From Bullifex porci (GTDB taxonomy: Bacteria > Spirochaetota > Spirochaetia > Sphaerochaetales > Sphaerochaetaceae): a stretch of DNA of 64,000 bases. Each line of letters starts with the position of its first letter. The first letter of the stretch is position 1. The notes beneath the pieces are model-generated. The model was not told the origin of the DNA and did no database searches. It saw nothing but the letters and a program-made list of their open reading frames with translations. The stretch lies in contig NZ_VUNN01000012.1 in NCBI RefSeq assembly GCF_009695635.1, positions 1 through 64,000 of the forward strand, given 5' to 3'. Positions 1 to 64,000 of the stretch are shown piece by piece. The position numbers were made by a program, and so were the translations under genes.

Positions 1-50
1 TAGTATGTTTGTTATGTGCTGGATTATATCAAAATTACTTAAGATGCTTT

Positions 51-143
51 TTCCTTTTTTAACTGACTTTTTTTGTCCCTTTTTAGTTGACTACTTTTAA
101 ATTGTCCCTTTTCATTTGACTATTTCTGGCCCTTTTCTGTTGA
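51..143. repeat. Array of four imperfect direct repeats, possibly an IS21-type end
   Basis: Four degenerate copies of a unit close to GTCCCTTTTNNNTTGACT lie near 51-68, 74-92, 103-120 and 128-143, with starts 24 to 29 bases apart. Read on the minus strand each is close to GTCAACNNAAAAGGGAC. Multiple short end repeats of this look are known from IS21-family elements, but no istA/istB gene is visible inside the window, so this may be a decayed end or the edge of an element lying to the left. The array sits just downstream of the serine recombinase gene. Confidence 0.45.
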
Positions 144-190
144 CTCTAACAGCATTGAACTAAATCTTGTGAGCGTTGCAGGTATTACCC

Positions 191-1459
191 TTACTTTTCC
201 AGACATTTCTCAGCCCCCTTTTGGTTTTTCCACTTTTTGATGATTTTTCTTCCATCCTTCATAACGAATGTGACTTGATGGTATGAGCCGCCTAGGATAT
301 GGTCTATGGATTCATCAAAGTCCTCTGATGTAAAATTCTCTTTACCAAGTATCTCAGCAGTAAGGCTATAAAGTGCCCACTCAGGTATGGACTTAGCGGT
401 GCAACCACTACCACATCTTTTATCTATCCTCTCTCCACAGGTCCACTTGTAGTACATCTTTCCATTCTTCTGTTTGTTGCTTCTTCGTCTGAAGGTCCTG
501 CCACACTCTCTGCAGATAATCTTTGAAGTAAAAGGTGACTTTACTATCTTCCAATTACACTCAAGGCTTCCTTCATTCTTCCTTCTTTCAATCTCCTCTT
601 GTACTTCATCAAATTCTTCTTTAGTGATGATGGGAGGATGTGTTTCTTCTGCGTAGTAGCGGTCTCTTTCACCTCTGTTTACAACCTTCAGGTGTGATAT
701 ATGGTCAACAGTGAAAGTTTTCTGTAGAATCGAGTCACCCATGTATTTCTCCTGTCTGAGTATGTGAGTGACGGTGTTCGCGCTCATAGGGCTTCCTCTA
801 AGGCCCTTTATTCCACGCTCTCTGAGAACCCTTGATATTTCCTTTGGACCAAGTCCCGTCATGTACATTGAGAATATCTCCCTAACGATTTCAGCCTCAT
901 CTTCAACTATCTCGTAATCACTACCATTCCATCTATATCCTAGTAGATCATGAGGTATACCCTCTCCTCGTTCAAACTTCTTCTTGATAGACCAGAGTAC
1001 GTTTTCACTTATTGACCTAGACTCTTCCTGTGCTTGTGAGGCAAGGAATGTAAGAACCATCTCTCCTGTGTAGGAGAAGGTGCTGATGTTGTTTTCGTCG
1101 AATATCACCTCCACACCCAGATCCTTCAGATGCCTTACTGTTGCAAGAAGATCTACTGTGTTCCTGCAGAACCTTGATATGGACTTTGTGACGATGATGT
1201 CGACCTCCCCTTCCTCACATTTCTCCATCAGGGCCCTGAATCCCGGCCTGTCGGTCTTTGTGCCTGTGATCCCCAGGTCAATGAAGACGCCTCCGTCCAC
1301 CCATCCGGGTGTGGAGGTTATCCGTTTCTTCAGGAATGCCGACTGGGCTTCAAGGGAGTGTGCGGAGTTGAATGTGTCGACCGACACCCTGGCATACCCC
1401 GCCACCCGCATGAGGGCCAATTCACCTTTCTTCTTTGTATCAATTGCTGTTATCTTCAT
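191..1459 (-). CDS. Large serine recombinase (resolvase/invertase family)
   Basis: This 422-residue protein should catalyse site-specific DNA strand exchange through a serine nucleophile. The N-terminal resolvase domain (about residues 17-155) has the YARVS motif with the likely nucleophile Ser26 and a SISRFCRN segment. A recombinase domain follows (about 165-290), then a zinc ribbon with CxxC and C/C pairs at about 316-355 and a basic C-terminus. This is the layout of large serine recombinases of integrative elements, at the short end for the group. It is the last gene of a three-gene minus-strand operon, 17 bases after the SHOCT gene. No strong ribosome binding site precedes the chosen ATG; Met17, just before the resolvase domain, is an alternative. 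It looks intact and could mobilise neighbouring DNA. Confidence 0.9.
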   Translation of the reverse strand: MKITAIDTKKKGELALMRVAGYARVSVDTFNSAHSLEAQSAFLKKRITSTPGWVDGGVFIDLGITGTKTDRPGFRALMEKCEEGEVDIIVTKSISRFCRNTVDLLATVRHLKDLGVEVIFDENNISTFSYTGEMVLTFLASQAQEESRSISENVLWSIKKKFERGEGIPHDLLGYRWNGSDYEIVEDEAEIVREIFSMYMTGLGPKEISRVLRERGIKGLRGSPMSANTVTHILRQEKYMGDSILQKTFTVDHISHLKVVNRGERDRYYAEETHPPIITKEEFDEVQEEIERRKNEGSLECNWKIVKSPFTSKIICRECGRTFRRRSNKQKNGKMYYKWTCGERIDKRCGSGCTAKSIPEWALYSLTAEILGKENFTSEDFDESIDHILGGSYHQVTFVMKDGRKIIKKWKNQKGAEKCLEK

Positions 1460-1476
1460 GGTTCAATACATCACTC

Positions 1477-1656
1477 TTATTCTTTATTTAGTAAAGGGAT
1501 ATGAACGATCATCGGCTTATATTTCTTCTCGATGTAAGCCGTCTCCCTGAGATGTTCGGATTTTGATATCATACCTTTTGAATAAAGCAGGTCGAGGTAG
1601 TAAAGTGCTGTCTCATATGCCTTCTGTCTTTCAAACTGATCCCCGTCAAGCTTCAT
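1477..1656 (-). CDS. SHOCT-domain small protein
   Basis: This 59-residue ORF starts MKLDGDQFER and has a DLLYSKGMISKSEHLRE segment, the pattern of the SHOCT (short C-terminal) domain, a small oligomerisation-like module. Its ATG is preceded by GGAGGGG at good spacing. It overlaps the 3' end of the upstream HTH/zinc gene by 11 bases and ends 17 bases before the recombinase start, so the three are probably translated from one message. SHOCT proteins often sit beside serine recombinases in Firmicutes-type mobile elements. The function is unknown; a role in assembling or regulating the recombinase is inference. Confidence 0.75.
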   Translation of the reverse strand: MKLDGDQFERQKAYETALYYLDLLYSKGMISKSEHLRETAYIEKKYKPMIVHIPLLNKE

Positions 1657-2032
1657 GGTCCCCTCCGAACCTAGCCTTGATGTAGCACTCGTGGGAGCAG
1701 TATTTCCTGTCCCGTCTGTAGGATAAGAACTCGCTGCCGCAGCATGCGCAGACCTTTGTATAGTTCCTGTCCTTCTCCTTCATCTTCCGCCAGTGGGTGA
1801 TGCGGCAGCTGGAAGAACAGAAGAGTGCCTTCCTGCCCTTTCCGGTGTTTGCCGCAAGTTCCTTCCCGCACTGCTGGCAGCAGGAGCCACCGCTTTTTCC
1901 TGGGACGATATTGTTCCTGCTGCAGTACATCCTCACCGAGTCCCTGCTGAGTCCCGTTATCTCGGCAATACGGGAGAAGCTGTTGCCGTTTTTCCTCAGT
2001 CGCTCTATCCTCTTTCTTTCATCGTTTGTCAC
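1646..2032 (-). CDS. Helix-turn-helix protein with cysteine-rich zinc-ribbon-like C-terminus
   Basis: The 128-residue product begins at a GTG codon with GGGAG nine bases upstream. Residues about 4-40 (RIERLRKNGNSFSRIAEITG and the next 15 or so) read as a helix-turn-helix. The rest contains two cysteine clusters, CCQQCG...CSSSC and CACCG...CSHEC, likely two zinc-binding knuckles. It is the first gene of the operon that continues into the SHOCT protein and the serine recombinase. Family knowledge: similar HTH/zinc proteins accompany recombinases in mobile elements and may act as recombination directionality or regulatory factors. That role is inferred, not shown. Terminal residues are charged and nothing looks broken. 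Confidence 0.7.
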   Translation of the reverse strand: MTNDERKRIERLRKNGNSFSRIAEITGLSRDSVRMYCSRNNIVPGKSGGSCCQQCGKELAANTGKGRKALFCSSSCRITHWRKMKEKDRNYTKVCACCGSEFLSYRRDRKYCSHECYIKARFGGDHEA

Positions 2033-2616
2033 TGTAATGTGCTCCCTTGAATCATATGAAGGTCCTGCCCTTCATCTCTTTAAGGAGTTTCTGGATGGGG
2101 AATTCCGGGGAATGATGAGAAAAATTCCTATTTAAGTGATGATTTAAATATTTATTAAATGTATGAATATAAAACAGTAATGCTCTGTATAGCCTTTATT
2201 AATAAACATGAATGCAAGTAGACAAGTTTACATATTAAAAAATGTGTATTTGAATCAGGGATAATAAAAGACTAGAGAACAACCGAAGATATACTATTTC
2301 TCAGCTCTTCTGCAGCAGCTACTTTTATTTTAGGATATTCAAAAACTGGAAAATAGCAAAGGTGTAAGCATTTGGGAGCTAAGGATCGATAATTGATGAA
2401 GTAAGAACAGAGCCTTATATCTTTCTGTTGTGTGACTAAATAGCTAATCTTTTTTGGCACTTGAAACTAAGGAAAATATTCTATCTTTGTCTCTTAAGTA
2501 AGAAATCTCCCTTGGCTTGTGAGCTTTACCAAGGGAGAAAGATCGATCTATCTTAAATGCTGAGGGGCAGCATTAAGAAACTTAGTTTTTTGCGTTTGCA
2601 GTCCATTATGTATTAC
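2033..2616. other. Intergenic region without a convincing gene
   Basis: About 580 bases of AT-rich DNA between the recombinase operon, which is transcribed away from here, and the 3' end of a lipoprotein gene. The only clear structure is an inverted repeat at 2506-2538. A 62-codon minus-strand frame at 2272-2460 has no ribosome binding site and no recognisable features, and I do not call it. The promoter of the recombinase operon should lie close to 2033. Confidence 0.5.
2506..2538 (-). terminator. Inverted repeat, possible terminator of the lipoprotein gene
   Basis: The arms TCTCCCTTGG (2506-2515) and CCAAGGGAGA (2529-2538) are perfectly complementary over 10 bp, with a 13-base loop. It lies about 80 bases beyond the stop of the minus-strand lipoprotein gene. 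The downstream T-run is weak, so it may be a processing hairpin rather than a Rho-independent terminator. Confidence 0.5.
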
Positions 2617-5177
2617 TTATTCAATCACAATATAATTGGGTTGCAATGCGCGTAACAAATAATATCTTCCATCATATCCACTTATTGTGTCACTAGAGCC
2701 AAATCCAAACCAATTCAAAGACGCATTGTTTTTTCTAGTAACGCCTGTTGCATTCTTAATATAGAGATTTGGCCATCCCGGGGCACCAGAAGTAGCTAGT
2801 CCAGCAATTTCTATTTTGTAGTATTTCGTGCTATTGTCTGAGAAAGTTACCTCCCATTCCGCATTTGCAGATTCGGTTTCAGTTACTGTAATGGTCATTT
2901 CCGTTGCATTATCAGCAAAAGAGTAACCGTCTATAACTTGAAATAAGAATTCTACTTCATTAACAGTAAACTCTCCATACGTCCCAAGATAGTTTGTCTT
3001 TGATATAGAAGCACTACCTGATTTGTTAGATTCCAAGGAAGATGTATCCCAAGTCCATTGTCCATTAACCTTTTTAGTACTAAAAGTTGCTTCAGATGTA
3101 TTGAAACTGTAAGTTTTATTATCTAAATTTAATTGTGAGCCACTTTTGAATATTAAAGTATGGCTAGAATGATTTCCACTTGGCAATATTGGCAATCCAT
3201 GTAGAGTGCCAGAAGTTATTTCTAACGAAACTTTCTGTGTACCATCAGTCATGCTTCCAATTGTGTTTATATTTGTAAAATCATCATTATTATTATCATT
3301 TATCACTAAATATGCATAAGGATTAGAATTGTAATTAGTTGCAAGAGTTCCAATCAGTCTTCCTTTTGAATAGCCAGTGCTTATGACATTTTCACTACCG
3401 CCATTACAATTTTTTATATATCCAGCAGAACCAATATTGTATGACCAATTACCAACAACTCCACCAGAAATATTAGTACCATTTATACTAGCTGAATTAG
3501 AACAATTTTCTAATTTTCCCCCCTGTAATACTCCGGCAATACCACCTGATGTTGAAGCTGTTACTTCACCAGTATTATTGCAGTTTATAACAGTAGCTAC
3601 CATATCTATTCTACCACCAATACCACCTGCATGTGAGCTAGAATTTATTTCGCCACTATTAGTACAATTTTTTATTATTGCAGTTCCAGTATCGTTGCTT
3701 TGTATATAACCAACAATACCACCAACATAGGCATATGAAGAAGTACAGGATACAGAACTATAATTTTTACAATCTACAATACTACAGCCAACATTACTTA
3801 AACCAACGATTCCACCAACATTAGAGTTGTTTCCTGTGATTATTCCGTGGTTTTCACAATATGAAACTTCTGTATTATTATTTTTATAATTAATGCCTAG
3901 AATACCACCAGTTTTAGTACCTCCTGCTTTTTCATTTTCTTTTCCATTTATTATGCCGTAGTTTTTACAGCCCGTAATTTCAGTTTTACCACTTGTATTA
4001 TAAGATCTTCCTACGACACCAGCTGGTTCAAAAGCATCAATTGACGCAACATTTATACAATTTTCTATTTTTGTTTCGCCTGTTCCAATAACAAAATCAA
4101 CAATACCTGCAGCGCTATCTAAAGTATGAGTAAATTTACTTTCTCCATCATAAACATAACCATCGCCCTGTTTTGTACCACCAATAACTAAATTAGATAT
4201 TTTTGCACCTTCAACAGTTCCAAAGAAACCTGATGGCATTTCAGCTCTAGGTTCCGTGTATTTAATATTAGTTATTGTATGATTTTGTCCATCAAAAGTT
4301 CCTCTAAAAATTGGTCCGTCTGTATTACTTCTGCTACTATATCCGATAGGAACCCATGTCTTTCCTGTTAGGTCAATATCAGCAATAAGCATAATAATAT
4401 TTTCTTTATAATCCTTACCAGAGTTGACTGATGAGGCAAAATCCATTAATTCTTGGGCATTGCTTATTAGTAATAGGTTAGAAACTACACAATCAAAAGA
4501 TCCTGATATAGTTGTAGATCTGCCACAATTTACAGTTACATTGATAGGTTTACTAGCATTTAGAATACCTTCTGTATCTTTATACGCAAAAGTAACATAA
4601 TGATTACCTGGAGCACATTCTATTTTCATATATGCCCCATTCAGATTTGTTATTTTTACACCATCAACAGAAACATAGTTTGGAAAAACTTTTAATACCT
4701 TGTCATCATTAGTTTTTAGATTAACTGTTACATTGTCAAAAACAATATACCCTTTATCCCCTGTATTTTCATTGACTGGTACAGGAACAGTTACATTAGG
4801 TTCATAGAAATTCCATTTGATTGTTACCTTACTGGTAGTTCCGGCATATACCTTTTTACCATCTTTAATACCCCTAAGGCTTATAGTCCAATCTCCTTGA
4901 GATAAAGTTACAATTCCATCCTTTGGAAGTATTGAATCACTTGTTGCACCATAATTAAATTGTGTTTCACTTTCTTTTGTTGCAGAATAGTGCCAAGTGA
5001 TACTGTCATCATCTAAATTAATTGTTTCAATATCAGTTGTTAGGCTTCTGCCCCCCCGGACGGGGTTAGTCTGACTTTAACGCGTACATCACTAGCATCA
5101 TCTGAACCCATGCTACATGATGTAAATAGTGATGCTATTAAAAGCATTACTAATAACGAAATGGATAATTTCTTCAT
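2617..5177 (-). pseudogene. GLUG-repeat lipoprotein, out of frame at a G7 tract (phase-off or pseudogene)
   Basis: The start codon at 5177 (GGGAGA upstream) gives a lipoprotein signal peptide ending in LFTSC, the same as in the intact paralogue at 29108-31891. After 45 codons the frame stops, because the run at 5050-5056 has seven G (coding strand). Adding one G reopens the frame as SGGGRSLTT and it then stays open to 2617, giving 853 residues. The first ~215 residues match the paralogue. The rest is a passenger with many GGI-G and C-N-G repeats (GLUG-like, about residues 290-560) and a C-terminal beta-rich domain. Such proteins are surface adhesin-like in host-associated bacteria. From 4629 a 670-residue frame with its own ATG exists, but it lacks the signal peptide. 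A sequencing indel, a decayed gene or slipped-strand phase variation would all fit. Confidence 0.75.
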
Positions 5178-5570
5178 TTTTATCTCCCTATTTTATTTTA
5201 TTTCATAAAAAAGCTAAAAAGCTTCTCTATGTAATATTATAAAAACAACATAAAGAAATAATATTTACAGGGAGAAAACGACTCAAAAATCTTACCACCT
5301 ATAAATAAAATTTCTACACTAATAATATATCTAAAAGAAGTTAGTTGTGAATATTTTTTACCTTACTTTAATTTTTTATTTCGAAATTAATAGTAAATAA
5401 CTAATTAGAATAAAAGTGTATTACAAGAAAACTTACCCTTAGAACTGAAAAAAACAATTTTCCCAAAAAATTCTTACCTAAGAAAGTTGATACTTAAAAA
5501 TCCTTCATTTACCCCAACTCTTTTATCCTAACTAGATTTCATCATTCCTCATAATTGGTATAATTTTTCT
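5178..5570. other. Divergent promoter region between lipoprotein and truncated small gene
   Basis: AT-rich spacer, duplicated at 5993-6386. On minus a TATAAT (complement of 5236-5241) lies about 60 bases before the lipoprotein ATG, with a GGGAGA ribosome binding site. On plus TATAAT at 5559-5564 lies six bases before the ATG at 5571. No other gene is seen. Confidence 0.6.
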
Positions 5571-5768
5571 ATGACAATTATTATATGCTTAGACAAAAAC
5601 AACGGTTATCAGTTTGGTGGAAAAAGGCAGTCAACTGATAGAGAACTCAGAAAGAAAATATTAGAACTTGATGATGAAATTAGATGTGATGAATACACTT
5701 CGTCACAATTTGAAGATGATGAAAAAGGTAAGCTTTATGGAAGTAAGGACTTACTTGTTGCACCATAA
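5571..5768 (+). pseudogene. Truncated duplicate of the 128-residue nuclease partner
   Basis: The first 56 or so codons match the intact gene at 6387 almost residue for residue (MTIIICLDKNNGYQFGGKRQ in both). At about 5739 the frame runs across the tandem-duplication junction into antisense lipoprotein sequence and ends nine codons later. It keeps the same TATAAT-six bases-ATG start as the intact copy, so it may still be expressed as a 65-residue peptide. It is most likely a by-product of the duplication. Confidence 0.8.
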
Positions 5769-5992
5769 TTAAATTGTGTTTCACTTACTTTTGTTGCAGA
5801 ATAATACCAAGTGATATTATCATCATCTAAATTAATTGTTTCAAAATCAGTAGTTAGGCTTCTGCCCCCTCCAGATGGGGTAATTTTGACTTTAACGCGA
5901 ACATTACTAGCATCATCTGAACCCATGCTACATGATGTAAATAGTGATGCTATTAAAAGCATTACTAATAACGAAATGGATAATTTCTTCAT
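5735..5992 (-). pseudogene. Lipoprotein N-terminal stub (constant module only)
   Basis: Starts MKKLSISLLVMLLIASLFTS with the lipobox cysteine at residue 21 and follows the paralogue at 29108-31891 for about 80 residues with only a few substitutions. It then stops at the duplication junction (KSLLP). It keeps the leader, promoter and ribosome binding site. It is therefore an N-terminal module with no passenger: either a dead by-product of duplication or a donor/recipient for recombination with the other copies. Confidence 0.85.
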
Positions 5993-6374
5993 TTTTATCC
6001 CCCTATTTTATTTTATTTCATAAAAAAGCTAAAAAGCTTCTTTATGTAATATTATAAAACACCACTAAGAAATAATATTTACAGGGAGAAAAGGAACTAT
6101 AAAATCTCACCACCTATAAATAAGATTTCTACTCTTATAATATAGCTAAAAGATATTATTTGTGAATATTTTTTATCTCACTATAATTTTTTATTTCGAA
6201 ATTAATAGTAAATAACTAATTAGAATAAAAGTGTATTACAAGAAAACTTACCATTTGAACTGAAAAAAAACAATTTTCCCAACAAATTCTTACCTAAGAA
6301 AGTTGATACATAAAAATCCTTCATTTACCCCAACTCTTTTATCATAACTAGATTTCATCATTTCTCTTAATTGG

Positions 6375-6380
6375 TATAAT
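6375..6380 (+). promoter_or_regulatory. TATAAT exactly six bases before an ATG (leaderless-type start)
   Basis: TATAAT at 6375-6380, then six bases, then ATG at 6387, with no Shine-Dalgarno match. The duplicated copy has the same arrangement (5559-5564, ATG 5571). A TSS six to seven bases after a -10 box would fall on the A of ATG. Confidence 0.55.
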
Positions 6381-6386
6381 TTTCCT

Positions 6387-6773
6387 ATGACAATTATTAT
6401 ATGCTTAGACAAAAACAACGGTTATCAGTTTGGTGGAAAAAGGCAGTCAACTGATAGAGAACTTAGAAAGAAAGTATTAGAACTTGCTGATGAAATAAGG
6501 TGTGATGAATACACCGCATCCCAATTTGAAGAGGATGAAAAAAGTATGCTTTATGTTGGTGATGACTATCTTAATACCATAAATGGTACATGCTTTATAG
6601 AAAAAGGTGATATATCAAATATAAGCTATGACAAGTTAGTTGTATTCTGGTGGAACAGATCATACCCAACAACTAAAAAATTTATCATCCCTCAAGGCTT
6701 TAAATCGGTTTCAAAAGAAAACTTTAAAGGCTACAGCCACGATAAAATAACAATGGAGATTTTTACTAAATGA
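6387..6773 (+). CDS. Small cytosolic protein translationally coupled to a secreted nuclease
   Basis: A 128-residue protein without signal peptide. Its N-terminal half has a GKRQS-DRELRKK motif and its C-terminal half VVFWWNRSYPTTKKF and a YSHDKITMEIF end. I recall short Firmicute proteins of this shape, sometimes mislabelled ribonuclease Z, near DNA-entry-type nuclease genes. No metallo-beta-lactamase motif is present, so that label would be wrong. It overlaps the nuclease start by ATGA, so the two are co-translated. A regulatory or inhibitory role for the partner nuclease is possible but unsupported. Expression seems to start from a leaderless-type promoter. A truncated duplicate lies upstream at 5571. 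Confidence 0.75.
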   Translation: MTIIICLDKNNGYQFGGKRQSTDRELRKKVLELADEIRCDEYTASQFEEDEKSMLYVGDDYLNTINGTCFIEKGDISNISYDKLVVFWWNRSYPTTKKFIIPQGFKSVSKENFKGYSHDKITMEIFTK

Positions 6774-7639
6774 GATATTTTACAATCTTTTTTACAACAT
6801 TAATTTTGGCGCTAGTGATATCCTGTTCAGGTTCCACAAAGCAACCTGCTAATACTGGTGTCTCGTATATTATAGCAGGGCAAAGTGATTTACTAGAAAT
6901 TAGAAATGACAACGTTCCATACTTTACTGCTGCAGATTATGAAAAAGCAAGGAGTGGTTATTTTATGGAGCTTTCTCCATTAGATGAGCTTGGAAGAGTT
7001 GGCAGCAACTGGGGATGCTTTGACTTTGATCATATGCCAACAGATGAACGTACTTCACTCTCAACAAAACCTACAGGCTGGGTTCAGAAGGAATATGATA
7101 ATGATATAATTCCAACTAGATGGATTTACAACAGAAGCCATATTATAGGGTTCCAGATTTGTGGGCTTAATGATGAAAAAAGAAATCTTATGACCGGAAC
7201 TAGAGCATTTAATGCTGGTGAAAACTCAATGGTAACTTTTGAAAATATGACTGCAGACCACATGAGAGAAAATAGAACACACCATGTTCTCTATCGTGTT
7301 ACTCCAGATTTTGAAGGTAGTAACTTATTAGCATATGGAGTTCTTATTGAATCTGATTGCTTAGAGTGTGATGACACTGCAGATTACTGTGTATATATTC
7401 TTAATCAACAATATGGGATCTCTATTGATTACCGCACTGGTGATAACTGGTTAACAGGTGAAAATGAAGAGATTACAAGTGAATGGACATATATTTTAAA
7501 CACAGGTACTAAAAAGTTTCATCTACTAACTTGTAGTGGTGCGCCAAGCCCAAGTAGCAAGAACTATCAGTTAACAGATAAAACTAGAAGTCAGGTTATT
7601 GATGAAGGATATAGCCCATGTGGCATTTGTAAGCCATAA
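6770..7639 (+). CDS. Secreted DNA/RNA non-specific endonuclease lipoprotein
   Basis: This 289-residue protein has a lipoprotein signal (VISC, Cys19) and should act outside the inner membrane, degrading nucleic acids. The beta-beta-alpha-metal core has NRSHIIG at about 121-127, with His124 as general base (the DRGH-motif variant found in EndA/DNA-entry nucleases), followed by RNLMTGTRAFN, which carries the metal-binding Asn region. The last ~50 residues form a separate FHLLTC...CGICKP module with paired cysteines, often appended to this nuclease group. Translation is coupled to the 128-residue partner by ATGA overlap. A role in nutrient scavenging, NET degradation or DNA uptake is inferred from relatives. 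Confidence 0.88.
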   Translation: MRYFTIFFTTLILALVISCSGSTKQPANTGVSYIIAGQSDLLEIRNDNVPYFTAADYEKARSGYFMELSPLDELGRVGSNWGCFDFDHMPTDERTSLSTKPTGWVQKEYDNDIIPTRWIYNRSHIIGFQICGLNDEKRNLMTGTRAFNAGENSMVTFENMTADHMRENRTHHVLYRVTPDFEGSNLLAYGVLIESDCLECDDTADYCVYILNQQYGISIDYRTGDNWLTGENEEITSEWTYILNTGTKKFHLLTCSGAPSPSSKNYQLTDKTRSQVIDEGYSPCGICKP

Positions 7640-7714
7640 AGCGTTTCCTAAACTCCAAATAAAAGAAAAATCCCCAAAGCCACAAGCAAAACCTGCATCT
7701 CTGGTGGTTAATTT

Positions 7715-7987
7715 TTACTTAACTAAACTATAAACAACTGTCTCATCCTCTTCTTTCGAGTGGAGTTTAAAAAGTCCTGCTGATAGCATTTCATCAAAAC
7801 AAGCCTTTTTATCTATTTCATCACCTGTGACGATAGATGAAAACATCCTCTCAAATCCATCTAAGGTTATAATCACCTCATCATCTCCAGTTGCTTTAAA
7901 CATGTACGAGTAAAGCATCTTAGAAACATTGCTAAGCTCTCTATTCACCATCACATCATCAAGTTTGCTAACTATTTTCCTCCTCAT
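7715..7987 (-). CDS. Small protein of unknown function, third gene of a SPASM-linked trio
   Basis: A 90-residue product (starting MRRKIVSKLDDV) whose ATG overlaps the end of the preceding gene. A start at 8011 is possible but has less support. It is helical and acidic, with GDDEVIITLDGFERMF in the middle; no family is recognised. It is the last of three overlapping minus-strand frames, the first of which is a SPASM-domain fragment, so it may have been an accessory to a peptide-maturation system. No signal peptide or membrane segment is visible. Confidence 0.5.
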   Translation of the reverse strand: MRRKIVSKLDDVMVNRELSNVSKMLYSYMFKATGDDEVIITLDGFERMFSSIVTGDEIDKKACFDEMLSAGLFKLHSKEEDETVVYSLVK

Positions 7988-8255
7988 TAAAACTAATTGT
8001 ATGATTATCAAGATAAAAATTAGGCGGAAGTGAAAAAGTGTTTTTCATCCTGTAATATAGACACCTCCCTATCAACGACACTTCCAAATAATCTTTTACT
8101 ACCGTAGAAACATACTTTTTTAACTCATCATCACTAAGACCTTCTTTACTAACTGAAAACAAACTACCAAAGACAGCATTTACACGTGTCTTGTTTTCAT
8201 AATAAGGCTTTAAGAAGGCTTCGTATGCTTTATCGTTAAGAATTAACTCTTTCAT
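7968..8255 (-). CDS. Small protein of unknown function next to a SPASM fragment
   Basis: A 95-residue product (starting MKELILNDKAYEAFLKPYYE); an upstream start at 8282 adds nine residues but is less likely. It overlaps the SPASM fragment at its start and the 90-residue gene at its end, a sign of translational coupling. It is predicted alpha-helical with no cysteines except one near the middle. I do not recognise it. A PqqD-like or leader-binding accessory is one possibility given the neighbour, but no motif proves it. Confidence 0.5.
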   Translation of the reverse strand: MKELILNDKAYEAFLKPYYENKTRVNAVFGSLFSVSKEGLSDDELKKYVSTVVKDYLEVSLIGRCLYYRMKNTFSLPPNFYLDNHTISFNEEENS

Positions 8256-8511
8256 CAATGCGCCTCCAGTAGTCAAGTGCAACCTCAGACTGTACTCTAG
8301 TTATAGGGCAAATATGAGTGGTCCTTATAAGCTCATTAAACTCACCATAGCACCCTGCAGGGCAGAAAGCACATTGCTCTTCAAAGGCACATAGCTTACA
8401 CTTTTCATCTTTTGTGATTTTATCTCTCATTGAATTTTCATGAATTAATTCAGCTTTAGCTTTATCAAAGAAAAGTGTCTTAACATCTCCTACCTTCGTT
8501 ATACAGTTCAT
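8236..8511 (-). pseudogene. C-terminal SPASM-domain fragment of a radical SAM maturase
   Basis: The 91-residue frame contains GDVKT followed by CKLCAFEEQCAFCPAGC and a later HICP, the cysteine spacing of the auxiliary iron-sulfur cluster (SPASM) region that ends radical SAM peptide-modifying enzymes. The CxxxCxxC radical SAM core that should precede it is missing; upstream DNA (8512-8720) carries no matching frame. I read it as the 3' end of a deleted gene, still joined by overlaps to two small genes. What it once modified cannot be told; no precursor peptide is visible nearby. Confidence 0.6.
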
Positions 8512-8572
8512 GAATAACGTAACACAGTGTTCAATATCGTTGGGGAGTATAAAACTTTGCTCTCAACTGTGC

Positions 8573-8610
8573 AAAAAAAACAGGCCTACAGCAACTATGC
8601 CATAGACCTT
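8573..8610 (-). terminator. Rho-independent terminator with G-U-rich stem
   Basis: Read on minus: AGGTCTATGGCA, loop TAGT, TGCTGTAGGCCT, then G and eight T. All 12 pairs form if G-U wobbles are allowed. It lies about 105 bases past the stop of the gene fragment at 8717. A near-identical hairpin occurs at 9240-9267. Confidence 0.75.
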
Positions 8611-8716
8611 TCTCTCTTTTTTCCAATAAAAGCTCAATTTGTTTTAATCTACCTTTATCAAATCATCTCTAAGATGCGGAGTACCCCCATTTTTGAGATA
8701 ATGCTGTTGAAATTAT

Positions 8717-9205
8717 TTATTTGATGACTATCCAACGTACATTACGCTTGTTTCCAATTCTTTCTATCGTACCTTGTTCCTGTAAAAAAGCTACAGATCT
8801 CTCAACAGTTCTTTTACCGATATCGCATTTTTCTGCAATTTGAGCTGCAGTATCATCAGGCGATGTGAGGATGTGACTCAGGACCTTCTTATCTGATGGT
8901 TTAATACCGCCATTAATACCGCCATCCTGTGGTATACCGCCACTTTTGATCCTGTATTCAATAACTTCTCTGTCAAACGGTATGGTACACTTGATATAGT
9001 TGTCTTCGATTTCAAATGCTTCTTCACCATATTTATTTACAATAGTCGGTACGCCATGACCAGTATGCTCCACAAGGTTCATACTCAGAAATATTCTCAT
9101 CAAAGTTGCATTTCTTGGCTTGCTGATTCCCTCAAAGAACTGTTTTTTAGTCATTCCCCTTGGAAGCCCACCATGTGACAAGATTTCAATGCGATTATAG
9201 AACAT
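8717..9205 (-). pseudogene. C-terminal remnant of an AlbA_2/HATPase_c_4 (RecG-like) regulator
   Basis: The 162-residue frame starts inside a domain: NRIEILSHGGLPRGMT and EHTGHGVPTIV are the hallmarks of the HATPase_c_4 region found after an AlbA_2 (Schlafen-type) domain in putative transcriptional regulators, often annotated RecG-like. Residues about 100-162 form a winged-helix (IAEKCDIGKRTVERSVAFLQ). The N-terminal AlbA_2 domain, normally about 200 residues, is absent; upstream DNA holds a resolvase remnant instead. It is probably a 5'-truncated gene; a short protein could still be made from the ATG at 9205. Confidence 0.7.
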
Positions 9206-9239
9206 GGAAATCTACACTTGTATGTTTTTGCTTAATTTA

Positions 9240-9267
9240 AGGCCTACAGCAATAATGCCATAGACCT
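9240..9267 (-). terminator. Second copy of the G-U-rich terminator hairpin
   Basis: The arms at 9240-9251 and 9256-9267 are the same sequence as at 8582-8609; only the loop differs. It sits 18 bases past the stop of the resolvase remnant at 9286. The T-tract on the minus strand is poor (TTAAATTAA). Confidence 0.55.
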
Positions 9268-9285
9268 TTATAACCATTCTCACTA

Positions 9286-9527
9286 TCAAAACTCAACCGG
9301 TACTTCCATCCCGCTCTTGAACTTCACCCTGAAATTCTTCTTCTCCACCACAACTATCACATCCACCAGCCCAAGCCAGAGGTTTTCGGAGAATTCAGTG
9401 AAAGCATCTTCAAATCCGTCTACTTCACCAATAAACCATCCGATCATCAGGGACCTCTGCATTCTCTCGGTAAGCTCATCCTTGAGCATATCCTTTTCAG
9501 CCTGAGCCTCCCTGTACTCCTTCTCCA
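9286..9527 (-). pseudogene. Serine resolvase C-terminal remnant (copy 1)
   Basis: An open stretch of about 80 codons with a coiled-coil part (LEKEYREAQAEKDMLKDEL) followed by FSENLWLGLVDVIVV and KFKSGMEVPVEF at the stop, the usual tail of resolvases with a recombinase zinc-ribbon domain. The catalytic and DNA-binding domains are gone; a TAG interrupts the frame near 9528. A homologous tail is present at 12803-12910 in the same orientation, so the pair are direct repeats bracketing 9.5-12.8 kb. Confidence 0.7.
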
Positions 9528-9772
9528 GCTATGAAAATCTACCATCGACGAGATATTTCTCGGTAATTGCGTTCTTTGAAATTCTGTTTTATTTGTTTTA
9601 GCTATGAATAAACAATCCCCAACACAGGATATTTTGCACACTTAAGTAGTAACACTACCATAAAGAAGAATTTAAATAGATGAAGACAGTTTAGCTCATA
9701 CCAAATGAAATAGAAAAACAATTAGCATTTGATGGAATTTCCAAAACCAAAGATACTATGCTTAGGACATAA

Positions 9773-10999
9773 TCAAATCATTGTTACTGGACACATCCAA
9801 ACATCTCGTTTTAATGGAAAGAACTCATCTGCCATGCAAATAATCAAACCTGGTTTTACCTCTAATCCAAGTTTTCCTAAAACAGAAAAGTTTTTATCTG
9901 GGTCAGAAGGTGTTTTTGCCTTCTTAATTTCCATTGGATAGATGCATCCAGCTCCAACCATCAATAGATCAATTTCCTTCTTATCAATATCTCTATAGTA
10001 GTAGAGATTCGGCTCTTTTCCAGAGTTATAATAGCCTTTAAGGATTTCTCCTACGACGAAGGTCTCAAAGAAAGCACCGGAGGCATTGCCATTCATTAAT
10101 GTTTCATAGCTAGGCCAACTAGTTAGGTATGCAGCTAATCCTGTATCAAGGAAATAGCATTTCGGAGTCTTCACTAGACGTTTGCTGATGTTAATGTAGT
10201 ATGGTCTAAGGATGAAGATTATTCCTGAACGCTCCAATACAGTTACCCAGGATTTTATAGTCACAGCTGATACTCCAACCTCATTTGCCAATGTTTCATA
10301 CTTCAATTCTTGTGCAGTATTGGCAGCAAGACAGGTTACCAAGGTTCTGAATTCATCTAGTTTTCCTACTTGTTCCAAAGCACAGACATCACGTTCCAAA
10401 TATGTATTGATATAGCTGGAGAAATAGAGGTCTCTGTCTATTGAATTATCAGAGACAAGTTTAGGCATACCACCCTGAAAAATCCTTTGGAAAACCTCCT
10501 TAAGAGTCTTAACCTCATGCTTTTTTCCCTTCAAGACATCAACATCAGGGGAAAAAGGCTCTGATGTACTTCCTTCAATTTCTCTCTGGGATAAAGGCAA
10601 AAGAGAAAAAACAGCAACTCTTCCAGCAAGGCTCTCTGATACATTTTTCATCATTTCAAATCTTTGAGATCCTGTAAGCCAAATCATCCCATATGGATTT
10701 TCTCCAGAACACTCAGCATTGTCTACCAGATCCTTTATTGCCAGAAGAAAGGAAGGAACTCGCTGAAACTCATCTATCAAAAGTTTATGACCATAAGTCT
10801 CAAAGAACAGAGCAGGATCATTTTGCGCAAGCCTTCTTGCCTCAATCCTATCAAAGGAAACATAACGACGATCAGACTCACTAATATGTCTAAGCATAGT
10901 AGACTTTCCTGTCTGTCTTTGGCCACAGACCATTACTACAGGATATTGTGAGGAAGCCTTAAGAATGGAAGCCTCCATAGCACGAGGAATATACTTCAT
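9773..10999 (-). CDS. AAA ATPase with DUF4143 C-terminal domain
   Basis: A 408-residue cytosolic protein. The AAA_14 domain has a Walker A GQRQTGKST (26-34) and a Walker B KLLIDEFQ (about 72-79). The C-terminal DUF4143 region (about 200-370) ends with a PD-(D/E)XK-like pattern, EIDLL...YPMEIKKAK. The start is supported by GGAG six bases before ATG. Members are widespread, often horizontally transferred, and their function is not settled; a nucleic-acid-linked or defence role is suggested by the nuclease-like tail. The gene stands alone, between two resolvase remnants, consistent with transfer on a mobile element. Confidence 0.88.
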   Translation of the reverse strand: MKYIPRAMEASILKASSQYPVVMVCGQRQTGKSTMLRHISESDRRYVSFDRIEARRLAQNDPALFFETYGHKLLIDEFQRVPSFLLAIKDLVDNAECSGENPYGMIWLTGSQRFEMMKNVSESLAGRVAVFSLLPLSQREIEGSTSEPFSPDVDVLKGKKHEVKTLKEVFQRIFQGGMPKLVSDNSIDRDLYFSSYINTYLERDVCALEQVGKLDEFRTLVTCLAANTAQELKYETLANEVGVSAVTIKSWVTVLERSGIIFILRPYYINISKRLVKTPKCYFLDTGLAAYLTSWPSYETLMNGNASGAFFETFVVGEILKGYYNSGKEPNLYYYRDIDKKEIDLLMVGAGCIYPMEIKKAKTPSDPDKNFSVLGKLGLEVKPGLIICMADEFFPLKRDVWMCPVTMI

Positions 11000-11467
11000 A
11001 TAATACTCCGAGAAATCTAAAGTCTACTTTATTTTACTCGATAACCTTTACAAAGTCAATTTATTTCTTTTCTAAAACACAAATTACGTCATAAGTGGTA
11101 CTATTGGTAATTGTGATAATATATTATTTTCTTCATATCCTTTAAGTCGAATTTGATATAATCAAGTTCTGATTTTTTATTTCTACACCATAAGGATTTA
11201 AATACTACCACTCTGTAACGCAATTGAACATATGAGTCATAGAATAGATTTAATAATAGCGTTACAAAGTGTTCATTTTAATTGGATAAAATGGAACTTT
11301 GTAATTAGGCTCAACATAAAAACAGTTGTGCTAGTAGCTTTGTTTAATAAGTTCAATTCTTTATCAACGCCTATGAAATAGAAGATATCTTCCAAAGTGA
11401 TAGTTTTATATAATATGGCTATACTTAATCATGATTCATGATAATATATAGGTGTTGAGGTGGAACA
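11000..11467. other. Intergenic region with a palindrome in the promoter of the next gene
   Basis: No gene is visible in these 468 bases. Near the right end TATAAT (11409-11414) could serve the lipoprotein gene at 11468; a perfect ATCATGA-T-TCATGAT palindrome follows at 11428-11442, where the transcript would begin. This is a plausible operator. The rest is AT-rich without clear repeats. Confidence 0.45.
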
Positions 11468-12724
11468 ATGAAAAAAACTCCATGGTTATTGATTGCATTA
11501 CTAACTTTTTTACTAATCTCCTGTTCATCAAATATTAAAACGCCTGAAAATAATAATCAGAAGCAGGAAAATACGGACTATCTTGTTGTACTTACTAATC
11601 TTGATGACAATACAACAATTAATTCAAGAGAAATATCTAGAGAAGTTAAGCTTAAAGGTGTTCTTCTCAAATACCAGCATGAAGGACTTTTCAGCAATAA
11701 TTCAGATATTAAACTAGAAAACAAAAATGCTTTTTACTTTGAATATCTAGGTGAAGATGCTTCTTATTTTAATGGTGATAATATGGAGTTTAACTCTGTA
11801 CTATATGTTCCTGATTGCATTCCTCAGGCATATCTAGATGGAAATGGTGTTAACCCTACTTCAGGTAATCCCTTCTGGTGGTATATGTCCACTTACCTTA
11901 ACAAAAACATTAACGAGATACGCAATGACTGGATTGAAACAATAAACTACCTTCTTTCTCTCAGATCAGAGGAACTTCCAATGCCAAAAGCTGAAGATGT
12001 AACGAATAATTGGAGCAATAAGCATAACACCAACCTATCTAATTATAATGTATATGGATTCAAATGGAATGAAGATAACACTAAAAGATCGGTTGCTGTA
12101 ACAAAAATTGAATTCCATAAGGAAGGCGATGAATGGGTTCTTTACTGTCCAGCTATGCTTCCTTTCGTATATGTAGCAGGTGGTGGTAACATATCTGATA
12201 ATTGGCACGAATCCATATATTGGTATATAGAAACTTATTATCATAAGACGCCCGATGAAGTAGACCTAATGGTAAAAAATGGAGAATTTGAAAGTTTCTT
12301 AGATGCACAGGAATATGTTGAACCAAAAGAATCTGATGTAAATGTCTATGCAAATACAATAGTATCTATGGTGCTTCCAGAAAATATTGACAGTATGATT
12401 TTTGCAGATATATTTTACTATAAACCAGGTAGACTTTCACTCTCTGATGGAAGCGCTATTCCTGATGATAACAGGATTTATTTCATTCAAGAAGGTGAAT
12501 ATATAAAATTTTTCTTTCCACAATCATTACGAGAATACATTGAGAAAACCAAAAACGTAACATGGAATGGAAACGGAAGTTTATTATGGTGGCTTCTACA
12601 GATAATTCTTCCACAGAATACAAACAATGTTATAACTGATCATAATCTTGATAGGAATACTATCTTAAAAATTCTAGGTACTTATGTTAATTCAGAAGGG
12701 AATCTTGTAACCCCTTCTATTTAA
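11468..12724 (+). CDS. Lipoprotein of unknown function
   Basis: A 418-residue protein with a lipoprotein signal peptide (LLISC, Cys at about 19-20), preceded by GAGGTGG. The mature part is acidic and rich in Asn, Trp and Tyr. Two similar blocks can be seen: YVPDCIPQAYLDGNG...NPFWWYMSTYLNK (about 117-145) and a related CPAMLPFVYVAGGG...WHESIYWYIETYYH (about 225-260), and again near the C-terminus (SLLWWLLQIILPQ), suggesting three copies of an internal repeat. I recognise no family. It probably faces the periplasm or the surface. It is flanked by its own terminator and by an upstream palindrome, so it is a single-gene unit. Confidence 0.8.
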   Translation: MKKTPWLLIALLTFLLISCSSNIKTPENNNQKQENTDYLVVLTNLDDNTTINSREISREVKLKGVLLKYQHEGLFSNNSDIKLENKNAFYFEYLGEDASYFNGDNMEFNSVLYVPDCIPQAYLDGNGVNPTSGNPFWWYMSTYLNKNINEIRNDWIETINYLLSLRSEELPMPKAEDVTNNWSNKHNTNLSNYNVYGFKWNEDNTKRSVAVTKIEFHKEGDEWVLYCPAMLPFVYVAGGGNISDNWHESIYWYIETYYHKTPDEVDLMVKNGEFESFLDAQEYVEPKESDVNVYANTIVSMVLPENIDSMIFADIFYYKPGRLSLSDGSAIPDDNRIYFIQEGEYIKFFFPQSLREYIEKTKNVTWNGNGSLLWWLLQIILPQNTNNVITDHNLDRNTILKILGTYVNSEGNLVTPSI

Positions 12725-12748
12725 TATATTACTTTAGATCCATTGAAA

Positions 12749-12778
12749 AGGTCCTGAGACTACATTGTCTTTGGACCT
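12749..12778 (+). terminator. Terminator of the lipoprotein gene
   Basis: AGGTCCTGAGAC (12749-12760) pairs with GTCTTTGGACCT (12767-12778) with one mismatch and one wobble, 25 bases past the stop codon, followed by AGTTTATT. It may also serve minus-strand transcripts. Confidence 0.6.
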
Positions 12779-12802
12779 AGTTTATTCTCATTAATCAATT
12801 TA

Positions 12803-12910
12803 TCAAAGCTCAACCGATAATTTCATCCCACTCATGAACTTAACCCCGAATTTCTTCTTATCCTTCACTACTATCATATCCATCAGCCCTATCAAAAGGT
12901 TCTCGGAGAA
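12803..12910 (-). pseudogene. Serine resolvase C-terminal remnant (copy 2)
   Basis: On minus, 35 codons read FSENLLIGLMDMIVVKDKKK and end SGMKLSVEL before TGA, clearly homologous to the tail at 9286-9527. An in-frame break precedes it. It is a scar of a second resolvase gene, in the same orientation as the first. Confidence 0.65.
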
Positions 12911-12984
12911 TTAAGAATACCTCTCAGCTTATGTGTACAAAGAAATAGACATAAATGGATGTAGTATAAAGATAAGAGGAATTT

Positions 12985-13552
12985 ATGGCAAACTATTATT
13001 GTAAGAACTGTGGAAAAAGCTTTACTTCTATAAAGTACTTGACTCGTGAAAAGTGTATTAGAAATCCTCTTGGAACTTATAAGGGATATCATGAGTTATA
13101 TATATATGCTGCGAAAAACCCTCACGCTTGCGTGTGGGATGATAGCAGCTTTTTTATCTTGACAAATAACTAGAATAATTAAATATTTTGTGTATATAAT
13201 ATAAATAAGTTAAAAACTTAATAATAGGGAGAATGACTATACTTCCTTGCTGAGAAGCAGAAATTTATCGCCAATGTGGTCGTATGACTGCTTGATAATA
13301 AAAGACCTGATTCAAATAGGCTTACACTTGTAACTCCAAAGTCTGAAAATGATGTACGATTACAAGCTACTCTTGGTAATCAGAACCCCACGGGCTTGCC
13401 CGTGGGAGTAGTCAGATGAAGGAAGCGAGAAGGATCAGTATTTCTGTAAATACTGTGGCTAATCTTTTAAATCAATCAAAGCAATGACTGTAGAGAGTTG
13501 TATAAAACATCCCAATGGAAATTATAAAGGTAAGCATTCTCCAGCACTCTAA
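12985..13552 (+). pseudogene. Tandem zinc-finger protein gene split by a mobile element
   Basis: The first part (12985-13099) encodes MANYYCKNCGKSFTSIKYL and on to GYHELY; the second (13416-13552) encodes EGSEKDQYFCKYCG, a stop, then SFKSIKAMTVESC and KGKHSPAL. Both halves are the same C-x2-C...C...H zinc-finger unit. Joining 13099 to 13416 gives exactly 84 codons and an ELY-EGSEKD linker, so the insert is precisely delimited. Even after repair a TAA at 13460-13462 replaces the residue between CG and SF (probably CAA or AAA before), so the gene is doubly inactivated. Small proteins with two such fingers are common in Treponema-like genomes as I recall; function unknown. It overlaps the 3' end of the opposing FtsK-like gene. 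Confidence 0.82.
13100..13415. mobile_element. 316-bp non-autonomous IS200/IS605-like element
   Basis: The insert begins right after TTAT (13096-13099) and ends in TCAG (13412-13415). A hairpin CCCTCACGC-TT-GCGTGTGGG (13119-13138, one mismatch) lies 19 bases inside the left end and a perfect CCCACGGGC-TT-GCCCGTGGG (13387-13406) lies 9 bases inside the right end. Subterminal hairpins, a tetranucleotide target on the left and no target duplication are the signature of Y1-transposase (IS200/IS605) elements. No tnpA or tnpB frame is present, so it must have been moved in trans (a MITE/PATE-type element). Excision restores the zinc-finger frame. Confidence 0.85.
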
Positions 13553-14064
13553 ATCTTAAGGCACTCGGATAGGGTGCCTTTTATAATCGTTCCATTGTTT
13601 TTCATTAAGTATTCATTGTTATATAAAGTTTCAGCACCCTTTATTCCAAAGAGAATTTTGCTTTGCATTTCCGAATTTAACTTTGCAGAGATTATTGTTG
13701 AGCAAAGAGATCGAATATGAGGAGTGATGTATTCTGACGACACTCTACTTGTTCCTATAATGAATCGTACTCCTTTTTCTTTGTATAACTCAAATAATAG
13801 AGGGACAAGATATCCCTCTGGAGTGTCAATAAGAGAGACAATATCATCTATTACAAAAAGAGTTCTTTTTGGAGTATCAAGATATCGGAAATCAGCTATC
13901 AACCTCTTTATCCCATCTTCATAGGAGAGAGAATCAATTCTTTCCCAGTATCCAATAGAAATAATAATAGTATCTTCTCTCTGCATACTAGCTATGGCTT
14001 TACTGAAGATAGAATGCCTTACCTCTTCACTCCTTCCTGCAATTAGTATCATTTTATAAGGCAT
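13549..14064 (-). CDS. Degenerate FtsK/HerA-like ATPase
   Basis: This 171-residue protein begins MPYKMILIAGRSEEVRHSIF, where a P-loop would be expected but the GxxGxGKS pattern is degraded. A Walker B strand TLFVIDDIVSLID follows (about 93-105), then KGVRFIIGTSRVSSEYITP and a final segment (SEMQSKILFGIKGAETLYNN) that parallel the end of the FtsK/SpoIIIE motor domain (the VATQRPS...VITG...SRTIL...GAEKLL region). I infer a FtsK-fold protein that no longer hydrolyses ATP in the usual way. Start: AGAGGAG seven bases upstream. It overlaps the ankyrin gene by 11 bases, so the two products are probably partners. No membrane segment and no gamma domain. Confidence 0.6.
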   Translation of the reverse strand: MPYKMILIAGRSEEVRHSIFSKAIASMQREDTIIISIGYWERIDSLSYEDGIKRLIADFRYLDTPKRTLFVIDDIVSLIDTPEGYLVPLLFELYKEKGVRFIIGTSRVSSEYITPHIRSLCSTIISAKLNSEMQSKILFGIKGAETLYNNEYLMKNNGTIIKGTLSECLKI

Positions 14065-15334
14065 AATTTATCTCCTCTGTAATCCTTTCTCTCATTACAT
14101 CCAATGGGGTAAGTCCTATTAGATTCTTATCTTCCAATAAAGATAAAGGTAAAACACTCAAGACGCATTGGATATCAACAAACTCTTTTTTTCTTGCCAT
14201 AATATGAAGAACATTATTACCACTATTGTTCTTAGCTGTTGGATCTGCTCCGAGTGTAATCAAGTCTTCAATCACATCTGGATTAACAGAGGCTGCAATA
14301 AGAAGAGCTGTGTCTCCATATTTATCTTTTATCTCTAAGTCTGATTTTTCACTTATTAATAAACTATAATCAGAAGAATAGAAATTTTCGTTTCCTATAG
14401 CGAGCATAAGAGGGGTCTGTCCATTATCATCCTGTTTTTTAGAATATGAAGGGTGATTTATTCTGGACAGTATTTTTATGTGTACTTTTTCAAATCTTAC
14501 ATAATCAGAAAAGGCTTTATATCCCGTTTCTGTTCCAGGAGTAAGTTGACCTAAGCTTAGAGTTTTTTCCAGTATCTTGATGCTTTGCCTTGGATAATAA
14601 GACAAACTCAGATTGCAGATGTCAGCAAGAGACAAGAGAGAGAAGAATGCAAACTCATTATCTCCTATAATAGCATTGTTTAGTATTTGGTTGATATATT
14701 CTTGCGTCACCTTCCCCTTTAAATATTCCATTGTCTTAATAAATAGATTCTTCAATTCAACATTCATGATACTTGATTGTAAAAAACCACTTATGATTCT
14801 GTCTTTTATTTCATCACTCGTTTCTATAGCTACTATATCAATGAAATCACAACACCAAGAATCGATGTAGGAAGAGAAATATGGATTATATTCATCATCA
14901 CTATCAATATGGAAAGGTATTCTAAAACAAGAGTACCCACTTTTATAAACATTAAGATAATAAGTTATATGGATATAGATTTCTTCATAAGGGTTCCCTT
15001 TCTCTTGATAATTGTTTTTATAGAAAGAAATCATCTCCTTGGGTGTAAAGTTAAATAGTGATAATCGAGGAGGATAGTAATCGAAGCTAAATCCTTTAGA
15101 TGTTAAAAGCTCGATAATACCATTAGATGACATCTCGTTTATTACAAAATCTGTAGGATATGGATAATCGATATTATCCCAGTTGGCTTGAGGAGGTAGC
15201 ATGCTGAGGCTCTTCTCTACAAGAATTGTGTCTTCACTCCTTATTCCTGCAAAGAGAGCATCATAAATGTCTCTCCCTGTTGCTGCACCATCATCAATTA
15301 GTTTTGAGTAGTAGTTTGATATATTTCTGTTCAT
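14054..15334 (-). CDS. Ankyrin-repeat protein with unknown N-terminal region
   Basis: A 426-residue soluble protein. Residues about 305-400 hold three ankyrin-type repeats (NGQTPLMLAIGN, YGDTALLIAASV...LGADP, SGNNVLHIMA, then IGLTPLDVM). The first 300 residues are helical, rich in aromatic residues, and unrecognised; they may be diverged helical repeats. It is the promoter-proximal gene of a two-gene operon with the FtsK-like protein. The ATG is preceded directly by GGAGGT with only one base of spacing, and both lie in the 3' arm of a 9-bp hairpin, which is unusual. Ankyrin proteins in bacteria act in protein binding, stress or toxin immunity; the role here is unknown. Confidence 0.78.
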   Translation of the reverse strand: MNRNISNYYSKLIDDGAATGRDIYDALFAGIRSEDTILVEKSLSMLPPQANWDNIDYPYPTDFVINEMSSNGIIELLTSKGFSFDYYPPRLSLFNFTPKEMISFYKNNYQEKGNPYEEIYIHITYYLNVYKSGYSCFRIPFHIDSDDEYNPYFSSYIDSWCCDFIDIVAIETSDEIKDRIISGFLQSSIMNVELKNLFIKTMEYLKGKVTQEYINQILNNAIIGDNEFAFFSLLSLADICNLSLSYYPRQSIKILEKTLSLGQLTPGTETGYKAFSDYVRFEKVHIKILSRINHPSYSKKQDDNGQTPLMLAIGNENFYSSDYSLLISEKSDLEIKDKYGDTALLIAASVNPDVIEDLITLGADPTAKNNSGNNVLHIMARKKEFVDIQCVLSVLPLSLLEDKNLIGLTPLDVMRERITEEINYAL

Positions 15335-15356
15335 ACCTCCATAATAAGGAGGTATG
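15332..15356 (-). promoter_or_regulatory. Hairpin that covers the start codon and ribosome binding site of the ankyrin gene
   Basis: On minus: CATACCTCC, loop TTATTAT, GGAGGTATG. The 3' arm contains both the Shine-Dalgarno GGAGG and the ATG. In mRNA a perfect 9-bp stem would hide the start site; as DNA it could be an operator. Confidence 0.6.
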
Positions 15357-16191
15357 AGTACATAACGTTGGACACATGGAATAATTATTTAGTTATTTTA
15401 TCTTCTAAAAGCTCAAACATTTTTTCCTTATGCTTTTTTGCTTTTTCTTGTGTCCATCCAATAGGAACTTCATTCATGATCTTAGCCATTTCGTTAAGCT
15501 TTGGATTTTGATTTACTACTGACTTCAAGTATTCATATTTTGCCATGGGTGGTAAGTTTGAGAATCTTGAGTTTTCTGAAACAGAGAGTAAAGCCAGGTT
15601 ACCAAAAGAGTTCAAGTCCTCATCTTCCCAATACTCACCCTCAGATGGATGTTGTGGATAAAAGTGCTCTATTGAATTACGAAATCTGAAGCTATAGTTT
15701 GCATACTCTTCTTTAGTCGTAGCCAGAATATAATCTAGAAAATTAAATACTATTCTCTGGATACCAAAACCTGATGTTTTAGTGTATTCTGCTTCCTTCA
15801 CTTTTTTTCGAAGCATACTGTTCTAGTAGTAGAACAATATCTACTTCTTCGTTCTTATCCAATTCTGAAAGAACCTGTCCAATCCAATGCATATTATTAG
15901 GGGAAGTGTAAGTTACACGTAAGCATGACTCAATGAGAATAAGATTGCGGTTATCTATTTGGTATTGTTCATCTATGTTTCCTGCTTCATCTTTTTGTAT
16001 TGCCAAGACCCAGTTACCTTCATCAAATACGTTTTTCCTCTTAATGATGTACTTGTCAAACAGGAGTCTATATTTCAGAAGCTTGTAGATAAAACTTTGT
16101 GCAGCCTCTTTAGTTTCCCAATTCTTACTCATGGGACTATCAAGAAGTTTCTTCTCATCAAGAGAAAAGCCTTCTTTTCCGTCAGATGCTG

Positions 16192-18071
16192 GTCGAGTAG
16201 ACAGATGCATCGTCTAACCTCCAGTGCTAAACAAATGCATCCAACCCTCACAGAACCGGACGTGCGCTATTAACGCATACGGCTCTTCATTTTAGTCTTT
16301 TGTTGTTACCAAAGCTTTACATAAATCTTAGGATTTACAATTGGTGACTGTTTCATGAAAATTTTGTACTTTTCCCAATTAATCCTCTTCTTCTGCCCTC
16401 GGCGTCTTAATACTCTGTATAGTGTTTTGATACAGTAGTGTCTAAATGAACAGAGACTTTTTATATTTCCACTTACACCATAGTAACGATAGTGTCCAAT
16501 CAACTTAACATTTAGCTTAGCTACAATGTCAGAGATGGGACAATGCATCATGCTATACAACCATTCTTTAATGGCTTGCCTTTTAGCTTTCATCTTCTTT
16601 TTACTAGAAAGAACTACTACAACGTAAAAGCTTTTATGGACCATTCCATTGTGAAAAGAAAAACCAAGGAATTCAAATGATTCTTTTGAACCACTTCCTT
16701 TACCAAAAGGTAGTATTCTAGTTTTATCTTCAGCAATCTCAAGACCAAATTTTGCAAGTCTCTTTGGAAGTACCGAGTAAAATGCTTTAGCATCCTCTTC
16801 GTACTGGAAGCATGCTAGAAAGTCATCTGCATACCTAATGATATATGCTTCACCTTTTACATGTTTCTTTACTACTTTCTCAAACCATAGGTCTAAAACG
16901 TAATGAAGATATACATTAGCAATATAAGGACTTATTAATCCCCCCTGGGGAGCGCCTAAGGTGCTTTCTTGCATTATACCTTTATCAATTATTCCAGCTT
17001 TGAGAAATCTTATGATATATCTGATAAAGTTTTCATCGGCAATATCGTTTCTAAGAAACTTTATTATCCATTCATGACTCATATTGTCAAAGAACCCTTT
17101 TATATCTGCTTCAACAACCCAACCTATAGGACGTTTATATATAATATCTCTAATAGCTTTGATTGCATCATGCGCACTTCTATCAGGTCTAAAACCATAT
17201 GAACAATCTAGAAATCTTGGTTCATATACACCATTTAATACTTTAGCAAGTACACCTTGAACAAGCTTATCTTCATATGATGGTATACCTAGAGGACGAA
17301 GTTTTCCATTAGCCTTGGGAATGTATACTCTTTTTACCGCTTGCGGTCTATAAGAGAATGTTTTCATTCGTTTAAGCAAATTATCAAGATTTGCATCAAG
17401 GTTCTTGTTATATTCATCTTTGGTAATATAATCAACTCCAACAGCCTTGTTACTAAGTTGTAGCTTATGCTCTTTCTCAAGATTCACTTTATTGACGTAG
17501 TGAATTAACGTCTGAAGCTTGTTATGCTTCCTTGATAACAACATTATTTCCTTTTCGTAATTTTCCACAATTTACAGAGCCTCCAGTACTCCATGTGTCC
17601 ACTCTAAGGAACCGACTAAAATGTGTCTCCCTTCGCTCCACTGTGTTTCCACAGTTTCATCACTACTATGAAGACATCCGACTACTTACATTTACGACTT
17701 GAATCTTGCTTTTTACACTTGTATTCAAACGTTCTGCTCATTTTGAGCCAGATAAAATGTAAGTCCTCCCAGGTATGACATACACACCTTGCACACTCGC
17801 CACGCTCTACGACCCCGATGAGTTCTCAACAATCATCACCTTTATCGATTGTTTCATACTGTCTGCTGCCCGCTTAAAAGCATCGACACTCATACTGTAT
17901 TATTACGAGGCCCAATCGCATTCAGGTTTCCCTTGCGGCTCTTGTGCTTTCCTACCTACGCTTAAACCTAATCTCACGACTTCGGCTCCAAGGCTGGATA
18001 CTGACTGCTGGCTAGGCTTTGTCAGATTGGGAGTTTCACCCAACTATGTGTATGACACCGAACTGGCGCAC
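16192..18071 (-). mobile_element. Group II intron, copy 1 (1,880 bp), sense-inserted in the DUF262/DUF1524 gene
   Basis: The 5' end reads GTGCGCCAG and the 3' end CTACTCGAC. Domain V is a canonical 34-nt hairpin at 16252-16285 (GAGCCGTATGCG...GTCCGGTTCT), followed by a domain VI stem to the 3' end; about 500 bases of structured RNA (17569-18071) precede the reverse-transcriptase gene in domain IV. The ends are fixed by comparison with copy 2 at 24620-26499 and by restored exon frame. It lies in the same orientation as its host gene, so splicing could repair the message. Flanking exon motif GCTTA^C. Confidence 0.93.
16306..17568 (-). CDS. ltrA: Group II intron reverse transcriptase/maturase (copy 1)
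   Basis: A 420-residue intron-encoded protein. RT blocks are visible: RPLGIPSYEDKLVQ (about 92-105), CSYGFRPDRSAHDAI (about 123-137), EADIKGFFDNM, GAPQGGLISP (about 208-217), and the catalytic YADDF (about 246-250). The maturase (X) domain with a GIIN-like region fills the C-terminus (about 330-420). There is no HNH endonuclease domain, so mobility probably relies on replication forks or other DNA ends. It helps its own intron to splice and reverse-splices it into DNA. It is identical in sequence to the copy at 24734-25996. Confidence 0.95.
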   Translation of the reverse strand: MENYEKEIMLLSRKHNKLQTLIHYVNKVNLEKEHKLQLSNKAVGVDYITKDEYNKNLDANLDNLLKRMKTFSYRPQAVKRVYIPKANGKLRPLGIPSYEDKLVQGVLAKVLNGVYEPRFLDCSYGFRPDRSAHDAIKAIRDIIYKRPIGWVVEADIKGFFDNMSHEWIIKFLRNDIADENFIRYIIRFLKAGIIDKGIMQESTLGAPQGGLISPYIANVYLHYVLDLWFEKVVKKHVKGEAYIIRYADDFLACFQYEEDAKAFYSVLPKRLAKFGLEIAEDKTRILPFGKGSGSKESFEFLGFSFHNGMVHKSFYVVVVLSSKKKMKAKRQAIKEWLYSMMHCPISDIVAKLNVKLIGHYRYYGVSGNIKSLCSFRHYCIKTLYRVLRRRGQKKRINWEKYKIFMKQSPIVNPKIYVKLW

Positions 18072-19015
18072 TAAGCATTAAAAAAGTTGGGAAGGTAATA
18101 ATAGATTTTAGTTCTTCAGAAATATCTTTTTCTTCTTCCTTAGTACTCACCGCAGTAATGACATTGTTATCAAGAAAAACCTTTAAAGATGATTGATTTA
18201 AAGCTTTTTCGTTACTAGCATAAATACTCATAATATCTGTAAAAGATGAAGGAACTTTTCTTTCATTTTTATCACCAAATAGTTTTTGCTTTATACCATC
18301 AGAAAAATGGTTGACAACAAAGCCATTCATATTAGCAATGGCATCCCATATTTCTGAGGCTACGGTCCTTTCTTTTTCTTCAATGCTATCTTTCATTGTT
18401 TCTAGAATCTTTGCCTTAACCAACTCATGTAGTTCAAGTTGCTCTCCTCTGTTATTCATTGTCTCAAAGAACTGGTTGGGGTTTGTTCCTGCTGGGATAG
18501 ATACAAGAAGGAAGAATGTTTTTGTTAGTTTATCGATAAATTTGTTTTTATCGATTTTGTTATAATCTATCCAAGCCTTGATTATTTCAATTCCATATAT
18601 CAAAGAAGAATCTTTTTCTTTCAATGTTATGTTAGCTGAAGAAGAATCTTTTTCATCCTCTGTATTGTTAGCTGAAGAAGTGCTAAGGCTTTCGAGTATT
18701 CCTTGGGCATTATCTCTTGCTTCAAATCTCAACTTGTTTTCTAAGGAAGATTTATCATCACGAATCAAGCAAAGAAGAAGGTATAAAGTAGTAAGTCTCT
18801 GCTGTCCATCTATTATGTAAAGATTATTTCCTTTCTCTTCAACTATTACTGTTCCGATAAAGTATTCTCCTTTTGAATTTAATATGTCTTCCAATAGACA
18901 CTCAATTTCATCTTTCCCCCAAGCGTATCCTCTCTGAAAGATAGGAATAGTATACTCATACTCGTACTCGTCTTTACAAAAAGCATTATAAGCCATTACT
19001 TTTTTAATTATTCCT

Positions 19016-20239
19016 TTATTCATTTTCTCCTCCATAAATACTTTTCCAGAAAGGAAAGCTTTTGCTGTTTGGATCTGGTTTTTCACAATCAGCTAAATGA
19101 ATTGAATATATCTGGTCAGGAGTAATCATCTTCTTAATCTCCATAAAAATATTCATTGCGTTGATTCCATAGTCGCCATACAGTGCATACCTGTTAATTG
19201 ACTCATACATCAATCTGGATTTATTTATTCGAAGTGTGTATGCCCACTTATAAAAGAAACGAAGAACACTGTCATCAAGTTTTTCTATCCCAAATCTATC
19301 TGCAAAGAAAATACACACATTAATATATAATTGTTTGACATAGTAATTTCCCCAAGTGTATTCGTTTGTATCCAAATCTTCAAATTCATTGATTTTAACT
19401 TCGATCTTGTTTTTTAGTTCCAAGTACTTTGACACAAAATCAAAGAATCCTTTTCCTGCTATAAATGGCTCTGAAAGAAGAAAACATTGGTTTTTCAATT
19501 GTTGAAAGAATTTACTATATGGATAGTCATTATTAGGTATACCTTTAAAAGTGTTGATTTTATCTGTATCGTAGTAGTTCCCATCCAAGCCATTCGACCA
19601 CCGGACAATGGGATATAGATTATAGTAAAAGAAATAAAAAAGATTATCTCCCTCATCAGCTTTTTCCCATTTTTCAACTAAATCTTTTTTTGTTTTTTCA
19701 TCTATATCAGATACAAGTCTTAGATGATATGCCTTTAATAAATCATGAGGAGAGAGTGGCTTCCCTTTACTGTTAAGGGAATCAAAGTATATGAAAGAAT
19801 CAGCTTCATTCTCTGTAACTATTTCTATAAAGGTACAGTTATTTAAAATAAAGGTGGTAAAAGCCTCTTTTTCACTTTCTATGTTTTTGCATTTCTCTTT
19901 CAAAGCCCTCTGATTATCCTTGATTGCTTTTCCCGATAGACTATTATATTTCAATTTATCCAAAACTTCATCTTCATTATACCCAAGGCAATATAGTAGA
20001 ATTAATAACGTAGTGACTCTCTGTTGTCCGTCAATAATATAATACTTGTCTTCTTTATCATGAAATAAGACAATCGAACCAATCCTATATTCTCCTTCTT
20101 TGTTTTTCTTAAAGGAGGCATATAAATCATCAAAAAGAATTTGTGCATTTTCTACTTTCCAGCGATATGGTCTTTGATAGTCAGGTATCAAGAGATTTTT
20201 ATTAAATAACTCACCAATTTCAATTTTCTCAAAATTCAT
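19016..20239 (-). CDS. DUF262 protein without DUF1524 tail (GmrS-like)
   Basis: A 407-residue protein with the DUF262 (ParB-like/GmrSD N-terminal) domain: IPDYQRPYRW at 18-27, YYIIDGQQRVTTL at about 66-78, FDSLNSKGKPLSPHDLLKAY at about 152-171. The remaining 200 residues are helical, and the H-P...N nuclease motifs of DUF1524 are not present. It is the first gene of a pair: its end overlaps the start of the DUF262/DUF1524 gene by 8 bases, so an NTP-binding subunit and a nuclease subunit may form one complex. Start: GGGAGAG. It is divergent from the WYL regulator, with a palindrome between. A role in restricting modified phage DNA is inferred from GmrSD. Confidence 0.85.
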   Translation of the reverse strand: MNFEKIEIGELFNKNLLIPDYQRPYRWKVENAQILFDDLYASFKKNKEGEYRIGSIVLFHDKEDKYYIIDGQQRVTTLLILLYCLGYNEDEVLDKLKYNSLSGKAIKDNQRALKEKCKNIESEKEAFTTFILNNCTFIEIVTENEADSFIYFDSLNSKGKPLSPHDLLKAYHLRLVSDIDEKTKKDLVEKWEKADEGDNLFYFFYYNLYPIVRWSNGLDGNYYDTDKINTFKGIPNNDYPYSKFFQQLKNQCFLLSEPFIAGKGFFDFVSKYLELKNKIEVKINEFEDLDTNEYTWGNYYVKQLYINVCIFFADRFGIEKLDDSVLRFFYKWAYTLRINKSRLMYESINRYALYGDYGINAMNIFMEIKKMITPDQIYSIHLADCEKPDPNSKSFPFWKSIYGGENE

Positions 20240-20287
20240 TGAATCTCTCCCATTATTAAATAGATAAGTGTAGTAATTCCTATTATA

Positions 20288-20306
20288 TATCTGACGATAT
20301 CAGATA
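20288..20306. promoter_or_regulatory. Palindrome in the divergent promoter of the WYL regulator and DUF262 operon
   Basis: TATCTGA-CGATA-TCAGATA forms 7-bp perfect arms around five bases, inside the 148-bp gap between two divergent genes. This is the right place and shape for autoregulation by the WYL protein, which belongs to a family of defence-island repressors. Confidence 0.6.
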
Positions 20307-20387
20307 GTGAATTATTTATATAATAAATGATTAAGTGTTTAAGTTTATGTACATATAATTTATTATCATATAGCAAAGGAAAAACAC

Positions 20388-21350
20388 ATGCCTAATTTTA
20401 ATAAACTTGTTTTTTTGGCTACCAAGCTTGCATCAGATAATGGTGTTACTATTCAAGAGTTATTGAGAGATGAATCTCTTGGATATAATAGTAGATCCAG
20501 TATCTACCAAGATTTCAGAAACCTAGAAATTAGCTTTGGCCTTACGCCTTATAACACCGAAGAAAATCGAGGTAAGAGCGGAAGAGAAGCAGTATATAGG
20601 ATAGACAAAGATGAATGGAATAAGTTTAAAAGCGGGTTCCTGACAAAGACTTTTTCTGGAAAAGAAAGAAGAAGGCTCGCTTTCATGCTTGAAAGCATTG
20701 GAAGCTTATCTCCACTTGTAAATGTATCCACAGATGATATCATCCCCAAACTTAACAGTATCATTGGTGATATTTCAATCGATACTGCAAAGTTTGGTGG
20801 ATACTTTAATCTAGAGACAACAAAGTTTCTCGACATACTACTTGAGGCGCAAGAAACAAAAGAATTGTTATATATCACTTATGGTGGAGATAGAAGGGAT
20901 CTATTTGTAATTAAATGTTTTGTTTTCTCTGGTGGTACCTATTGTTATGTGATGGACATAAAAGGCAAGTCTTATATGCTTTCTGTTCAGAGAATAGAGT
21001 ACGTGGAACGAAAGCTGTTAAAGAATAATATTCCTTATCCAACACCGGATGTAGATATAGATAAAGCTCTATCTGATCCTTTTGGTATTGTTAGAGAAAA
21101 TGAAGAATTTGATGCTGTTGTAAAGCTCAGTGACGGGCAAGGATATTATGAGAAAGAGAAGCTTTGGCCAGATAGCGTGAATATAGAAAAAGAAGATGAT
21201 CACTGGCTCTTTAAGGTTCATACATGTGGTGAATACTGGCTCATTAGATGGGTTTTGTCTTTAGGAACTGAAGCTGAACTCTTAGAGCCTCAGTGGTTAA
21301 GAGATAAAATAAAAGAAGAAATTAATAGCTTGGCTGTCATTTATCAATGA
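20388..21350 (+). CDS. WYL-domain transcriptional regulator
   Basis: A 320-residue protein: an N-terminal winged HTH (about 1-75, with NSRSSIYQDFRNLEISFGL), a linker, a WYL domain (about 150-215, with LLYITYGGDRRDLFVIKCFV and SVQRIEYVE) and a WCX tail (WLIRWVLSLGTEAELLEPQW). WYL proteins of this layout (BrxR/CapW-like) repress anti-phage operons and sense nucleic-acid ligands. It is divergent from the DUF262 operon, and the palindrome at 20288-20306 is its likely operator. AAAGGA precedes the ATG at 7 bases. The gene is intact, unlike much of its surroundings. Confidence 0.88.
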   Translation: MPNFNKLVFLATKLASDNGVTIQELLRDESLGYNSRSSIYQDFRNLEISFGLTPYNTEENRGKSGREAVYRIDKDEWNKFKSGFLTKTFSGKERRRLAFMLESIGSLSPLVNVSTDDIIPKLNSIIGDISIDTAKFGGYFNLETTKFLDILLEAQETKELLYITYGGDRRDLFVIKCFVFSGGTYCYVMDIKGKSYMLSVQRIEYVERKLLKNNIPYPTPDVDIDKALSDPFGIVRENEEFDAVVKLSDGQGYYEKEKLWPDSVNIEKEDDHWLFKVHTCGEYWLIRWVLSLGTEAELLEPQWLRDKIKEEINSLAVIYQ

Positions 21351-21381
21351 GAACAATAATACTATAAACAGGACTAGACAA

Positions 21382-21576
21382 ATGGATAGCCCCTATTTTG
21401 AACAATGGATTGGAGAAAATTATGAAAGCGGTGGAATCTTTGGCAAAAAAACTTTGTTTTAGGTGAAAGCCATTATTGCAGTAGTAGTAGTAAAAACTGT
21501 GAAGGCTGCGGAGTTGCAGGGGGTATAAGTTGTATTCCAGATTTTACAAAAAAAGTTGTAACCAAGAATTTGTTCA
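21382..21576 (+). pseudogene. Fragment of a uracil-DNA-glycosylase-superfamily-like protein
   Basis: Starts MDSPYFEQWIGENYESGGIF, then breaks after GKK at an A7 run; one base back in frame it reads VLGESHYCSSSSKNCEGC and IPDFTKKVV. The YxxWIGxNY and VLGESHYC motifs are those of a small family I recall as UDG-like. The C-terminal two thirds are missing: after about 21576 the sequence becomes unrelated. It lies directly behind the WYL gene. Confidence 0.6.
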
Positions 21577-22425
21577 CACCTCCCCTCTCCAGTCCTTATC
21601 TCATAAGAGGTAATGCATCTCCCCTCTCAAGATGCTCCAACTCAAACCTCCTTTAATGATTGGATCCCCGACTCTGAAGTTATTCGTAACTTTCAAGAAC
21701 AGGGTATTATTACTTGTTGCTCTCTCAAGTATTACACTCAAAATTATCAACTAATCCATCAACTAGAATGGATGCCAACCTTTTCATAGCTTTTATAGTT
21801 CCATTCAAATCAAAGGTATTGTCATCATTTTTCACATACTATTACATTTTATCAACTACAAATAATGTCATGGTTACTCCAACGCCATAACGTGATGGTT
21901 TACCTCCCATAATGCCGTTTTTTCTATTATAGACAGTAGTTCAGTGACAACACAGTTCCTTATTTCAGATTGTCTTTCATAGACTTCACCAAGTTTAATT
22001 ACAAGATTTTAAGATTCGAACTGCATGTATATATTTACATCTAAATTAATTATTGTTCTAAAATGCCACCAAAATCCAGAAAACCCTCCGCTCTGATTAG
22101 GGACAAATTAGTGGTGCTCAACTGTGAATTACTAGTGCTATAGATGCGTAATACTCAACAATATTATACTGAAGCTAAAATTAGCTCATAGCATTCTCTA
22201 GCCTTTTGTATTCTTAATTCTTTTGGATATATAATTGGTGTTTCTATTAAGATATCAATGTGCCAAAATGCTACCTTGAGTTTTTTTTAATTAGTATTTT
22301 CTTACATCTTATGAAAGACCCTTTACCATAATCATAAACATTGTTTAGTTGATTATAATTCTAATTAAGCGTGTAAAGCCCCTTGCAAATCATTACTGCA
22401 GGGGCCATTATTATTAATAATACAA
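21577..22425. other. Degenerate region without an intact gene
   Basis: About 850 bases with stops in all frames at short intervals. On minus near 21850-21900 a short readable stretch (GGKPSRYGVGVTMTLF) suggests an old gene remnant I cannot name. Nothing else is recognised. The 3' end of the next DUF262 gene lies at 22426. Confidence 0.45.
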
Positions 22426-24153
22426 TTAGAGGTTTTCAAGAACAAAAGCTACAAGTTTCTTTCTTCGTTTATCAATATCAGCACAAGTCCAATTGTTTCT
22501 TCCTAATGTCATATCCTGGATTTCTCGTTGCTGATATCCATAACAATAAGTATTGCGTTTATCGGAGAAACTGCTATTACCTATCGAGGAATTGTGGCTA
22601 CTTGAAATCAGGATATAGTTACCAAGTTGATTTGTGTATGACATTCTTCTTGATTCTGCGTCATCTCCATCAAATGAATCATATCCTGTATTAGGCCCTT
22701 CTGGGAGAGTCTGAGGCATTATATGTTCAACAGTCATTGCCCTCAAGTCTTCTGGAGAAAGAGACTTATATCCTCCCTTTCCATTTCTATGAAGATAGTT
22801 TTCATATCTCCAGAGTATGTATTTTACAGACTGAGAAGGCCACATTTCACCATCAATAACCATTTTAAATGCGTTATTATTCCAATACGCCCACCACCAG
22901 TCATCAGTAGTCTTCATCCATTCAATACGATCTATTACTTTATCAACAGAAAGCACTCCGCTAAATACATCCCCTAGTCTATATTCAAGAACTGCCCGAG
23001 TACCTATTATGCTGTTTCTCGCTATTATATCTGCAAGAGCTTTTGAGAGATTGTTCTTATCTTCTGATGACAATGCAAAAGACTTGACAATAAAAGGAAG
23101 AGCCAGAGAGAAATATCCAAGAGCAACGAGATCTTCCATGCCTTCATATTTCCTAGTTTCGGTTAGCTTTACAAAGGCTGTTATAGCATTAAAGCTATAA
23201 GCAATCGTATCTGTAAGCTTCATAACAAAGCAAATCTTGTCTGAAGACACTGCTATTTCTTTATCAATCTCATCCTGAGAGAAATATGCAGTAAGGTTAT
23301 CCTTATGAACTCTATAGGCACATAACAGGATATTGTCCTCGTCTATGTGGTATCTTTCCAATATAGATATCGATTTGTATATTTCTGCAAACTTGTCAGA
23401 AATCAGTTTGAGGCAGTTTTTCCTCTCATCATCTTTTTCAGCATAAATATGTACAAAATACATAAGCTTTGCCTTCAGGATCTCAAGCTTTGTAGGTTCT
23501 TTTCCTCTAGCATTTTGGAATATGAACATCTGTACAGCTTCAGACTTATCAGAAACTACATGGGTTGTGCACTCAGCATTAGCTATTGCATACATAACTG
23601 TTTTTAATTGTTTGTAATCCATTTTGGAGAATTTATTTCTGAGGTAGAACATTGCAGATAGAATCCTTCGCTGTGATTCTGTTTCGAGAGTATTGATGAA
23701 TTCCTTGTCATACAGCTTTGCCTCAATAACATAATCTGAAAATACTGAATCATCATAGTCTACAGTATGGAAATGTCTCTTAGTCCTTCTTGCAAGAATA
23801 TCTTCCTTAAGGGTGAGTTCATCATCATTTAACTGTCCATTGAGTTCTTCAATACGACTCAATAGTGCTGAAATGCAGATTTCTACAGTAGTAAGTCTCT
23901 GCTGCCCATCAATGATGTTATAGCTGTTATTATCACGTCGCTCGAATAAGAAATGCCCAAGATAGTAATGAGTCTGACGCTCAAAACTGATGTAGTCCAT
24001 AATATCATTTAGAAATACAGCAACTTGTTTTGATGAAATAGTGGCTGAATCAGATGCTGTCATATCAGAATCCCATGAATATGCTCTCTGATAATCAGGA
24101 ACATAAATCTCTGTTCCCTGAAGCATGGCCTGAATTGTCATTTTGCTTTCCAT
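22426..24153 (-). CDS. DUF262/DUF1524 protein (GmrSD-like type IV restriction enzyme)
   Basis: 575 residues from the ATG at 24153, chosen because AGGGAGG stands six bases upstream (an earlier in-frame ATG at 24174 has none). The DUF262 domain has VPDYQRAYSW and NIIDGQQRLTTV (about 75-86), with FIFQNARGKEPTKLEILKA at about 209-227. The DUF1524 nuclease domain near the C-terminus has VEHIMPQTLPEG and NQLGNYILISSSHNSSIGN, then FSDKR. It is a single-chain enzyme of GmrSD type, expected to cut modified (for instance glucosylated or hydroxymethylated) DNA. It appears intact, and is the third DUF262 protein within 9 kb but is only distantly similar to the other two. Confidence 0.9.
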   Translation of the reverse strand: MESKMTIQAMLQGTEIYVPDYQRAYSWDSDMTASDSATISSKQVAVFLNDIMDYISFERQTHYYLGHFLFERRDNNSYNIIDGQQRLTTVEICISALLSRIEELNGQLNDDELTLKEDILARRTKRHFHTVDYDDSVFSDYVIEAKLYDKEFINTLETESQRRILSAMFYLRNKFSKMDYKQLKTVMYAIANAECTTHVVSDKSEAVQMFIFQNARGKEPTKLEILKAKLMYFVHIYAEKDDERKNCLKLISDKFAEIYKSISILERYHIDEDNILLCAYRVHKDNLTAYFSQDEIDKEIAVSSDKICFVMKLTDTIAYSFNAITAFVKLTETRKYEGMEDLVALGYFSLALPFIVKSFALSSEDKNNLSKALADIIARNSIIGTRAVLEYRLGDVFSGVLSVDKVIDRIEWMKTTDDWWWAYWNNNAFKMVIDGEMWPSQSVKYILWRYENYLHRNGKGGYKSLSPEDLRAMTVEHIMPQTLPEGPNTGYDSFDGDDAESRRMSYTNQLGNYILISSSHNSSIGNSSFSDKRNTYCYGYQQREIQDMTLGRNNWTCADIDKRRKKLVAFVLENL

Positions 24154-24619
24154 AAAAAGCCTCCCTATATACATATTCTTAATTTACACTTGCACTTTTA
24201 TTGCAAACAATTCACAAATAAGAAGATACTTACACTTTGAAAAGCCTTTTGAGTGTCTAGGTCATAGCTTGCAGTTAAGTATGTAATACTCGTAAACTTC
24301 TGACAACAATACTTGCAATAATTGTTTGCAATTGCAAAATCTTCAATTTATTCTCATTATACTTTTTATATGTACAAATACTTAGACATATATTTTTTTA
24401 ATAAGAAAAGAGACACATCAAGACAAGTAGTTAACAATTATTAGAATAGATAAGATATCTCTCCTTTATTAATATTAGAAAAAGAAATCTATATTTTAAA
24501 ATCATTTAGCGTCAAGTAATATAATCTTTGGTGTTTTATTTTTAGATATAAACTTGTAGCTTTAATTCAAAATATTTTCATTTCAATAATTAATTTGGAT
24601 AGTATAGAATACTGTAACG
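24154..24619. other. Promoter region of the DUF262 gene with a spaced inverted repeat
   Basis: No gene is seen. TTGCAAACAATT at 24201-24212 and its exact complement AATTGTTTGCAA at 24320-24331 are 107 bases apart, upstream of the DUF262/DUF1524 start. This could be a two-site operator that loops. The right border (24619) is the first base of the IS66 end and the 3' exon base of intron copy 2. Confidence 0.45.
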
Positions 24620-26499
24620 GTCGAGTAGACAGATGCATCGTCTAACCTCCAGTGCTAAACAAATGCATCCAACCCTCACAGAACCGGACGTGCGCTATTA
24701 ACGCATACGGCTCTTCATTTTAGTCTTTTGTTGTTACCAAAGCTTTACATAAATCTTAGGATTTACAATTGGTGACTGTTTCATGAAAATTTTGTACTTT
24801 TCCCAATTAATCCTCTTCTTCTGCCCTCGGCGTCTTAATACTCTGTATAGTGTTTTGATACAGTAGTGTCTAAATGAACAGAGACTTTTTATATTTCCAC
24901 TTACACCATAGTAACGATAGTGTCCAATCAACTTAACATTTAGCTTAGCTACAATGTCAGAGATGGGACAATGCATCATGCTATACAACCATTCTTTAAT
25001 GGCTTGCCTTTTAGCTTTCATCTTCTTTTTACTAGAAAGAACTACTACAACGTAAAAGCTTTTATGGACCATTCCATTGTGAAAAGAAAAACCAAGGAAT
25101 TCAAATGATTCTTTTGAACCACTTCCTTTACCAAAAGGTAGTATTCTAGTTTTATCTTCAGCAATCTCAAGACCAAATTTTGCAAGTCTCTTTGGAAGTA
25201 CCGAGTAAAATGCTTTAGCATCCTCTTCGTACTGGAAGCATGCTAGAAAGTCATCTGCATACCTAATGATATATGCTTCACCTTTTACATGTTTCTTTAC
25301 TACTTTCTCAAACCATAGGTCTAAAACGTAATGAAGATATACATTAGCAATATAAGGACTTATTAATCCCCCCTGGGGAGCGCCTAAGGTGCTTTCTTGC
25401 ATTATACCTTTATCAATTATTCCAGCTTTGAGAAATCTTATGATATATCTGATAAAGTTTTCATCGGCAATATCGTTTCTAAGAAACTTTATTATCCATT
25501 CATGACTCATATTGTCAAAGAACCCTTTTATATCTGCTTCAACAACCCAACCTATAGGACGTTTATATATAATATCTCTAATAGCTTTGATTGCATCATG
25601 CGCACTTCTATCAGGTCTAAAACCATATGAACAATCTAGAAATCTTGGTTCATATACACCATTTAATACTTTAGCAAGTACACCTTGAACAAGCTTATCT
25701 TCATATGATGGTATACCTAGAGGACGAAGTTTTCCATTAGCCTTGGGAATGTATACTCTTTTTACCGCTTGCGGTCTATAAGAGAATGTTTTCATTCGTT
25801 TAAGCAAATTATCAAGATTTGCATCAAGGTTCTTGTTATATTCATCTTTGGTAATATAATCAACTCCAACAGCCTTGTTACTAAGTTGTAGCTTATGCTC
25901 TTTCTCAAGATTCACTTTATTGACGTAGTGAATTAACGTCTGAAGCTTGTTATGCTTCCTTGATAACAACATTATTTCCTTTTCGTAATTTTCCACAATT
26001 TACAGAGCCTCCAGTACTCCATGTGTCCACTCTAAGGAACCGACTAAAATGTGTCTCCCTTCGCTCCACTGTGTTTCCACAGTTTCATCACTACTATGAA
26101 GACATCCGACTACTTACATTTACGACTTGAATCTTGCTTTTTACACTTGTATTCAAACGTTCTGCTCATTTTGAGCCAGATAAAATGTAAGTCCTCCCAG
26201 GTATGACATACACACCTTGCACACTCGCCACGCTCTACGACCCCGATGAGTTCTCAACAATCATCACCTTTATCGATTGTTTCATACTGTCTGCTGCCCG
26301 CTTAAAAGCATCGACACTCATACTGTATTATTACGAGGCCCAATCGCATTCAGGTTTCCCTTGCGGCTCTTGTGCTTTCCTACCTACGCTTAAACCTAAT
26401 CTCACGACTTCGGCTCCAAGGCTGGATACTGACTGCTGGCTAGGCTTTGTCAGATTGGGAGTTTCACCCAACTATGTGTATGACACCGAACTGGCGCAC
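24620..26499 (-). mobile_element. Group II intron, copy 2 (1,880 bp), in an IS66 terminal repeat
   Basis: Same length and, in all stretches I compared, same sequence as copy 1. Domain V is at 24680-24713. It sits between the G and TAAGCG of the IS66 end, with exon motif CGCTTA^C on the intron's strand. It is in antisense relation to the IS66 genes, so splicing would not help those. Near-identity with copy 1 points to very recent retrohoming or to recombination. Confidence 0.93.
24734..25996 (-). CDS. ltrA: Group II intron reverse transcriptase/maturase (copy 2)
   Basis: A 420-residue protein with all RT blocks (YGFRPDRSAHDA, GAPQGGLISP, YADDF) and the maturase domain, but no HNH endonuclease. 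Its protein sequence is identical to that of copy 1 at 16306-17568. Two identical, apparently complete genes suggest that the intron is active in this lineage. Confidence 0.95.
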   Translation of the reverse strand: MENYEKEIMLLSRKHNKLQTLIHYVNKVNLEKEHKLQLSNKAVGVDYITKDEYNKNLDANLDNLLKRMKTFSYRPQAVKRVYIPKANGKLRPLGIPSYEDKLVQGVLAKVLNGVYEPRFLDCSYGFRPDRSAHDAIKAIRDIIYKRPIGWVVEADIKGFFDNMSHEWIIKFLRNDIADENFIRYIIRFLKAGIIDKGIMQESTLGAPQGGLISPYIANVYLHYVLDLWFEKVVKKHVKGEAYIIRYADDFLACFQYEEDAKAFYSVLPKRLAKFGLEIAEDKTRILPFGKGSGSKESFEFLGFSFHNGMVHKSFYVVVVLSSKKKMKAKRQAIKEWLYSMMHCPISDIVAKLNVKLIGHYRYYGVSGNIKSLCSFRHYCIKTLYRVLRRRGQKKRINWEKYKIFMKQSPIVNPKIYVKLW

Positions 26500-26577
26500 T
26501 AAGCGAAAAATAAATCACTATACAAATTAACTTAGCCAAAAAAGTATTCTTTAAACCATAGGTGAGGATCTAAATAA

Positions 26578-26925
26578 ATGATTAAGTTTGAAGAATACGA
26601 TTATTACATTAAGCCAGGATGCACAGACCTTAGAAAGGGTGCATTAAAGCTATCACTAATAATACAAGATGAAATGGAACTTAATCCATTTTCAAAATCT
26701 ATCTTTATGTTTTGCAGCAAAAATAGAAGAACTATAAAAGCAATCCTCTGGGATGGTAATGGCTGGTTTGAAATAACAAAACGTTTAGATTATAAATCCA
26801 CCTTCTCATGGCCAAAAACAGAAGAAGCTTCAAGAAGCATTAATTTGGAAGATATAAGGTATCTTCTAAAGGGGGCAGATGTGTTTAAAATCTTCCCTAA
26901 TTATAGTCCTTTATTTGTAGGTTAA
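26578..26925 (+). CDS. tnpB: IS66-family Orf2 (TnpB) protein
   Basis: A 115-residue accessory protein of IS66 elements: YYIKPGCTDLRKGALKLSLI near the start (the usual DMRKGxxGL position), CSKNRRTIKAILWDGNGWFE in the middle, and FSWPKTEEA. It is of normal length and probably intact, but the element around it is not. The genuine start is supported by GGTGAGGA upstream. It is expected to be co-transcribed with the broken tnpC. Confidence 0.85.
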   Translation: MIKFEEYDYYIKPGCTDLRKGALKLSLIIQDEMELNPFSKSIFMFCSKNRRTIKAILWDGNGWFEITKRLDYKSTFSWPKTEEASRSINLEDIRYLLKGADVFKIFPNYSPLFVG

Positions 26926-26996
26926 AATGTTGTAATATAATAAATTATTTCACTAAACCTATTGTAAAAAGTTTAATAATTCTTTATAATACAAGC

Positions 26997-28208
26997 ATGT
27001 ACAGTAAGAGCGAATTAGTAGGAAAAACACAAGAAGAATTAATAAAACTCGTATTAGATATGCAGTTTTGTAATGTTAATCTAGCTGCTGAAAGAGAAAA
27101 GAATCTAGATAAAATTGCAAATCTAGAAGAAATACTTCGCCTTAAAACTGCTGAGACATTCACTCCTTCTACTAAACAAACACGTAGCCTATTTGATGAG
27201 CTAGAATTGTTAGCTCAATTTGAAGCCATAAAAAATGGTCTTCCTGAAAGCGAACAGATAGTTGTTGAAGCTCATACTAGAAAAAAGCATAAGATAAGAG
27301 AAAACTCTACTTTGCCTGCTTCTACTCCTGTTATAGATGTTTATAACTATGAAGAAGCTCCAAGTGAGAAAGTAATTAATGGAGTTCTTTATAAAAGAGT
27401 AGAAGATAAAACTATTGATAAGGTTTATATCGTTCCTCAGAAGTATGTTGTTGTCAGAGACCATTACTTAAAGTATGAACCAGCTAATACTACAGATAGT
27501 GAAGATAAAAGCGTAGTTGAGTTTAAAAACAAGAAGCTTGATGGTCTTGCCGCAACTCCAAAATTTATAGCTCACTCAGTTATAAGTAAATTTGATGACT
27601 ATACGCCCTTTTAGCGTCAGAGCGAGATTCATCAAAGAGCAGGCTTAACAGTGCAGCGGCAAAAGTTAGCTAGCTGGATTATTAAGTATTATGAAGAGTT
27701 GCTTCCTCTGGAAAAAGTTTTAAAGAAGCAAGTTTACTCTTTGGCACTACTTAATAAAAATGAAACTAAAACCACAGTACTTAATGTAAGAACTAAGAGT
27801 GGTAAAGTTTCGCAAAATAGCTTCATGTATATAACAATTGGAACTACTTTTAATGAAAAGTAGTCGATTTTTCATACCCTAGTGCTTTGTGAGTATATTC
27901 AAGGTCGTAGTAAGAAGGTGTTACTAGAGGATATTGAGAGGTTTAACTACAAAGAACCTGTCATTACAGATGGCTTGAAGCCATACTTTCATATAGAGAA
28001 CCATGGTACTTGCTGGGTACATCTTATTAGAAAGTTCAAAGATGTTTTGAAAGTAACAGCTAAGAAAAAAGATGTTAATGCTAGTATTCTAGTTTCTATT
28101 TATACAAAGCTTAGTAATGCTCATTATGATTTAGTTGAGAAATTAAAAAACAAAGAGATTACTAAAGAAAAATTCTTAAAACAAAGAAGAGAAATGTCTG
28201 AGCCTTTA
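26997..28208 (+). pseudogene. tnpC: Broken IS66-family TnpC (DDE transposase)
   Basis: The first 205 codons give a helical N-terminal region and a zinc-ribbon-like and IPQKYVVVRDHYLKYE segment, then stop at TAG 27612-27614. The same frame continues as RQSEIHQRAGLTVQRQKLAS (a well-known TnpC motif) and breaks again near 27860; then EPVITDGLKPYFHIENHGTC and WVHLIRKF (catalytic-core region) follow. The 3' third is missing beyond 28208. Several stops plus truncation make it non-functional. Confidence 0.85.
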
Positions 28209-28498
28209 ATATCTGTCACTTCCATCGGAGGCGGTGCTTTCGGTTTTTGTCGAAATCTCAAAAGAATATACATCCTGACTCTGTCAAGACCATCAGGGTA
28301 TATGCTTTCTCCGGCTGTTCCAACCTTACCAGCATCACCATCCCTGAACCTGTCACTTCCATAGGAGAAAAAACTTTCAGTAACTGTTTATGGTTCTACA
28401 TAATCAATATCAAACAGAATCAGCAAAAAACCTCTCTTACAGGAGAGCCATGGGGAGCTTCGAAATCTACCACAATCAATTGGGATTACACAGACTGA
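28209..28498 (+). pseudogene. 3' remnant of a BspA-type leucine-rich-repeat protein
   Basis: After the IS66 break the sequence reads [16 protein letters not shown], then, one base out of frame, [35 protein letters not shown] and the tail [18 protein letters not shown]. These are LRR_5 repeats and the usual C-terminus of BspA-like surface proteins. The 5' part was lost through the IS66 insertion or deletion, and a base is missing between the two repeats. A clean terminator follows, matching the end of the original gene. Confidence 0.8.
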
Positions 28499-28510
28499 TA
28501 ACCACTCCAT

Positions 28511-28540
28511 AAGTCCGAAGGTAATCGCCTTCGGACTTTT
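28511..28540 (+). terminator. Terminator of the LRR gene remnant
   Basis: AAGTCCGAAGG (28511-28521), loop TAATCG, CCTTCGGACTT (28528-28538) and TTT: a perfect 11-bp stem 12 bases past the stop. Confidence 0.85.
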
Positions 28541-28949
28541 GCCATTTGTACCGATGCTCCAGCCTTTTTACACCAAGGGTGTAATTATATATATATAATA
28601 AAATAAGAGAGAGGGTTATGTTAATACTCCTATATATAATCTTATGATTATGGTGTTAGCGGTATATAGGTGTTTTCTTTATGTTATATTAATATAAAAT
28701 TATTATATAAATATAAATAAATAAAACCTCCTTTGACTGCACTGCACAGAGGGTACTACAGGTGACTAGGTTGAAGATAAAAGGGCTTTTTTAAATTTCA
28801 GCAGAATAATTGAGAATGATTTGAGTCTTATTTTCATGGCCATAACAATTATGTTGATATTAAAACAATTAGATCTTTTATTTATGCGGACAGTTTTAAA
28901 AGCTGACCTTAAAATATATATAAGGAAAAAAAAGAATAAATTTAAACTT
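28541..28949. other. AT-rich intergenic region
   Basis: No gene seen. Long TATATA and AAATAAATAAA stretches; a short minus-strand frame at 28766-28969 has no ribosome binding site and overlaps the terminator, so I do not call it. Confidence 0.5.
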
Positions 28950-28994
28950 AAAAAAAACTCCTGTAACACTACTTAAAAAATAGAATTACAGGAG
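28950..28994 (-). terminator. Terminator of the beta-helix lipoprotein gene
   Basis: On minus CTCCTGTAA (complement of 28986-28994) and TTACAGGAG (complement of 28958-28966) form a 9-bp stem, followed by eight T. It lies about 115 bases past the stop at 29108. Confidence 0.8.
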
Positions 28995-29107
28995 ATAAAC
29001 TTAAATCACAAAAGTAATGGCTATACTAAATATCCATACCCTCAATAAAACCTATCAGTCTATTGTAAATAGGCAACAACCTAGTTTTTATGAAGCTCTA
29101 TCGCTTC

Positions 29108-31891
29108 TTATTTTCCATAAACCTTTACACCATCAACTGTTACAAACAGGTGATCAGCAACCATGGAATTCTTATTTGCCCAAAGTGTAGTTCCGGTTGA
29201 TATACCTTCTGGATTAATTGCAAAACCATCAACTGTTGTATTTGTAACATTCAGAATGTAAGTTGCATTATAGTCATTTCCTGTTTCAATAGCAGCCTTC
29301 TCCGTATTAAGAGTATTATCATCATTGAAAACACAATCAGTTACTGTCAAAACTGTTGTAGGTGTCTCAGAAGATCCTGCTCCACCATACAAGAGTACTG
29401 CCTTTCCACCGGAATTGAATGTACAACCAGTAAGAGTTACTTCTCTACCTCCCCATGTCCAAATTGCATAGTCGTTCTTATTTTCAAAGATACAGTTATT
29501 GAACTCTTCTACTCCTGCATAGAGAGTAATCTTTCCCAGCATTTTACAATCTTTGTAAGTAACCTTATTTGTATGGGCTAAGCCACCATAGTTACCTTTT
29601 TTTTGACCCTGAATAGTCATTTTTTCGAATTCTAGAGTAGCATTTTTCGGATATGCAATTTCATCCTTATTATTAAGAATATTTAATTTTGTTCCATCTC
29701 CACTACCAACCATTTTCACATTTTTGTTCTCGCACTTAGCATCAGGAAGAGTAAATTCACCTTCTGGTAGATGTATGATAATTTTATCTGATGCATTATT
29801 TAAAGCAGCAGAAAATTCATCATCAGAAGATACAGCAAAAGCAATATTTCCTACTATGCTACATGTAGCACCATTCATTATACTGTTTATAGTTGTATCT
29901 TCTGCAATTGTTCCATTAACACTTACATCGTAATTAGTCGTCTTATAAATATAAATACCCGATCTATTTTCTGAGAACTTAATTGTTGCATTCTCAAGTT
30001 TAACTGAAACAGGATATGGATAAGAATTGTTTGAAACATGATTTCCTACAACTAGAGATGCTAATGGTACCTGATTACCTTGTCCCCAGTCATTTGTCAT
30101 ATTATCGGTCCAATCATATCCACTTGTTTTTGTACCAGTTGCTTCAATAGTAGAATTCTTAATGACAGAATTAGTACCACCTCTTAAAATCATTCCTTGA
30201 CGATTTCCTTTAATGGTAGAATTCTCTATATAAACTTTTCCTTGTACATTAAATAGAATACCTGTATTATCTTGGTCTTCAGATGAAGTCTCTACAATTG
30301 AATCCTTGACTTCAATGTATAAGGCTTCGGATTCTTCTTTAGAAGCATTTGTTGCAATACCATATACAGCAGCCTTAATCTTAGAGCCATTAATTACACG
30401 AACACTCATGTTATTATTAGTTTCTGAAAGGTAAACGCCACCATATGCAGCCTCAACATTCATATTATCAATTATCAAACCAGATGATTGATACATTGAA
30501 AAGGTATGTCCAATTGATGATTTTATTGTTCCATTCTTTACGGATAGTACATATTCAGAATCAGATTTATTTAAGTATAAACCATATTGAGTTTCAATTG
30601 TTTTAGAATTTAGATCAATAGTAAAATTCTTATTTGGAATAGAAATACTATTAACTGATACATTACTAAGCAATTTAACGATCTGTTCATCATCTACTTC
30701 TGCAATAGCAGTTACAAGTTTTGTGTAAGGGATACCCGTACTTACGTTAAGAGCTTCTACATTTGCAACTACAATATACTCTGAGAAGTGATTTGTCTTA
30801 AATACAAGTTCTCCTGTTTCTCTATTATAGCTTACTAAGATTGGCTGATCTCCCTCACCAGTATACTTAACTTGAACATCTTCAAGACCAGCAAGAATAT
30901 AAGTTGTAATTACAACATATTCATTATTAAAACTTGTTACTTCTTGCTCATTTACTTTAAGAGAAATATCTATACCAGCAACAGCAGGTGTATTTGCTAC
31001 AGAGAAATCACCTGCAGATTTTACGCTTAAATTAAGAACTGCAGTTGTAGCCTCTTCAGGAAGTGCTCCTTGTGGGAATGTTACTGTTGTTTGGTTCAAA
31101 TTACTTGATGTATTAGCAGGAGCAACTAAAACATTTACAACTGTATCTCCTTCTTTCTTTACTTCAATTGCTTGTTCTACTTTAGTTAGAGAACTACTTC
31201 CACTAGTGATTTTACTTGGGTCTATATTTCCACTAATTGTAGTTTCTCTACCACTTATTACTTCTACAACTAAAGACATTGATGATTTGACATCACCATT
31301 ATCACTTCTATATTCAAATGTTACTGTATGAGGACCAGGGATACATTCAAGTCTCATATTAACACCATTGAAATTCATTATTATAGTACTATCAATAGAA
31401 GCAAAGTTAGGAGTTTTTAATTCTTCATTAACAGGAATTTTTACATCAGTTAAAACAATATAACCATTATCACCTGTACTTTGCTTAACTGGTACAGGAA
31501 CTGTTACATTTGGTTCATAGAAATTCCATTTGATTGTTACCTTACTGGTAGTACCGGCATAAACCTTTTTACCATCTTTAATACCCCAAAGACCTATAGA
31601 CCAGTCACCTTGAGATAAAGTTACTATTCCATCTTTTGGAAGTAAGGAGTCACTTGTTGCACCATAATTAAATTGTGTTTCACTTACTTTTGTTGCAGAA
31701 TAATACCAAGTGATATTATCATCATCTAAATTAATTGTTTCAAAATCAGTAGTTAGGCTTCTGCCCCCTCCAGATGGGGTAATTTTGACTTTAACGCGAA
31801 CATCACTAGCATCATCTGAACCCATGCTACATGATGTAAATAGTGATGCTATTAAAAGCATTACTAATAACGAAATGGATAATTTCTTCAT
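29108..31891 (-). CDS. Large beta-helix lipoprotein, intact member of the modular family
   Basis: 927 residues. Signal peptide with lipobox SLFTSC (Cys21), then a constant module (to about residue 230: SGGGRSLTT, DGIVTLSQGDWSIGLWGIKD, KVTIKWNFYEPNVTVPVPV, GRETTISG) shared with the genes at 2617 and 5735. A linker domain follows, then a passenger (about 420-900) full of short beta-strand repeats such as GIYIYK, IKNSTIEAT, FNNCIFENK and TGCTFNSGG, typical of right-handed beta-helix (pectate-lyase-like) folds. It is probably exported and surface or periplasmic, with carbohydrate-binding or adhesin function by analogy only. Its SD is GGGGGA before the ATG. This copy has TCTGGAGGGGGC where the 2617 gene has a pure G run, so it is not prone to slippage there. 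Confidence 0.85.
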   Translation of the reverse strand: MKKLSISLLVMLLIASLFTSCSMGSDDASDVRVKVKITPSGGGRSLTTDFETINLDDDNITWYYSATKVSETQFNYGATSDSLLPKDGIVTLSQGDWSIGLWGIKDGKKVYAGTTSKVTIKWNFYEPNVTVPVPVKQSTGDNGYIVLTDVKIPVNEELKTPNFASIDSTIIMNFNGVNMRLECIPGPHTVTFEYRSDNGDVKSSMSLVVEVISGRETTISGNIDPSKITSGSSSLTKVEQAIEVKKEGDTVVNVLVAPANTSSNLNQTTVTFPQGALPEEATTAVLNLSVKSAGDFSVANTPAVAGIDISLKVNEQEVTSFNNEYVVITTYILAGLEDVQVKYTGEGDQPILVSYNRETGELVFKTNHFSEYIVVANVEALNVSTGIPYTKLVTAIAEVDDEQIVKLLSNVSVNSISIPNKNFTIDLNSKTIETQYGLYLNKSDSEYVLSVKNGTIKSSIGHTFSMYQSSGLIIDNMNVEAAYGGVYLSETNNNMSVRVINGSKIKAAVYGIATNASKEESEALYIEVKDSIVETSSEDQDNTGILFNVQGKVYIENSTIKGNRQGMILRGGTNSVIKNSTIEATGTKTSGYDWTDNMTNDWGQGNQVPLASLVVGNHVSNNSYPYPVSVKLENATIKFSENRSGIYIYKTTNYDVSVNGTIAEDTTINSIMNGATCSIVGNIAFAVSSDDEFSAALNNASDKIIIHLPEGEFTLPDAKCENKNVKMVGSGDGTKLNILNNKDEIAYPKNATLEFEKMTIQGQKKGNYGGLAHTNKVTYKDCKMLGKITLYAGVEEFNNCIFENKNDYAIWTWGGREVTLTGCTFNSGGKAVLLYGGAGSSETPTTVLTVTDCVFNDDNTLNTEKAAIETGNDYNATYILNVTNTTVDGFAINPEGISTGTTLWANKNSMVADHLFVTVDGVKVYGK

Positions 31892-31960
31892 TTTTATCCC
31901 CCTATTTTATTTTATTTCATAAAAAAGCTAAAAAGCTTCTTTATGTAATATTATAAAACA
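31892..31960 (-). promoter_or_regulatory. Shared leader and promoter of the lipoprotein family
   Basis: A GGGGGA ribosome binding site, an AAGCTTTTTAGCTTTT near-palindrome and, about 60 bases before the ATG, TATAAT (complement of 31950-31955). The same leader stands before the genes at 5177 and 5992, the latter nearly identical through about 32035. A clear -35 is not seen. Confidence 0.5.
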
Positions 31961-32263
31961 CCACTAAGAAATAATATTTACAGGAAGAAAAAGAACTATA
32001 AAATCTCACCACCTATAAATAAGATTTCTACATTCATAGTATAACGCATTTGGGCTCATATGTTAATATTATTTTGAAGTATGAATTATTTTAAAATTAT
32101 GATTTATTTTAAATAATTATTTATATTAAAACATAATAGATATAAAAATTACTTCAATAGTAATAATTTCTTTCTTAAAGCCATTCTTACCTAAGAAATA
32201 AAACTCCTTCTCTCATGTTTTAAAATTAATACTAATAAAATTTATGATAGTATTTAAAACAAT
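31961..32263. other. AT-rich intergenic region
   Basis: The first ~75 bases continue the repeat shared with 6060-6140; the rest is AT-rich, without structure I can name. It separates the divergent lipoprotein and GNAT genes. Confidence 0.5.
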
Positions 32264-32717
32264 ATGGATAAGTATAAATACATCACATTAAGAGATAGAG
32301 TAGATTTAAAGAATAAAGCAGCAGAATGGTTTCATTTAAAATGGGGCATTCCTACAGAAGCTTATCTAAAATGTATGGATGCTTACCTAAATAAAGAAAC
32401 AGAGTATGGTTGGTATCTTTGTTTAGATGGAGAAAAAAATTATTTGTGGCATGGGAGTTATCGATAATGACTTTCATAACAGAAAGGACCTTACGCCTAA
32501 CATTTGTGCAGTATATACAGAAAGAGAGTACCGTAACAAAGGTATAGCTGGCCATCTGCTTAATATTGTAGTTGATGACTTAAAATCAAAAGGAATTACT
32601 CCTATTTACCTAGTTACAGATTACACTGGATTTTATGAAAAATATGGATGGAAGTTTTTATGTATGGTTCAGTGTGAAAATGAACCTAATTTATCTAGAA
32701 TGTACATTCATAGATAA
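32264..32717 (+). pseudogene. GNAT acetyltransferase, frameshifted at an A7 run
   Basis: Two overlapping frames make one GNAT protein: LRDRVDLKNKAAEWFHLKWG...YLCLDGEK and then IICGMGVIDNDFHNRKDL, AVYTEREYRNKGIAGHLL (the acetyl-CoA-binding R-x-x-G-x-G/A loop) and FYEKYGWKFL. The break is at seven A near 32434-32440; six A would give 150 residues in one frame. Without this repair the 5' part ends at 32467. It could be an assembly error or a true inactivation. It has no clear Shine-Dalgarno sequence. Substrate unknown. Confidence 0.75.
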
Positions 32718-32744
32718 ATTAGATTACTTTTAAGTTATAGGAGT

Positions 32745-34120
32745 TTAATTTTTCTTTTCTTTATCAGGGATAATTAAACTCATGATCATACTAACAACGA
32801 ATACTCCTGCAACAGGGTTTCCTGCAAAAATATCTCCAAATACAGAAGGAAGATATTGGAAAAATCCATCTACTTGAGTAACACCTATTCCAACACAAAG
32901 AGATGTTGCAACAATTAATGTTGTCTTTTCATTCCATTCACAAGAATTCATCATATTTATTCCGCTTACAATAATTGCTCCAAACATAATTACTGTACAT
33001 CCACCTAATACACATGATGGAAGTGTTGAGAAGAATGCACCTACAGGTGGGAATAAGCCTGCAATAATTAGTGTTAAAGCACCAAACATAATTGTCCATC
33101 TGTTAACAACCTTAGTCATTGCTACAAGTCCTACGTTCTGGCTAAAGGAAGTAATTGGAGAGCATCCAAATACTCCTGCTGAAATAGTAGACATAAAGCC
33201 ATCACAACAAAGAGAACCAGATACCTCTTTCTCTGTAATATCTCTATTCAAGCCACCAGTACAAATTGCAGTTGTATCACCAATTGTTTCTGCAGCTGAA
33301 ACTAAAAATACTAGTGTTACTGAAATAATTGATCCAATATCAAATTTTGGTGCAAATCTAAATAATCTAGAAAATGAAACAACTCCAAGCTCATTTATTG
33401 TTGCCATCATCTGACTAAAATCAACCATATTAAAGAAGATTGATATTATATATCCCACTGCAAGACCTAAAAGTACATATAGGTTTTTCCAAAAGCCTTT
33501 AGTAAATGAGTGGAAAAGTAGACATGCTAATAAAGTAAGAGCACCAACTGTTAAATTCTGCCAAGAGCCTAAAGGATAAGCATTAGAGGTTGCTAAAGTA
33601 GAAATTCCAGTTGATAGAAGAGAAAATCCTATTGTTGTTACAACACATGCTGAAACAATAGGAGTAACAAAGCGTCTCCAATATTTAGTAGTCAGTCCTA
33701 ATAAGCCTTCGATAATACCACCAACCATAACTGCTCCAACTAATAAGCCATAATCTCTTGATGCAAGAATCATCATTGGGGACAAGAATGTAAAGCTTAA
33801 ACCCATTACTACAGGTAGCTTTGCACCTACCTTCCAAATTGGATATAGCTGGATTAATGTACCTATTCCTTCAATTAACATAGCAGCTTGAACTAATAGA
33901 GCTGTATCAAGAGATGAAAAGATATTTCCATTTAAAGTGCAACACCAGATATTAAAATAATTGGGGTTACATTTGAGACGAACATAGCTAATACATGCTG
34001 TAGACCAAATGGAATAGCCTTAGAAACTGATACTCTTCCATCTAATTTGTAGATGTTTGAAACATCATAATCTTCCTTTATTAATTTTTTACCTTCTTTT
34101 TTTGCAACAAAATGCAACAT
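32745..34120 (-). pseudogene. Xanthine/uracil permease (NCS2 family), frameshifted
   Basis: The N-terminal frame (start 34120, or 34147) reads through IPFGLQHVLAMFVSNVTPII to SGVAL and stops at 33932; the second frame continues with NGNIFSSLDTALLVQAAMLI and runs to 32745 with about twelve membrane segments, including the conserved SAAETIGDTTAIC and GCSPITSFSQNVGLVAMT motifs of nucleobase:cation symporter-2. One base is missing near 33930; with it the protein has 458 residues, normal for xanthine/uric acid/uracil permeases. I see no purine riboswitch upstream. Confidence 0.82.
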
Positions 34121-34276
34121 ATTTATTAAACCACAAATATGAAACATTTCACAACAAAAAACTTAAGAAAGATTAAAATTACATTTTCTTGGTCTTATCT
34201 CGCTACACTACTTTGGGAAAATAAATTTTTTTTGGCTCATCTTGTATAAATATGAGTAATAAAAAAAATCAAAGCT

Positions 34277-34636
34277 TCAATCATCAAGTTCAATTTCTTT
34301 CCACTCAGTTTTCTTTTCTAATACTTCACTTGGGCATCTTGCTACTACAGAATAAAGCTTAACAATAGTACCTCTAATTTTATCACGATGTGGTGTTATA
34401 ACAGAGCTCCTAAACCCACCATCAATTGATTCAGAGATATAAAAGATAATTGGCTCAAACTCATCAATTATTATTCTCTCTATATCATCAAAATAACCAA
34501 CATGATCACAAATAACACATCCATTTTCATCGGTGAGTGTTTTAGATTTACCATTGTAAGTAAACCTTCCAAGCTTATAATTCCCTACTTTTTTTCCACT
34601 CATTTCACTAACTTTCTCAAAATCTAAGTAAGTCAT
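34277..34636 (-). CDS. Hypothetical cytosolic protein
   Basis: A 119-residue protein beginning MTYLDFEKVSEMSGKKVGNY, with GGGGGAGGG just upstream of the ATG. It is mixed alpha/beta, acidic at the C-terminus, has two isolated cysteines (CVICDH) and no signal or membrane segment. I recognise no family. It stands alone between the permease promoter and a divergent GNAT gene. Confidence 0.6.
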   Translation of the reverse strand: MTYLDFEKVSEMSGKKVGNYKLGRFTYNGKSKTLTDENGCVICDHVGYFDDIERIIIDEFEPIIFYISESIDGGFRSSVITPHRDKIRGTIVKLYSVVARCPSEVLEKKTEWKEIELDD

Positions 34637-34856
34637 TATCCCTCCCCCAATGAATATTATGTGTATAGAATATTTTGCGCCATATATAGTCTGATTACAA
34701 TTTTTTTAATGCTAATTTATGAAAATAATTGCAACAGAATCATAAAAGTAGATAATTATCCTCTTAAGAGCAATAAAAATTATAGTGTTCTTATTTTATT
34801 TAATAGCTCTATTAACCCCACTTTTTAAATCAAATATTTTCTTTTATTATTTAATT

Positions 34857-35282
34857 ATGGTTAGAAATATAAGAATTGATGATGCAAAGTATATTGCAGC
34901 AATTTGTGAAAGCACATTAAATCATAAAACATCTATCAAGATAATTGAGGAAAGAATAGAAGAGCTTGTAAATAATAGTAATTACTTTATAGCTGTATAT
35001 GATGATGGCAAAGCCTCAGCCTTTATCCAGGCAGAGGAATATACTATTTTGTATGGAGAAAAGGGTTGGAATATTATTTCTCTAGCTGTATCAGAGGATA
35101 AGCAAAATAAAGGATATGGAAAAGCATTAATAAATGCTCTAGAAAACCATTGTTTAAATAATGGTGGATCCTTTATTCGATTAAACTCAAGAATTGAAAG
35201 AGAAAATGCTCATGGCTTTTATGCTCATTTAGGATACACATGTGATAAAACTCAAAAGAGATTTATAAAGTACCTTAAATAA
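34857..35282 (+). CDS. GNAT family N-acetyltransferase
   Basis: A 141-residue protein from ATG 34857 (a longer frame from 34785 adds an unrelated hydrophobic stretch). The GNAT fold is clear: IRIDDAKYIAAICEST at the start, SLAVSEDKQNKGYGKALINAL (acetyl-CoA loop QNKGYGKA, about 81-88), and AHGFYAHLGYTCDKTQKRF at the end. No ribosome binding site; TATTAT lies at exactly six bases before the ATG, suggesting a leaderless message. It overlaps the end of the opposing transporter gene by 8 bases. Substrate unknown. Confidence 0.82.
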   Translation: MVRNIRIDDAKYIAAICESTLNHKTSIKIIEERIEELVNNSNYFIAVYDDGKASAFIQAEEYTILYGEKGWNIISLAVSEDKQNKGYGKALINALENHCLNNGGSFIRLNSRIERENAHGFYAHLGYTCDKTQKRFIKYLK

Positions 35283-36174
35283 ACATTAATATCGTACCAA
35301 CTATCGATATAATAGTACCGATATAAGAGTTGATAGATATCTTCTTCTTAAATACAACCTTATCGATAGGAAGCATAAATAAAGGACTAATCTGAGAAAG
35401 TGCAGATACAATTCCAACTGGTGCAAGTCTCAATGCTAGCATCTGGAAGCTCATACCTAATACAGGACCAGTAACGACAGCAAATAAAAGCTCAATCAGC
35501 TTTTTTCTATCCTTTAAAAAGACAAGATCCTTTCTTAATGTCTTTCCTGGAATAAAAGATAGAATAACAAAGCAAATTAAGCCTGAAAGATTTCTTAAAA
35601 AGTTTGTTGATATAGGTCCAATATCATTCAAAGCATATTTAGCTGCAATATAAGAAATAGCTTGGAATATTGCTCCAAGAATAGCTGCTATTAAGCCCTT
35701 TATAAGCTTATCCTTATCCCTACTTCCCTTATTCTTGATTAGCTCATCAAGAACCATAATTACGATACCTAATATTATTAGAAATACTGAGAGCCATTGT
35801 TTAGCAGATAGCTGCTCACCAAAAAATCTATTTGAAAGTATTGCAGATACTACAGGTGAGAAGGTTAATATTACTAAAGCCTCTCTAGCTCCTAGTGCAA
35901 CATAGGAATAAAACATTAAAATATCTGTAATAAAGTATCCAGTTACACCAGAAAATACTAATGCGAAAAAGGACTGCTTGCTAATTGATAGAATATCAAG
36001 GCCTTCAGTACAAAGCATCAAAATAAAAACTATTGGAACTGCTAAGAGACTTCTAGCATAAGCAAGAGATGAGCTCTTAATACTCTTACCAAGAATATTA
36101 TAGGTAGTTGAATTTAATGCCCAACATAGAGCTGTAAATAAAGCAAGTATTTGTCCTAAAATCTGATTATCCAT
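35275..36174 (-). CDS. EamA/DMT-family transporter
   Basis: About 299 residues from Met at 36174 (MDNQILGQILALFTALCWAL); an upstream in-frame ATG at 36195 is less likely. Ten hydrophobic segments in two EamA halves can be counted, with a WALNSTTYNILGK N-terminus and GPVLGMSFQMLALRLAPVGI in the second half. It is an inner-membrane drug/metabolite exporter or importer; the substrate cannot be read from sequence. It has no clear partner gene and converges on the GNAT gene. Confidence 0.82.
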   Translation of the reverse strand: MDNQILGQILALFTALCWALNSTTYNILGKSIKSSSLAYARSLLAVPIVFILMLCTEGLDILSISKQSFFALVFSGVTGYFITDILMFYSYVALGAREALVILTFSPVVSAILSNRFFGEQLSAKQWLSVFLIILGIVIMVLDELIKNKGSRDKDKLIKGLIAAILGAIFQAISYIAAKYALNDIGPISTNFLRNLSGLICFVILSFIPGKTLRKDLVFLKDRKKLIELLFAVVTGPVLGMSFQMLALRLAPVGIVSALSQISPLFMLPIDKVVFKKKISINSYIGTIISIVGTILMFI

Positions 36175-36272
36175 CAAGACGTGATAATAGAACAAATGAA
36201 AAATCTTGAATAGATATTTTTTATTACTTCTTTTAGTGGTTTTCTTTTTACTTTCTGCGACAAAATAAAAAA

Positions 36273-36294
36273 GGGCATGAAGTTAATCATGCCC
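36273..36294 (-). terminator. Terminator of the rubrerythrin gene
   Basis: GGGCATGA and TCATGCCC around a six-base loop, with T6 beyond on the minus strand, about 20 bases after the stop. Confidence 0.85.
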
Positions 36295-36313
36295 CAACAA
36301 GATATTATAATTC

Positions 36314-36880
36314 TTATTTGAAATATCTATTTAAGAGACCTTCAAAAGCCTTACCATGTCTTGCTTCATCACGAGCCATTTCGTGTACTGTATCGTGGAT
36401 AGCATCAAGGTTATATTTCTTAGCAAGCTTAGCAAGCTCGAACTTACCCATTGTAGCACCATTTTCAGCATCAACTCTCATCTCGAGGTTCTTCTTTGTG
36501 CTGTCTGTAACAACTTCACCAAGGAGTTCAGCAAACTTAGCAGCGTGCTCAGCTTCTTCGAGACCAGCCTTTTCCCAATACATACCAATTTCAGGATAAC
36601 CTTCTCTATGAGCTACTCTAGCCATTGCTAAATACATACCAACTTCTGTGCATTCACCTTCAAAGTTAGCCTTTAATCCTGCGATGATTTCAGCCTTAAC
36701 TTCTTCAGGAACATCAGCACCAAACTGCTTGCCAACACCTACTACATGTTCAGCAGCCCATACCTTTTCAGTCTTCTGTTCTGTGAACTTGCTACCTGGA
36801 ACCTTACACTGAGGACAGAACTCTGGTGGAACATCACCCTCATACACATAACCACATACAGGACATACCCATTTCTTCAT
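36314..36880 (-). CDS. Reversed rubrerythrin (N-terminal rubredoxin)
   Basis: 188 residues. A rubredoxin domain at 1-35 (CPVCGY and CPQC) precedes a ferritin-like four-helix domain (about 55-188) with the di-iron ligands in [33 protein letters not shown] and [12 protein letters not shown]. In classical rubrerythrins the rubredoxin lies at the C-terminus; this order is the reversed type, an NADH-linked peroxide/oxygen reductase of anaerobes. Start: AAGGAG seven bases upstream. It is monocistronic with its own terminator, and indicates an anaerobic life with oxidative-stress defence. Confidence 0.92.
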
Positions 36881-37036
36881 AATTATACTCCTTACTACTA
36901 GTAATAGTTACTGTTAATATAATACTTAATAATAAAAAAGTGAATTATATAAATAGAATAATTTTGTATATTCACTATATTGCATAAATATGCTATTAAT
37001 ATACAGGATAATTTATCAAAATTATCAGGAGGAAAC

Positions 37037-37846
37037 ATGAAAAAATTATTTGCTTTGTTACTAGTTCTATTAGTTTCATTATCTCTTTTTGCTCAAGGTA
37101 GTAAAGAGGCAACAACAGAAGATCTTTCATTAAAGAAAATACAAGATAAGGGTGAGTTTATTCTTGGCTTAGACGACTCCTTCCCACCAATGGGATATAG
37201 AGATGAAAATGGTGAAATTGTGGGCTTTGATATCGATTGTGCAAAGGAAGTTTGTTCAAGACTCTGTGTTAAGCTTATCTGTCAGCCAATTGACTGGGCA
37301 GCTAAGGAACAGGAATTAGCTACATATAATATTGACTGTATTTGGAATGGCTTCACTATTACTCCAGAACGCTTAGAAAACCTTACATTTAGTGATCCAT
37401 ATGTAAAGAATGCTCAGGTTTGTGTCGTTAAATCAAATTCTCCTGTTAATACACTTGCAGATTTAAAGGGTAAAAACGTTGGTGTACAGGCAGGCTCTTC
37501 AGCTCAGGATGCAATCTCAGATACAGAGGGCTTTGAAGCATCCCTTAAGAGTGTTGTTGAATTTAAGGATAACCTAACAGCTCTTATGGATCTTGAAATT
37601 GGTGGTGTTGATGCAGTAGTTATGGACCTCTTAGTTGCTAACGATAATATCAATCGTTCAGGTAAGGACTTTAGAATTATCTCTGAGTCTCTAGTTGCTG
37701 AGGAGTATGGTATTGGCTTCAGAAAGGGTGATGTAGCTCTTCGTGATGCAGTTCAGAATGCATTAAATGATATGGCTAAGGACGGAACTCTTGCAGAAAT
37801 TGCAACTAAATGGTTTGGTGCAGATATTACAGTTGTAGGAAAATAA
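37037..37846 (+). CDS. Amino-acid ABC transporter substrate-binding protein
   Basis: 269 residues from ATG 37037, with AGGAGG five bases upstream. A signal peptide (MKKLFALLLVLLVSLSLFAQ) has a spirochaete-style end, FAQGSKE. The type-2 periplasmic binding fold shows FILGLDDSFPPMGYRDENG, GFDIDCAKEVC, WNGFTITPERLENLTFSDPY and NVGVQAGSS. It is the family for polar amino acids (His/Gln/cystine-like). It leads the three-gene operon with permease and ATPase; a hairpin in the following gap may favour higher SBP expression. Confidence 0.92.
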   Translation: MKKLFALLLVLLVSLSLFAQGSKEATTEDLSLKKIQDKGEFILGLDDSFPPMGYRDENGEIVGFDIDCAKEVCSRLCVKLICQPIDWAAKEQELATYNIDCIWNGFTITPERLENLTFSDPYVKNAQVCVVKSNSPVNTLADLKGKNVGVQAGSSAQDAISDTEGFEASLKSVVEFKDNLTALMDLEIGGVDAVVMDLLVANDNINRSGKDFRIISESLVAEEYGIGFRKGDVALRDAVQNALNDMAKDGTLAEIATKWFGADITVVGK

Positions 37847-37865
37847 TTAATTTCTTATGATAGCT

Positions 37866-37890
37866 AGAGGGACGAATACGTCCCTCTTTT
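37866..37890 (+). terminator. Hairpin between binding protein and permease genes
   Basis: AGAGGGACG-AATA-CGTCCCTCT then TTTT. Inside an operon this is likely a partial terminator or mRNA-stabilising stem, which would lift SBP levels above those of the membrane parts. Confidence 0.75.
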
Positions 37891-37906
37891 AATAAAAGGA
37901 AATAAT

Positions 37907-38542
37907 ATGACAAAACTTCTATCATTAATGCTAAAGGGAAGCATAATGAATATTAAGATATTCGGCTTAACGCTTCTATTTGCGCTACCTCTTGGATTTA
38001 TAGTTGCTAAGGGCAGAATGAGTAAAATCAAAATAGTTAAAGCTTTAGTAAATATATACATTCAAATTATGAGAGGAACACCTCTTATTTTACAACTTAT
38101 TTTCGTTTACTTCGCTCCTTATTATATCTTTGGTGTTTCCTATGATAGATTTACAGCTGTTATTATTTCCTTTGTAATTAACTATGCAGCATATTTTGCA
38201 GAGATTTATCGTTCAGGACTGCAGGCTATCGATAAGGGACAATATGAAGCAAGTAAGGTATTAGGCTTTTCAAAGCTTTATACATTCTTCCACATTATTT
38301 TACCTCAAGTATTTAAGATTATTCTTCCAGCACTTGCTGGTGAAGTAATAACACTAGTAAAGGATACAGCACTTGCACAAACAATTGGTGTTGCAGAGCT
38401 ATTTAGAGCAGCTCAAAATGCAGCATCAAGAGAATTCTCTACAATGCCTATTTTTATAGCTGGTGTATTCTTCTTTGTGATGAACTACTTAGTATCAAAA
38501 TTCTTCAATATCGTTGAAGCTAAAATGAATTACTATGAATAA
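37907..38542 (+). CDS. Amino-acid ABC transporter permease
   Basis: 211 residues with five hydrophobic segments and the conserved EAA loop (EIYRSGLQAIDKGQYEASKV, then LGFSKLYTFFHIILPQVFK). MRGTPLILQLIF is the typical HisM/GlnP signature. It sits in the inner membrane, transports the amino acid delivered by the upstream binding protein, and is energised by the next gene. AAAGGA precedes the ATG. Confidence 0.92.
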   Translation: MTKLLSLMLKGSIMNIKIFGLTLLFALPLGFIVAKGRMSKIKIVKALVNIYIQIMRGTPLILQLIFVYFAPYYIFGVSYDRFTAVIISFVINYAAYFAEIYRSGLQAIDKGQYEASKVLGFSKLYTFFHIILPQVFKIILPALAGEVITLVKDTALAQTIGVAELFRAAQNAASREFSTMPIFIAGVFFFVMNYLVSKFFNIVEAKMNYYE

Positions 38543-38551
38543 GGATTTAAT

Positions 38552-39316
38552 ATGAACGAGATACTTATTAGAGCAAATAACATTTCTAAAGCCTTTGGAG
38601 AAGTTAAGGTATTAAATGATATTTCATTTGAACTTAAAAAAGGTAATGTATTATCAATATTAGGTCCTTCAGGAAGTGGTAAATCAACACTACTTAGAAT
38701 TATCACACAGCTTGAAAGAGCCGATAGAGGATCTCTATATTTTAATGATAAGCCTCTCTTTGAGGATGATGGTTCTAAGGCTAATTATTCAAATAATAAA
38801 ATAGCAAGAGAGATTGGCTTAAAAACTGGATTAGTATTTCAGAACTTTAATTTATTTCCTCACTTCACAGTATTAAGAAATATTACTGAAGCTCAAATAG
38901 CAGTTTTAAAACGTGATAAGCATGAAGCAGAGGATAGAGCTATAGCGCTCTTAAAGAAGCTAAGCTTACTCGATAAGGCGAAGGCCTACCCTTCTCAGCT
39001 ATCAGGAGGTCAGAAACAAAGAGTATCGATTGCTAGAGCCTTAGCAATGGATCCAGAGGTTCTATTCTTTGATGAGCCTACCTCTGCGCTTGATCCTGAA
39101 TTAACTAGAGAGGTTTTAAATGTTATTAAACAGCTCTCAGAAGAAAAGATGACTATGGCTGTTGTAACTCACGAAATGGAATTTGCAAAGGCTATTAGTG
39201 ACCATGCAATATTCATGGAGGGTGGATATATTATCGAAGAAGGCGATAAGGATTCAATCTTTACTGCCGCTGAGAAAGAAAGAACAAGACAATTTATCCA
39301 CTCAATGAGTAATTAA
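38552..39316 (+). CDS. Amino-acid ABC transporter ATP-binding protein
   Basis: 254 residues. Walker A GPSGSGKST (about 38-46), Q-loop VFQNFNLFPHFT, signature LSGGQKQR (about 150-157), Walker B VLFFDEPTSALD, and H-loop VVTHEM. It is of the GlnQ/HisP type. It starts nine bases after the permease with AAGGA. Between Walker A and the Q-loop it has an extra segment also seen in the cystine/glutamine subgroup (KPLFEDDGSKANYSNNKIAR). Confidence 0.94.
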   Translation: MNEILIRANNISKAFGEVKVLNDISFELKKGNVLSILGPSGSGKSTLLRIITQLERADRGSLYFNDKPLFEDDGSKANYSNNKIAREIGLKTGLVFQNFNLFPHFTVLRNITEAQIAVLKRDKHEAEDRAIALLKKLSLLDKAKAYPSQLSGGQKQRVSIARALAMDPEVLFFDEPTSALDPELTREVLNVIKQLSEEKMTMAVVTHEMEFAKAISDHAIFMEGGYIIEEGDKDSIFTAAEKERTRQFIHSMSN

Positions 39317-39663
39317 TAGAAAATAATTTTAAATTTCAGCTTTATTACGATATCATCACCCATTGGATTTCCAATCATGGGTGATTTTTCTTCTTTAAAT
39401 AAAAAGAAGGGAGCAACCTCTACATTAGTAATCCTTAATAATGCGATGCTATTTCCTTTATTATCTGTTAAAGCTTCAATATCATCCTTTAAGGGTAGCT
39501 CCTCTCCACTCTCCTCAAATAGAGCAGCAGGTATTAATATACTACTAACCTTTTCAGATAAAATATCATCCCAGCTTATATAAGTAGAAAAAATTGCATG
39601 AGAATAATCGCTTGCCATTGGATTTAATAATCTATATTGCTTAAACATTTCTTCTGGAGTCAT
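39313..39663 (-). CDS. ASCH-like small protein
   Basis: 116 residues. MTPEEMFKQYRLLNP and later ESGEELPLKDDIEALTDNKG...ALLRITNVEVAPFF resemble ASCH-domain proteins (PUA-like, RNA-binding or nuclease), where the second motif is usually GEPLPKVGDY...IRTTxVxxxPF. The protein is shorter than the usual ~150 residues, and the C-terminal strand appears replaced by KFKIIFY. Function unknown; overlaps the end of the ABC ATPase gene on the other strand. Confidence 0.55.
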   Translation of the reverse strand: MTPEEMFKQYRLLNPMASDYSHAIFSTYISWDDILSEKVSSILIPAALFEESGEELPLKDDIEALTDNKGNSIALLRITNVEVAPFFLFKEEKSPMIGNPMGDDIVIKLKFKIIFY

Positions 39664-39701
39664 GGATAATAGAATAATATTTTTTATTGTTTAGTAAAAG
39701 T

Positions 39702-39731
39702 AAAAAAAACGAAGAGCTTTTATACTCTTCG
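39702..39731 (-). terminator. Terminator of tRNA-Leu
   Basis: CGAAGAG and CTCTTCG around an eight-base loop, followed on minus by eight T; directly after the tRNA 3' end. Confidence 0.9.
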
Positions 39732-39734
39732 TTT

Positions 39735-39818
39735 TGCGGACGACTGGACTTGAACCAGCAAGGCCTTTCAACCACTAGCACCTCAAGCTAGCGTGTCTAC
39801 CACTTCCACCACGTCCGC
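39735..39818 (-). tRNA. tRNA-Leu (anticodon GAG)
   Basis: 84 nt. Acceptor GCGGACG pairs with CGTCCGC, anticodon arm CTAGC-TTGAGGT-GCTAG gives anticodon GAG, a long class II variable arm (TGGTTGAAAGGCCTT) and a T-arm with GGTTCAAGTCC. The discriminator is A. The CCA end is not encoded. It decodes CUC and, by wobble, CUU. Confidence 0.95.
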
Positions 39819-39894
39819 ATTATGCTTTAGTGTGCGTTGTCTCGCAACGTTGATTAATCTACACTATTGCATAATTTTGGTCAACCAGTTTTCT

Positions 39895-41439
39895 TTATTT
39901 TTTTAGTTTTTCTTTACCAGCTACTTTTTCAAATTCTTCGACTACTTCTTTTGAAGGAGCAGTTGAACAAAAACTAATAATTACAGCTACAAATAAAGCG
40001 ATTAAAAATGCTGGAAGTAATTCATAAATATCAAATACTCCACCTAATGGTCTAACCATGAATTTGTAAACTAGTACACTTAAACCACCAGAGATCATAC
40101 CGCAAAGGGCCCCCTTAGCTGTTAGTCTCTTCCAATAAAGAGAAAGTATAATAATTGGTCCAAAGCTTGCACCAAAGCCAGCCCAAGCAAATGATACAAT
40201 TGAGAATATTGAGCTTGCTGGATTACGAGCAATAACAACACCTAGAACAGCTATAATTAATACTGTTGTTCTAGCAGCTACCATACTACCCTTCTCTGAG
40301 AGATTTAAATGCATTGCATCCTGAAGAATATCATGTGATGCACTAGATGATGCAGCTAGTAGCTGTGAATCAGCTGTAGACATTGTACTTGCTAAAATAC
40401 CAGCAAGAATTAAGCCTGCAATAATTGATGCAAATACACCATGAGAAGATAGAAGCTTAGCTATCATTACTATAATTGTTTCAGAGCTTGAGCCACTTAA
40501 GGTTTCAACAATATTCATTGCGGATAGAGCTCTACCAATTACACCAATTAATACAGCAATAGCCATTGCAATAATTACCCATACAGTAGCTATTCTTCTT
40601 GAAAGAGATAGCTTATTCTCATCCTCAATTGCCATAAAGCGAAGTAGTATATGTGGCATACCAAAGTAGCCAAGTCCCCAAGCTAAGGTAGATAGTACCG
40701 TGATAAATCCATATGGCTTAGCTGCATTAGTTATAGGATCGTGTGTTAAGTTAAATGAGAAATAGCCTGCTAAATTACTTGCATTTTCTATTACAGTAGA
40801 AAAGCCACCTGCAAGAGTAGTTGCATAGAATAATACAACAAAGATTGCAAAGGTCATGATAATAGATTGTATAAAGTCTGTTAGAGAAGCTGCTAAAAAG
40901 CCTCCTGCAACTGTATAAGAAATAATTACAATTGCTGATACAATCATACATGCCATATATGGTAAGCCAAATAATGATGAGAATAGCTTTCCACAGGCAG
41001 CAAACCCAGATGCTGTATATGGAATAAAGAATACGATAATAATTAGAGCTGCTACTGCTGTTAATATCTTACTTTCATCATGAAATCTCTTTGAGAAGAA
41101 CTGTGGAAGAGTAATAGATCCTGTAAGCTCTGTATATCTTCTTAAACGCTTTGCTGTAAAAAGCCAATTTAAATATGTACCAACACTAAGTCCAATAATT
41201 GTCCAGCCTACATCTGCAAGACCTGTTAAATAAGCAAGTCCAGGAAGTCCCATTAGTAGGTAGCTAGACATATCTGATGCTTCTGCACTCATAGCAGTAA
41301 CAAAAGGACCAAGCTTTCTTCCTCCTAAATAGAAATCAGATGAAGAAGTATTTTTCTTTGCACATCTAAAGCCTATATAGAGCATTCCAACTAGATAACA
41401 TAAAATAGTTAATAAAATAAAAAAAGCTGAACTATTCAT
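39895..41439 (-). CDS. putP: Sodium/proline symporter (SSS family)
   Basis: 514 residues from the ATG at 41439, which has GGGGGAG upstream (a longer frame to 41487 lacks support). Twelve to thirteen membrane segments; DFYLGGRKLGPFVTAMSAEASDMSSYLL is the hallmark N-terminal region (here broken into DFYLGGRKLG and AEASDMSSY), with SxxTDFIQ and the STADSQLLAASS region of sodium binding (about 364-375). It imports proline, or a related amino acid, with sodium. It is divergent from the DUF5058/M20 operon. Confidence 0.92.
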   Translation of the reverse strand: MNSSAFFILLTILCYLVGMLYIGFRCAKKNTSSSDFYLGGRKLGPFVTAMSAEASDMSSYLLMGLPGLAYLTGLADVGWTIIGLSVGTYLNWLFTAKRLRRYTELTGSITLPQFFSKRFHDESKILTAVAALIIIVFFIPYTASGFAACGKLFSSLFGLPYMACMIVSAIVIISYTVAGGFLAASLTDFIQSIIMTFAIFVVLFYATTLAGGFSTVIENASNLAGYFSFNLTHDPITNAAKPYGFITVLSTLAWGLGYFGMPHILLRFMAIEDENKLSLSRRIATVWVIIAMAIAVLIGVIGRALSAMNIVETLSGSSSETIIVMIAKLLSSHGVFASIIAGLILAGILASTMSTADSQLLAASSSASHDILQDAMHLNLSEKGSMVAARTTVLIIAVLGVVIARNPASSIFSIVSFAWAGFGASFGPIIILSLYWKRLTAKGALCGMISGGLSVLVYKFMVRPLGGVFDIYELLPAFLIALFVAVIISFCSTAPSKEVVEEFEKVAGKEKLKK

Positions 41440-41567
41440 TTTATCTCCCCCTAACAATAGGTTTAAAAATACTTTGTTAAGAAACAATATGCAATATCAA
41501 GAATAATTCATAAGGTATATATGTAAATAATTTTTCAAATATCATATTCTTTTGTTAGGAGGCTGGT

Positions 41568-42302
41568 ATGAATTATTTACAAATTGCTAATTCACTATCA
41601 CTTTATTTACTCGTTGGTGCGATACTACTTTTCATTGCAGCAGGGTGTGTAGTTTTTATGATTAAGAGCTATAGAGCTGGTTTAAAAATTGGTATGGACA
41701 AAAAAGTTTTAACTGGAGCTATTACCTCTTCAGCAGCTTTTACAGTACTACCATCAATTTCTATTTTACTTGGCGTAATCGCGCTCTCTGGTTCGTTAGG
41801 TGTACCAGCGGCATGGCTAAGATTATCTGTTGTTGGAAATATTCAATATGAGGCAACAGTAGCTAACATCGCAGCAGAAAACATGGGAACAGCCCTTGAT
41901 TCCTCTGTCTTAACAATGAATAATTTGGTAACAATCCTATTAGTAATGACTGTTGGTATTATCTGGGGATGTCTACTTACAATCTTTACTTTAAAGGGAT
42001 ATTCAAAGAAGCTAAAGCTCTCCTCTGGGAAGAAGAGTAACTCTAATGGTGGCTTTGCAAACTTTGCAATGACAGGCATGATGATTGGTCTATGTGCAAC
42101 CTTTGTAGGCTCATACATTGCTACAACCTTTGTAAAAGCTAACTCAACACCTTTAATCACATTACTTGTTTCAGGTCTTTTCATGGCCCTCTTTGATACT
42201 CTAGCAAAGAAATATAATGTCACATGGCTTGAAAACTTCTCACTTTCTCTTGCAATGCTCTTTGGAATGTTTGCAGCAGTCGTTTCTAACCTAATTAAAT
42301 AA
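41568..42302 (+). CDS. DUF5058-family integral membrane protein
   Basis: 244 residues, six or so membrane segments, with SSAAFTVLPSISILLGVIAL, GNIQYEATVANIA and GLCATFVGSYIATTF, which match the DUF5058 family as I remember it. AGGAGG stands five bases before the ATG. It opens a three-gene operon: DUF5058, a second membrane protein and an M20 peptidase. The pairing suggests a two-component carrier that handles the substrate or product of the peptidase; this is inference. Confidence 0.75.
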   Translation: MNYLQIANSLSLYLLVGAILLFIAAGCVVFMIKSYRAGLKIGMDKKVLTGAITSSAAFTVLPSISILLGVIALSGSLGVPAAWLRLSVVGNIQYEATVANIAAENMGTALDSSVLTMNNLVTILLVMTVGIIWGCLLTIFTLKGYSKKLKLSSGKKSNSNGGFANFAMTGMMIGLCATFVGSYIATTFVKANSTPLITLLVSGLFMALFDTLAKKYNVTWLENFSLSLAMLFGMFAAVVSNLIK

Positions 42303-42313
42303 AGGAAAGTATT

Positions 42314-42988
42314 ATGAACGAAGAATTTGATTTTGAAGCCTACCAAAATGATATACATAGAACAGGAAGAGCAATGCTTTCAATTGGAGTAATTATGCTT
42401 TTAGCCTGTCCTTTTGCTATGGCATATATTACAGGAAGTACAATTGAATGGAATGCCTTCTTTAAAGCTATCATCTCTGTATTAATTGTATATGTACCAT
42501 CTTGTATTGTTGAATATTTAATTTATGTACCACTTTTAGGAAGTGGCGCCTCATACCTTACATTTATCACAGGAAATATTACAAACTTAAAGCTTCCATG
42601 TGCATTTAACTCTCGCGATATGGCAGGAGCAAAGGTTGGAACAGTTGAAAACGAAATTATTTCAACACTTTCAGTCGCAACCTCATCTCTTGTTACAATG
42701 CTTGTAATATTCTTAGGTGTTCTTCTATTAATTCCACTTACACCTATATTACAAAACCCTATTATTAAGCCAGCTTTTGATAATGTATTACCAGCACTCT
42801 TTGGAGCACTTGGATATCAATACTTTAAGAAGAGTATTAAAATCACAGTATTCCCACTCTCCTTCATGGTATTGCTTTGCTTGTTAATTCCTTCAATGGT
42901 AAATCAAACAAGCTTCCTACTTATCGCATGTGGTGGTATTGCATTAGCTTTAAGCTATGTATTTTTTAAAAAAGGATGGATTAAATGA
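42314..42988 (+). CDS. Membrane protein, partner of DUF5058
   Basis: 224 residues with about six membrane segments and short loops. Notable: YLTFITGNITNLKLPCAFNS and AGAKVGTVENEIISTLSVAT, which repeat the GN-I and E-T-A pattern of the preceding DUF5058 protein (GNIQYEATVA), suggesting distant homology and a heterodimer. It is joined to the M20 gene by an ATGA overlap. Function unknown. Confidence 0.7.
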   Translation: MNEEFDFEAYQNDIHRTGRAMLSIGVIMLLACPFAMAYITGSTIEWNAFFKAIISVLIVYVPSCIVEYLIYVPLLGSGASYLTFITGNITNLKLPCAFNSRDMAGAKVGTVENEIISTLSVATSSLVTMLVIFLGVLLLIPLTPILQNPIIKPAFDNVLPALFGALGYQYFKKSIKITVFPLSFMVLLCLLIPSMVNQTSFLLIACGGIALALSYVFFKKGWIK

Positions 42989-44289
42989 AATACGAAGAAA
43001 AGCTATCGAAGATGATTCAAGTCGAAACAGTAAGTGTTAGAGGAGAATTAAATCTTCCAAAATTTATTAAGTTTCAGGAGCTATTAAAGGAATTATTTCC
43101 AAATGTATTTAAAACAATGGAATTTAAGACCTTTGATGGAGCGATGCTCTTAAGATGGAAGGCTAAGAATCCTAAAGCTGATCCAATTCTATTTATGAGC
43201 CACCAGGATGTTGTTGAAGCAACTGGGGAATGGAAATACCCACCATTTTCTGGCCAAATAGCTGAAGGTAAGATTTGGGGAAGAGGTACTGTTGATACTA
43301 AGGGTTCCCTATTTTGTATTTTCCAATCTCTAGAGGAGCTTATAGAGGAAGGCTACGAACCAAATGTAGATGTATATATTGCATCCTCTAACACTGAGGA
43401 GGTTGCAGGAGATGGTGCTCCTAAAATAGTTAAATATCTTAGTGATAATAATGTTCATCTTCAATTCTTAATCGATGAGGGTGGAATGATTAAATCTGAA
43501 CCTCTTAAGGGTGCTAAGGGTAGATTTGCTATGATTGGAACTCTTGAGAAGGGAACCTGTAACTTCAAGTTTATTGCTAAAGGAAAGGGTGGACATGCCT
43601 CAGTACCTGGTAAGAACACTCCTCTAGTAAGATTAGGTCAGTTCATGGCTTCTGTTGAGAAGGATGATCCATTTAAAGCAAAACTAAATGATACTACTAT
43701 CGAGATGTTTAGACGCTTAGGCCCATCAATAAAGGGTCCTCTTGGATTTGTACTTAGACATGCTAAGGGACTATCTCCACTACTAAATAAGGTGCTTCCA
43801 AAGGTTAATCCACTTGCAACAGCAATGATTAAAACTACTATGGCTTTTACTACATGCTCTGGCTCAAATGGATTAAACGTATTACCAGAGACAGCTTATG
43901 TAACTGGTAACTCTAGAGTTATTCACCACCAGGATGCAGATGAGACCTATAGAATAATTAGTGAAAGAGCTAAGCAATTTGATATCGACACAGAGATCAT
44001 CTACTCATCAACTGCATGTCCTGTTGTTGATTACAAGGGAAAAGAATTCAAGCTTATCGAGAATACTATTAAAGAAATCTTCCCTGGTGTAATTCCTTCT
44101 CCTTATGCTATGACAGGTGGAACAGATGCTCGCTTCTTCTCACCAGTAACAGAGAATGCAATACGCTTTGCACCTCTTGAAATAGATGAGCAGCAATATA
44201 AATCTATTCACGCGCTAAATGAAAACATTAATATCGATGTTTTACCAAAGGGCGTAGAGTTCTATAAAGCTATTGTTAAGAAGATGTGA
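42985..44289 (+). CDS. M20-family metallopeptidase / carboxypeptidase
   Basis: 434 residues. Zinc ligands are visible in PILFMSHQDVVEA (His74-region), WGRGTVDTKGSLF (Asp), SSNTEEVAGDGA (catalytic and ligand Glu) and a C-terminal IHALNENI (His). The dimerisation domain is between (GKGGHASVPGKNTPLVRLG). Relatives are dipeptidases or carboxypeptidases such as CPS1/PepV-like. No signal peptide, so cytosolic. As the last gene after two membrane proteins it probably processes an imported peptide or acyl-amino acid. Confidence 0.88.
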   Translation: MKYEEKLSKMIQVETVSVRGELNLPKFIKFQELLKELFPNVFKTMEFKTFDGAMLLRWKAKNPKADPILFMSHQDVVEATGEWKYPPFSGQIAEGKIWGRGTVDTKGSLFCIFQSLEELIEEGYEPNVDVYIASSNTEEVAGDGAPKIVKYLSDNNVHLQFLIDEGGMIKSEPLKGAKGRFAMIGTLEKGTCNFKFIAKGKGGHASVPGKNTPLVRLGQFMASVEKDDPFKAKLNDTTIEMFRRLGPSIKGPLGFVLRHAKGLSPLLNKVLPKVNPLATAMIKTTMAFTTCSGSNGLNVLPETAYVTGNSRVIHHQDADETYRIISERAKQFDIDTEIIYSSTACPVVDYKGKEFKLIENTIKEIFPGVIPSPYAMTGGTDARFFSPVTENAIRFAPLEIDEQQYKSIHALNENINIDVLPKGVEFYKAIVKKM

Positions 44290-44298
44290 AAAGTTAAA

Positions 44299-44319
44299 GC
44301 CCTCGATCTTTTCGAGGGC
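44299..44319. terminator. Bidirectional terminator between M20 and asnA
   Basis: GCCCTCGA-TCTTT-TCGAGGGC, a perfect 8-bp stem between convergent genes; weak T-runs on both sides. Confidence 0.75.
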
Positions 44320-44325
44320 CTATAA

Positions 44326-45357
44326 TTAAAATAGCTTAAAGCCTAGCTTCTTTGCTTCCTCATGAGCTTCATCCTGCCATACAGAAGCTTGAACCTCACC
44401 TATATGTGCTTTCTTTAAAAGGAACATACAAAGTCTACTTTGACCAATACCACCACCAATGGTTTCTGGGAATTCACCATTAATTAATCGTTTGTGCCAA
44501 TATAACTCTTTTCTTTCAAGCGCATTCTTTTCTTCAAGCTGTCTTAAAAGAGCTTCCTTATTTACTCTTATACCCATACTGCTTAATTCAAGAGAGGATT
44601 GTCTTACACTATCCCATACGATGATATCACCATTTAATCCCTTATGCTTTTCGTCTGTAGGAGTAGACCAGTCATCATAGTCAGGAGCTCTACCTGAATG
44701 AACCTCACCATTCTTAAGCTTAGCACCAATACCAATTAAGAATATTGCACCATACTCCTTAGCAAGCTCATACTCTCTCTGACTAGGAGTAAGCTCAGGA
44801 TATCTTTCATAAGCATCCTCACTATGAATAAAGGTAATATTTTCAGGTAAAATAGGAGTTAATGCTGAATAGGTTTCATGAACTAGGAACTCAGTTCTCT
44901 TTAAAGCACTATAAATGTCCCTTACTATGCTTTTAAGCATTTCAAGGTTTCTTTCACTATCACCTAATACTCTCTCCCAATCCCATTGGTCAACGTAAAT
45001 TGAGTGAATTGCGTCGATATCATCATCAGGACGTAGTGCATTCATATCTGTATATAAGCCAAAGCCTGGTTTAATGTTGTAATCAGCTAAAGCCATTCTC
45101 TTCCATTTAGCAAGTGACTGGACAATCTCCATCTTGCTATTATTCATATTACCAATTTCAAATCTGACAGGACGCTCAATACCATTTAAATCATCATTAA
45201 TACCACTACCAGATTTAACAAATAAAGGTGATGTAACTCTTGAAAGTCTAAGTGCTCCACTTAGCTCTCTCTCAAAGATATCCTTAACAAGCTTAATAGC
45301 TCTTTCTGTTTCTCTTTCAGAAAGAATTGGTTTATAACCATCTGGGAAAAATTTCAT
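44326..45357 (-). CDS. asnA: Aspartate-ammonia ligase (asparagine synthetase A)
   Basis: 343 residues. AsnA is a class-II-synthetase-like enzyme that makes asparagine from aspartate, ammonia and ATP. Recognisable: SRVTSPLFVKSGSGINDDLN, VRFEIGNMNNSKMEIVQSLAKWKR, IYVDQWDWE, LTPSQREYELAKEYGAIFLI and GGGIGQSRLCMFLL at the C-terminus. Slightly longer than the E. coli enzyme (330). GAGAGG precedes the ATG. It is monocistronic. AsnS is encoded 5.3 kb away. Confidence 0.95.
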   Translation of the reverse strand: MKFFPDGYKPILSERETERAIKLVKDIFERELSGALRLSRVTSPLFVKSGSGINDDLNGIERPVRFEIGNMNNSKMEIVQSLAKWKRMALADYNIKPGFGLYTDMNALRPDDDIDAIHSIYVDQWDWERVLGDSERNLEMLKSIVRDIYSALKRTEFLVHETYSALTPILPENITFIHSEDAYERYPELTPSQREYELAKEYGAIFLIGIGAKLKNGEVHSGRAPDYDDWSTPTDEKHKGLNGDIIVWDSVRQSSLELSSMGIRVNKEALLRQLEEKNALERKELYWHKRLINGEFPETIGGGIGQSRLCMFLLKKAHIGEVQASVWQDEAHEEAKKLGFKLF

Positions 45358-45565
45358 ATTTTACCTCTCTAAGGTTTGATGATAAACCAAAAAATAAATG
45401 ATGTGCAATATAATTTAAAAATCAATTATTCCAATTTTTTTATTATTTATTCTTTGTAACTAAATAAGTTATAAACCGAATATTAGACATCTTGACCAAA
45501 GAATGAAATAATATTATATATGAATTAACAAAAGCTGGGGTTAATTAATTCTTTTTGGAGGCTTT

Positions 45566-45925
45566 ATGACGAACAAAGAGATTGACATGATCCTTGAAAA
45601 GACCATGAATGGTTTTAATGTGCTTGAAGCAAATGAAATCTATGTTCATATTCAAGCATATCGAAGAGCATTAACAAATGAATTCAAAAGCAAAGTTACT
45701 TTTGCTGAGGCACTTAATCACTACATTGAAGACATTTTCTTACCTGTATCAAATAACATGAGAAATGATAAAACACTAAAAAAGATCATCAAAAAATATG
45801 GATTTGCATATGCATATTTAATTGTTACTGAGTGCTTAATAAGTAGCAAAAAGCTCACTCCTTTTGAAATGATACAAAGAGTGAGCTTCAGAACAGAAGA
45901 TCTTAAGAAAAGAATTGCAGCTTAA
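45566..45925 (+). CDS. Hypothetical helical protein
   Basis: 119 residues, all-helical in appearance, start with GGAGG four bases before ATG. Starts MTNKEIDMILEKTMNGFNVL; contains YRRALTNEFKSKVTFAEALN and ends KLTPFEMIQRVSFRTEDLKK. No signal, membrane segment or motif I recognise. Its 3' end touches the convergent DJ-1-like gene (overlap 4 bases). Confidence 0.65.
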   Translation: MTNKEIDMILEKTMNGFNVLEANEIYVHIQAYRRALTNEFKSKVTFAEALNHYIEDIFLPVSNNMRNDKTLKKIIKKYGFAYAYLIVTECLISSKKLTPFEMIQRVSFRTEDLKKRIAA

Positions 45926-46473
45926 GCTTGGTAGTAAATACTACTCTTTACCTTATTTGCGGTCTCGCTTCCTTCTAGGAGCTCAACGAGCTTAAAGCCT
46001 AGAGGCCAAGCATAGGCTGCACTCTTCGCAGTTACGATATTTGAATCAACTACTACCCCCTCTTTTGAAAACTCTAAATCAGGATAATATGACTCACAAC
46101 CTGGATAGCAGGTTGCTTTCTTCCCAACTAATAACCCTGCAGGACCTAATACTACAGCTGGAGCGGCACAAATTGCTGCAACTATTTTATTTTGTGCATG
46201 CTTTATTACAATTTCATTAACATCAAAGCTTTGAGCAAGGTTTATGCTTCCTGGCATTCCACCAGGAAGGAAAACTAAGTCAAACGTATCATTCTTAACT
46301 TCACTAATTAGCTTATCAGCAATGATTGGGATATTATGTGTAGAGACTACCCTATTTTCATCCTTAACTGCAGCTGTTACACACTCAACTCCACCCCTAA
46401 TTAAAGCATCAATTACAGATAGTGCCTCTACTTCCTCAAAGCCATCAGCAAGAAAAATTAAAGCCCTCTTCAT
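45922..46473 (-). CDS. DJ-1/PfpI family protein (YajL/ThiJ-like)
   Basis: 183 residues. ALIFLADGFEEVEALSVIDA at the start holds the conserved Glu; IVAAICAAPAVVLGPAGLL contains the nucleophile-elbow cysteine (AICAAP, Cys about 104). Family members act in protein/nucleotide deglycation or as redox-sensitive chaperones; exact function uncertain. ATGA overlap with the upstream DAHP synthase gene, with GGAGG four bases before the ATG, so it is co-translated. Confidence 0.88.
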   Translation of the reverse strand: MKRALIFLADGFEEVEALSVIDALIRGGVECVTAAVKDENRVVSTHNIPIIADKLISEVKNDTFDLVFLPGGMPGSINLAQSFDVNEIVIKHAQNKIVAAICAAPAVVLGPAGLLVGKKATCYPGCESYYPDLEFSKEGVVVDSNIVTAKSAAYAWPLGFKLVELLEGSETANKVKSSIYYQA

Positions 46474-47546
46474 AGAACCTCCATTACTCCACCATAGCGT
46501 TCAGCCTTCTTTAATAGCTGTGCACCATGAACAAGTATTCTCTCTGTTTCATCCCAACCAATACATGCATCTGTTACAGAAACACCATACTTTAAGGTTG
46601 ATTTATCACCACAAATAGGCTGGTTGCCTTCAAAGATATTACTTTCAAGCATGAAGCCTCTTATAGCCTTTTCTCCCCAAAGAACCTGGTCAAGTACATT
46701 TCTTAATACTCTCTTTTGTCTTGAGAAATTCTTTCTGCTATTACCGTGTGAACAGTCAATGATGATTGCAGGATTAATTCCAGCGTCATATAGCTTCTTT
46801 TTTGCAACCTCCACATCATCCTCATAGTAGTTTGGAGCTTTATCACCACCACGAAGAATTAAGTGACCAGCGTTATTACCCTTAGTACTTAATACAACTG
46901 TTTGACCATCCTTATTAATACCAATAAAGGAAGCAGGAGCTGCTGCACTCTTAATTGCATTAATTGCATTAGTAAGCTCACCACTTGTAGAGTTCTTAAA
47001 GCCAACAGGAACAGATAAGCCACTTGCTAAGGTTCTGTGGGTTTGGCTTTCAGTTGTTCTTGCACCAATACTAGACCAGCTCATTAGCTCATCAATATAT
47101 TGTGGGATAATTGGATCAAGGACCTCACATCCAAGTGCTAATCCCTTTTTTGCAATTTCAATTAAGAGGGATCGTGCAGTCTTTAAGCCCTTCTCTATAT
47201 CATAGCTTCCATCCATATCTGGATCTAAGATAAGACCCTTCCAACCAACTGTTGTTCTAGGCTTTTCAAAATATACTCTCATGACAACATAGAATTGGTC
47301 ACTAATCATATCTGAAAGTGCTTTTAATCTATCTGAATAATCTAAAGCTGCATCTGGATCATGAATAGAGCAAGGACCAACAACCGCAAGGAGTCTATGG
47401 TCAGTACCATTTAAAATGTTTTCGACAATCCTTCTTGATTCAGTTATTTGCTGTGATAACTCATCAGAGATAGGATAGATTTTTGCTATCTCGTTAGGTG
47501 TTGCTAACGGTTTAATATCAACGATTCTAGTATCTTTGTTACTCAT
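46470..47546 (-). CDS. aroF: 3-deoxy-7-phosphoheptulonate synthase (DAHP synthase, class I)
   Basis: 358 residues. First step of the shikimate pathway (PEP plus erythrose-4-phosphate). VVGPCSIHDPDAALDY, YFEKPRTTVGWKGL, GARTTESQTHRTLASGLSVP (the E. coli-type active site), GNNAGHLILRGG and IIDCSHGNSRKN are clear. The N-terminal extension (NEIAKIYPIS) matches the feedback-regulated AroF/G/H group; which amino acid inhibits it cannot be told. No Shine-Dalgarno: TATAAT (complement of 47553-47558) lies exactly six bases before the ATG, a leaderless-type start. Confidence 0.94.
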   Translation of the reverse strand: MSNKDTRIVDIKPLATPNEIAKIYPISDELSQQITESRRIVENILNGTDHRLLAVVGPCSIHDPDAALDYSDRLKALSDMISDQFYVVMRVYFEKPRTTVGWKGLILDPDMDGSYDIEKGLKTARSLLIEIAKKGLALGCEVLDPIIPQYIDELMSWSSIGARTTESQTHRTLASGLSVPVGFKNSTSGELTNAINAIKSAAAPASFIGINKDGQTVVLSTKGNNAGHLILRGGDKAPNYYEDDVEVAKKKLYDAGINPAIIIDCSHGNSRKNFSRQKRVLRNVLDQVLWGEKAIRGFMLESNIFEGNQPICGDKSTLKYGVSVTDACIGWDETERILVHGAQLLKKAERYGGVMEVL

Positions 47547-47589
47547 GAAAAAATTATAACAAATGTGTTACAAATATTAAATAAATGTT

Positions 47590-47623
47590 AAAAAAAATGG
47601 AGCTAATCTTTTAGACTAGCCCC
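47590..47623 (-). terminator. Terminator of the acyl-CoA synthetase operon
   Basis: On minus GGGGCTAGTCT-AAA-AGATTAGCTCC (two G-U pairs), then A and T8, just past the stop at 47638. Confidence 0.8.
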
Positions 47624-47637
47624 GACATTTACTATTA

Positions 47638-49431
47638 TTACTTTTTCTTTGGATATAAGAATCGCTTTATTTTCTGAGTAGCAGTCCTCTCAAAATTCTC
47701 CTCTTGAAGCTCTACGCTATCAATTCTATTTTGACTTGAAAGCTCCTTATTTACATTAATCTTTAAAGAATTAATATATTTCTTAGCCTCAACCTTAGCT
47801 TCATCAATAGTTATAGCAAGGCTCTTTGCCATTAGCTCAATATCTATTTTTATTAAAGCGAGAAGAGAGCCATTATCACTTACTACTAAGGATTCCTCAA
47901 CAAACTGTTGGTTATTAATTACACTCTCAATTGACTCAGGATAAATATTTTCACCGGCAGGTCCTAGAATCATAGTCTTACATCTACCCTTAATAGCTAG
48001 CTGTTTTTTATTGTTAATATATCCAAGGTCTCCAGTTTTAAAATATCCATCCTCTGTAAAGGCTTCCTTATTTAACTCAGGGTTATTATAGTAACCAGGC
48101 ATTACATTTGGGCCCTTAACAGCTATCTCACCTACCCCTTCAGAATTAGTGTTAATAAGCTTCATATCAATATCTGGAACTATATATCCAACATAGCCAA
48201 GTCTATGATCCTTCTTCTTTGGACCACATGCAGCAAGTAGTGGGCTAGTTTCTGTTAAGCCATAGCCTAGTGCATATGGGAAGCTTCCTCTATATAAGAA
48301 CTCCTCAACCTCTTTATCAAGAGGAGCACCACCAATTCCAAAGAACTTTAGCTTACCACCAAAGGTTTGAACAAGCTTCTTCTTTACTACTCTACAAACA
48401 AAGTTCTTTGTTAAAGGATTATTATAAATCTTCTCAAACTTTCCACCATTTTTAATCATTGGTGCAACAGCAGATTTATAAACCTTTTCCATTAGTAATG
48501 GAACAGAAAGAATTACATGTGGTTTAACATTCTTTAATGCAGGAAGAAGTATCGAAACTACAGGTGGCTTTCCTAGGAAGTGGATCTCTAAGCCTCTCAT
48601 CATTGTTAATAACTGTCCTGCTGTAAACTCATATACATGGCTAACTGGTAGGATAGATAATGCTCTCATACCTGGCTTTAATTTAATGTACTGAGTAGTT
48701 GATAAATCTGCATTTCTAAGTAAGTTCTTATGAGTTAAAACAACACCCTTAGAGGTTCCAGTAGTTCCAGAGGTGTAGATAATTGAAGCAATATCATCTT
48801 CCTCTAATGGTAAGCTACTAAGCTCCTTAATATTAAATTTAACTCTAGTTACATCAACACCTGGAAGATCAAAATAGTTTTTATCCTCCATTAGCTCTAC
48901 ACTCTGTGGTGGTAAATAGAAAATATCCTCAAGTCTAATTACTTCTATCTTATTACTAATTATAAAATCCTTTATTCCTAGGATCTGCTTTTTTCCACCG
49001 CAAATAAGCTTTGCTCCACAATTATTTAGAGCAAATACTGTCTCCTTTGGAGTAAATGCTGGTAATATAGGAACTGCGATAGCACCAATAGATGTAATAC
49101 CAAAATACATCATCATCCACATTGGGCTACCTTCACCATAGATAGCTATTTTATCACCCTTTTTAATACCAATATTTAATAAATACTGACTTATTGAGTG
49201 TACCTTAAATGCTAAATAGCGATATGTAAAGCTTACCTCATCCTCTCCACCAACAATGGTATAGCATAGTCTTGATGCATATCTTGCTGTACATGCATCA
49301 ATAAAATCTCTAAAGGTATATTTTTTCAAATTGTACATTGTAAGCCCATCGTTACGCTTAACACTCATACAATTCTTTTTTGAATATTCTTTAGCCTTTA
49401 ATTTAGCTGCTTTTTTCTTAGAATTTGCCAT
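47638..49431 (-). CDS. AMP-forming acyl-CoA synthetase (long-chain type), copy 1
   Basis: 597 residues. ATP/AMP motifs: IIYTSGTTGTSKGVVLTHKN (P-loop), GYGLTETSPLLAACG, GYFKTGDLGYI and the C-terminal lysine region (TATQKIKRFL). It activates fatty acids to acyl-AMP and acyl-CoA; membrane association is likely through hydrophobic surface, not through a TM segment. GGGAG precedes the ATG within the end of the MBL gene three bases upstream. Basic, lysine-rich N-terminus. It is related to the gene at 55454. Confidence 0.9.
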   Translation of the reverse strand: MANSKKKAAKLKAKEYSKKNCMSVKRNDGLTMYNLKKYTFRDFIDACTARYASRLCYTIVGGEDEVSFTYRYLAFKVHSISQYLLNIGIKKGDKIAIYGEGSPMWMMMYFGITSIGAIAVPILPAFTPKETVFALNNCGAKLICGGKKQILGIKDFIISNKIEVIRLEDIFYLPPQSVELMEDKNYFDLPGVDVTRVKFNIKELSSLPLEEDDIASIIYTSGTTGTSKGVVLTHKNLLRNADLSTTQYIKLKPGMRALSILPVSHVYEFTAGQLLTMMRGLEIHFLGKPPVVSILLPALKNVKPHVILSVPLLMEKVYKSAVAPMIKNGGKFEKIYNNPLTKNFVCRVVKKKLVQTFGGKLKFFGIGGAPLDKEVEEFLYRGSFPYALGYGLTETSPLLAACGPKKKDHRLGYVGYIVPDIDMKLINTNSEGVGEIAVKGPNVMPGYYNNPELNKEAFTEDGYFKTGDLGYINNKKQLAIKGRCKTMILGPAGENIYPESIESVINNQQFVEESLVVSDNGSLLALIKIDIELMAKSLAITIDEAKVEAKKYINSLKINVNKELSSQNRIDSVELQEENFERTATQKIKRFLYPKKK

Positions 49432-49434
49432 AAA

Positions 49435-50193
49435 TTACTCCCAATAGCTCTTACCACGTTCACAAATGATATAACGATTATCAACTGGAAGGGTCGAAAC
49501 CATTTCATTTAGTTTTTCTATAGAATTATTGTTTTCACTAACATGTATTAGATATATTGTTTTATTACTTAGCTTTGAATTAATAATAAAATCATGAGCC
49601 TGTTCATTAGATAAATGACCTCTATTACCCCTAACTCTTCTTTTTAATACATAGGGATACTTTCCATGCTCCAACATTTCATCATCATAATTACTTTCTA
49701 TAAATAGTATATTACTATCCTTGGCTAAAGCCTCTGCAGCTTCAGGAATAATACCTGTATCTGTCATTAAGAAAAAGGAATCCTTTCCATTTTCTATCTT
49801 ATAGCCACAGCTTCCTTGAGAATCATGAGAGGTACTAAAGCTCGTTATTACAAAATTATCAATTACTATTTTTTCACCGTAATCAAAGGTGCTTAGATTA
49901 TTATCCTTTAACCCTAGCTTACATAATATAGATGTTCCACCATCTCTCATACTTTTAGTTAGATGTACATTGATGCCACTGTCTCTATTAAATACTCCAG
50001 CTCCCTTAACATGATCAGGGTGAAGATGTGTTAAAAATAATGCCTTAATTGAGGTATATGGAATATCAGCATCTACAAGTCTACGCTTAAGACCTGTAAG
50101 AGTTAACCCTACATCAATTAGTATTGTTGTCTTTCCATCATAAAAGGCATAGCTATTTCCACAGCTTCCACTTGTAAGGACACTATATCTCAA
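49435..50193 (-). CDS. MBL-fold metallo-hydrolase (YycJ/WalJ-like)
   Basis: 252 residues from a TTG start (GGAGGGA five bases upstream) overlapping the ArsC-like gene's TGA. SVLTSGSCGNSYAFYDGKTT, TILIDVGLTLTGL, LFLTHLHPDHVKG (HxHxDH) and MTDTG...HLSNEQAH define a metallo-beta-lactamase fold of the YycJ group, putative exonucleases or hydrolases. Cytosolic. It lies between the ArsC-like gene and acyl-CoA synthetase in one operon. Confidence 0.87.
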   Translation of the reverse strand: MRYSVLTSGSCGNSYAFYDGKTTILIDVGLTLTGLKRRLVDADIPYTSIKALFLTHLHPDHVKGAGVFNRDSGINVHLTKSMRDGGTSILCKLGLKDNNLSTFDYGEKIVIDNFVITSFSTSHDSQGSCGYKIENGKDSFFLMTDTGIIPEAAEALAKDSNILFIESNYDDEMLEHGKYPYVLKRRVRGNRGHLSNEQAHDFIINSKLSNKTIYLIHVSENNNSIEKLNEMVSTLPVDNRYIICERGKSYWE

Positions 50194-50522
50194 CTCTGTC
50201 CCTCCAAGATAAATGAATCATCAAAGCCGCTATGAGTTTTCATCTTATATCTTAAGATAGGAGTTTTTAAAAGCTCAGGATGGTCAACGACCTCCTCTTG
50301 AGGATTAAAATCTCTCCAAGCATATCCATTTTTCTTATAATATGCACCTTCACTATCTATATATTCTTCAGGTTCTGAAGAGCGAAAAATACTCTCATAT
50401 TCTTTTTCTGAGAGCTTTTTTTCACTTAAATTTATAAACTGAAAATCAATTCTTCTTTCTTTACACCATCTAATCGCTTTTTGAGTTTCGCGACATTTTG
50501 GAGTTCCTATTATCTGTAACAT
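50190..50522 (-). CDS. ArsC/Spx-family thioredoxin-fold protein
   Basis: 110 residues. IIGTPKCRETQKAIRWCKER has the catalytic cysteine of the ArsC family (TPKCRETQKA; no CxxC). The rest fits the ArsC fold. It resembles the YffB/Spx group more than true arsenate reductases, as there is no ars operon nearby. Role in redox or RNAP regulation is inference. First gene of a three-gene operon, AAAGGT before the ATG. Confidence 0.8.
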   Translation of the reverse strand: MLQIIGTPKCRETQKAIRWCKERRIDFQFINLSEKKLSEKEYESIFRSSEPEEYIDSEGAYYKKNGYAWRDFNPQEEVVDHPELLKTPILRYKMKTHSGFDDSFILEGQS

Positions 50523-50690
50523 AAATACCTTTTTGTTATATTTTACTGTTTTAGAGGCTCAAGTCAACAAACTAAAAACCACTATTAGTAAAAAAGAAGT
50601 ATGGTTATTAATAACTAGTGGCTTATTATTGACCATAAATAGTGAAAAGAATAGAATTTTGTCAATATTTTTTAATAGGAGCGCATCAAA

Positions 50691-52076
50691 ATGCAGGAAA
50701 GAATCAAAGCTATCCTTCTTAGAGAGCCAAGTGATGAGATTATCAAGGCGGAAGGATGGGTACGAACAAAACGAGACAGTAAAAATGTATGTTTTTTGGA
50801 GATTAATGATGGATCTTCACTTAAGGGTTTACAGGTTGTAGTTGATAAGGATTCTTTCAATAATAATGAGGTGCTAGATAAAATCACTACAGGTAGTTCT
50901 GTTATTTGTGAAGGTAAAATTGTAGCTTCCTTAGGTGGAAACCAAAAGGTAGAAATGCAGCTGTCAAGCCTTACTCTTGTAGGTGAATGCCCAGTTGACT
51001 ACCCTCTTCAAAAGAAAAGACACACCATTGAATTCTTAAGAGAGATCGCACATCTAAGACCAAGAACAAATCTACTTGGAGCAGTTACTAGAGTTAGAAA
51101 TACTCTTGCTTATGCAGTACATTCCTTCTTCCAGGAAAATGGTTTTATCTATGTAAACACACCTTTAATTACATGCTCTGATGCAGAAGGTGCTGGAGAG
51201 ACTTTCCAAGTAACAACACTTGATCTTGATAAGGTTCCTCTAACAAAGGAAGGCAGTGTTGATTACTCTAAGGACTTCTTTGGTAAGAAGGCTTCCTTAA
51301 CAGTTTCAGGTCAGCTTGAGGGTGAGACTTATGCTATGGCAATGAAGAACATCTACACCTTTGGACCAACCTTTAGAGCTGAAAATAGTAACACAACAAA
51401 GCACCTAGCTGAGTTCTGGATGGTTGAGCCTGAGATGGCTTTCTGCTCACTCGATGGTGATATGGAAATTGCTGAGTCATTCCTTAAATATATCTTCTCA
51501 AAGTGTCTTGAAAAGAACCCAGAGGATATGGAGTTCTTTGATAACTTTGTATTAAAGGGTAACATCGAAACTCTTAGACATGTTATCGAAACACCATTTG
51601 CTCACATGACATACACAGATGCTATTAAGGTATTAGAGAAGGAAAATGATCATTTTGATTTCCCTGTACATTGGGGTTCTGATATCCAGACTGAGCATGA
51701 AAAGTTCTTAACTGAAAAGGTATGTAAGTCACCTGTAATTGTTACTGACTATCCTAAGGAAATCAAAGCTTTCTACATGAAGCTAAATGAGGATGGAAAG
51801 ACTGTAAGAGGTATGGATGTTCTTGTTCCAAGAATTGGTGAGATTATTGGTGGTTCAGAAAGAGAGAGTGATCTCAATATTCTTCTTTCAAGAATTAACG
51901 AGCTTGGTTTAAACCCAGAGGATTATTGGTGGTATCTTGATTTAAGAAAGTATGGATCTGTTCCACACTCTGGCTTTGGCTTAGGCTTTGAAAGAGCAGT
52001 TCAATATGTAACTGGTGTACAAAACATCAGAGACGTAATCCCATATCCAAGATATGTGAAGAGTGCAGATTTCTAA
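50691..52076 (+). CDS. asnS: Asparaginyl-tRNA synthetase
   Basis: 461 residues. An OB-fold anticodon-binding domain (VRTKRDSKNVCFLEINDGSS, 25-100) is followed by a class II core: HLRPRTNLLGAVTRVRN (motif 1 region), YTFGPTFRAENSNTTKHLAEFWM (motif 2; here in parts PTFRAENSNT and EFWMVEPE), and GSVPHSGFGLGFERAVQYVT (motif 3). AsnRS rather than AspRS from these motifs. AGGAG precedes the ATG. Confidence 0.96.
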   Translation: MQERIKAILLREPSDEIIKAEGWVRTKRDSKNVCFLEINDGSSLKGLQVVVDKDSFNNNEVLDKITTGSSVICEGKIVASLGGNQKVEMQLSSLTLVGECPVDYPLQKKRHTIEFLREIAHLRPRTNLLGAVTRVRNTLAYAVHSFFQENGFIYVNTPLITCSDAEGAGETFQVTTLDLDKVPLTKEGSVDYSKDFFGKKASLTVSGQLEGETYAMAMKNIYTFGPTFRAENSNTTKHLAEFWMVEPEMAFCSLDGDMEIAESFLKYIFSKCLEKNPEDMEFFDNFVLKGNIETLRHVIETPFAHMTYTDAIKVLEKENDHFDFPVHWGSDIQTEHEKFLTEKVCKSPVIVTDYPKEIKAFYMKLNEDGKTVRGMDVLVPRIGEIIGGSERESDLNILLSRINELGLNPEDYWWYLDLRKYGSVPHSGFGLGFERAVQYVTGVQNIRDVIPYPRYVKSADF

Positions 52077-52086
52077 AATTCTTTAA

Positions 52087-52117
52087 GCTGCCTGTTAATA
52101 GCAGGTAGCTATTATTT
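52087..52117 (+). terminator. Terminator of asnS
   Basis: GCTGCCTG and CAGGTAGC (one G-U) with a seven-base loop, then TATTATTTTAT. Confidence 0.7.
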
Positions 52118-52567
52118 TATAGATATAAATGCCCATCTTCTTAGCTCAGTTGCATTCTTTACACCAACCTTTAAGCAAAGCTTTTTGCAATATGATGAGT
52201 AGGTTGCTCTAGTAATATTTAAATCAATACATACACCCTTTGTCATATCATTTTTCATTAAAGCACTAAGAAATCTATTTTCCTTTAAAGTCAAATCTGG
52301 TTTTTTAGCAACTCTCACATAGTAGCCTTTAGGTCTTTCAGCGACACAGTCAACCTGAGGTGAGAATACTATAAATAGCAGCTTAACTTTATGGGCAAAA
52401 TTAACTTTTAAATTTTCATAGTAGCTGAAATCACTATGGTCTCTTATTTTAACAATAATTGCTTTATCTAGCTCTTCAATATTACTGCTAATAACCTCAC
52501 ATCTATACCCTAGTGCTTCAACCTTACTCTTTAATAGAAAATCATTTACTACAAAAACTTTTCTCAT
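52112..52567 (-). CDS. LuxR-type HTH regulator without a classical receiver domain
   Basis: 151 residues. The C-terminal ~60 residues match the LuxR/GerE helix-turn-helix: LTLKENRFLSALMKNDMTKG, LNITRATYSSYCKKLCLKVG and VKNATELRRWAF. The N-terminal ~85 residues are alpha/beta like a response-regulator receiver but lack the Asp/Lys signature, so it may be a degenerate receiver that does not use phosphorylation. No neighbour kinase. No ribosome binding site is seen; TATTCT lies four bases upstream of ATG. Confidence 0.65.
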   Translation of the reverse strand: MRKVFVVNDFLLKSKVEALGYRCEVISSNIEELDKAIIVKIRDHSDFSYYENLKVNFAHKVKLLFIVFSPQVDCVAERPKGYYVRVAKKPDLTLKENRFLSALMKNDMTKGVCIDLNITRATYSSYCKKLCLKVGVKNATELRRWAFISIK

Positions 52568-52718
52568 ATAAAGAATAGAACAAAAGTTTATAGGTTTTGT
52601 TAAAATTAATTTATCATACCGATTTTGGTATTTATTTTAAATTTATATACATCTGTATAATTTTATATATTTTTATTATTTTTAATTAAATATACAATTT
52701 TATATATATATGGTTATT

Positions 52719-53255
52719 TTATAATCTTTTTATCTCACTTATTGCTTTATCAAAGGCATTTGCAAATGCATTATAGGTTTTTAGATCAAATTGCTTTTGC
52801 TTATCATTAAAAATACCCATTTCTCTAAGAGTCATCTGAGTATCTCTAATTGATAATCGCTCATTTATATTACTTTTATCTAATCTATTACCTCTGTCAT
52901 CAATTACAACAACACCCTTCTCTATGAGCCTAGCTGCTAGAGGAATATCATGTGTAATACATAAATTGTTTTTATTAGCTAAACTAACAATCCTATCATC
53001 AGCAGCATTTACACCGCCCTCAACTACTATCATTTCAATTGAGCTTTTAATTTTTCTTATCTCTTGATTATCTAATGTAGCTCTATAAGGAGATCTTAGC
53101 ATAATAGTATGCTGCTTAATAGCCTCCTTAACATCTTTAAGCTCTCTATCTGCGACAAAGAAAGTAATTATATTTTCTTTAATACAACGTTTAAGAATAA
53201 TTTCTCTATGTTTTAAAGGAAGAGAATCAGCATCGAGGTAAATAATTAATTCCAT
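52719..53255 (-). CDS. UPF0178/YaiI-family (DUF188) protein, PIN-like
   Basis: 178 residues. YLDADSLPLKHREIILKR at the start, VVEGGVNAADDRIVSLANKN and ITHDIPLAARLIEKGVVVID and DRGNRLDKSNINERLSIRD define the YaiI/YqxD family, which has a PIN/NYN-like fold with conserved Asp residues and probable nuclease activity. No Shine-Dalgarno; TATTAT (complement of 53262-53267) is exactly six bases before the ATG. Confidence 0.85.
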   Translation of the reverse strand: MELIIYLDADSLPLKHREIILKRCIKENIITFFVADRELKDVKEAIKQHTIMLRSPYRATLDNQEIRKIKSSIEMIVVEGGVNAADDRIVSLANKNNLCITHDIPLAARLIEKGVVVIDDRGNRLDKSNINERLSIRDTQMTLREMGIFNDKQKQFDLKTYNAFANAFDKAISEIKRL

Positions 53256-53371
53256 AGTTAGATAATAGCATTAATATGTGAAAAATGTATGCATTGTCCA
53301 ACCTTATACAATAGATAAATTTTTAATTATTTTATATATTAACATTATAAATAGATTACTTTGGAGGAATA

Positions 53372-55018
53372 ATGAATTACTCACCATTACAGAAGGCTAG
53401 ATATGAATATCAGCCAAAGCTTCCGTTGATTCTTCAAAATGATATTAATAACATTGAAGTATGTTATGGAAATGCAACACAGTCTGTTGCTGATCAAGAT
53501 AAGATCAAAGAAATGTTTCCTAATACTTATGGTATGAAGACTATTTCTTTCAAGAAGGGTTCATCAAAGGCTAAGAAGGATGGACAGGTTGTTGGAGTTA
53601 TCCTTTCTGGTGGACAGGCTCCAGGTGGACATAATGTTATTACAGGATTATATGACGCATTAAAGAAATCTAATCCTAATAACGTTCTTTTAGGCTTTAA
53701 GGGTGGTCCATCAGGATTATTAGATGATGATTATATTGAATTTACAGATGAATTTATCAATGAATACAGAAATACTGGAGGATTTGATATCATCGGTTCA
53801 GGTAGAACAAAGCTCGAAACTGTAGAGCAGTTTAAGGTTGTTGCAGAAGTTGCTAAGAAGCATAGCTTAAATGCAATCGTAATCATTGGTGGTGATGATT
53901 CAAATACTAATGCAGCTGTACTTGCTGAGTATATGGCAGCAACTAATTCTGGTGTTCAGGTTATTGGATGTCCTAAGACAATCGATGGTGACCTTAAGAA
54001 TGATGTTATTGAGGTTTCTTTCGGTTTTGATACAGCTTGTAAGACATATTCAGAATTAATTGGTAACATTGAAAGAGATGCAAACTCAGCTAAGAAGTAT
54101 TGGCACTTTATCAAGGTTATGGGTAGAAGTGCATCACACATTGCTCTTGAATGTGCTTTAGAGTGTCAGCCAAACATCTGTTTAGTTGGTGAAGAGGTTG
54201 AAGCTAAGAACCAGTCAATGATGGATATCGTTAAATACATCGCAGATGTAGTTGAGGCTAGAAGCGCTAAGGGACTTAACTATGGTGTAGCAATTGTTCC
54301 AGAGGGATTAATTGAATTCATTCCAGAGGTTAAAGTATTAATTGCAGAGATCAACGAGCTCTTAGCTGTACATGAAAAGGATTATGCAGTACTTGGTACT
54401 TGGGAAGACCAATTCAACTTTGTAATTAGTAATCTTACTTCAAATTCAGCTGCAGTATTTAAGAATCTTCCTGTTGATATCCAGCACCAGCTATTAATGG
54501 ATAGAGACCCACATGGAAATGTTCAGGTTTCTAGAATTGAAACAGAGAAGCTCTTAATCACAATGGTTGCTAAGGAGCTTAAGGATAGAGGCTCTAAGGC
54601 TAAGTTCAGTGCTTTAAATCACTTCTTTGGTTATGAAGGAAGATGTGCATTCCCATCTAACTTTGATGCAGACTACTGCTATTCACTTGGTTACAATGCA
54701 TTCTTATTAATCAGTAATGGTTTAACTGGATATATGTCTACAGTTACTAACCTTTCAGCAGGTCCAAGCAATTGGGAAGCAGGTGGTATTCCAATAACAA
54801 AGATGATGAACCTTGAAAGAAGACATGGTGAATTCAAGCCAGTTATTAGAAAGGCACTTGTTGAATTAGATGGTAAGCCATTTAAGTATTTCGAAGCTCA
54901 CAGAAAAGAATGGGCAGAGAATACCTGCTTCACATTCCCTGGTGCAATTCAGTACTACGGTCCAGCAGAGGTTTGCGATATCACAACAAGAACACTTGCT
55001 ATAGAGCAGGGTAACTAA
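53372..55018 (+). CDS. pfp: Diphosphate-fructose-6-phosphate 1-phosphotransferase
   Basis: 548 residues, long-form PPi-dependent PFK, typical of spirochaetes, plants and some anaerobes. [20 protein letters not shown] (phosphate binding), [17 protein letters not shown] (GGDD marks PPi rather than ATP use), [12 protein letters not shown] (PKTIDGD with catalytic Asp) and [16 protein letters not shown] (MGR). It catalyses reversible F6P phosphorylation in glycolysis. GGAGG is six bases upstream. Codon use is that of neighbouring housekeeping genes and it is monocistronic. Confidence 0.96.
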
Positions 55019-55027
55019 TAAAAGTAA

Positions 55028-55062
55028 AGCTCCCAAGATTTAATTCCTGGGAGCTCTTTTTT
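55028..55062. terminator. Bidirectional terminator between pfp and a YhbY-like gene
   Basis: AGCTCCCA and TGGGAGCT with an additional pair of mismatched bases in the loop, then CTTTTTT on plus; on minus TTTACTTTT follows. Confidence 0.85.
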
Positions 55063-55076
55063 AGTCTTAGAGAAAA

Positions 55077-55370
55077 TTAAATATTATACTTCCTTTCCTC
55101 TTTCTTCTCTTTTTGCTTAAAGAAAACAGCTGTAAATCCAGTTGTGGAAATTAAATCACAATCAGCCTTTTCTGCTAAGCTAAATGATATTTCCCTTACA
55201 TCTTCTTTAAAGGCTTGAAACTTTACCTTTACTAGCTCATGATGGTCTATAGCTTCCTTTAATGCTGTGACAACACTATCTGTTAGACCTTCCTTTCCAA
55301 CCATTACTATTGCAGGAAGCTCTTGAGCTTCACTTCTTAAATATGCTCTTTGCTTACTTGTATATTCCAT
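55077..55370 (-). CDS. YhbY-family RNA-binding protein (CRM domain)
   Basis: 97 residues. LTSKQ/R-type start (TSKQRAYLRSEAQELPAIVM), VGKEGLTDSVVTALKEAIDH, HELVKVKF are the CRM/YhbY fold that binds 23S rRNA precursors in 50S assembly. Usually the family ends in a GNVLVLYR-like strand; here it ends TTGFTAVFFKQKEKK. Small lysine-rich tail. The start has no clear ribosome binding site. Confidence 0.9.
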   Translation of the reverse strand: MEYTSKQRAYLRSEAQELPAIVMVGKEGLTDSVVTALKEAIDHHELVKVKFQAFKEDVREISFSLAEKADCDLISTTGFTAVFFKQKEKKEERKYNI

Positions 55371-55399
55371 ATATATAATATTACTCGATTTAATAATAA

Positions 55400-55433
55400 A
55401 AAGAAAAGGCCTAGCTCACAAAGAGTTAGGCCT
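55400..55433 (-). terminator. Terminator of the second acyl-CoA synthetase gene
   Basis: AGGCCTAGCTC and GAGTTAGGCCT (one G-U) around a five-base loop; T-rich (TTTTCTTTTTATT) on minus. Confidence 0.85.
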
Positions 55434-55453
55434 AAAGCAACAGTTTTTATATA

Positions 55454-57190
55454 TTAATTATCTAACTTATCTTTATATTGCTTTGCAACAACAAAGCGCT
55501 TAATCTTCTTTGTTGATGTCATCTCAAGAGGCTCATCAGCAATAATTACCTTAGTAATCTTCTTGTGGCTTTGTAAAGTCTTATTTACTTCACTTACAAT
55601 TGATTCAATATGCTGCTGTAAATCTTCAGGATGCTCCTTCTTGCAATCTGCTGATGGATAAACAATTGCTGCAATACCTTCACTCTTTTCAGCCTTGTTC
55701 TTAATATATCCAGCGATACAAATTTGTTCAACATCAAAATATAGCTGGAAGTGGTCTTCAATTTCCTCTGGGAATACATTCTTACCACCCTCAGTAACAA
55801 TAATATTCTTAGCTCTACCTGTTAATACGAGATATCCATCGCTATCCTCATATCCAACATCACCTGTATTGAGCCATCCATCCTCAGATAGTACCTCACG
55901 AGTTTCCTCAGGAGCGTTATAATAACCCTTCATTACCATTGGTCCGCGAAGGTAAATAACACCATTTCCATCCTGGTCCTTATTTTCAATCTTAACCTCT
56001 ACACCCTCTAAATGACGTCCAACTGAAATCTCTTTGTAAGCTTCAACTGGGTTAAGGTGAGTAATTGGGCTTGTCTCTGTTAAACCATAGCCCTGTACAA
56101 AGTTAATACCAAGCTCATTGTACATCTTGAAGGTAGAAGCAGGAAGCGGACCACCTCCACAAATACAAATTCTGATATTCTCAAGTGAAACCTTCTTTAA
56201 AAGGAAGTTAAACCACTTCTTTCCAACCTGGATGTGGAAAACCTTCTTAAGGATGCCAGAAATACCCATTAAGCCTCTAATAAGACCATATAGAACAATA
56301 CCCTTCTTCTTAACACCATTCATTAAAGCTGTCATGAGCTTATTAAATAGTAGAGGAACTCCAAGGAACATTGTTACCTTACCCTTTTTAAGCTCCTTTA
56401 ATAGCTGGGTTACAACTAGCTTCTTACCAAATACACAAGCAGCACCAACTGAAATTGATTCAATAAATACTGCAAGCATTGTATATGCATGGTGGATAGG
56501 AAGAATTGCATAGAATACATCTGTTGGATAGAGCTTCATATAAAGCTGAGCAATATAACAGTCACTTACTAAGTTATTGTGTGTAAGCATAACACCCTTA
56601 GGAGTACCTGTTGTACCAGATGTAAATAGAATTGCTGCTAAGTCCTCACTCTTTGGTAATACAGCTTCATTCTCATCTCCATTGAGATCAAGAATATAGC
56701 TATAACCCTCAGGATGCTTCTCCTCAAGAGAATACTTTGCAACAAGCCCTACTCTCTTTGATGTATCGATTGTACCAACTCTATCGCCATCACAGAAAAT
56801 TCTTGAAACACCACCAAAGGCCATCAAGGTCTCCATATCATGGTCGTTATAGGTTGCATCAAGAGGAACTACAATAGCACCTGCATATAAAACTGCAAGA
56901 TAAGCAATTGCCCACTCTGGACTATTTTTACCAGATACTGCGATTTTATCACCTGGCTTAACGCCATCACTTAATAAAAAGTTTTTAACCTCTAATATCT
57001 TTTTTCTTGCTTGAGAATAAGTAAACCTTAATTCCTTAGGATTGAAAGCAATAAAGCAATCATTATTAGGATATCTCTTACAAGAAATTTCAAACATCTC
57101 AACAACGGTAGGCCATTTTCCTGAAAAATCTTTCCCTCTATATTCATCTAAAAACTTATATGCATCAGGATTAGGAATTTTAAAAGACAT
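55454..57190 (-). CDS. AMP-forming acyl-CoA synthetase, copy 2
   Basis: 578 residues from the second ATG at 57190 (GGGAGA upstream; two residues shorter than the longest frame). ILFTSGTTGTPKGVMLTHNN, YGLTETSPITHLN, GWLNTGDVGYEDSDGYLVLTG (shown as NTGDVGYEDSDG) and TSTKKIKRFVVAK are the ANL-superfamily motifs. It is homologous to the 47638 gene, but without the basic N-terminal tail. It could use a different chain length. Monocistronic. Confidence 0.9.
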   Translation of the reverse strand: MSFKIPNPDAYKFLDEYRGKDFSGKWPTVVEMFEISCKRYPNNDCFIAFNPKELRFTYSQARKKILEVKNFLLSDGVKPGDKIAVSGKNSPEWAIAYLAVLYAGAIVVPLDATYNDHDMETLMAFGGVSRIFCDGDRVGTIDTSKRVGLVAKYSLEEKHPEGYSYILDLNGDENEAVLPKSEDLAAILFTSGTTGTPKGVMLTHNNLVSDCYIAQLYMKLYPTDVFYAILPIHHAYTMLAVFIESISVGAACVFGKKLVVTQLLKELKKGKVTMFLGVPLLFNKLMTALMNGVKKKGIVLYGLIRGLMGISGILKKVFHIQVGKKWFNFLLKKVSLENIRICICGGGPLPASTFKMYNELGINFVQGYGLTETSPITHLNPVEAYKEISVGRHLEGVEVKIENKDQDGNGVIYLRGPMVMKGYYNAPEETREVLSEDGWLNTGDVGYEDSDGYLVLTGRAKNIIVTEGGKNVFPEEIEDHFQLYFDVEQICIAGYIKNKAEKSEGIAAIVYPSADCKKEHPEDLQQHIESIVSEVNKTLQSHKKITKVIIADEPLEMTSTKKIKRFVVAKQYKDKLDN

Positions 57191-57312
57191 AATCAATCTC
57201 CCTGTAATTTGTTCTTATTTTTGATATTATTACACATTTCATATATGTGTCAATAAAACTATTTAATACCCTTTACTTTATTCTATTAATAAAAAGAAGT
57301 ATCATCGATTTT

Positions 57313-58638
57313 ATGGCATTAAAAACCTTTATAGATGTTGAGGAATTTCTCGATAGTTTTTCATATATAGATAAAAGTAATCCTCCTGGCTTGATTAGAA
57401 AAAGTCGTTTAGAGAGGATGGTGGGCCTCTTAAATTGGATAGGAAATCCCCAAGAAAGCTTTAAATCAATACACCTTGCAGGAAGTAAAGGAAAGGGCTC
57501 AACAGCAACCTTTATTTCTACACTATTAGAAGCTAAGGGCTATAAAGCTGGATTATATTTATCACCACATGTTTCTGATTTCAGAGAGAGATTCACTCTA
57601 GCTGGCTCATACTTTAGTGATGACTTTTATATTTTAGTTGCAAATAAGCTTCAGACTCTAGTAGAGGGCTATAAAAATGACTCCTCTCTTGGTCAAGAAA
57701 AGCCAACAACCTTTGAGATGTATACAGCATATTCTTATCTACTATTTAAGGAATATGGCTGTGATTACTGTGTTATAGAAACTGGCTTAGGAGGAAGACT
57801 CGATGCAACTAATACGCTTAATAGTATTGCATCAGTTATAACACCAATCGAGCTTGAGCACACATCGGTCCTTGGTGATAGTGTAGAAAAAATTGCAATT
57901 GAAAAGAGTAAAATAATAAAAGAGTCACAAATCGTTTTTTCATCAAAGCAGGATAAGGAGGCTCTTTCTGTAATACAAAGTGAATGTAGTAACCAAAACT
58001 CTGCACTATATACCTTTGATGATAATATAATAGACTTTTCATCAAAAATTAGTGAAAAGGGAGAAAGAGTTTCCTTTACACTTAATGATAAAAAATATGA
58101 TTTACAGCTTTCTGTTTTTACAGAAAAGCAAGGTGAAAATGTAGCTCTTGCAATACTTGTTGCAGATAAGCTTGGCTTTTTGAGTGATGAAGGAATAAAG
58201 AGAATTGAAAAAGCAACAATAAAAGGAAGATTTACTCGACTTAAAGTAAATAATGTTGATGTTGTAATTGATGTTGCTCACACTCAAAAGAGTATATTAG
58301 ATACAGTGGTTACCTTTAAAACTATTTTTAATGCTTCAACAGTAATATTTGGTGCAGTTGAAGGGAAAGACATTACTCATATGCTAAAGATTTTACTTGA
58401 TAGCTTTTCACACCTCATAATTTCACAGCCAGGAACCTTTAAAAAGAGTGATATTGAAGAAATATTTAAAATAGCAAAGGAAATTAATCCAAATAAAGAT
58501 ATAAAATTAATTAAGGATAATGAGGAAGCTCTAAGCTATGCAATTGATAGAAAAGCACCTATCCTTATTACAGGATCATTTTATTTAGCAGGTCCGATGA
58601 TTAATATATTGGAGGATAAATATGGCGTTAAATGCTAA
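57313..58638 (+). CDS. folC: Folylpolyglutamate synthase / dihydrofolate synthase
   Basis: 441 residues from ATG 57313 (a longer frame to 57247 adds a hydrophobic lead without a ribosome binding site). Mur-ligase fold: IHLAGSKGKGSTATFISTLL (P-loop), GLYLSPHVSDFRERF, ETGLGGRLDATN and ITPIELEHTSVLGDSVEKIA. It adds glutamates to folates; whether it also makes dihydrofolate is not decided from sequence. First gene of a tightly overlapping operon with rqcH-like, MEMO-like and an unknown gene. Confidence 0.92.
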   Translation: MALKTFIDVEEFLDSFSYIDKSNPPGLIRKSRLERMVGLLNWIGNPQESFKSIHLAGSKGKGSTATFISTLLEAKGYKAGLYLSPHVSDFRERFTLAGSYFSDDFYILVANKLQTLVEGYKNDSSLGQEKPTTFEMYTAYSYLLFKEYGCDYCVIETGLGGRLDATNTLNSIASVITPIELEHTSVLGDSVEKIAIEKSKIIKESQIVFSSKQDKEALSVIQSECSNQNSALYTFDDNIIDFSSKISEKGERVSFTLNDKKYDLQLSVFTEKQGENVALAILVADKLGFLSDEGIKRIEKATIKGRFTRLKVNNVDVVIDVAHTQKSILDTVVTFKTIFNASTVIFGAVEGKDITHMLKILLDSFSHLIISQPGTFKKSDIEEIFKIAKEINPNKDIKLIKDNEEALSYAIDRKAPILITGSFYLAGPMINILEDKYGVKC

Positions 58639-60025
58639 TGAAATAGCATTATTACTCAGTGAACTTGACTTTTCTGATACCTTCATACAGGACATCGTAG
58701 AGCATGATTTCCACTCCTTTACAATGTGCTTATTCTCTAAAAAGGAAAAGTCCTGGCTATTTTATGTAGAGATTGGAACTGTTTATCAGAGAATATGTAA
58801 GACAGATAAAATTAGAAAAAAAAGTAATAAGATGCAGCGCTTTACTCAATATCTTAGAGCAAATATTGTTGGCTCAAAGATTATAGATGTTAGTGTTGTT
58901 AAGGGTGAAAGAGAGGTTGCTTTTACTCTTATGCATAGTGGCGAAGTAAAAAGGATGTTTATTCGCCTATTCTCTGGCCCTTCTTCAAATATAATAATTA
59001 CAGATGAGAGCTTAGTAATTCTAGAAACTCTTATGAGAAGGCCTAAGCGAGGTGAGGAAAAGGGACAGCTATTTACACCATGTAAGGAAAAGGCTATTGA
59101 TCTAAATGCATTTCCAATCAGAGAGTATGAAACACCTACCTTCAATGAAGAGATAGATAAAAATATCTCTAAGGAAAAATTAGATGATACTATAGCTCTT
59201 CTAAGAAAGCAGCTTTGTGATAAAAGAGATGAAGAAATAGCACACTTAAGCAGTAATCTTCATAGTGAAGAAAAGAAGGTAGAGGAATTTAAAGGCTATG
59301 AGGATATTAAGACCTCTGCTGATATTCTATCTGCAAACTCATATCTTATTAAACGAGGTCAAGATAAGGCTATAATTAAAGACTTTAACAATAATGAAGT
59401 TACTATTCCTCTAGATGCTTCTTTATCTGTTAGTGAAAATATTAATGCTTACTACCAAAGGTATAAAAGAGCTGAAAGAATTTATCAAAATGCTATTAAT
59501 GAGGTAAAGAGGCTAAAGAATGAAATCGAAAGAAGAAGGCTTCATTATGAAAACTTATTAGCTCAAAATAGTAAGATATTATTTGAAAAGGAATTAGGTA
59601 AGCAAAGTAAAGGTAGTAGTAATGAATTAAAGGGACCTGGTCTTAGAGTAGAATCTCATGGCTTTGAGCTAATAGTTGGAAGAAATAGTAAGGAAAATGA
59701 TGAACTACTTCGCCATCATATGAGAGGTAATGATCTTTGGCTTCATACTAGAGACTTTGCAGGAGGATATGTCTTTATTAAAGCTAAAAAGGATAAGAGT
59801 GTTCCTCTTGAGGTTTTACTTGATGCAGGAAACTTAGCAGTCCACTACTCAAAGGCTAAGAGTAATAAAAAAGCATCACTATATTACACTCATGTAAAAT
59901 ATTTAAGAAGAGTAAAGAATGGTAAGCAGGGCTTAGTAATTCCAACTATGGAAAAAAACTTAGATATTACTCTAGACGAAAAGAGAGTCAAGGAATTACT
60001 TTCAGAAGGAGGTGAATTACTTTGA
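58622..60025 (+). CDS. rqcH: RqcH/NFACT-family ribosome quality control protein
   Basis: 467 residues. NFACT-N domain (EIALLLSELDFSDTFIQDIV at the start, MRRPKRGEEKGQLFTP about 138-153), a long coiled coil (about 200-330; EIERRRLHYENLLAQ), and NFACT-R (LRHHMRGNDLWLHTRDFAGG, VFIKA, YSKAKSN). In bacteria it adds C-terminal alanine tails to stalled chains on 50S subunits. It is shorter than the ~570-residue Bacillus protein; the missing part seems to be the HhH region. GGAGG before ATG; overlaps folC by 17 bases. Confidence 0.87.
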   Translation: MALNANEIALLLSELDFSDTFIQDIVEHDFHSFTMCLFSKKEKSWLFYVEIGTVYQRICKTDKIRKKSNKMQRFTQYLRANIVGSKIIDVSVVKGEREVAFTLMHSGEVKRMFIRLFSGPSSNIIITDESLVILETLMRRPKRGEEKGQLFTPCKEKAIDLNAFPIREYETPTFNEEIDKNISKEKLDDTIALLRKQLCDKRDEEIAHLSSNLHSEEKKVEEFKGYEDIKTSADILSANSYLIKRGQDKAIIKDFNNNEVTIPLDASLSVSENINAYYQRYKRAERIYQNAINEVKRLKNEIERRRLHYENLLAQNSKILFEKELGKQSKGSSNELKGPGLRVESHGFELIVGRNSKENDELLRHHMRGNDLWLHTRDFAGGYVFIKAKKDKSVPLEVLLDAGNLAVHYSKAKSNKKASLYYTHVKYLRRVKNGKQGLVIPTMEKNLDITLDEKRVKELLSEGGELL

Positions 60026-60759
60026 AGACTTTTTTTGATGATATTTTTTATCCAGCAAGTGAAGTAGAGCTTAATAAGCTTATCTCATTTGAAAATAGTG
60101 GTAATTCTAAAGTAATAATTATCCCTCATGCAGGTCTTGAAAACATCAATCAAGCTTATAATATTGCTTTTTCAGCAATAAAGAGAGCTAAACGATATGT
60201 ATTTATAGCACCTATGCATAATGGAAAGTATCCTGATTCAGAATCCTCTCTATTTACAATATCAAGCTGTCAAATAAATGGAGTAAATTGTGAAAGTGTA
60301 AATAACCTCACAGCTGATGACTCTATTTTAGAGGAAGAATATACTTTAGAGCTTGCTACCCTATTTATTTCTAAGCTTGATAGTAGCTCTATATTACTAC
60401 CAATCTTTACTGCATTAGAGTTTAGTGATGAAATTAAGAAATTAAAAAGCTTAATTAGAAGCTTAGATGATGGAGACACATCATTTATTATTTCAGCTAA
60501 TTTCTCTGAAGAAACAAATAATGAGAAAGCTAAAGAAATGGCTAAAACCTTAATTCAGAGCTTAAATGAGCAAAAGCCTCTTGTTGATGACGAGAAGAAA
60601 GGAATTATCTCTGGGTGTGGAATTAAGATATTAGAAGCTTTTAGAAATCTTTATTCAAGCTTTATAGTATTTGGTATTCAAGATGGAAGTAATTTTACAA
60701 ATAATATTGAAGAAATAAAGGGAAATATTATTCACTTAGCAGGAGCATTTAATGATTAA
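60022..60759 (+). CDS. MEMO1-like protein (AmmeMemoRadiSam system B)
   Basis: 245 residues from a TTG start (AAGGAGG nine bases upstream) overlapping the RqcH stop. FYPASEVELNKLI, VIIIPHAGLENINQAYNIAF (PHAGY-like), APMHNGKYPDSESS and SANFSEETNNEKAKEMAKTL match MEMO, a fold related to extradiol dioxygenases. The usual third His site (DHSHYGP...) is not obvious, so metal binding may be weakened. No AMMECR1 or radical SAM partner is nearby. Function unknown. Confidence 0.7.
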   Translation: MKTFFDDIFYPASEVELNKLISFENSGNSKVIIIPHAGLENINQAYNIAFSAIKRAKRYVFIAPMHNGKYPDSESSLFTISSCQINGVNCESVNNLTADDSILEEEYTLELATLFISKLDSSSILLPIFTALEFSDEIKKLKSLIRSLDDGDTSFIISANFSEETNNEKAKEMAKTLIQSLNEQKPLVDDEKKGIISGCGIKILEAFRNLYSSFIVFGIQDGSNFTNNIEEIKGNIIHLAGAFND

Positions 60760-62227
60760 TGAGCCATTAATAAAAAATACTGTAATAGATGGTATTGAAT
60801 ATAGCTGTATAGCTTTAGGAAAGGATGATTTTGCAATTCCAAGACATATGATGCAGGGTGAAAAGCAAAATGGATACATATATAGGGATGGTAAGCTATC
60901 ACCTTGGACCTGGGATGCTTTTACAACAATCGATGGAATAAGATACTTTTACTTTGAGAAAACAAGCCTTAAGCCTTTTTCTTCAATTGCATATGAAAAT
61001 AGATCTAATGCATTAGTTCTGTTAAGAGAATTAGCAGAGGCTTTAACAAAGCTTCCTAAGGATTTTGTTGCTCCTCAGCTCGGCTTATTACCAGTTTATC
61101 GATTTTACATATTAGATGATAATTCTTGGTTAATTTTACCTCAGGATTTAGGAGATTTATTTTCACTATATTACACAGATGAGGATAGATTTTTATCACT
61201 AGGGTGCTTTGCTAAGGGAGGAACAGAGTCTTCCTTTACATTAATTAGACAGTTTGCACAGTTTTTATACTATGCTTTAACTTCAGATGCTCCTTATCAG
61301 GAAAAAGCAATTAGAGAGTATAATTATACAGAGTTTCCTCTCTCTGAATATAAAAGCTACCTTTTCCCAAAGCTCGATGATAAAACTATTGGCTTTATTG
61401 ATTTCTGTCTCCATGCATCTAGCAAGGATATGAGAAAGATAAATGGGAATAAAAAGCCTGAGGAAAATCTTGAATGGTTTGTTGAAAAAACAGCTTCTCT
61501 TAGCTGGGATGTAGAAAATAAGTCTAAGGATGAATACAAAAAAGTAAAAGAGGAGTTAAAAAATAATGGCTCAGTACAGAAGTTTATGCAAAAAACTGAG
61601 CAGGGTGCAAAGAGGAATAACTTTTGGAGAAAGAAGGGCTCTGTAATTATTGCAATTACTGCAACAGTAATTATTGTTGGTGCCTTCCTATTCTCATATA
61701 TTTCTAACCTATTAGAGCCTCCATATACAAAGGATATGGAACCTACAGAGATTATTTATGCATTCTATGAAGCTCAAAACGAGTTAAATGTCTCTGACAT
61801 GACAGCCGCTCTAAAGGGGTGTAAGGCTCCACAGGAATCAGAGGTACTAAATCTATTTGTTAATAAGCAAACTAGAATGGCATATGAACAATTCTCACCT
61901 GTTGTTCGTGCAGATGAATGGGTTAATGAGGGTAAGCCATCGTTTAATTCTACTATGTTTGTTTATGGAAATAGTGATGTAGTTGTTACAGAAATTGGTG
62001 AAAACAAGTACCAAGCTAAGCTAAAATATTACTCTCCATATGATTACAATGCAGATGAGAGCACACTAAATAATGCAGCTCAATCAGAAGCCTTTACATA
62101 TGTTTATGATTTCACTCAGGAATTTGAATTAGCATATAACAAGCGTGGCTGGTGGAATATTGTAAATGTTACTGACCCAGAGATAAGTCTAATTGAGATT
62201 ATTAAAACACCTTACTTAGATAAGTAA
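60752..62227 (+). CDS. Conserved-looking membrane-anchored protein of unknown function
   Basis: 491 residues. One transmembrane helix at about 297-317 (SVIIAITATVIIVGAFLFSY) separates an N-terminal ~290-residue domain from a ~170-residue C-terminal domain. No signal peptide, so the N-terminal part is probably cytosolic. It has features of kinase-like folds in layout (FYFEKTSLKPFSSIAYENRS, LPQDLGDLFSLYY) but I see no catalytic loop. C-terminal part: MEPTEIIYAFYEAQNELNVS, reminiscent of NTF2-like domains. It is coupled to the MEMO-like gene by an 8-base overlap. Confidence 0.7.
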   Translation: MINEPLIKNTVIDGIEYSCIALGKDDFAIPRHMMQGEKQNGYIYRDGKLSPWTWDAFTTIDGIRYFYFEKTSLKPFSSIAYENRSNALVLLRELAEALTKLPKDFVAPQLGLLPVYRFYILDDNSWLILPQDLGDLFSLYYTDEDRFLSLGCFAKGGTESSFTLIRQFAQFLYYALTSDAPYQEKAIREYNYTEFPLSEYKSYLFPKLDDKTIGFIDFCLHASSKDMRKINGNKKPEENLEWFVEKTASLSWDVENKSKDEYKKVKEELKNNGSVQKFMQKTEQGAKRNNFWRKKGSVIIAITATVIIVGAFLFSYISNLLEPPYTKDMEPTEIIYAFYEAQNELNVSDMTAALKGCKAPQESEVLNLFVNKQTRMAYEQFSPVVRADEWVNEGKPSFNSTMFVYGNSDVVVTEIGENKYQAKLKYYSPYDYNADESTLNNAAQSEAFTYVYDFTQEFELAYNKRGWWNIVNVTDPEISLIEIIKTPYLDK

Positions 62228-63147
62228 CTATTTAATAAGCTCTCTAAGCTTTCTCTATCATCTGGATGAATCCAATTAACATTTTTAAAGGATCTAAAGA
62301 ATGTAAGCTGTCTCTTAGCATAGCGCCTTGAGGCAGTTTTTATTTTATCCTTAATTATTTTTATTGAGGCTTCCCCTGTTAAGCTTGCATCAAAAAACTC
62401 TCTATAACCAATTGCTCCTAACGCAGGCCAAGCTAAGGTGCCACCCATACCTTTAAGCTTTTTAATCTCTTCTAATAGCCCATCCTCAAACATGATATCA
62501 ACTCTTTTATCTATTCTTTCATAGAGCTCATCACGGTCTCTATCAAGACCGATAATTAATGGGTCCATATTATTTCTTGGGCTTGTAGGAAGAGCAAATG
62601 AAGAAAGAGGCTTCCCAGTCTGATAATAAACCTCTAAGGCTCTCGTAATTCTATATGAGTCATTGATATTAATTCTCGCACCACTGATAGGATCATATGT
62701 ATTTAAAAGCTCATAAAGCTTCTCAAGACCAAGAGTATTAAGCATATCATTTACTTTAGCTCTAATTTTTTCATCTGCAGTAGGAGCCTCAGAAAGCCCA
62801 TAGAGAAAGTGCTTAAAATAGAATGCAGTACCACCTGTTACTAATGGGATATCACCACAGCTATATATCTCTTGAACTGCAATATCACTATTTTTAATAA
62901 ATTCTCCAACGGTAAATTGCTCCCAGGGATTTAAAATATCAACGTTATAGTGTTTTATTTTTTTTAAAAGCTCTAAAGACGGCTTAGCCGACCCGATATC
63001 AAGGTATCTATAAACCTGAACGGAGTCGGCATTTATTATTTGATAACCATTTGAAAAGTAGTCCTCAACCAATTGTGTCTTACCACTGGCAGTTGGACCA
63101 AAAAGGAATATTATTTTATTTTTCTTCGATGGAATATTTGATTTCAT
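62212..63147 (-). CDS. miaA: tRNA dimethylallyltransferase
   Basis: 311 residues. IIFLFGPTASGKTQLVEDYF (P-loop), NADSVQVYRYLDIGSAKPS, PLVTGGTAFYFKHFLYGL, and LAWPALGAIGYREF with RRYAKRQLTFFRSFKN at the end. It transfers dimethylallyl to A37 of tRNAs that read U-starting codons. It overlaps the omega-like gene at its start by 32 bases and the opposing gene at its end by 16 bases. Confidence 0.95.
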   Translation of the reverse strand: MKSNIPSKKNKIIFLFGPTASGKTQLVEDYFSNGYQIINADSVQVYRYLDIGSAKPSLELLKKIKHYNVDILNPWEQFTVGEFIKNSDIAVQEIYSCGDIPLVTGGTAFYFKHFLYGLSEAPTADEKIRAKVNDMLNTLGLEKLYELLNTYDPISGARININDSYRITRALEVYYQTGKPLSSFALPTSPRNNMDPLIIGLDRDRDELYERIDKRVDIMFEDGLLEEIKKLKGMGGTLAWPALGAIGYREFFDASLTGEASIKIIKDKIKTASRRYAKRQLTFFRSFKNVNWIHPDDRESLESLLNSYLSK

Positions 63148-63313
63148 CGTTTAGGACCTGAGTAAGAACATGTGAAACGATTTTTTCACCGCTCTCCTCA
63201 ATCTCATCCTTAACATTAGTTGAGGAAATAATATTTGCTTCTTTGATAGCAACACAGGTCATCTCGTAGATGTTACCTTCTTTATCAATAAGTTTATCTA
63301 GTGGAATGCTCAC
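63116..63313 (-). CDS. rpoZ: Omega-like RNA polymerase subunit
   Basis: 65 residues from a GTG codon at 63313, which has AAGGAG seven bases before it. An upstream GTG at 63334 has no such site. VSIPLDKLIDKEGNIYEMTC, VAIKEANIISS and GEKIVSHVLTQVLNDEIKY follow the layout of spirochaete omega subunits (the small polypeptide that aids beta-prime folding). The gene order before miaA supports this. Confidence 0.7.
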   Translation of the reverse strand: MSIPLDKLIDKEGNIYEMTCVAIKEANIISSTNVKDEIEESGEKIVSHVLTQVLNDEIKYSIEEK

Positions 63314-63357
63314 GTACAATCTCCTTATATTCACGTAAATATATCAAAAAAAACGTA

Positions 63358-63876
63358 TCAGCGTAAAGTATCTAATTTCTTTACAATGATATCAACAATC
63401 TCCTGAGGTGTCTTATCATCTGTATCAATAACTAAATCAGCAACAGAGGTATCGCTATTATCAATTCCATAAATTCTCATGTATCTAGCGCTATCCTTTG
63501 CATCACGACCCTCTGTTTGATTAATCCTTAGCTCTAGGTCACCACCCTCTCGATTTAAAACTCTCTTTGCACGAGTTAAGCTTGAGGCTCTTAAATATAC
63601 CTTTAAATCCGCCTTATCTAGCATCCAAATTGCAAGTCTAGAGCCAAGTACACAATTACTCTCAGCCATAGCCATCTCAACCTGTCTTCTATCTAATTCA
63701 CGGTCGATATTATCATCATTTTCAGCCATTCTACAGAAATCCCAGAAATCAACTCCTCTCTCTGCAGCTAATTGACGGAAGGTAAAATTTATCATCTTAT
63801 AGCCTAATCTTTCAGCTAATAATGTTGTTACAGTTGTATTTCCACACCCACTCTTTGAACTAATTGCAATTCTCAT
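63358..63876 (-). CDS. Cytidylate-kinase-like protein
   Basis: 172 residues. MRIAISSKSGCGNTTVTTLL (P-loop with GCGNTT), RLGYKMINFTFRQLAAERGV, NCVLGSRLAIWML and LKVYLRASSLTRAKRVLNRE follow the cytidylate_kinase2 family (AAA_18-like). Shorter than Cmk (about 220). The substrate is likely CMP/dCMP but not certain. It overlaps the upstream partial frame by ATGA and precedes the omega-like gene by 44 bases. Confidence 0.82.
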   Translation of the reverse strand: MRIAISSKSGCGNTTVTTLLAERLGYKMINFTFRQLAAERGVDFWDFCRMAENDDNIDRELDRRQVEMAMAESNCVLGSRLAIWMLDKADLKVYLRASSLTRAKRVLNREGGDLELRINQTEGRDAKDSARYMRIYGIDNSDTSVADLVIDTDDKTPQEIVDIIVKKLDTLR

Positions 63877-64000
63877 TCTATGTTCCTTATTTGTTCCCTA
63901 ATATTTTCTATAGCATCCTTCATTTTTACTGTTTCTATATTAATTTCAGCAATCTGGCTCTTACTTGCAGTAGTATTAGTTTCTCTATTCATCTCCTGCA
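63873..64000 (-). CDS. C-terminal end of a coiled-coil protein, cut by the window edge
   Basis: Only the last 42 codons are inside: QEMNRETNTTASKSQIAEIN, then IETVKMKDAIENIREQIRNI and a stop overlapping the next ATG. The heptad-like pattern fits the end of a chemotaxis receptor signalling coil or another coiled-coil protein. I cannot decide from this. Confidence 0.5.
   Translation of the reverse strand, partial: QEMNRETNTTASKSQIAEINIETVKMKDAIENIREQIRNIE

Follow-up and report, generated by a model that had tools for sequence, protein, structure and literature searches.

The lipoprotein gene examined here, located in a 64-kb stretch of DNA (the window), is very probably a translational contingency locus that undergoes slipped-strand phase variation and was captured in its OFF state. 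Slippage-driven phase variation is a known mechanism, e.g. in Treponema pallidum and Neisseria. Two observations, namely a run of seven G's that leaves this gene out of frame and the repeated occurrence of G runs before or inside lipoprotein genes of related bacteria, make a random on/off switch, currently off, the most likely explanation.

The host genome comprises 2.42 Mb in 67 contigs (the window lies on contig C4) and has a GC content of about 34%, as calculated for the window. RpoB identities of 81-84% to Sphaerochaeta and to Sphaerochaetaceae MAGs indicate that the host is a member of the Sphaerochaetaceae; Treponema was ruled out by the same comparison (about 72%). A 3.1-kb contig of this genome (C37, locus L274) contains a frame resembling a ribosomal-protection-type tetracycline resistance protein.

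The minus strand of the window reads CCG-TCC-GGGGGGG-CAG-AAG-CCT-AAC, which confirms the TCC-G7-CAG arrangement reported in the original prediction, and within the 64 kb this is the only G/C run of at least 7 bases. The gene starts with an ATG at position 5177 and continues for 40 codons up to the tract, beyond which the initial frame (...LTPS, G7, GGAEA) encounters a TAA at 5042-5040. It thus terminates at codon 46 and yields a product of 45 aa. An alternative frame is open for 811 codons, from just 5' of the run to a stop ending at 2617, and no second inactivating change was detected across these codons. The signal peptide and the ribosome-binding site (RBS) located 5' of the tract are also intact. 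The homopolymer is uninterrupted and lies within a gene that is otherwise intact on both sides, so that a change of one base would switch the frame, as had been predicted. The tract occupies codon 41 onward and is not placed between -35 and -10 promoter boxes. The upstream region is nearly identical to those of the paralogues described below, and no clear promoter was distinguishable in it above chance (5178..5400). The features discussed are collected in Table 1.

Table 1. Coordinates of the tract, the gene parts, the related copies in the window and the G9 runs of the host genome
Feature	Position	Strand
Proposed slippage tract: G7, at its OFF length, following codon 40	5051..5057	-
5' segment encoding the N-terminus with the lipoprotein signal peptide MKKLSISLLVMLLIASLFTSC, up to the out-of-frame TAA	5040..5177	-
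811 codons of the second frame, open beyond the tract, with GLUG-type glycine-rich repeats	2617..5050	-
Upstream region and ribosome-binding site (AGGGAGATAAAAATG)	5178..5400	-
Truncated copy of the N-terminal part (85 codons), in frame, with the run interrupted (GGAGGGGGC)	5735..5992	-
Paralogue of 927 codons, intact, with the run interrupted (GGAGGGGGC)	29108..31891	-
G9 between TTGACA and TATTAC, spacing 19, ~105 bases 5' of a three-gene set	C1:130543	
G9, in frame, ornithine-cyclodeaminase-like gene immediately following a LicD gene	C12:195359 (L022:3316-5123)	
G9, lipoprotein with Flg_new and beta-helix domains, tract split by an IS1182-like element	C23:16914	

Four copies in the host genome share approximately 200 bases of upstream sequence and the N-terminal codons, and the three long ones are alike over about 150 codons and divergent beyond. 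Two of the four carry the interrupted run GGAGGGGGC, at which slippage is not expected, and the other two carry pure runs that share the codon position but differ in length, with G7 in the window gene and G8 in a paralogue located on another contig (C1:87740), which is in frame and open over 908 codons. The homologous tract therefore has two lengths within one genome, in paralogues rather than in strains. The paralogues had originally been described as having an interrupted run, which holds for the copies starting at 5992 and 31891 but not for the C1 paralogue, whereas the 853-codon frame postulated for the window gene is arithmetically correct, being the length that the gene would have if its tract were in phase as in this open paralogue.

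Comparison of the window gene with the G8 paralogue over the 90 codons following the tract revealed 7 synonymous and 2 nonsynonymous changes, for 58 synonymous and 212 nonsynonymous sites (binomial p=5e-4). This indicates that the post-tract frame has been translated and maintained by purifying selection, and hence that the frame break is either recent or reversible; the dN/dS signal is a historical one and would look the same had a loss been fixed only very recently. The gene might alternatively be regarded as an ordinary recent pseudogene, i.e. a redundant member of a paralogue family in which a practically irreversible one-base loss became fixed. The existence of paralogues would fit such a history, as would the truncated neighbouring copy, which shows that the locus is undergoing rearrangement, and a G7 length that by itself does not exceed chance expectation. 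We nevertheless consider it unlikely, because the open paralogue likewise has a pure run at the homologous position, and long G runs in the host genome are almost confined to such places and recur throughout the family. The tract is probably young and restricted to this lineage, judging from its absence in a distant homologue of the N-terminal domain (genome G125); no closely related loci were found in the genomes of named species.

The truncated copy arose through tandem duplication of 818 bp. The two units (window 4925-5738 and 5739-6554) are 92.5% identical and comprise the N-terminal coding part of the lipoprotein gene, signal peptide included, its promoter and part of the divergent neighbour gene. 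This raises another explanation, in which an intact gene is regained by recombination between the 818-bp repeats, through crossing-over or gene conversion with the partial copy as donor. The duplication does cover the promoter, the signal peptide and the G run, and the paralogues resemble one another upstream and over their first ~150 codons but not further on, a pattern in keeping with recombination. The 7.5% divergence of the two copies, however, means that conversion is not frequent, and the pure G runs would be left unexplained. Recombinational switching is therefore quite improbable as the sole mechanism, although recombination may operate alongside slippage.

Besides the lipobox signal peptide at its N-terminus, the only recognised domain of the encoded protein is a set of GLUG repeats in the C-terminal part (PF07581, E=1.4e-4). 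The lipoproteins had no match in NCBIfam, and a sequence search of solved structures gave no match for the lipoprotein. A structure model of the 817-aa post-tract frame, built from a four-row alignment, was unusable (mean pLDDT 31.7). The product is presumably surface exposed. In the switch that we propose, slipped-strand mispairing during replication would add G's to, or remove them from, the pure run after codon 40. Lengths restoring the open phase would allow synthesis of the full lipoprotein of ~850 aa, as in the G8 paralogue, while at other lengths translation would halt just past the signal peptide, the OFF product being a 45-residue lipopeptide. We infer that the tract length changes at a high rate within a population, with consequent switching, which would presumably alter surface properties of the cell and hence its interactions with phages or host antibodies, or its adhesion.

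The distribution of long G runs across the host genome was analysed by pattern searches, which yielded 24 G6, 1 G7, 1 G8 and 3 G9 runs, and none longer. A single G7 is within chance, as 1 to 5 are expected by extrapolation, whereas G8-G9 runs are in excess (4 seen versus about 0.06-1.2 expected). For runs of G9 or longer, 0.003-0.24 are expected at run-length ratios of 0.05-0.2 (derived from the window and the genome), and no more than 0.5 even with the ratio raised to 0.25, the highest used, against 3 seen. The longer runs are also distinctive in their location: four of the five with at least 7 G's lie at the N-terminus or promoter of a lipoprotein gene, compared with 1 of 24 G6 runs (Fisher p=0.001). 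The sole G6 in such a position is the other half of the IS-split tract at C23:16914, and the remainder occur in housekeeping, mobile or intergenic sequence, or deep within a gene. Chance as the origin of the lone G7 could not be rejected from its length, but placement and the paralogue evidence together reject it. Two open-frame copies on the minus strand of the window, at 16940 and 25368 (NKAVGVDYITKDEY), are identical in the stretches printed (the G6 context and N-terminus) and apparently encode a group II intron reverse transcriptase.

In the three-gene set preceded by the G9 at C1:130543, genes 2 and 3 encode lipoproteins, the latter a distant member of the window family. The G9 on C12, adjacent to a LicD gene, possibly marks a phase-variable surface-decoration locus. 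Another phenomenon was connected with the IS1182-like element on C23 (L023:1763-3923), which lies within the G tract and is flanked by G6 at its left end and G9 at its right end. In a genome of another species (G006), the right end of the same element abuts a G9 run preceding a different lipoprotein gene (C37, L078:815-840), and a left end abuts G5 (L217). Elements of this type may insert preferentially into G runs.

It should also be considered that the G7 might be an assembly error, the real tract being of another length and the gene simply open. The draft status of the genome (67 contigs, probably a metagenome assembly) means that one homopolymer base may be wrong, and another homopolymer-associated frame break is present in the window: an A7 at 15802-15808 (minus strand) forms the junction of two 143-codon frames resembling one broken gene, and represents either a second frame break of this kind or an assembly error. 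On the other hand, the genes of the window are mostly intact, with this single other break in 64 kb, and short-read platforms normally read runs of 7 G correctly. We therefore regard an error as very unlikely; even if it were real, a pure tract like that of the paralogue would remain, and the gene would still be a contingency candidate. A further point against a contingency locus is the tract length, seven G's being among the shortest runs at which slippage is measurable.

The case for phase variation is strengthened by the relatives of the host. Runs of at least 8 G's are present in all 16 genomes of the genus, many of them G9-G10, and in those genomes that were read out, in-frame runs soon after signal peptides recur in unrelated genes. 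In one genome (G001) an unrelated lipoprotein or signal-peptide gene (MRRIVIVLSALLACMLAGC...) has 45 codons followed by an in-frame G9, and another (G007) has one G9 in frame and one G10 out of frame after ...LLFSCDGTTSTPD. Several G8 runs in GC-rich relatives such as G007 look incidental, for which reason not all G8 runs were counted as contingency sites. A DNA-methyltransferase-like gene (DPPYGD motif) of genome G008 contains two G9 tracts 92 bases apart (L218, C1:9765 and 9857), and in G007 a G9 follows an HPTQKP motif (L090); both are candidate phase-variable methyltransferases, judging from their motifs.

In a second form, the run is located between the -35 and -10 boxes (TTGACA-N7/8-G7-11-TAnnnT; loci L184-L213), where the switch would be transcriptional and not, as at the window gene, translational. 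This pattern was matched 14 times in the genus versus 0 for the reversed pattern, at 47 sites in 21 of the 139 genomes of the family (reversed control, 0), and about 141 times in 53 of the 393 genomes of the phylum (reversed pattern, 3), the last figure being a table sum that includes a few overlapping matches. Within the family, five genera have the promoter form ahead of lipoprotein genes, and it occurs across the phylum as well, where in some genomes (such as G454 and G478) the runs extend well beyond G11. The first downstream gene encodes a lipobox protein in 23 of 30 promoter-type cases, compared with 28 of 277 background ORFs, a set which is itself enriched for such loci. Orthologous promoters in G039 and G046 (L190 and L210) contain G8 and G9, respectively. 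The prediction of a contingency locus in the window thus gains support from the pure-G8 open paralogue, from the genome- and family-wide association of poly-G with lipoprotein genes, and from conservation of the post-tract frame.

Taken more broadly, it is probable that the Sphaerochaetaceae and much of the Spirochaetota possess a genome-wide poly-G system of promoter-spacer and in-frame runs acting jointly on a large and fast-evolving set of lipoprotein genes, the window gene included as an in-frame member. If so, cells of gut commensals and pathogens alike would each carry their own random assortment of lipoproteins at the surface. Spirochaete poly-G phase variation is known mainly from T. 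pallidum, where it has been studied as immune evasion; that gut Sphaerochaetaceae share this architecture, here directed at lipoproteins, suggests that it is ancient and general among spirochaetes, with phages or competition perhaps driving it in addition to host immunity. Many annotated "broken" genes in draft genomes of these bacteria are then probably just switched off. A literature search of a limited collection found no paper in which Sphaerochaeta and phase variation appear together, and none on the switching of spirochaete lipoproteins by poly-G runs in metagenome-assembled genomes; the scale of the mechanism in Sphaerochaetaceae appears to be undescribed in the literature searched.

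Within T. pallidum isolates the length of poly-G runs is variable, and the runs influence transcription (PMC7864442). The parallel with this species drawn in the original prediction is sound as an analogy, but the host belongs to the Sphaerochaetaceae and the best-studied T. pallidum loci act at promoters, not within the reading frame. As in tprE/G/J/L and tp0126 of T. pallidum (PMC7864442), pure runs of about 7-11 G's are associated with genes of surface proteins (here presumed ones) in a spirochaete, and tp0126 resembles the promoter-type sites of the relatives in having its run placed between -35 and -10. The T. pallidum examples studied in depth, however, are promoter runs before outer-membrane proteins whose length variation was measured, whereas the window locus, known from its sequence, has a run inside the reading frame of a lipoprotein gene in another spirochaete family. 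The poly-G spacer of the Neisseria porA promoter, which alters the -35/-10 spacing, has the same architecture as the TTGACA-N7/8-Gn-TAnnnT sites, a likeness that extends to the sites of relatives and possibly to C1:130543, but not to the window tract. The translational poly-G/poly-C loci of Neisseria, Campylobacter and Helicobacter belong to a different phylum and gene family, and switching at the window gene is predicted from its sequence; what they have in common with it is an early pure run at which a single base would restore or disrupt the frame, in a gene that, at the window locus, presumably encodes a surface determinant.
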